Source: a virus. Taken from it: a stretch of 21,465 nucleotides of DNA. Positions 1-21,465 of this stretch are shown one piece after another. The notes beneath the pieces are model-generated. The model had not been told where the DNA came from, made no database searches, and worked only from the letters and a program-made list of their open reading frames with translations. The DNA lies in the IMG/VR virus record IMGVR_UViG_3300044617_000409, positions 1 to 21,465 of that record. One strand, 5' to 3'. Both the position numbers and the translations under genes were made by a program. The first letter of the stretch is position 1, and each line of letters opens with the position of its first letter.

Positions 1-647
1 AACAATACACCTTCACGCACACCTGCATATCGTTCTAATAAGCCTCGCTCACTCATAGGCATGCGTAACAATCTACAGTTAGTTGCGCCGTATTTTGTGA
101 GTTCGTCAATATTCTTTTGGCTCTGTGTACCGATAATGATATCAGTAAACTCCATGTGCTTGTTATAGAAGTTATGATAACTATCAAGGAATACATCACT
201 TCCTTGACTTTCTCTAAAGATCATGCTATGTAAGTGTGTGTAGAAAACAACAGGAATATACTTATTGACTGTCATTGCATAAGCCGCAGTCATCGCTTCC
301 TGCGTATTACATACGATCATATCATAGATATTTTCTTCAAACGCTTCTAGTATGACTGTGCGGAAGTTGATAATCTTTTCAAAGTTGATAGTATCACTAA
401 ATGCAAATGTAGCGGTATGGTTAGCATAACTCAATGGTTCTAATGGCCATAATACATTAGCACCGAGTGATTCGATGAGTTCACAAAATTCTTTATTGCG
501 CGGCGATTTGTCAAGCAGTATATCTACTTTCCAATTCAATCGACTGCACATCTCAGTGAAGCCCTTACAAAAACTTCCTATACCACCATGTGGTATGAAG
601 TGCTGGTCGCTGATCATAAATGCTATTCGTTTATGATAAAGTTTCAT
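1..647 (-). CDS. Glycosyltransferase, GT-B type, N-terminal part (cut by window edge)
   Basis: The reading frame starts at ATG 647 and stays open to base 1, giving about 215 residues; the C-terminus lies outside the window. The N-terminal region has a hydrophobic strand followed by a glycine-rich HGGIGSF loop (residues about 20-26), as in the acceptor-side Rossmann domain of GT4-like enzymes, and later strands such as YDMIVCN and YIPVVFYTHLHS fit the same fold. It probably transfers a sugar from a nucleotide-sugar donor. The acceptor (lipopolysaccharide, phage structural protein or DNA) cannot be told from this piece. Its start overlaps the stop of the upstream 80-residue gene as ATGA, and AGGGA lies just upstream, so translation is probably coupled. 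The donor-binding C-terminal domain is not visible, so the family call is moderate. Confidence 0.6.
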   Translation of the reverse strand, partial: MKLYHKRIAFMISDQHFIPHGGIGSFCKGFTEMCSRLNWKVDILLDKSPRNKEFCELIESLGANVLWPLEPLSYANHTATFAFSDTINFEKIINFRTVILEAFEENIYDMIVCNTQEAMTAAYAMTVNKYIPVVFYTHLHSMIFRESQGSDVFLDSYHNFYNKHMEFTDIIIGTQSQKNIDELTKYGATNCRLLRMPMSERGLLERYAGVREGVL

Positions 648-886
648 ACATTTCCCTTTAACTTATTTACCAAAAACTGATGCTTATCATAATATCTATA
701 TTCGAATACAGGATCGCCGGGACCAGTATACATAGCGGTCTTTTTATATGCGTATGTCAACCACAATAGTTTATTAGTGAAGTAGCAACGCCTAGGCCAA
801 AACAGAAACTTGTATTCTGTACCTAGGCTTTTGCGATCAAAATGATCCCAACTATCTACCCTGTCATTACTATTATAGAATGGCAT
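644..886 (-). CDS. Hypothetical small protein (80 aa)
   Basis: This 80-residue protein is rich in aromatic residues and has the central block TGPGDPVFEYRYY (about residues 54-66). I know similar short proteins ending in a GPGDPVFEYR block from marine T4-like phages, but no function is established. No signal peptide or membrane segment is visible. It overlaps the membrane-peptide gene upstream by 14 bases and the glycosyltransferase gene downstream by an ATGA overlap, which supports the reading frame. Hypothetical but very likely real. Confidence 0.7.
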   Translation of the reverse strand: MPFYNSNDRVDSWDHFDRKSLGTEYKFLFWPRRCYFTNKLLWLTYAYKKTAMYTGPGDPVFEYRYYDKHQFLVNKLKGNV

Positions 887-1034
887 CTAGTTTCTTTCTA
901 GGTGTATCCCATCCCATGAGACTGAGTGCATCTGCATACATTACTGCCAATGTTTTTAGCATAACGCTACACACAATGTAGGCAATTGCCAAAATAAACG
1001 GTGCGAAAACAATAATAAAAATCAACTCATTCAT
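873..1034 (-). CDS. Small single-pass membrane protein (53 aa)
   Basis: A short gene beginning ATG 1034 and ending TAA 873. A good ribosome binding site (GGAG) lies 8 bases before the ATG. Residues about 4-28 are strongly hydrophobic (LIFIIVFAPFILAIAYIVC), which predicts one membrane span near the N-terminus, followed by a short tail with basic residues (PRKK). It sits 23 bases after queE and overlaps the next gene by 14 bases, the same packing as its neighbours. Function unknown; small phage membrane peptides can act on host membranes or on lysis timing, but nothing here shows which. Confidence 0.65.
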   Translation of the reverse strand: MNELIFIIVFAPFILAIAYIVCSVMLKTLAVMYADALSLMGWDTPRKKLDAIL

Positions 1035-1057
1035 ATTAGTTACTCCATTAAATTAAA

Positions 1058-1915
1058 TCAAGTTCCCCATTCGTTCTTGAACAATGGTACTTGCAATCTG
1101 TCGCTATAACGCCAACCGCGCTTCATAGCAGCCAGTGCTACATTCTTTGCGTTTAGATTATAAACACTATCAACACCGCCGACAGGCATGATGTAAGTGT
1201 TACCAGTGAAACCAGCATCTCTGAATTCTTTATCTGCCCTCTCAGCATCTTTGATATCTTCTTCAGTCGCAACTACGAACTTTAGATAGACATGTCCTAC
1301 TTCTTGATATTGCACGATGTTCTCAGGTATGATAGCATTTTCCCATTTCTCACCACTAGCGGGTAGTTTTGCACTTACGCTGAATGTGACGCTATCATAA
1401 CTGCGTGTGCTGAACGGGTCACCTTCAGCCCATTCATATAGATAATCTACAAATTCTTGCTTGAGTTTTTGCGTACCGTTAGTCTCAAATGTGATCTCTT
1501 TGAGATTCTTCATTAATGGATGACTTAACAATAAGGGAAATTGTTTCTGCCACCCTAGCAATGGTTCACCACCTGTGATGACTAGATGTTCATCTCGCCA
1601 TTCTTTGTGTGGCAATAACTCTACAATCGATTGAGCCAACCCGTCGATTGATATGCGAGGGCTAAGATGCTTAAATCTAGTATCCCAACTAGCATAACTA
1701 TCGCAACCTGTAGTGACCAGGGGTAGTGCGTTATAGTGTGTATATTTTGAAGCATCCACGGCGTGGCGTTCATTAGTCTTTTCTCCTCTAGGCATACCGA
1801 AACCATCACAAGTGAAGTTGCAACCAAATGTGCGTAAGAACACACTTGGGACGCCCATATAGCGTCCTTCGCCTTGAATGCTGTAAAACAGTTCACTTAC
1901 TTTTATTGAGTTCAT
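1058..1915 (-). CDS. queE: QueE-like 7-carboxy-7-deazaguanine synthase (radical SAM)
   Basis: QueE converts 6-carboxy-tetrahydropterin to 7-carboxy-7-deazaguanine (CDG) with S-adenosylmethionine and a 4Fe-4S cluster. The N-terminal ELFYSIQGEG block (residues 8-17) is the QueE signature. The cluster cysteines are spaced unusually: C32-x3-C36-x34-C71, the last followed by DSYASWDTRF. TGGEP (114-118) is the SAM-binding GGEP motif, and FETNGT follows near 143-148. At 285 residues it is longer than the usual 210-250, mainly because of the insert between the second and third cysteines. The ATG at 1915 has AAGG upstream and overlaps the 3' end of the DNA glycosylase gene by 23 bases. With FolE and QueD in the same window it completes the GTP-to-CDG route. 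Family call secure; the phage-type cysteine spacing is what I see, not a measured activity. Confidence 0.9.
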   Translation of the reverse strand: MNSIKVSELFYSIQGEGRYMGVPSVFLRTFGCNFTCDGFGMPRGEKTNERHAVDASKYTHYNALPLVTTGCDSYASWDTRFKHLSPRISIDGLAQSIVELLPHKEWRDEHLVITGGEPLLGWQKQFPLLLSHPLMKNLKEITFETNGTQKLKQEFVDYLYEWAEGDPFSTRSYDSVTFSVSAKLPASGEKWENAIIPENIVQYQEVGHVYLKFVVATEEDIKDAERADKEFRDAGFTGNTYIMPVGGVDSVYNLNAKNVALAAMKRGWRYSDRLQVPLFKNEWGT

Positions 1916-2303
1916 TAAGATACCTTATCAATTCTTTATCTGTTGGTTGCACACTATAGTTCTGCTTAAAGAAAATCTCATAACTATCGCTGCCATACTT
2001 ACCTATACCATGTAACATTTTCGCATCATTCTTATCCCAAGTCAAGTAATCATGGCTCATTCCACGCAATCTTTTCTCCCTGATATTATACATACCAAGG
2101 GGCTTGATGATATCGATAACTTGTTCTGGTGTACTATTTAGGAGACTTCTTGGGTTTGGAAACTTTTTTAGGAACTTTGGTAGCACATACTTTACTGGCT
2201 TTCTTCCCGTTTGGTTTAGCATGATCACTCCGACCATGTGTTCCCATTCGTTCTTTATCTGTTGTTGTACCATCAGATCGTCCCTTAGTGCTTTTACTTT
2301 CAC
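1893..2303 (-). CDS. MBD4-like HhH-GPD thymine/uracil DNA glycosylase
   Basis: This 136-residue protein matches the catalytic domain of MBD4, a helix-hairpin-helix glycosylase of the endonuclease III superfamily that removes T or U opposite G. Visible blocks in order are the MLNQT helix (28-32), IIKPLGMYNIREKRL (65-79), the HhH hairpin LHGIGKYGSDSYEIF (97-111) and QPTDKEL (119-125), where D122 is in the position of the catalytic Asp. There are no C-terminal iron-sulfur cysteines, as in MBD4 and unlike endonuclease III. The GTG start at 2303 has GAGG upstream; ATG codons at residues 11 and 23 are alternatives, but the second would cut into the fold. It overlaps the upstream gene by 170 bases in another frame. 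The substrate in the phage, possibly deaminated or modified bases, is not known. Confidence 0.8.
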   Translation of the reverse strand: MKVKALRDDLMVQQQIKNEWEHMVGVIMLNQTGRKPVKYVLPKFLKKFPNPRSLLNSTPEQVIDIIKPLGMYNIREKRLRGMSHDYLTWDKNDAKMLHGIGKYGSDSYEIFFKQNYSVQPTDKELIRYLNELNKSK

Positions 2304-2472
2304 GCTTTACCTCATTGATGTGTAGTTTACCAAAACTTAATCCGTATATTGTGGTTTCAGTTACCAATTGGTAACCGTTGAAAAGTACTATTTTTTCAGT
2401 GGTTTCCTTAGCCAAGAAATCACGCAGTTCACTCAGGCTGTTCCAGTTTTGCTTTTTAGGAGTATACATCAT
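2134..2472 (-). CDS. Hypothetical protein with basic C-terminal tail overprinting the glycosylase gene
   Basis: The frame begins at ATG 2472, which overlaps the TGA of the upstream gene as ATGA, and runs 112 residues to TAG 2134. The first roughly 55 residues look like an ordinary folded domain (SLSELRDFLAK helix, then strands EKIVLFNGYQLV and TTIYGLSFGKLHI). From about residue 56 the sequence becomes low in hydrophobics and rich in Lys, Ser and Pro, ending KKVSKPKKSPK. That tail is encoded out of frame within the first 170 bases of the glycosylase gene. It may be a nucleic-acid-binding tail, or a by-product of a long overlap with no role of its own. Function unknown. Confidence 0.55.
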   Translation of the reverse strand: MMYTPKKQNWNSLSELRDFLAKETTEKIVLFNGYQLVTETTIYGLSFGKLHINEVKRESKSTKGRSDGTTTDKERMGTHGRSDHAKPNGKKASKVCATKVPKKVSKPKKSPK

Positions 2473-2786
2473 GCCCATCTCAACAAGAACCATTCTAGAT
2501 CCTTTTTGTTACGGAACCAAAACTTAGCATTATTGGCATACCAACGCATATCAGGAGTCCATACACCATCATGTGCAGTAGGACCAAATGAATTTTCCAT
2601 CCAAGCCATCAACTCATTCCAATCATAAGTGTTACCGGGATGTACTGTCATATACTTTTTACCGTATACAGTACCCTCACTCAACTCAAATGCCATCCAT
2701 CCTAATGCTGACATAACTATTTCTGTATCAATATCATTAGACATTTTTTCAGCACAGTCATCGATGATTTCTTGTGGTATGTTCAT
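2469..2786 (-). CDS. Small protein of tandem ELMxWM/LRW paralog family, copy C (105 aa)
   Basis: Third and longest of three adjacent paralogs. It shares with the neighbouring copies a WNELMAWMENSFGP block near the middle and the terminal DLEWFLLRWA. The first half (IPQEIIDDCAEKMSND and following) is an extra helical extension not present in the others. I choose ATG 2786, which overlaps the TGA of copy B as ATGA; a GTG two codons earlier is possible. The ATGA overlap with the downstream gene suggests coupled translation through the cluster. No known enzyme motif or membrane segment; function unknown. Confidence 0.65.
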   Translation of the reverse strand: MNIPQEIIDDCAEKMSNDIDTEIVMSALGWMAFELSEGTVYGKKYMTVHPGNTYDWNELMAWMENSFGPTAHDGVWTPDMRWYANNAKFWFRNKKDLEWFLLRWA

Positions 2787-3049
2787 TCCCACCTCAACTT
2801 ATACCATTCAAGTTCTTTATTTGACTTAATGTATATGCGAGTTCTATGTCCGTCAGTTATCCAAGCCCATACTTGATCGCTATCAACATAAAATATTAAT
2901 TCGCTACTAGGTCCAAATGTAGCCCAGAACCAATTGCGTACTTCACAGAAATGCTTGCCTTTATCCTGACCGAAAAAATCTAGGCAGTAATTGAATTCTG
3001 CCCCGCCGGCAAATCTACGGTCTAATTTTTTTAGGTATACTCGTTTCAT
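2783..3049 (-). CDS. Small protein of tandem ELMxWM/LRW paralog family, copy B (88 aa)
   Basis: Middle member of the three tandem paralogs. It has the shared pattern FCEVRNWFWATFGPSS in the middle, then DQVWAWITDG, and the terminal ELEWYKLRWE. The N-terminus is basic (MKRVYLKKLDRRF). Its ATG at 3049 directly follows the TAA of copy A. High aromatic content, especially Trp, and alternating hydrophobic strands suggest a small alpha-beta fold. No catalytic motif is recognised. Confidence 0.65.
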   Translation of the reverse strand: MKRVYLKKLDRRFAGGAEFNYCLDFFGQDKGKHFCEVRNWFWATFGPSSELIFYVDSDQVWAWITDGHRTRIYIKSNKELEWYKLRWE

Positions 3050-3265
3050 TTAGCACCACCTTAATACGAACCATTCATAATCTTTTTCAAATCTGAATCT
3101 GATCTCAAAATATCCGCCGTCCGTCAGTCTCCATATAGTATGCTTTCTATGTCCCTGTATATTATCTTGCATCCAGCGCATCAGTTCTTCAAACTTATGT
3201 GCTGACTCTACACGGATCTTTGCGTGATGCCAATTAGGTTTCTTGGCCCAGAAATCATATGCCAC
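3050..3265 (-). CDS. Small protein of tandem ELMxWM/LRW paralog family, copy A (71 aa)
   Basis: Shortest copy of the three paralogs. FEELMRWMQDN (about residues 25-35) and the terminal DYEWFVLRWC align with the same blocks in copies B and C. The start is probably GTG 3265, placed directly after the TAA of the phosphoribosyltransferase gene; no earlier or later suitable ATG exists before the conserved block. Function unknown. The family may come from local tandem duplication followed by strong divergence. Confidence 0.6.
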   Translation of the reverse strand: MAYDFWAKKPNWHHAKIRVESAHKFEELMRWMQDNIQGHRKHTIWRLTDGGYFEIRFRFEKDYEWFVLRWC

Positions 3266-3787
3266 TTACCACCAACGCTCCCAGGGGAATACGCACCATT
3301 CAGGTTGCTCTATCTTGTTGATAGAATGTCCTACATAATCAACGAAAAAGTCGCTGGCTTCATTTTCGATCAATGACGCAAATTTAACATTGTTATGCCA
3401 TACACTATTCCATGCAGATTCTTTTGGAAGACAAGTACCTTGCCAATCTTCAATAACATTTTGAAATGTCTTACCGCTATCGTTGATATCATCGATGATC
3501 AAGATTTTCTTTCTGAAACTCACATCCCATCTAGATTTATAAACTTCTTGATCTTCTCGGGGAACATAACCAAATGCATCTTCTGACATCCAGCAGTTGC
3601 TTTCATCAGGATCTAATGAATGAAATGGGATGTGTAGATAGTGACTGAGCATGACCCCGGGGATAAGCCCGCCCCTCTTGAGTCCTACGATATAGTCAGG
3701 TTTGTAATCTGTGTTATACATCTGACGCACGATTTCAAGTAACGCGGTCTTTACAAACTTATCGTCATACAATTTTTCGTTTTTCAT
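3266..3787 (-). CDS. Type I phosphoribosyltransferase, purine (xanthine/hypoxanthine) type
   Basis: Type I phosphoribosyltransferases join a base to ribose 5-phosphate from PRPP. The PRPP-binding loop is clear: ILIIDDINDSGKT (residues 95-107), with the two acidic residues and the turn expected of the family. VGLKRGG (34-40) forms the PPi-loop region, and WCVFPWE (164-170) resembles the C-terminal FPWE segment of xanthine or hypoxanthine enzymes, so a 6-oxopurine substrate is likely. I choose ATG 3787 because it overlaps the upstream TAA as TAATG; a 13-residue longer form is open but would lie within the upstream gene. With GMP reductase in the same window it points to control of purine pools. 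The exact base is not established. Confidence 0.8.
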   Translation of the reverse strand: MKNEKLYDDKFVKTALLEIVRQMYNTDYKPDYIVGLKRGGLIPGVMLSHYLHIPFHSLDPDESNCWMSEDAFGYVPREDQEVYKSRWDVSFRKKILIIDDINDSGKTFQNVIEDWQGTCLPKESAWNSVWHNNVKFASLIENEASDFFVDYVGHSINKIEQPEWCVFPWERWW

Positions 3788-3978
3788 TACCAGTGCCTTA
3801 TAACATTTGCTATGATGAATAAACATGTTATCACATGTAGTGCTACCCAGAAAGTTTTTAGGAACAATGCGATACGGGCTTCTCGCAAAGTTAATACAGG
3901 AACCCTAGGGCGGTCCTCGTCGGTCTCTCCCATTAGATGCCCTGTTGCCCTAGCCCAAATTTTTACTAGACTGTTCAT
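3787..3978 (-). CDS. Small membrane protein (63 aa)
   Basis: This short gene lies between queD and the phosphoribosyltransferase gene with an ATGA overlap at its start (3978) and a TAATG overlap at its end, which is the main reason to accept it. The N-terminal two thirds are hydrophilic and charged (GETDEDRPRVPVL), and the last 20 or so residues (FWVALHVITCLFIIANVI) form one predicted membrane span, so the protein would be tail-anchored. A 20-residue longer form starting at 4038 would overlap queD and is less likely. Function unknown. Confidence 0.65.
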   Translation of the reverse strand: MNSLVKIWARATGHLMGETDEDRPRVPVLTLREARIALFLKTFWVALHVITCLFIIANVIRHW

Positions 3979-4424
3979 GCTTCGTAAATTGCGCTGTTTG
4001 CACCATGTTCGGCACATTCTACACGCACACAATAACAACGATTATTAGACTTCTCACGAATTAAATTATCAGCATAATTAAAAGCATGTTCAGCAAATTT
4101 TTCTGCTCCCACACCATCAAAATATGCAAGTTTTGCCAACCCCAATGTTTCTAAATGTTGGAAATCTGCAACGTGAGGGTCTGCTGTATCTAAACAAACC
4201 TTATGATCAAAACTGTCTTCTAACCATTTCTTTAAATCTTTAAGACCCCCGAAATCTACAGCCCAGTTTTTATCATCTAATGTCTCACATCCAAAAGTAA
4301 ACTTGAATGATAAACTATAGCCATGCAATAAATGACAATGGCTATGTAATGCATTGGGCTGTCTAAAGACTGCCGATAAACCTATGTTGTGTCCGTATGT
4401 TTTTGTTGAATAATATTTTGCCAT
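3975..4424 (-). CDS. queD: QueD-like 6-carboxy-tetrahydropterin synthase (degenerate zinc site)
   Basis: QueD makes 6-carboxy-tetrahydropterin from dihydroneopterin triphosphate, the second step towards 7-deazaguanines. This is a 149-residue tunnelling-fold protein. HSHCHLLHGYS (27-37) corresponds to the catalytic Cys and LHGHS region, with C30 in place; AVDFGGLK (about 55-62) matches the conserved strand-helix turn; FDHK follows; EHGANSAIY near the end matches the Glu-containing terminal strand. The zinc triad is not canonical: F20 and Y36 replace two of the three His ligands, leaving H34, though H27, H29 and H31 lie close by. I know a related clade with the FRQ...HC..LHGY pattern from marine bacteria and phages. 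It has an AAGGAG site before ATG 4424. Activity is plausible but depends on the altered metal site. Confidence 0.82.
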   Translation of the reverse strand: MAKYYSTKTYGHNIGLSAVFRQPNALHSHCHLLHGYSLSFKFTFGCETLDDKNWAVDFGGLKDLKKWLEDSFDHKVCLDTADPHVADFQHLETLGLAKLAYFDGVGAEKFAEHAFNYADNLIREKSNNRCYCVRVECAEHGANSAIYEA

Positions 4425-4502
4425 CTCTAGTCTCCTTTACTAATTGAGCAAGTTTGATGGCGGCAGAATTTATTGATCGGGATGACGCCAAGGCCGATAT
4501 CA
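4425..4502 (-). other. Intergenic leader before queD
   Basis: Seventy-eight bases between the 55-residue gene and queD. On the minus strand it holds AAAGGAG 6-8 bases before the queD ATG. The sequence CAATAAATTC differs by one base from a T4-type late promoter core (ATAAATA), too weak to call. I see no convincing sigma70 promoter and no preQ1 riboswitch pattern. Confidence 0.35.
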
Positions 4503-4670
4503 TTATACGCTTTTTCGTTCGTATTCTTCAACAATTTTAGTAGTTAGTGTTTCCCATAATGGTTCTAACGCAGTTCTAGGATCCAATTCTACTTCTTTGT
4601 CTGTGATGCAAGTTGCATCGTATTTAACGATAACCTTATCACCTTTGTTATTCTCAAATGTTAATTTCAT
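4503..4670 (-). CDS. Hypothetical small protein (55 aa)
   Basis: A 55-residue gene from ATG 4670 to TAA 4503 with a strong GAGGTGG ribosome site 4-5 bases upstream and an 8-base gap from the sufE stop. The sequence begins as a beta hairpin (MKLTFENNKGDKVIVKYD), followed by a proline turn and an amphipathic helix ending EEYERKSV. No known motif. It fills what would otherwise be a gap in a tightly packed array. Confidence 0.6.
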   Translation of the reverse strand: MKLTFENNKGDKVIVKYDATCITDKEVELDPRTALEPLWETLTTKIVEEYERKSV

Positions 4671-4678
4671 AAACCACC

Positions 4679-5086
4679 TCATACAAAAATTGCGGCTTGT
4701 TGTTTTACCATCGATAACATGTTGTAGGCGCCGTTTCTACGATTCATGCTTAGTATATTACCTAGATCAAGTTCTTCCATAAGATTACGGTCATTCTTGA
4801 CTATCTCTTCTGGAGTGCTATTTGAATAGATATCGCTGATAAGTGTGACTGTACCCTTAACGATCTGTGCATCACTATCACATAGATAGTTGATCTTGCC
4901 ATTATCATATTTAGGCACTAACCACACTTGACTTAAACAACCTTGTACCTTGAAGTTTTCTAATCTGAACTCTTCAGGAAAAGGTCCCGCTTTTCTAGCC
5001 ATGTCGATAAGAAATTTATATCGTTCCGTATTATCCATGAACATACTTAGGATATTACGATAATGATCTATCTTTTCATCAATCAT
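4679..5086 (-). CDS. sufE: SufE-like cysteine-desulfurase sulfur acceptor
   Basis: SufE takes persulfide sulfur from SufS and passes it to the SufBCD scaffold for iron-sulfur cluster assembly. The key block is KVQGCLSQVWL, matching the SufE loop V-x-G-C-x-S-x-VW with its acceptor cysteine. The following SDAQIVKGTVTLISDIYSNS and the TPEEI turn are also typical of the family. At 135 residues it is about the usual length. I choose ATG 5086: AAGGAG lies 6 bases upstream and the codon overlaps the Smr gene's TGA as ATGA; ATG 5092 is the alternative. Partners SufS and SufBCD are not in the window, so it would plug into the host pathway. It could support the radical SAM enzyme QueE, which needs a cluster; that link is inference. 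Confidence 0.85.
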   Translation of the reverse strand: MIDEKIDHYRNILSMFMDNTERYKFLIDMARKAGPFPEEFRLENFKVQGCLSQVWLVPKYDNGKINYLCDSDAQIVKGTVTLISDIYSNSTPEEIVKNDRNLMEELDLGNILSMNRRNGAYNMLSMVKQQAAIFV

Positions 5087-5295
5087 AGCCATCTCCTTAC
5101 GACTACCACACCATATCTGTACATATGTGTGTCTAGCCCTAATTTTTTAGTAACACTATACACTAATTGTATCATCCTCGCGCTATTTCCGCAAATGATT
5201 TCTAATGGGAATTCGCCCTGATTCATTAGTATGAAGTCTTCAACTAAGTTATTAACTTCACTATGGCGAATACCATGTAAATCAAGTTTGGTCAT
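5083..5295 (-). CDS. Stand-alone Smr domain protein
   Basis: This 70-residue protein is a minimal Smr (small MutS-related) domain. LDLHGIRHSEV near the N-terminus carries the LDLHG motif, and the later segment IICGNS replaces the usual TGxG-type loop, followed by a helix and a terminal strand (HMYRYGVVVVRRW). Smr domains bind or nick nucleic acid; some act on RNA in ribosome quality control, others with MutS2. The gene is joined by ATGA overlaps to the cytidylyltransferase-like gene upstream and to sufE downstream. Which substrate it acts on, and whether it is active with the altered GNS loop, cannot be told. Confidence 0.75.
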   Translation of the reverse strand: MTKLDLHGIRHSEVNNLVEDFILMNQGEFPLEIICGNSARMIQLVYSVTKKLGLDTHMYRYGVVVVRRWL

Positions 5296-5765
5296 TTTTC
5301 ATGATAGCGTTTTTGATTCTCTGCTTCCCAAACACGCTCACGCAAGTTTGTGCTACTGAAACTATGGTCACGGCTATTGAATACCAATTCAATCTTACGC
5401 TGTTCACAGATAGCGCGACCAGTGAATTCTTGTTGCATATACTCAACACCCAAAATTCGTACATCGATAGGTAATGTCAACAGGATATCTTCCAAATCTT
5501 TTTCTGTGTTATATACAACAATCTCGTCTACAAATCTGTTTGCGCTCAATGCGATCTGCCGTTCTACAATACTTTGGATAGGAGCATTCTTTTGCGGTCT
5601 ATCCCAACTAGCATTATTCTGCAATCCTGCAATTAGATAATCGCAATGATTCTTTGCTTCTGCAAGCATAGCAATATGACCTGCATGTAACAAATCAAAC
5701 TGACTAAAAGTAATACCTATCTTTAAACCTTTTTCTTTTAATTCTTTAATTTTATTGAATATCAT
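5292..5765 (-). CDS. Cytidylyltransferase-like nucleotidyltransferase (TagD-type)
   Basis: The protein belongs to the HxGH nucleotidyltransferase superfamily, which couples CTP or ATP to small phosphorylated substrates. ITFSQFDLLHAGH gives the FDxxHxGH phosphate-binding motif, and the C-terminal SSTNLRERV matches the ISTT-type signature. The order and length (157 residues) resemble glycerol-3-phosphate cytidylyltransferase and related enzymes. ATG 5765 overlaps the upstream TGA as ATGA and gives a good N-terminus; a GTG six codons earlier is possible. A lysine-rich helix (NKIKELKEKGLK) precedes the core. Substrate unknown; with two glycosyltransferases and a second nucleotidyltransferase nearby, a surface-sugar or lipid-headgroup role is possible. 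Confidence 0.8.
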   Translation of the reverse strand: MIFNKIKELKEKGLKIGITFSQFDLLHAGHIAMLAEAKNHCDYLIAGLQNNASWDRPQKNAPIQSIVERQIALSANRFVDEIVVYNTEKDLEDILLTLPIDVRILGVEYMQQEFTGRAICEQRKIELVFNSRDHSFSSTNLRERVWEAENQKRYHEK

Positions 5766-5998
5766 CTTTTTAACTCGCTCCACATTTGTTTTTTATGTTG
5801 CTCTTCTAACCATTCTTCCTCATCACTAAAGGTTGGTTGGCGCTTTAGCATCTCTTCAAGCAACCATTTAATTTCATATAAATCTTTCTTGATCTCCCAA
5901 GTAGTAAAGCCATCGTTATAAGGGCTACAGATTTCTCCATGAGCCCTTATTAATTGCATCTTTACATCATTTACTTCTAGTGGTTTCTTGAATCCCAT
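5762..5998 (-). CDS. Hypothetical phage protein (78 aa)
   Basis: The protein starts at ATG 5998, with AAGG six bases upstream, inside the 3' end of the 64-residue gene. It has a conserved-looking block IRAHGEICSPYNDGFTTWEI, then a charged amphipathic helical C-terminus with many Glu and Lys (EEEWLEEQHKKQ). I recall short proteins with an SPYNDG block from marine T4-like phages; none has a known function. No signal peptide or membrane segment. Confidence 0.65.
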   Translation of the reverse strand: MGFKKPLEVNDVKMQLIRAHGEICSPYNDGFTTWEIKKDLYEIKWLLEEMLKRQPTFSDEEEWLEEQHKKQMWSELKR

Positions 5999-6161
5999 TT
6001 GCCACCTTGTTTGTATCGATGATAACATCTAATGCTTGGCGCAATAGTTGCTCAATGGTCACTAACTTTTGCTCAGTCTCGTACAGTTTCTTATGCTGTA
6101 GTTCTAACCTGCCCTCTAGTTCACATACTTTTGTGAAAAGGTGTTCGTTAAAATCACTCAC
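5967..6161 (-). CDS. Small coiled-coil protein (64 aa)
   Basis: A short protein dominated by one long amphipathic helix with heptad-like spacing (KVCELEGRLELQHKKLYETEQKL), so it probably forms a coiled coil. I choose GTG 6161, which overlaps the folE stop as GTGA; a TTG two codons earlier is the alternative. It overlaps the next gene by 32 bases. Function unknown; could be an adaptor or a structural accessory protein. Confidence 0.55.
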   Translation of the reverse strand: MSDFNEHLFTKVCELEGRLELQHKKLYETEQKLVTIEQLLRQALDVIIDTNKVANGIQETTRSK

Positions 6162-6838
6162 TTGCAACCCTGCCTTGCAAGTTGATAGAACTCATTACGA
6201 ACAGCAGGCTCAGTCTTGAACCCACCGCCTAGACGGCTAGTGACTGTGCTTGATCCAGTATCTTCGACGCCGCGGCTCTTGACGCAATAGTGTTGCGCAT
6301 CGATCATGACGGCAACATCTTCTGTCTCAAGGATAAAACAAAGTGTGTGGAAAATCTGCTCAGTCAATCGTTCTTGAATTTGCGGACGCTTGCTGAAGTA
6401 TTCAACGATACGATTGATCTTTGATAATCCAAGCACCTTCTTCTTGGGAACATACGCTACAGTAGCGACACCGTCGATGACAACAAAGTGATGTTCGCAA
6501 TTGCTTTGTACATTGACATTGCGCTCTACGACCATCTCGTTATAGTGCATCTTGTTTTCGACTGTAGTGCATTTGGGAAATGCTTCATAGTCTAAGCCCC
6601 AGAAAATCTCGTTGACATACATCTTGGCAACACGCTTGGGTGTTTCGATGAGGCTGTCATCAGTCAAGTCTAGACCTAGCGCCCTCATGATCTCAGCAAA
6701 GTTACCTTCGATGATATCAATCTTGTCTTTACGGTCTAGATTGCGTTCTTTGATTGGGGTTTCTACACCGACACTTACTAGATATTCATGGACTCGTTTG
6801 CCCAACTCTGGATCGGTTTTTGTCTTGTTATAACTCAT
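6158..6838 (-). CDS. folE: GTP cyclohydrolase I
   Basis: FolE converts GTP to dihydroneopterin triphosphate and formate, the entry step to folate and 7-deazaguanine synthesis. The 226-residue protein has the zinc ligands in the expected order: C114 and H117 in NCEHHF, and C185 in HYCVKSRG. The helix ETPKRVAKMYVNEIF (about 65-79) and the segment GLSKINRIVEYFSKRPQIQERLT (about 137-159) are family signatures. A GAGAAAC-preceded ATG at 6838 lies close to the AAGGAAGGAG site. QueD and QueE lie further along the same strand, so it most likely feeds the 7-deazaguanine pathway. A hairpin and an ATAAATA element lie just upstream. Length and residues look intact. Confidence 0.95.
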   Translation of the reverse strand: MSYNKTKTDPELGKRVHEYLVSVGVETPIKERNLDRKDKIDIIEGNFAEIMRALGLDLTDDSLIETPKRVAKMYVNEIFWGLDYEAFPKCTTVENKMHYNEMVVERNVNVQSNCEHHFVVIDGVATVAYVPKKKVLGLSKINRIVEYFSKRPQIQERLTEQIFHTLCFILETEDVAVMIDAQHYCVKSRGVEDTGSSTVTSRLGGGFKTEPAVRNEFYQLARQGCK

Positions 6839-6878
6839 TTTGTTTCTCCTTCCTTACACGGATAAAATGTTTAAATTG

Positions 6879-6900
6879 TATGCTACCGTTGTGTAGCATA
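6879..6900 (-). terminator. Inverted repeat between SGNH-like gene and folE
   Basis: An 8-bp perfect stem (TATGCTAC / GTAGCATA) with a 6-base loop lies 12 bases after the stop of the upstream gene. On the minus strand it is followed by an A/T-rich run with T clusters (AATTTAAACATTTT), not a pure U tract. It may be a weak terminator or an mRNA processing/stability hairpin ahead of folE. Confidence 0.45.
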
Positions 6901-6902
6901 TG

Positions 6903-6910
6903 TATTTATT
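6903..6910 (-). promoter_or_regulatory. Possible T4-type late promoter (AATAAATA)
   Basis: On the minus strand this reads AATAAATA followed by C, which matches the NATAAATA core of T4-like late promoters. It lies right after the SGNH-like gene stop and about 65 bases before the folE start. A short A/T-rich motif like this can occur by chance, and no other late-promoter element is known to be required, so support is modest. Confidence 0.35.
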
Positions 6911-6911
6911 A

Positions 6912-7646
6912 CTACTCAATATAGCCCTTATTTTTTAGATAGGGCATGATCACTTGCTCAGTATATAACTTACTTTGCTCGGTACTAGGGTGTTGATCGT
7001 TAGGCAACACATTTGGTAATCCAGACTCTTTACAAAAACTCATCATATCGGATCCGGGCAACCATTCACTAAAATCAATCATATCATATAGATATTTCAA
7101 ATCAGGATGTTCTGCTTGTATAGCATTTGGTATAACATATCCTGAAAACTTAGTCATGAAATATCTGATGTTATATTGTTTTAGATACCATTGCAATGTT
7201 AAAATATTTTGCATAGTTTCTATCAAACTACCTATCTCATCATAGAATGTATTATAGTATATTTTGCTATAAATGTAATCTGAATTCGGGTTAATGAAAT
7301 AGAATGCATCCTCACCGGAGATTTTTACAGGCATGGGCATATGATTTTTATAAATGCCTTTCATCTCGCTCGGCAATAATACTCTTCCTGTATTGTAGAA
7401 CATATGTCTATCAGCACCGCTCCACATTACTCCAACCAACAAATCGGATTTGTTCTCTATTTGGGACAACTGGTATAATACTGATTTCAATATAAAACTG
7501 TTTCCGGCTGCGGCTAATCCTGTATGAATGCTAGGAACTTGCAAATAGTTCTCTACATGCACAGGCCAGTTTTCTATGGAGATACCTTTGAACATCACCG
7601 GTACCATACTAAAACTACAGCCGCCGCTCAGAAACCTTTTAATCAT
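6912..7646 (-). CDS. SGNH/GDSL hydrolase-like protein
   Basis: The 244-residue protein shows a faint SGNH-hydrolase layout. LSGGCSFSM near the N-terminus resembles block I with S11 as possible nucleophile; AAAGNSF near residue 47 resembles the GxN block; and [13 protein letters not shown] near the C-terminus resembles the D-x-HPS catalytic dyad region. Such proteins remove acyl or acetyl groups from sugars or lipids, but many phage relatives have no known substrate. ATG 7646 overlaps the guaC stop as ATGA. No signal peptide is visible, so a cytoplasmic or virion location is likely. Moderate confidence in the fold, low in activity. Confidence 0.5.
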
Positions 7647-8749
7647 TTAGTGAATATATTATTATATTGTTGAGTTACCCTTATAAATGTAGTGCATTTG
7701 CTTAGGTTCTTCAATGTATTAGCACCTACATATGTACAAGTGCTACGCAAACCGCCCAATAAATCAAGAACGGTATTATTGACAGGACCTCGATATGGAA
7801 CTTCTACTGTCCTGCCTTCACTACTACGATAGTTAGCCACGCCACCATGATGTTTATTCATAGCAGTTTCACTACTCATACCATAGAACTTCACGAACTC
7901 TTTGGATTCGATAAATGGCTGATAATCTGGAATTCCTGATTTATCCATTCCGGCGATAAACTGCTGACCTGTCAAATAGTATTTTTTGACTATCTCGCCA
8001 CCGCCTTCATCATGTCCGGCTAACATGCCACCAAGCATAACGAAATCTGCGCCTGCGCCAAATGCTTTAGCCACATCGCCTGGGCAAGTACACCCGCCGT
8101 CAGCAATAATATGTCCACCAAGCCCATGCGCCGCATCAGCGCACTCAATGATCGCAGAAAGTTGCGGGTAGCCAACCCCAGTCTGTATCCTAGTTGTGCA
8201 TACCGATCCTGGCCCGATTCCAACTTTGACAATATCTGCTCCTCGTAAAATAAGTTCCTGTGTCATATCTGCGGTAACAACATTACCTGCAATGATTGTT
8301 TTTGAAGGATATGTGTTACGGACCTTTTCTACGAAATCACCGAACTTGTCACTATACCCATTAGCAACATCGATACAAATAAATTTTAGTTCAGGATAAA
8401 CATTTAGTATTTGCTGTAACCTAGACCAATCTGAATCTGAAGTTCCTGTGCTAACGGCAAAACTACTTGCACGATTTGTATCTTCGATTAAAGTTTGGAA
8501 ATTTTCGATGCTGATATTTTTTGTCAGACAAGTAAACATTCCATGCGTATGAAGAGATACTGCCATTTCGATAGTGCCTACACCATCCATGTTAGCAGCC
8601 ATGATGGGAACGCCTGTCCATTCCCATCCTGAATGCTTGAACTTAAAAGTACGATTCAAATCGACTTCTTTGCGACTGGATAATGTGCTACGCTTGGGGC
8701 GTATCAACACATCCTTGAAGTCTAATTTGACATCTTGTTCGATGCGCAT
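7643..8749 (-). CDS. guaC: GMP reductase
   Basis: GMP reductase converts GMP to IMP and ammonia with NADPH, moving guanine nucleotides back towards the adenine branch. The 368-residue protein is a TIM barrel of the IMPDH/GMPR family. [16 protein letters not shown] (8-23) and the loop [11 protein letters not shown] with C184 as catalytic cysteine are clear, followed by [22 protein letters not shown]. The late block [14 protein letters not shown] with the [10 protein letters not shown] stretch separates GuaC from IMP dehydrogenase, and no CBS domains are inserted. The last 20 residues extend slightly beyond the E. coli enzyme. An AAGG site and a 3-base gap from the histone-like gene suggest one transcript. 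Phage-encoded GuaC is uncommon; its role may be nucleotide pool control. Confidence 0.93.
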
Positions 8750-8752
8750 TTA

Positions 8753-8941
8753 TTAAGCCTTTGCTTCCTTACGGGCGTTCTTAGTTGCTGTGATCTCGTT
8801 ACGGCGTGCTTTGACAGCCTTAGCCAATTCACCAAGAGCCTTACGGGCGCGAGTGCCGGCAGCGTTATTGCCCTTCTCAAACTTCTCATGCTCTGCTAAG
8901 TATGCTTCCAAATGTGTGTTAATATCGTTATGTGCGCTCAT
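8753..8941 (-). CDS. Histone H1-like small basic protein
   Basis: The 62-residue protein has the HC1-type pattern FEKGNNAAGTRARKALGEL (about residues 21-39), then a Lys/Arg-rich helix (VKARRNEI) and a basic tail. This pattern is typical of bacterial histone H1-like proteins that bind DNA. The start ATG 8941 has AGGAG upstream. It lies between a glycosyltransferase and guaC in one run of genes. A role in phage or host DNA compaction is inferred from the family only. Confidence 0.75.
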   Translation of the reverse strand: MSAHNDINTHLEAYLAEHEKFEKGNNAAGTRARKALGELAKAVKARRNEITATKNARKEAKA

Positions 8942-8954
8942 ATTTTTTCTCCTA

Positions 8955-10127
8955 TTAATATTTCGCTTCTCTTGTATGATTACGATAATCCGTACTCATA
9001 CGCAACCATTGCTCACCCTTGCCCTCAAGGATGTCGCATATTCTATCTATCGTTTTATCAGTCCAGTCACTAATTTTACCCATATACGGACTTGGATTAT
9101 AGATCGCATGATTCATCTTGTTCAATGCGTCAATCTTTGACCAAGGCACATACATGCGACTATGATCATTGGCGAAAGTCTCTGGGAAACTGCGATATGC
9201 AGGATAGATCACATTACAGCCCAATGCATCTGCTTCGCTGACTGTGTTACTCACCCAGTCTTGTAATGCACAGTTGAACAATACACGGCTATCGTTCAAC
9301 AAATCATAGTATTCGTTCTTGTCGAGATCACTATAGATTTTGAGTTTTCCTTGTCGTTCGAGGTTTAATGTTCGATCCATGTATGAACTGTTATTGCTAC
9401 GCAACTTTGCACCGCTTAGTAATGCAAACTCTACATCACCATTATAAACGCTTGTGTATTCTTCTATGATATCCATGAAGAAGTCGGGCTGTTTTTCTTG
9501 ATCCCATCGTGCGGCAAATACAACTCTACGCTTGCGATTATCGAAAGGCTTGATAGATTTCACACGGCTACGAACTTCTTCTTTGCCAAATGCAAGACCA
9601 CTGATATTATAGATCGGAGCCTTCCAGCCTGCGACCTTCATATGCATTACCATCTCTTCATTGCTAGCAAGAACACCATCAACGAATTCATTGACCATCT
9701 CTTCATACTTGCGCATGAAGCCTTGCATATCCCATACATGCAAGAAGTCATCTGGATCGATTGTCTGTGCTAGACAACGAACATATACCTTAGGACGAAA
9801 CTGTTTAGGTACTTGCTTGAGAATATATGGGATACTGTCGATACCTGAAGTATACATATCCTCGAAATAGATCACATCTTCATTAGTGACTTCCCCGATC
9901 TTCATCAGTCTGACAAGTTCAGCCATCTGTGTGAGGCTATAGAATGTGCGACCATGTGCGTCTAATACTTGACCTGTCACGATGTTCTGATCGCTAGTCA
10001 ATGTCTGACCATGTACTAGATGATAATTGATATTTCTTTTATTGAATACACTAACATTCCAGTCTTGTAACTGTAATGTATATCTTGCCTTGTAGGGCTC
10101 TAAGCCCATATAAAATAATTTACGCAT
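8955..10127 (-). CDS. GT-B glycosyltransferase (GT4-like)
   Basis: A 390-residue protein with two Rossmann-like halves. The N-terminal half begins MRKLFYMGLEPYKARY. Around residue 200 a strand of the form RRVVFAARWDQEKQPDFF matches the start of the donor-binding domain in GT4-like enzymes, and SNTVSEADALGCNVIYPAYRSFPE (about residues 315-340) corresponds to the conserved helix with acidic residues that contacts the nucleotide sugar. It probably uses a nucleotide-sugar donor; the acceptor is unknown. ATG 10127 overlaps the end of the nucleotidyltransferase-cupin gene; a GTG one codon earlier is also open. The two genes may work together in making and adding a sugar. Confidence 0.75.
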   Translation of the reverse strand: MRKLFYMGLEPYKARYTLQLQDWNVSVFNKRNINYHLVHGQTLTSDQNIVTGQVLDAHGRTFYSLTQMAELVRLMKIGEVTNEDVIYFEDMYTSGIDSIPYILKQVPKQFRPKVYVRCLAQTIDPDDFLHVWDMQGFMRKYEEMVNEFVDGVLASNEEMVMHMKVAGWKAPIYNISGLAFGKEEVRSRVKSIKPFDNRKRRVVFAARWDQEKQPDFFMDIIEEYTSVYNGDVEFALLSGAKLRSNNSSYMDRTLNLERQGKLKIYSDLDKNEYYDLLNDSRVLFNCALQDWVSNTVSEADALGCNVIYPAYRSFPETFANDHSRMYVPWSKIDALNKMNHAIYNPSPYMGKISDWTDKTIDRICDILEGKGEQWLRMSTDYRNHTREAKY

Positions 10128-10890
10128 CACGCCTCTCTATGTCTGATTCTATACATTCTGAACCATATTGTACTTCAAGTATATGACAGGGTTCAGCATA
10201 ATTATTCTGACCTTGATGCCATACATTTTCACCAACAATATATTCTTCATTGGTATATTTTGTAACTTTTATTATACTACCTTTGAATTCTGTTACAACA
10301 TCGCATTTACCCTTAAGTATATACCAATGCTCACTACGCTTGAGATGCCTTTGCATACTCAATTTTTGTCCGGGTTCGATGACTAATTCTTTTACTTTGT
10401 AATTGGGCTTGTCATCTAGGATTCTATACCAGCCCCATGGGCGTATAGTTTTTGGATTCTTCCATCCTTCTAATATCCAACTACTACTATTTGCTTTATT
10501 GAAACCGCCTACACCAAATTCAAATGATAAGTTATCATCTTTGTGATTCATCTCAGGGATGTTTTCTTTAGTGCGATCACCGCCATTGGCAAAAATGATG
10601 TGTGCGTCTGGGTATAGTTGACGGACATTTTTGATGGCTTCTATGCTAGAATCGTCATTATCATTATACAATAAACAATGATCTACCATTTTTAAGTTTT
10701 CTACTATTGATACTCGCTCGGTGATAAGCATGAAAGGTCTGCCTTTCTTGCGTGTAAGCCAAAGATCAGAATTGACCCCTACAACTAGTTTGTCCCCTAG
10801 TTGTCTAGCGGCTTTGAAATATTCAATATGCCCAGAGTGAAGGGGGTCGAAACCCCCTGTCACTAAGACTACATCAAGACGGTCTTGCAT
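10120..10890 (-). CDS. Nucleotidyltransferase-cupin fusion (HldE-type domain + ManC-type cupin)
   Basis: The 256-residue protein joins two domains. Residues about 1-135 form an HxGH nucleotidyltransferase: VTGGFDPLHSGHIEYF, then GDKLVVGVNSD, matching the heptose-1-phosphate adenylyltransferase half of HldE. Residues about 145-250 match the type II mannose-6-phosphate isomerase cupin found at the end of ManC: RPWGWYRIL, VKELVIEPGQKLSMQRH, RSEHWYILKG, and a terminal LEVQYGS strand. The combination suggests an enzyme that both isomerises and activates a sugar phosphate, making a nucleotide sugar for the next gene, a glycosyltransferase. Start ATG 10890 overlaps the 69-residue gene by 17 bases. 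Substrates are inferred from the domain families. Confidence 0.82.
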   Translation of the reverse strand: MQDRLDVVLVTGGFDPLHSGHIEYFKAARQLGDKLVVGVNSDLWLTRKKGRPFMLITERVSIVENLKMVDHCLLYNDNDDSSIEAIKNVRQLYPDAHIIFANGGDRTKENIPEMNHKDDNLSFEFGVGGFNKANSSSWILEGWKNPKTIRPWGWYRILDDKPNYKVKELVIEPGQKLSMQRHLKRSEHWYILKGKCDVVTEFKGSIIKVTKYTNEEYIVGENVWHQGQNNYAEPCHILEVQYGSECIESDIERRDA

Positions 10891-11083
10891 CAGCCGCCCA
10901 GTTGTCCTTTGCTGGCTTACCGGCTACAAATTTACAAAACTGACGATAAGCAAAACTGCGCTGACTATAGAGGTCAGACTCGTCAAACTTATACCCGTAG
11001 TCCTTACAGAACTCCAAATAATTTTCAAGGTCATTGAAAATTTGGTTGATACGGTTGTCCCTTTTGTTGTCAAACTTAGCCAT
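10874..11083 (-). CDS. Hypothetical phage protein (69 aa)
   Basis: A small mostly helical protein starting at ATG 11083 with AGGAG upstream. The centre (YLEFCKDYGYKFDESDLY) resembles short conserved proteins of marine T4-like phages without known function. It is the first gene after a good sigma70-type promoter, so it leads the unit running through the sugar genes, histone-like gene and guaC. It overlaps the next gene by 17 bases. Confidence 0.65.
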   Translation of the reverse strand: MAKFDNKRDNRINQIFNDLENYLEFCKDYGYKFDESDLYSQRSFAYRQFCKFVAGKPAKDNWAADARPS

Positions 11084-11120
11084 TAGTAACTCCTATTTTT
11101 GTTAAAGTTGAACACAAGTT

Positions 11121-11150
11121 ATTATACAATATTTTATTATCACATAACAA
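11121..11150 (-). promoter_or_regulatory. Sigma70-type promoter upstream of the 69-aa gene
   Basis: On the minus strand TTGTTA is separated by 18 bases from a perfect TATAAT, followed about 38 bases later by the start of the 69-residue gene with its AGGAG site. It lies in an 84-base A/T-rich gap and probably starts the unit running to guaC and beyond. Confidence 0.6.
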
Positions 11151-11167
11151 CACTTTAGGAACACAAC

Positions 11168-11620
11168 TTAGACTACCATGCTTTGCATGGGTCTGGTCGT
11201 GTTATACGCGATAGTAGCACCGTTCTCACCATCTTCCGACACGGTAATTTCTACATCGCGGTCTGGATAACGACTAGCGATTTCCTCATATAAATCATCA
11301 CTAATCATCTCGCAACTCTTGAAATTCAATTCAAGCGTACCACCTGCATAAAGGTTTTCTAGCCAACGCTTGAATTGAATAAATTCGATATCTCTGTCAT
11401 TATGAAATACTTGAATACCCACATTAAAATGAAAGATATGACGATGTGGGTTAGCCAAAAACGACACATCATATTCGCCGGCAGTACACAGATTAGGGTC
11501 TGTTGCGGCTGCAGGATACTTATGAATACCTTCTTTTCGAAAGGTCACCCATATCATTCTTTTCGCATTCTGTTTAATGCGACCACGCTTTTCTGCCATT
11601 GCTAATACTACTTGTTCCAT
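11168..11620 (-). CDS. T-fold (PTPS/QueD-like) protein with intact zinc triad
   Basis: I align this 150-residue protein with the tunnelling fold of QueD and pyruvoyl-tetrahydropterin synthase. EGIHKYP (30-36) falls where the family has its first zinc His (H33), PHRHIF (58-63) where LHGHSF lies (H59, H61), DIEFIQFKRWL (77-87) matches the DF-x-x-LK turn, and CEMISDDLYEEI with VSEDGENGATI matches the C-terminal helix and the Glu strand (E129). The catalytic cysteine just before the HxH motif is absent. So it keeps the metal site but not the QueD cysteine, the reverse of the QueD-like protein at 3975-4424. Known relatives occur in marine phages as hypotheticals. ATG 11620 has AGGAG upstream and forms TAATG with the gene before it. 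It sits three genes after the transglycosylase; function unproven. Confidence 0.55.
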   Translation of the reverse strand: MEQVVLAMAEKRGRIKQNAKRMIWVTFRKEGIHKYPAAATDPNLCTAGEYDVSFLANPHRHIFHFNVGIQVFHNDRDIEFIQFKRWLENLYAGGTLELNFKSCEMISDDLYEEIASRYPDRDVEITVSEDGENGATIAYNTTRPMQSMVV

Positions 11621-11820
11621 TAATAACTCCTGTTAAGTGTTGCCCATGTTAACCATTGATGAAAGGCGTTATATACCTTTTCTGCTTCTTTCTCGTCCTG
11701 CTCAATCTTCACACCGCGCACATAGAAACCATCTTCTGCTACGCGCAACATCTCGGTCATGCTAGAGTTCAACGAAATGCTATTTGTATTATCGGTCGTC
11801 GTCAAGATTGACTCGCTCAT
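11620..11820 (-). CDS. Hypothetical phage protein (66 aa)
   Basis: The start is probably ATG 11820, with GGAAG seven bases upstream; ATG 11838 is also open. After a Ser/Thr-rich N-terminus comes MLRVAEDGFYVRGVKIEQDE and a helical end AEKVYNAFHQWLTWA. This type of sequence (DGFYVRG followed by an acidic helix) is common in marine T4-like phages with no known function. The stop forms TAATG with the T-fold gene, so the two are probably translated together. Confidence 0.7.
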   Translation of the reverse strand: MSESILTTTDNTNSISLNSSMTEMLRVAEDGFYVRGVKIEQDEKEAEKVYNAFHQWLTWATLNRSY

Positions 11821-11962
11821 AAGTTTCTTCCCATTCAAGTTTACGCAATCTACGAAGGTCGTTAATGATCTGCGCCATCTTTTCTAGGTCCTTTTTATCT
11901 TCGCTTTGCTCAAGTTGTTTTAGTTTGGCTTCAAGAATACGAATTTGATTAGAATAAGACAT
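11789..11962 (-). CDS. Small coiled-coil protein (57 aa)
   Basis: Begins at ATG 11962, one base after the dpdA stop codon, and encodes 57 residues. The first two thirds form an amphipathic helix with regular Leu/Ile spacing (IRILEAKLKQLEQSEDKKDL), suggesting a short coiled coil; the rest is charged (WEETYERVNLDDDR). It overlaps the next gene by 32 bases. A longer upstream extension is open but would overlap dpdA. Function unknown. Confidence 0.6.
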   Translation of the reverse strand: MSYSNQIRILEAKLKQLEQSEDKKDLEKMAQIINDLRRLRKLEWEETYERVNLDDDR

Positions 11963-11963
11963 A

Positions 11964-13493
11964 TCAATTCTCCAGATTCTGTGACATGAGATCGTCAGTA
12001 TCATCCTCTTGCTCATCGTCAACAGTATTATTTTCTTCTACTGTAAACAATTGATCGAACATTGTCAAGGCATTAACTGTCCGTTTTCCGCTAAAGCCCT
12101 GGCTACCTGACTTCATTTGCATCCAGAACTTATCATACTTATCGATGAGGTCTAAACTTTTCTGTCTGTCTTTTAAAGAAAAAATCTCATCGACCAAAGT
12201 ACCGAAATGAATCTTCTCAAATGTCTCATTCATGACCATGCTAGGTACTACGCCATTATCATACTGACGATTACCTTCTTGCACGGCTGTGATATGTTGA
12301 TATACATTATGTGCTTGCAACAATGTATAACTCAATGTATCCCAACTCGTCTTTGTCTCTTTACCATGCGCACCCAAGAATCCATGACCGCGATAACAAA
12401 GGTCCCTGATCATCATCCGATCAGTGATCGGACTATCTTGGAAGGTCTTGTGTATACCATCAGCCAATACAGCGTCACTGAATTTCCGATTATCTGTTGC
12501 ATAATCTTTGTTTTCAGCCGTCTTTTCCATGCTGTATGACCATTTGGTATCGTGTTCGATATTATTTTGAAAGTACGCTAGACCTTTAGCCGCGCTAAAG
12601 AATGGGCTTGCGCAGTCAAAAGTAATCTGCAAGTTTGGATTGTGATGCTTACGAATCGCTCGTTGAATATCGCTGAACAATACTGCATACTCTAAGATAC
12701 TAGTACCAAGACAGTGAATCAAGTCGTGCTTACCTGGCTCAAGCAATCCGTCATGGATTATATTGACAAGACGCTTTAACATCAAGTGAATATCGATCTT
12801 ATTCTGACCACCAAATGCCCAACCATTGAAATGATTCTTTGGATAGACTTTTGGATCGCAGTATTTCTTCATCTCATCATACCACTGATCGCTCTGTGTA
12901 TGAGTCAAGCCCTGCAATACATTCAAGAACTTACATTCACCATTTCGATTATTGATGAAATATTCATTATTAATATGTGTGGCTTTGACAGCATCATCGA
13001 TAGTGCGAATACCATGCTTATCAAATAGATGTTGATTACGGATAGTCTGCGAGGGCACATCAAGACACATACCATAATCCATGTATGTATCCATCCACTT
13101 GAGTACAAGTTGTCGTTGCTTCATGGCTTTAGGACAGTTAGGATCTTTCCAGTCAGCGGGCCATTGACCCTTCATGATCTGGAAACCACCTGAGTCACCT
13201 AGCATGAAAGTACCTTTCTCACGCTTGCGAATGATGCTCTCAGCAGGGTCATCGACAGTAGTATCTAAGTTAGCATGACCTGCACTATACAAACCCCATT
13301 TGTAAGTATACAAGCCTTTCTTGCTATTCAACAAGTTCAAGCATTCAACATCACCGTTGAAGCCTACTGGAATACGCTCAGGCGGAAAGTAATTCTGGCC
13401 CTCTCGTTGCTTGCCTAGTCCCGTGATAAAGAAACTAGACATCGCAGGCAAGAACAATGCCCATTCACTGTTATGTTGTTTTGATAGATTCAT
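11964..13493 (-). CDS. dpdA: DpdA-like DNA/tRNA-guanine transglycosylase (TGT superfamily)
   Basis: This 509-residue protein belongs to the TGT superfamily, which swaps guanine for a 7-deazaguanine. GDSGGFQI (99-106) carries the first catalytic Asp (D100); LDVPSQ (144-149) matches the base-recognition loop; NVLQGL (191-196) and AFGGQ (226-230) fit the substrate pocket; and TFDCASP (291-297) supplies D293 at the nucleophile position. The CxCxxC...H zinc site of bacterial TGT is not visible. It is longer than bacterial TGT (about 375), with an acidic C-terminus. In phages with FolE, QueD and QueE, such proteins (DpdA) modify DNA and protect it from restriction enzymes, so DNA is the likely target here. 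It overlaps the upstream 115-residue gene by 23 bases. The substrate base and target sequence are unknown. Confidence 0.85.
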   Translation of the reverse strand: MNLSKQHNSEWALFLPAMSSFFITGLGKQREGQNYFPPERIPVGFNGDVECLNLLNSKKGLYTYKWGLYSAGHANLDTTVDDPAESIIRKREKGTFMLGDSGGFQIMKGQWPADWKDPNCPKAMKQRQLVLKWMDTYMDYGMCLDVPSQTIRNQHLFDKHGIRTIDDAVKATHINNEYFINNRNGECKFLNVLQGLTHTQSDQWYDEMKKYCDPKVYPKNHFNGWAFGGQNKIDIHLMLKRLVNIIHDGLLEPGKHDLIHCLGTSILEYAVLFSDIQRAIRKHHNPNLQITFDCASPFFSAAKGLAYFQNNIEHDTKWSYSMEKTAENKDYATDNRKFSDAVLADGIHKTFQDSPITDRMMIRDLCYRGHGFLGAHGKETKTSWDTLSYTLLQAHNVYQHITAVQEGNRQYDNGVVPSMVMNETFEKIHFGTLVDEIFSLKDRQKSLDLIDKYDKFWMQMKSGSQGFSGKRTVNALTMFDQLFTVEENNTVDDEQEDDTDDLMSQNLEN

Positions 13494-13818
13494 CTTGTAC
13501 CAATTTAATTATGATATCTAATTTTTCCCTAGCATCTTTCACGGCAGGATACTCTTTAGCAAGTTGTTCGATCTTAGCATCTTCTGCCATCTTTTTCTTA
13601 GCCCATTCAAGTACTGATTGAATTTGGGGGTCAGAACTTAATTGTACTGTATTGTCGATGCGCATCCATCCGCCATTGTACGAACTATTGTTGTTATCAC
13701 AAACTTCAAAACACTTAGTAGCACCGTTCCAGCGAACTTGTCCAGTAGTGCTTGGCAGACTGTAACTATTATCAATCTGCCAAACTAAAGGATAACTGCT
13801 TTGCTGTATCTTGATCAT
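13471..13818 (-). CDS. Hypothetical phage protein (115 aa)
   Basis: The protein begins right after the clamp gene, with ATG 13818 overlapping the clamp TGA as ATGA. The N-terminal half is rich in aromatic and Asn/Ser residues (VRWNGATKCFEVCDNNNSSYNGG), looking like a beta-strand domain; the C-terminal half is helical and charged (VLEWAKKKMAEDAKIEQLAKEY). It overlaps dpdA by 23 bases. No known family; conserved packing between clamp and transglycosylase supports a real gene. Confidence 0.65.
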   Translation of the reverse strand: MIKIQQSSYPLVWQIDNSYSLPSTTGQVRWNGATKCFEVCDNNNSSYNGGWMRIDNTVQLSSDPQIQSVLEWAKKKMAEDAKIEQLAKEYPAVKDAREKLDIIIKLVQDESIKTT

Positions 13819-14537
13819 TTCGCCTGTGCTGGAAGTAGATAACGATAAGTCGCAAGACCGCTATCAACTGTGATCTCAGCGGCACCTTGATCACTGATAC
13901 GAACAGTCTTCTCACCTGGCAGATCCATGATCGCCAAGAATACTTTGACTGGCCACTGCCATGCACGATTCAATGTACCACCTACATCAGGATGAAACAC
14001 AAAGTTACCTGAGTGTGTGCTTGCATCACCGAAATAAATCTTAAGATCATTCTTATCAGTCTTAGTGATGAAGTGCTGTTCTTCACTGTTAGCCTGCGCC
14101 TGCTTCTTCAATCGCATGATACCTGCGATAGTAGGTTCGAATTCGACATCCCACTTAGCGCCTTTGAATGTGAAGTTCTTGATCTTTTCTTCAACGATAG
14201 CCTTGCTCATCAAACGATAGTCATTGATGAAGTCACCGACCTTAGTCTCAAAGTGAATAGCACTAGGGATGCCATCTTTGTTATTAGTGACATTGATCTT
14301 AGCATTGTCATCGTAATCATCAAAACCAAGAATAGTTTTGAGTTTAGCGAGATTAGGCATACCAAATGTGCCTACAAAATCTGCTAGTGGAGATTTGAGT
14401 GTGCCTTCAACGACAACGCTCTTATCCTCTGCTACTGCCGTGATGACAGTCTGCTTATCAGTACCAACGACCTTGATAAGATCGATGACACCAAGTCCAT
14501 GTGTATATTGAATCAAGTCTTGTAAATTATCCTTCAT
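13815..14537 (-). CDS. DNA polymerase sliding clamp, T4 gp45-like
   Basis: The 240-residue protein resembles T4-like clamps (gp45), which form a ring on DNA that tethers the polymerase and, in T4, also acts in late transcription. The acidic/hydrophobic segment LADFVGTFGMPNLAKLKTILGF and the later FVFHPDVGG and VKVFLAIMDL strands are typical. It lies directly after the polymerase gene, and its own sigma70-type promoter sits between them. GAGAGG precedes ATG 14537. The polymerase ends in a likely clamp-binding peptide (FDDLFSFG). No clamp-loader genes are in the window. Confidence 0.85.
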   Translation of the reverse strand: MKDNLQDLIQYTHGLGVIDLIKVVGTDKQTVITAVAEDKSVVVEGTLKSPLADFVGTFGMPNLAKLKTILGFDDYDDNAKINVTNNKDGIPSAIHFETKVGDFINDYRLMSKAIVEEKIKNFTFKGAKWDVEFEPTIAGIMRLKKQAQANSEEQHFITKTDKNDLKIYFGDASTHSGNFVFHPDVGGTLNRAWQWPVKVFLAIMDLPGEKTVRISDQGAAEITVDSGLATYRYLLPAQAK

Positions 14538-14576
14538 GTTTGCCTCTCGTAAGTTATTTAGGAATGCCTATAGTGT

Positions 14577-14605
14577 ATAATAGTGGATTTTATTGTGCAA
14601 GTCAA
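14577..14605 (-). promoter_or_regulatory. Sigma70-type promoter for the sliding clamp
   Basis: On the minus strand TTGACT and TATTAT are spaced by exactly 17 bases, within the 75-base gap between polymerase and clamp genes. The clamp start lies about 40 bases downstream. A host RNA polymerase promoter of near-consensus strength is the simplest reading, and it would let clamp, transglycosylase and following genes be expressed separately from the polymerase. Confidence 0.7.
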
Positions 14606-14612
14606 GTTTTTG

Positions 14613-17318
14613 TTAACCGAAACTGAACAAATCATCGAAAGTAGAATTCGTATCGGTATTATCTCTTAGATCCCAATCCAATACGCCCAATAAGTTTTCA
14701 ATCTTCTTGTCTACTAATGTTGCTTCCATAGCACTATCATCAAATGGAAGTTCTGTGAACCAAGTTGGGAGCCTTAGTTCGTCAGTGGGATATGCGATAC
14801 TAGTGAAGCCGATAGGATTAGGCTTGAGTTTACACACAATAACCTTCATGCCATCTATCATCTTCATGCTATAGTTGTCGCTGTTAGCCTTGCGCAGATA
14901 GTTCCAGTTCAATGCCGCGCGAACATGTCCGGGCATATTTGCTTTACCAGTCTTGCTGTTAGCCTCGAGGTCGCCATACATAGTGAGTTTGTTCACAGAT
15001 TTAGGGCTACCCTTAGTCCAACTATCTTGCTTGCCAAGTTCAATCTTGAATTGTTTGATGCGTTCGATCACATCCTCTCTGGTCTTACCATGAAGGACCA
15101 TCTCAAGCACTTCGAACAAAAAGTCTTGAACATATCTAGGAGTATCTGCTCGTTTCAAGTCAAGACCCATAGCCTTGATCTTGCCTAGTTTGCCATCTTT
15201 GTCTAGTCGCTTACCTTCTTTGTCAAAGATGTTGACAGCATAACGCTTTTTAGTGATGAACAAACTGCGATCACCGATCAACTCACGACCTGCCTTGATC
15301 ACGCACATCCTTCTAGGCACATGGAATGCTCTTTCCATAAAACTAGGGAAACTCTCGTTTGCTTGCTCGGCGATATTGTCATAGAGTTGGACACAAAGTT
15401 CTTTATTCCACTCCATCTCACCGTTCTGTATTTGCGAATTCAGAATGGGCCATGCTGTGAAATAACAACTATCAGTATCGCCATATACGATAGCATCGCC
15501 ATAAAAATCATACTTACCGGTCACGATCTCGTTGATCTGTGCGCTCATATGCTTGACGATCTGACGACCACATAATGTGACGCTCTGACCGATGCGCTTA
15601 TCATAGAATCGGCAATGCTCGTTCAACAATGCACCATATGCACTGTTAAGCAAAATCTTACGAACCAACTGACGCTTATCCCAATATTCGATATCTTCTT
15701 TCGTCTTTGATTCTTTCAATTTCTTCTGCATATCTTTACGATCACTATACCAGCGAGTCAATAGACCGGGAATCACACCCTCGCTATCTGATCTAAAGAT
15801 CGTGCCGTTCGCTGATAAGATATATGGCTTGTTGCTGTCGTAGATCAATTTCCATACTTCAGCCGCGCTCATCTCTACGCTCTCGCCACTCTCAAAGTCA
15901 ACTGTGAGCATAGTGCCGCGCTCTTGCTTCATGATGGCTTCATACTCTAGTGTGCCAAACAAACCTTCCCAGAGCAATGAACTCATCTCAAGGTCGTCAT
16001 CTGCATCATAGTTGCGTTTTTCGCTGGCGAGATTTCGTGCTTTTTCTGTTAGATATTGCTCAGTCAATGTCTGACGAACCTGCGCAACGATAGTCTCAGG
16101 AGCCATATTGAGTGTGCGAATAGCACTAGGATACAGACTGTTGATGTCAACTGCCCCTACCCATTCATGTATGCCTTTCTTTGGCACAGCAACATATGCA
16201 CCTGCCGCTGCCATCTCGCTGTCACCACTATTTCTTTTCTTATCAGGAACCATGAGTCCACGCTCATGCGCTTCGTTCATGATAGCCATCTCAATCATTG
16301 CCACAGAACCCATGACAGTTGGCAATAATACAGTATTCTCATGCGCCAGTGCGTTAGCAAGATCAAGGAACTTGAGTTTGTTATGGATCTTGACAAGCAA
16401 CATCGTATCCTGACGATTGTACTCTAAGAACTTTTTAAAGTCTTTATTGTACAATTGGTCAAGAGTACCTTCATACTGCGTCTTACGCTCACCAACTTCC
16501 ATCTCACCGATAGCATCAAGGCTATAACTATGACGGCTCTCATAGTTGTACTTCTTATACAACTGTAGATAGTCCATGTGTACGCGACCAACAAGGTCGA
16601 ATGTCGTTTCCTCTTTACCGAAACGCTCATACACTCTTGGCTTAGGCATTTGACCGAGCAAACAGAATTTGCGTGTATCGTCTTTGCTCATCACCCTAGT
16701 CACACGATTGACCATGTAAGGAATATCGTATCCTTCAGAGTTCCAGCCAGTGAGAATGTCAGCATCTTTGATTAGTTCAAAGAATGTTTCAAACATCTCA
16801 ATCTCTGACCTAAACAATATAGTATTCTCAAAGTCTTTAGTGAGGTCATGAGCAGTCTCATCGCTCATGTGTTTAGGCGGAATCGCAAGAGTGACAAGTG
16901 TATCTTGCCAATCTAAGTACATTGAGATAGCCGTTACTGCATTGAATGGATCACTTGTTGGGCTGAATCCTTTCTCAGGGTCAAAGTCTACCTCAATGTC
17001 AAAGAAACATGTATGGAGTTTTGGAGGCTCTGCGCCGAGATAGTTTTCACTCAGGCAGCGGAACACCACATTTATGTCCGATTCGTACAGTTTCTTATTG
17101 CTATGAATTCGTTTTTCTTTTTCAAACTCAGTACGCTTCCTTGTGCTGAAGCGTGTGATGGGTTCGCCATACAGGCTACGATACTTACCTTTAGGATCAG
17201 TATAGTAGAATGTATAATTGGCAGGAAATTCATTGTAAGTACGCTTGCCGTCTGGCTGTCGTTCTACAACGAATATCCTATCACTATCTCTATCGTGGAT
17301 CGCGTCTACATATGACAT
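14613..17318 (-). CDS. Family B DNA polymerase, T4 gp43-like
   Basis: This 901-residue replicative polymerase has both activities intact. The 3'-5' exonuclease motifs are FFDIE (105-109), NSEGYDIPY (about 193-201) and YNRQD (300-304). The polymerase motifs are DINSLYPS (391-398), RKILLNSAYG (553-562) and YGDTDS (612-617). Length and arrangement match T4/RB69 gp43. The C-terminus FDDLFSFG looks like a clamp-binding peptide. Start ATG 17318 lies 20 bases after the lipoprotein stop, with a weak GAGG at a distance, so expression may depend on readthrough from the lipoprotein promoter. Strongest marker that the window is a T4-like phage. Confidence 0.96.
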   Translation of the reverse strand: MSYVDAIHDRDSDRIFVVERQPDGKRTYNEFPANYTFYYTDPKGKYRSLYGEPITRFSTRKRTEFEKEKRIHSNKKLYESDINVVFRCLSENYLGAEPPKLHTCFFDIEVDFDPEKGFSPTSDPFNAVTAISMYLDWQDTLVTLAIPPKHMSDETAHDLTKDFENTILFRSEIEMFETFFELIKDADILTGWNSEGYDIPYMVNRVTRVMSKDDTRKFCLLGQMPKPRVYERFGKEETTFDLVGRVHMDYLQLYKKYNYESRHSYSLDAIGEMEVGERKTQYEGTLDQLYNKDFKKFLEYNRQDTMLLVKIHNKLKFLDLANALAHENTVLLPTVMGSVAMIEMAIMNEAHERGLMVPDKKRNSGDSEMAAAGAYVAVPKKGIHEWVGAVDINSLYPSAIRTLNMAPETIVAQVRQTLTEQYLTEKARNLASEKRNYDADDDLEMSSLLWEGLFGTLEYEAIMKQERGTMLTVDFESGESVEMSAAEVWKLIYDSNKPYILSANGTIFRSDSEGVIPGLLTRWYSDRKDMQKKLKESKTKEDIEYWDKRQLVRKILLNSAYGALLNEHCRFYDKRIGQSVTLCGRQIVKHMSAQINEIVTGKYDFYGDAIVYGDTDSCYFTAWPILNSQIQNGEMEWNKELCVQLYDNIAEQANESFPSFMERAFHVPRRMCVIKAGRELIGDRSLFITKKRYAVNIFDKEGKRLDKDGKLGKIKAMGLDLKRADTPRYVQDFLFEVLEMVLHGKTREDVIERIKQFKIELGKQDSWTKGSPKSVNKLTMYGDLEANSKTGKANMPGHVRAALNWNYLRKANSDNYSMKMIDGMKVIVCKLKPNPIGFTSIAYPTDELRLPTWFTELPFDDSAMEATLVDKKIENLLGVLDWDLRDNTDTNSTFDDLFSFG

Positions 17319-17338
17319 CTATCTACTTATAATCCTCA

Positions 17339-18826
17339 TTAGTTAAAAAGACTTTTACCAGTCGTCCAATCATAGCGAACATGATCGACACGCTGAGTAT
17401 AAGTATTGCCATTCTTCTGGCTAATCAAAATCGCATAGTTGCCATCACCGATCACAGTCAAAATACCGACTGGTAAGTTTTTCGGATAACTGATCTCATT
17501 GAAATTGCCCTTGCAATCGTTCAACAAAATCCTAGTAGGCATCGCACTATCATTTAGATTTACTTGACCTCTATGTAACAAAATGTCTGCACACTTATCG
17601 TTATTAATATCAGCAAATTCAATTGTATCATAATGTGTGTAATTTTTGCTAGACACATGGGTAAAATTTGTTCTAGTTTTACTTTCGTCAGTAAACCCAT
17701 TGCCATTATTGATCAATATCTGAAGGCTAGCACCTCGATAATAACTGATATCTTGGCCATTCTCGCTAGAATTAGTAGCCAAAGATATGATATCTTTGCG
17801 ACCATCGTTGTTGATATCAACTACGATAGTATCTAAATGTATGGTGCCTACTTCCATATACTTAGTATCTGTACTATTCTTTTTATAAGCATATCCTGCA
17901 CCATATGGTCCTACAGGAAGTTCCATCATGCGTGTGCTAGAAAAATTGCCTGCGCCGTCGTTCAACAACACTATGCTAGATTTAGTTCCTGCCATAGCCA
18001 TCAATACGATATCTTGATGACCATCATTATTAGCATCGATCAATGCACTAGAAGTGAACAATAAGTTTTCCCACTTCTTGTTTGACGAATCAGTAAACCT
18101 CTCTAAGATATTTTTGTGAGGACCAAACATGTCGCTAGGAAATCTATTGCGATCTACTTTATAGTTTCCATTGCTATCGCCCATGATGAAGAAGGGACTT
18201 GAGAATACTAATGAAGTCACAAACGCATCAGGCAAATAATCACCATTGATATCACCTGCGCTAGCGTGGTGAGCAAAGGCTGTGATGTTGTTATTGATCT
18301 TTGATAACTTATATCCATTAGGAGTATAAGTCAATACTTGTGACATCTCTCCTGTATAACCTGTCTGCGCAGGTAGACCATTGACATATGGGTCTTGACC
18401 TGCGGCTGCTACCAAAATATCGATGCCGCCATCACCATTGAAGTCGCTTGCTACGATTCGATTGACAAGAGTGGGACTATAACCTTCAATGAAGATAGAT
18501 TTATCTTGTTCAAAACCACCGTTCGATTTTGCCAAGAAAAATCTAACTGGGCTACTTCCGGTAGTCACATTAGAAAATGCTGATACAGGATCATAGCGCA
18601 GAAAGATATCTTTCAATCCATCTTTATTGAAGTCCCCGATAACCCATCGTGGGTTCTCACCACCGTCACCTGCATCATATGATGCACCAGTGAAAATAGT
18701 TAATGGGTCTTTAGATGTAGCACTTGATTGTGCTGTAGAGATCGTCGTGGGTGTAGTGTCAGAGCCACCGCCACCGCAACCCGCGATCAGTAAACTAACC
18801 GCGATTGAGACTGATAAATTACGCAT
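17339..18826 (-). CDS. FG-GAP/VCBS-repeat lipoprotein
   Basis: The 495-residue protein starts with a lipoprotein signal peptide: MRNLS, a hydrophobic stretch, and lipobox LIAGC with C17 as lipid-bearing residue. Glycine- and Ser/Thr-rich linker follows. The body has at least six repeats of the DxNxDGxxDI type (DFNKDGLKDIFL, DFNGDGGIDILV, DINGDYLPDAFV, DANNDGHQDIVL, DINNDGRKDIIS, DINNDKCADILL), typical of calcium-binding FG-GAP/VCBS beta-propellers. ATG 18826 has GAGG upstream; a TTG two codons earlier is less likely. It sits between a DsbA-like gene and the DNA polymerase, with its own promoter. A host-surface protein made during infection, for instance to block superinfection or alter adhesion, is one possibility; nothing in the sequence proves it. 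Confidence 0.88.
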   Translation of the reverse strand: MRNLSVSIAVSLLIAGCGGGGSDTTPTTISTAQSSATSKDPLTIFTGASYDAGDGGENPRWVIGDFNKDGLKDIFLRYDPVSAFSNVTTGSSPVRFFLAKSNGGFEQDKSIFIEGYSPTLVNRIVASDFNGDGGIDILVAAAGQDPYVNGLPAQTGYTGEMSQVLTYTPNGYKLSKINNNITAFAHHASAGDINGDYLPDAFVTSLVFSSPFFIMGDSNGNYKVDRNRFPSDMFGPHKNILERFTDSSNKKWENLLFTSSALIDANNDGHQDIVLMAMAGTKSSIVLLNDGAGNFSSTRMMELPVGPYGAGYAYKKNSTDTKYMEVGTIHLDTIVVDINNDGRKDIISLATNSSENGQDISYYRGASLQILINNGNGFTDESKTRTNFTHVSSKNYTHYDTIEFADINNDKCADILLHRGQVNLNDSAMPTRILLNDCKGNFNEISYPKNLPVGILTVIGDGNYAILISQKNGNTYTQRVDHVRYDWTTGKSLFN

Positions 18827-18859
18827 ACCCAAACCTCAGGGTGAGTTGAACATATTGTT

Positions 18860-18888
18860 ATAATAGCAGATATGGGTATGCGTTGCAA
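18860..18888 (-). promoter_or_regulatory. Sigma70-type promoter for the lipoprotein
   Basis: On the minus strand TTGCAA and TATTAT are separated by 17 bases, 34 bases before the lipoprotein ATG. The match and position between two genes make a host-type promoter likely; it may also serve the polymerase. Confidence 0.6.
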
Positions 18889-18904
18889 CCAACATTTACC
18901 CAAA

Positions 18905-19165
18905 TTAGAGAGTCTTACCGACAGTCTCTAGGATAGTGTTGAGTTCTTCGTTTTCTTTATTAGTCTCGCCCAAACGCGACTTGTATGCTACCCGAATTGC
19001 TTTCTTAAGAATGCTGGGCTTGACTTCAAGTTCGTCTGCGATGGCCTTGACGGTATCTGCCAATCCCTCGTTAAGGGTCTCGACTTCTTGCATGACGGCC
19101 ATACCCTCATTGATGAGTTGGGTCAGTTTGATCTTTGCTTCGTTATTAAAAGTTCTACTGGACAT
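18905..19165 (-). CDS. DsbA-like dsDNA-binding/late transcription protein (T4 DsbA family)
   Basis: T4 DsbA is a small double-stranded DNA-binding protein implicated in late transcription. This 86-residue protein has the same length and a similar layout: an N-terminal amphipathic helix (AKIKLTQLINEGMAVMQEVETLNEGL), the core VKAIADELEVKPSILKKAI (about 39-57) that resembles the DELGVDGKMFNRLL segment of T4 DsbA, and an acidic helical end (ETNKENEELNTILE). A near-consensus sigma70 promoter and an AGGAG site lie upstream. If correct, it is an early or middle-expressed regulator. Confidence 0.65.
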   Translation of the reverse strand: MSSRTFNNEAKIKLTQLINEGMAVMQEVETLNEGLADTVKAIADELEVKPSILKKAIRVAYKSRLGETNKENEELNTILETVGKTL

Positions 19166-19194
19166 AAAATCTCCTATGCTCTAAGTAAAGAACA

Positions 19195-19223
19195 AGTATA
19201 TACTAACCATGCAATCAAGTCAA
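19195..19223 (-). promoter_or_regulatory. Sigma70-type promoter for the DsbA-like gene
   Basis: TTGACT and TATACT on the minus strand are spaced by exactly 17 bases. It lies 30 bases before the DsbA-like ATG, with an AGGAG ribosome site between. One of the clearest host-type promoters in the window. Confidence 0.75.
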
Positions 19224-19258
19224 ACATTTTGCGAAAGGAATTTGCAAGATTGGGTAAT

Positions 19259-19498
19259 TCAGCAATACTTAAGTTTCAAAAAGACAAATTCTTCTTCGGT
19301 CATTACTATGATCACATCATTATTTTTAGTGACCTTAGTCTTATAACCATTTTTTATTAATAGATTAGAAAATTCTCTTGCTATATTTGGTCTACTAGAG
19401 AAAGAATCAACTAGCGTGAATATGTTCAATGTTTCCTCCCGCCAGTTATCTTTCATCCATTCTAACAACCATTTATTTTTATTCAGGCTGACAAGCAT
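19259..19498 (-). CDS. Hypothetical small protein, possible fourth member of the ELMxWM/LRW family
   Basis: A 79-residue protein whose start ATG 19498 overlaps the tilS 3' end by 20 bases. WLLEWMKDNW (about residues 10-19) and the terminal EEEFVFLKLKYC resemble the ELMxWMxxN and EWFxLRW blocks of the three tandem paralogs at 2469-3265, but the middle differs. The relation is suggestive only. No known motif or membrane segment; function unknown. Confidence 0.55.
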   Translation of the reverse strand: MLVSLNKNKWLLEWMKDNWREETLNIFTLVDSFSSRPNIAREFSNLLIKNGYKTKVTKNNDVIIVMTEEEFVFLKLKYC

Positions 19499-20078
19499 CT
19501 AAGATCATTCTCTTCACTACTTTTTCGATGCCCGGATTCACATGATATGTATGAGGCACTAAGTGCTTGCGGATATAATTACGCATGTACTTGTCATCTT
19601 GGTTGCTAGTGTCTTCACACCATTCAAGACCTTTGCGCTCACACCAACTTACCAGTTCAGTCTTGGCTGTCAGTAAGAAAGGTCTGATTACATTGTTGCG
19701 TGTGTCGGGAATCACTTTAGGATCGCCGTGCATCGCAGACCAGATGTATGTTTCTACACAATCATTAAGATGATGTGCTGTCACCACAGTCTCAAACTTG
19801 CGCAAGAACTTATAACGCTCATCACGCCAATGTTCTTCCATGCTTTTATTAGCAGGCTTTTGTTTGTGAATGAACCCTAGATATAATGGGAGATTTCTAT
19901 CTGCGCAGAATCTTTCAACGAACTTCAATGCTTTCTCGCTATTGTCAGTACCATGATGAAAGAATGCACAGGATACTTCATGGTTGCGATTTAGAAAGTC
20001 TACAGCGGCGACGCTATCAACGCCACCGCTGAATGCAACTGTTAGATTTCTGGGTAATTTTTTGAGCAACCTTATCAT
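19479..20078 (-). CDS. tilS: Short TilS-like tRNA(Ile)-lysidine synthase (PP-loop ATPase)
   Basis: TilS uses ATP to attach lysine to C34 of the CAU-anticodon isoleucine tRNA so that it reads AUA. SGGVDS (17-22) is the PP-loop; AHHLNDCVET (101-110) and the block EDTSNQDDKYMRNYIR (155-170) are TilS signatures. At 199 residues only the N-terminal catalytic domain is present; E. coli TilS has about 430 and an extra C-terminal tRNA-binding part. QueC was considered because the pathway needs it, but its terminal zinc cysteines are absent. The start ATG is forced: no other Met precedes the PP-loop, and it falls at the predicted transcription start of a strong promoter, so the mRNA may be leaderless. 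AUA codons are common in the window, which fits the role, but activity on tRNA is not shown. Confidence 0.78.
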   Translation of the reverse strand: MIRLLKKLPRNLTVAFSGGVDSVAAVDFLNRNHEVSCAFFHHGTDNSEKALKFVERFCADRNLPLYLGFIHKQKPANKSMEEHWRDERYKFLRKFETVVTAHHLNDCVETYIWSAMHGDPKVIPDTRNNVIRPFLLTAKTELVSWCERKGLEWCEDTSNQDDKYMRNYIRKHLVPHTYHVNPGIEKVVKRMILDACQPE

Positions 20079-20086
20079 GTGATAAG
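20071..20086. repeat. Palindrome over the tilS start codon
   Basis: A 16-base palindrome with 7-base arms (CTTATCA / TGATAAG) and a 2-base centre spans the tilS ATG and touches the end of the promoter -10 element. It could be an operator or a hairpin limiting ribosome access. Confidence 0.45.
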
Positions 20087-20113
20087 ATTAACAGAAAAAA
20101 TGGGTATTGTCAA
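20085..20113 (-). promoter_or_regulatory. Strong sigma70-type promoter giving a leaderless tilS mRNA
   Basis: On the minus strand a perfect TTGACA is followed after 17 bases by TAATCT. Counting 7 bases from the -10 element puts the transcription start at or next to the A of the tilS ATG (20078). No Shine-Dalgarno sequence is present before that ATG, consistent with leaderless translation. Confidence 0.7.
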
Positions 20114-20118
20114 TAGTT

Positions 20119-20442
20119 TTAAACTGTTACTACAGATTTTTCTACTGTGATACCGTTGTCTATCAGATAGCGGCCCCAAATTTGTAAAAACTCCGGGTCA
20201 CCTGCAAAGTTCGGGCTCTCACCCTGACTTTCTGCTAATTTTGCTTCATCAGCAAATATCATTTCACCTGCTTCCATATTTACTGATACAGCCTTGCTAG
20301 CAACGAAATCGTTGTGACGCTGTTTCGCCGCTTCAAATGCTGCGAACTCCTCAGTAGATAGAACTTCTTTAGCCCAATCATCGATTAGTACAAGAGTTGC
20401 ACCTTGTGCAGGGACTAAAGTTAAAGTATGTTTCACTGCCAT
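20119..20442 (-). CDS. Hypothetical protein (107 aa)
   Basis: ATG 20442 has a strong AAGGAG site upstream and follows the metallopeptidase gene by 12 bases. The sequence starts with a strand-rich part (VKHTLTLVPAQGATLVLIDD), then a helix with many Ala and Glu (STEEFAAFEAAKQRHNDF), and ends with IWGRYLIDNGITVEKSVVTV. Acidic overall, no membrane segment or known motif. Function unknown; the strong ribosome site suggests good expression. Confidence 0.65.
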   Translation of the reverse strand: MAVKHTLTLVPAQGATLVLIDDWAKEVLSTEEFAAFEAAKQRHNDFVASKAVSVNMEAGEMIFADEAKLAESQGESPNFAGDPEFLQIWGRYLIDNGITVEKSVVTV

Positions 20443-20454
20443 TTTATTATCTCC

Positions 20455-20964
20455 TTATTGGAAAATTTTATTATTTTCTTTTCCGTATATTTTGATATAC
20501 TTTCCAGCAAGCATATCAGCCATCGACTCTATCGCACTGCCTGGATAACTATCGCCATTACTCACCATATCTAATTCACCTTGTCTTACATGAACTAATT
20601 CATGAAATACCGTGCGCAGTATATCTACAAGGTTGCGATTTTTCGCATAGACCCATATCTTATCATCACCTATGATGTGTCCACCTGTATGATGATTAGT
20701 TTGTGCTTCTTCTGTGTCCATGCTTAATATGATTTTAGGTGGATTTTTGATGTGCAATTTCTCACAAGCCCAGTCTTTAAACTTCTCTACCTCAGTAGAC
20801 AGTTCATCACCTTCGTTGATACTTTCACCGCCACCATCTCCACCGCCAGCATCACCCTCACCACTGCCCCCAAAATAGGCAAATCCTGGGAAGAAATATC
20901 TTCCCAACTTTATTTTCTTATTACGCTTCTTTTTGCGTTCTGTGATGAATTCTGTGGCTCGCAT
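20455..20964 (-). CDS. Putative HExxH zinc metallopeptidase
   Basis: The 169-residue protein starts MRATEFITE, a style of N-terminus I recognise from marine phage proteins, followed by a basic stretch and a glycine-rich linker (about residues 32-49). The C-terminal half carries FHELVHVRQGE, an HExxH motif at 121-125 (H121, E122, H125), with E146 in SAIESMADML as possible third zinc ligand, as in gluzincins. Such phage proteins may process virion proteins or act on host proteins; the target is unknown. The start ATG 20964 lies 5 bases after a GATAAATAC sequence. No signal peptide. Confidence 0.6.
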   Translation of the reverse strand: MRATEFITERKKKRNKKIKLGRYFFPGFAYFGGSGEGDAGGGDGGGESINEGDELSTEVEKFKDWACEKLHIKNPPKIILSMDTEEAQTNHHTGGHIIGDDKIWVYAKNRNLVDILRTVFHELVHVRQGELDMVSNGDSYPGSAIESMADMLAGKYIKIYGKENNKIFQ

Positions 20965-20969
20965 TAGAG

Positions 20970-20976
20970 TATTTAT
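20970..20976 (-). promoter_or_regulatory. ATAAATA late-promoter-like element before the metallopeptidase gene
   Basis: On the minus strand this reads ATAAATA, preceded by G, in agreement with the NATAAATA late-promoter core. It overlaps the stop codon of the upstream 64-residue gene and lies only 5 bases before the next ATG, so a transcript from it would have almost no leader. Chance occurrence in A/T-rich sequence cannot be excluded. Confidence 0.3.
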
Positions 20977-21167
20977 CGGTTTTTATTGCCTACGCGCACA
21001 TAAAATTGCTTTGGATTTTCTAGTTTATGGATGATATTTGCTAGTTTCTGTGCGTATTTGTAGTCATAGGTGACTAATATGATTCGCTCAGTATTAGTCA
21101 CCAAATACCTGACTGGCTCTAATGGAAGAACCAGCGTTTCTATTATTTTGCGAGTGGGTTTTCCCAT
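20973..21167 (-). CDS. Hypothetical small protein (64 aa)
   Basis: A short basic protein starting at ATG 21167, overlapping the coiled-coil gene by 25 bases. Middle residues form two strands (VRYLVTNTERIILVTYDY) followed by a helix (YAQKLANIIHKLE) and a terminal strand (QFYVRVGNKNR), so a small alpha-beta fold is likely. No known motif. The overlaps fit the local gene packing. Confidence 0.55.
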   Translation of the reverse strand: MGKPTRKIIETLVLPLEPVRYLVTNTERIILVTYDYKYAQKLANIIHKLENPKQFYVRVGNKNR

Positions 21168-21465
21168 GCTTTCTTGATCTTGTCGTCTACTTTCTTTTCT
21201 AGTTCTCTCAACTTAGCATCAGTCTCGCGCTCTATGTTTCTGATTCTAGCCTGTAGATCACGCTCAGTATCACCTAATCGTTTGTCGCTATTGTTGACGA
21301 AACTTCGGGTGTCACGGTCTAACTCACGACCTCTGCGCTCTGCGGCATCAACTGCTGCCTCTACACGGTCTATGTCTGCTTTAAGATCGCTTCTCACAGC
21401 ACGAACCATATCCTGATTTTGCTGTACTAATATGACTATGCTTTCTTGAGTTTTTTCTATCTTAG
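21143..21465 (-). CDS. Coiled-coil protein, 5' end outside the window
   Basis: The reading frame ends at TAA 21143 and stays open to the window edge, so the protein probably starts beyond base 21465. An internal ATG at 21409 would give 88 residues, but the 18 codons before it (IEKTQESIVILVQQNQD) continue the same helical pattern, so I favour a longer protein. Almost the whole visible part is heptad-like, rich in Arg, Glu and Asp (AERRGRELDRDTRSF, ERDLQARIRNIERETDAKL), typical of a long coiled coil. The function is unknown; fibre or scaffold-like roles are only possibilities. Confidence 0.6.
   Translation of the reverse strand, partial: KIEKTQESIVILVQQNQDMVRAVRSDLKADIDRVEAAVDAAERRGRELDRDTRSFVNNSDKRLGDTERDLQARIRNIERETDAKLRELEKKVDDKIKKAWENPLAK

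Follow-up and report, generated by a model that had tools for sequence, protein, structure and literature searches.

The window, by which we mean the whole stretch of DNA that was analyzed, has 21,465 bases and is the entire IMG/VR record. Among phage records, its PolB was nearest to that of Agrobacterium phage Atu_ph07 (490 kb, 47%), followed by Sinorhizobium phage Phosso (469 kb) and others, and 17 of the best 20 PolB matches fell in phage records of 345–490 kb, the other three being shorter. Judged from these comparisons of sequence, the window is probably a fragment of a jumbo phage and represents a small part of its genome. A preliminary description had remarked that SufS and SufBCD are lacking. 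This is correct for the window itself, but because the record as a whole is a fragment of 21 kb, their absence says little and is uninformative for the phage. The genes and ORFs considered below are:

4679..5086, minus strand: gene for a sulfur acceptor of the SufE family (135 aa when started at the ATG at 5086), with the acceptor cysteine in GCLSQVW
5083..5295, minus strand: Smr-like ORF, 70 aa, forming the upstream edge of the slot that holds SufE; its stop and the start of SufE overlap within ATGA
4503..4670, minus strand: small ORF forming the downstream slot edge, likely start ATG at 4670; it directly follows Smr in the relatives L119, L120 and L121
5292..5783, minus strand: cytidylyltransferase-like (NTase) gene, first in the coupled NTase-Smr-SufE run
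1058..1915, minus strand: QueE-like radical SAM gene, the proposed SufE client
3975..4424, minus strand: QueD-like gene
6158..6838, minus strand: GTP cyclohydrolase I (FolE)

The SufE gene and its predicted product

Overlaps of 4 nt were found at both the NTase/Smr and the Smr/SufE junctions. The coupling of SufE to an Smr gene and a nucleotidyltransferase gene, as previously described, is thus borne out at both junctions, but the Smr label itself is weak (16.8 bits versus a cut-off of 25.7). The SufE reading frame can be opened further, to 4679–5092 on the minus strand (137 aa), and residue numbers given here follow this longer frame. The ATG at 5086 was preferred as the start due to the AAGGAG located 6 nt upstream and the overlap of this ATG with the Smr stop as ATGA. 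This is the start used in the preliminary description, and it is also the likely one because in L119, L120 and L121, which lack SufE, the next small gene starts at the same ATGA.

The product matched Pfam SufE (PF02657) with 117.8 bits against a cut-off of 27 (E = 3.2e-34, profile positions 4–121 of 121), and no other Pfam family was matched. Using phmmer, residues 1–135 of 137 were aligned with E. coli SufE (E = 1e-14). The acceptor loop reads GCLSQVW without disruption, and its cysteine, Cys52, pairs with Cys51 of the E. coli protein and was present in all 23 sequences that were aligned. Also invariant in the 23 sequences are Asp74 and Arg118, whose counterparts in the phmmer alignment are Asp74 and Arg119 of the E. 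coli protein. We take Cys51, Asp74 and Arg119 to be residues important for E. coli SufE. An AlphaFold model (pLDDT 95.7) had E. coli SufE (1mzg) as its best PDB match, with a TM score of 0.88 and an rmsd of 1.4, and was also close to the SufE of the SufS–SufE complex 8vbs. The two proteins therefore share their modelled fold, the GC.SQVW loop with the acceptor cysteine, the DSDA motif and the later arginine, whereas the window protein differs in being carried by a phage, in its identity of about 30%, and in falling under the cut-off for the E. coli-type equivalog (NCBIfam PRK09296; 79.9 bits versus 160). Because this cut-off is not reached, partner specificity may differ from that of E. coli SufE. 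Note that Actinomarina SufE likewise falls below it (82.7 bits).

Other family assignments were also considered. CsdE chains (5eep, 5nq6, 4lw4, 5ft8) share the superfamily fold, with TM scores of 0.66–0.84 for these chains, but the window protein scored lower on the CsdE model (60.7 bits, under the TIGR03391 cut-off of 136.4) than on the SufE model (79.9 bits). SufU was rejected, given that 6jzv gave only E = 0.039 and TM 0.49, far behind SufE, and that PF02657 was the sole Pfam match. A search of PHROGs returned no family. Values of dN/dS were calculated among ten phage copies by the method of Nei and Gojobori and ranged from 0.02 to 0.11 for 15 pairs out of the 17 listed, with saturation in the remaining two; by this measure, the gene is evolving under purifying selection. 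The earlier identification of a phage-encoded SufE with its active-site cysteine loop preserved is confirmed, in that family, acceptor cysteine and modelled fold are all conserved in what looks like an intact gene.

Some other genes of the window are recorded here for reference. Only three cysteines (32, 36 and 71) occur in the QueE-like protein; each of them is conserved in all 43 distinct rows, and the third sits 34 residues past the second. This is an unusual spacing for a cluster motif; in the usual radical-SAM motif, the third cysteine is found 2 residues past the second. Positions 19479–20078 encode a TilS-like PP-loop domain of 199 aa that scored 122.1 on the NCBIfam N-domain model (cut-off 93.6), with the rest of TilS absent. 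A gene of the IMP dehydrogenase/GMP reductase family (7643–8749) is present in some relatives and absent from others. Positions 11964–13493 encode a 509-aa protein that accompanies queuosine-type genes in relatives and matched nothing in Pfam, PHROG, NCBIfam or PDB; that it might be DpdA-like is a guess.

Presence and absence of SufE in an operon slot

Loci spanning FolE, NTase, the slot and QueE were collected, and the 56 obtained were reduced to 40 by collapsing those with identical FolE and NTase proteins. SufE was present in nine of the 40 and absent from 31, where nine of 40 overstates the frequency of SufE due to the inclusion of loci that had been found by the SufE search. In L119, L120 and L121, whose PolB is 89–91% identical to that of the window, NTase, Smr and the small ORF follow in order with SufE missing, and the Smr stop overlaps the start of the small ORF as ATGA, at the exact site of the SufE start in the window (L120 and L121 have identical FolE and NTase). 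Presence of SufE varies among near relatives to the extent that the tree needs four changes, at least two of which are forced by well-supported branches. As read from these alignments and trees, SufE is an optional accessory cassette placed between Smr and the small ORF. The edges of the cassette are marked by an imperfect short direct repeat:

5083..5095, minus strand: upstream copy, containing the start codon as well as a portion of the ribosome-binding site
4667..4680, minus strand: downstream copy

The likeness of the two copies may be functional, as translation signals lie inside them, and for this reason recombination at the flanking repeats is only a guess.

SufE in Actinomarinales

Cellular relatives were sought in a scan of bacterial genomes. 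Among the best 80 of 588 stretches, two contigs of Ca. Actinomarina came first (53% and 49%), followed by other bacteria at 44% or less; the scan was not exhaustive, and closer cellular relatives are possible. Both contigs (L219, 4047–6886; L220, 3972–6885) carry a sufC-sufS-sufE run, in which SufS and SufE were assigned by family and SufC by homology. That these contigs might be hidden phage was rejected, based on the ordinary chromosome genes around the run (read by eye). SufE was found in 34 of 42 Actinomarinales genomes, and each of the 30 loci that were read has SufS as its immediate upstream neighbor on the same strand. NifU_N/SufU was found in neither of two Actinomarinales genomes checked, which may be incomplete. 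Across the class as a whole, SufE was seen in 69 genomes out of 296, and Actinomarinales account for 34 of these. A further observation concerns the gene that follows: in L219 and L220 it is a convergent phosphoribosyltransferase gene, distantly like window positions 3266–3826 (about 33–34%), and a phosphoribosyltransferase gene follows SufE in 29 of 30 Actinomarinales loci.

Trees were made with 22 of the 29 viral SufE loci found besides the window, plus the window itself. Phage and Actinomarinales SufE formed one clade with support of 100/99 in a tree that left out L037 and L038 and included 14 of 78 other bacterial rows. The same clade was recovered at 100/97, apart from the SufE of 10 other members of the class, in a tree that left out L038 and held 12 other bacterial and 10 Actinomarinales rows; for this tree, 20 other class members were fetched and the 10 giving no tblastn match were dropped. 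The single clade (100/99) implies that the SufE gene crossed between phages and Actinomarinales. In the best tree of each of these two sets the Actinomarinales sequences are nested among those of phages, and in the best tree of a third set, which also gave the joint clade at 100/99, they are placed beside them; for the first of these sets, a single phage clade was not rejected (p-AU 0.508). The SufE of Ca. Actinomarina is thus closest to the phage proteins among the best 80 cellular stretches and falls in their clade, but differs in belonging to a chromosomal run beside its own SufS.

Sulfur supply and possible partners

The explanation we prefer, with a probability of roughly 0.6, is that the window encodes a true SufE-type acceptor for a SufS-type desulfurase, carried as an optional cassette that serves Fe-S or sulfur supply in general and not QueE in particular. 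During infection, SufE would dock on a SufS-type cysteine desulfurase, and its loop cysteine would take the persulfide sulfur and pass it to the SufB scaffold, such that Fe-S assembly might become faster or better protected. For the window phage and its close relatives, desulfurase and scaffold would most likely be those of the host, and in at least one relative they are phage-encoded; we assume that SufS is present in the host of the window phage. The adjacency of sufS and sufE in 30 of 30 Actinomarinales loci gives indirect support for a SufS-type partner. The earlier suggestion that SufE draws on a SufS-type desulfurase of the host is probably correct, because the close SufE-positive relative G007 (150,743 bp, PolB 91%) gave no PF00266 match. 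An effect other than boosting supply is possible.

Alternatively, the phage could encode its own SufS, and perhaps SufBCD, elsewhere in its genome, with SufE operating within a phage-borne SUF system. Such a set is found in phage G026 (328 kb), which has homologues of the window PolB (53%), QueD (79.5%), NTase (60%) and IMPDH (50%) as well as QueE and FolE, and in which the terminase large subunit, portal, tail sheath and DNA polymerase were identified when 36 of its 60 ORFs of at least 400 aa were scanned. Scores exceeded the respective cut-offs for SufS (491.9 bits, cut-off 475.1), SufB (645.1, cut-off 346.4), SufC (240.9, cut-off 212.8) and an A-type carrier (104.8, cut-off 58.8). The SufD-like protein is a core of 192 aa that remained under its cut-off (131.7 bits versus 222) and passed that of PF01458 (120.5 versus 27). 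The G026 SufE adjoins one radical-SAM gene and is one gene away from a second, out of 22 radical-SAM matches in this phage. The SUF genes, with those for SufE and the A-type carrier, are located as follows:

L330:5019-6485, L330:10847-12095, L329:125-1333, L329:8363-8686 and L135:10228-10629: stretches of G026 with these genes

Counting G026 itself, SufS of this type was found on seven viral contigs (six others) and SufB at 65 viral loci (64 others), although many of these contigs may be bacterial, and phage hallmarks were sparse in the few neighborhoods checked. On the other side, the search applied to G026 gave no SufS or SufC match in the large SufE records G007, G016 and G029 or in four SufE-less records; G007 is the nearest large SufE-positive relative of the window and, as stated, also has no PF00266 match. 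PF00266 was matched in only two of the 29 other SufE records, and one of the two, G028/L037, resembles a SUF operon of enterobacteria and was treated as bacterial. We therefore regard a SUF system borne by the window phage as unlikely. Note that the same absence of SufS and SufC from G007, G016 and G029 and the same rarity of PF00266 also weigh against the preferred explanation.

Other arrangements of SUF genes were observed on viral contigs. SufB, SufC, SufD-like, SufE or SufS occur in varied combinations at L440:10001-13539, L511:56-13172 and L494:9977-14883, possibly not all of them phage; in L440, a SufE-like gene (57.7 bits) directly precedes SufC and a SufD-like core. In G029 (250 kb), L038:4890-8401 holds a divergent SufE followed by a 689-aa radical-SAM gene, a ClpP-like gene (identified by eye) and an A-type carrier. 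Among isolated phages, SufE homologues were matched in five of 50,697 records at 27–38% identity. Of the three that were inspected (H1, H2 and H3), H2 (MW462191.1, L002, labelled “Bacteriophage sp.”) is probably not a phage, as the genes around its SufE-like “sulfur acceptor protein” look bacterial. The record of H5 is titled as a Salmonella contig.

The preliminary description had proposed that SufE may serve to supply QueE with Fe-S clusters (4Fe-4S) while a modified base is being produced in bulk. SufE, QueE, QueD and FolE do lie together within 6 kb of the window, QueE was found in all five SufE records of the first scan, and the QueE cysteines are conserved in every distinct row, as noted above. 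This proposal is nevertheless improbable. Of the 40 distinct QueE-slot loci, the 31 that lack SufE include some with 89–91% PolB identity and a precisely empty slot, and QueE-type matches above 120 bits were obtained in only 12 of the 29 other SufE records (one of the 12 being cut by the contig end). One more SufE record has a QueE match of 54.5 bits at its contig end, and seven others gave 20–33 bits, mostly to radical-SAM frames some 400 aa long. SufE records G012, G014 and G016 (51–108 kb) gave no QueE-type match exceeding 50 bits.

Relatives were also collected by PolB and by NTase, with SufE present in only nine of 92 records (nine distinct SufE records and 83 tested, some of the 92 being near-copies), many of the rest having QueE or numerous radical-SAM genes. 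The 80 loci of the PolB set comprised 37 that were newly tested, six in SufE records already known and 37 on contigs shorter than 10 kb, giving SufE in six of 43 records of at least 10 kb. None of the 37 newly tested records had SufE, and eight of them matched the QueE family. For NTase, the 80 loci comprised 46 that were newly tested, none with SufE, four that were SufE-positive and 30 that had already been tested, were short or were near a contig end, giving SufE in four of 50 records. Most of these relatives are fragments, making absence soft for each, which does not affect the empty-slot loci. The refuting condition named in the preliminary description, co-occurrence that is independent of an Fe-S enzyme, thus goes against the proposed dedication of SufE to QueE in this survey.

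Three other partners were tried and rejected. Dependence on the number of radical-SAM genes was not retained, as matches were found in 21 of 30 SufE records (the window included) but also in 33 of 46 SufE-less records. Nine of the 30 SufE records have none, and five SufE-less records of 231–364 kb have 9–20 each (two of these, G085 and G086, look like near-copies). An A-type carrier is not an obligate partner: it occurs in SufE-positive G026, G029 and G007 and in SufE-less G085, G067 and G094, and it was not found in G016 and G101. A TilS-like gene is likewise present in SufE-less loci L124 and L125.

A phage SufE might instead act as a decoy that takes sulfur from SufS and starves host Fe-S assembly or another sulfur path, given that a lone acceptor without a scaffold of its own could compete with host SufE. 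This is improbable, considering that none of the mapped positions for catalysis and for the interface has been lost and that the same lineage adjoins sufS in Actinomarinales. A CsdE-like relay of sulfur to RNA or nucleotide modification, rather than to Fe-S assembly, has even less in its favor. CsdE is the second closest solved family and the window does encode a TilS-like PP-loop protein, but the SufE model outscores that of CsdE, and the TilS-like gene, at a distance of 14 kb, is shared with the SufE-less L124 and L125. To our knowledge, lysidine synthesis uses no sulfur. Finally, sporadic occurrence among close relatives could suggest a neutral passenger, which is hardly credible for a gene with these dN/dS values and with open frames in diverse phages.

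The preferred explanation, a general sulfur acceptor carried as an optional cassette, can be set beside earlier reports. In its accessible text, PMC8940887 describes sufE without sufS in viromes of the eastern tropical North Pacific OMZ and proposes a boost to Fe-S formation; genome context, cassette behavior, a link to Actinomarinales and a phage SUF set do not appear in that text. The accessible text of PMC5332604 describes genes for an A-type carrier and IscU in marine phages related to T4, among them a phage with 12 radical-SAM genes; the carrier and IscU are likewise helpers of Fe-S assembly, but SufE and SufB are absent from the main text of that paper. Suf and Fe-S terms are absent from the main text of PMC11360552. 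Among the papers listed, none dealt with a SUF set in a phage, nor with Actinomarinales having a phage-like SufE, in a search with preprints and most subscription journals outside its scope. Virome SufE has thus already been published, and a near-complete phage SUF set is apparently unreported within the literature searched.

Tentatively, and at somewhat less than even odds for both parts together, the window SufE could be the minimal form of a phage toolkit that in some jumbo relatives becomes nearly a whole SUF factory (SufB, SufC, SufD-like, SufS, SufE and A-type carrier) equipping dozens of radical-SAM enzymes, and a SufE of the phage lineage could have entered the suf operon of Actinomarinales. 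If this is right, some large phages go beyond borrowing the Fe-S supply of the host and contribute some, or almost all, components of a pathway for making the cofactor, which would be in keeping with the large number of radical-SAM genes observed in jumbo phages. Genomes that match except for cleanly having or lacking sufE constitute a natural experiment on what limits the supply of Fe-S clusters during infection. As for Actinomarinales, the link would exemplify the exchange of a core housekeeping component between viruses and an order of marine bacteria and, if true, ocean bacteria rely on a component of viral type for core Fe-S assembly.
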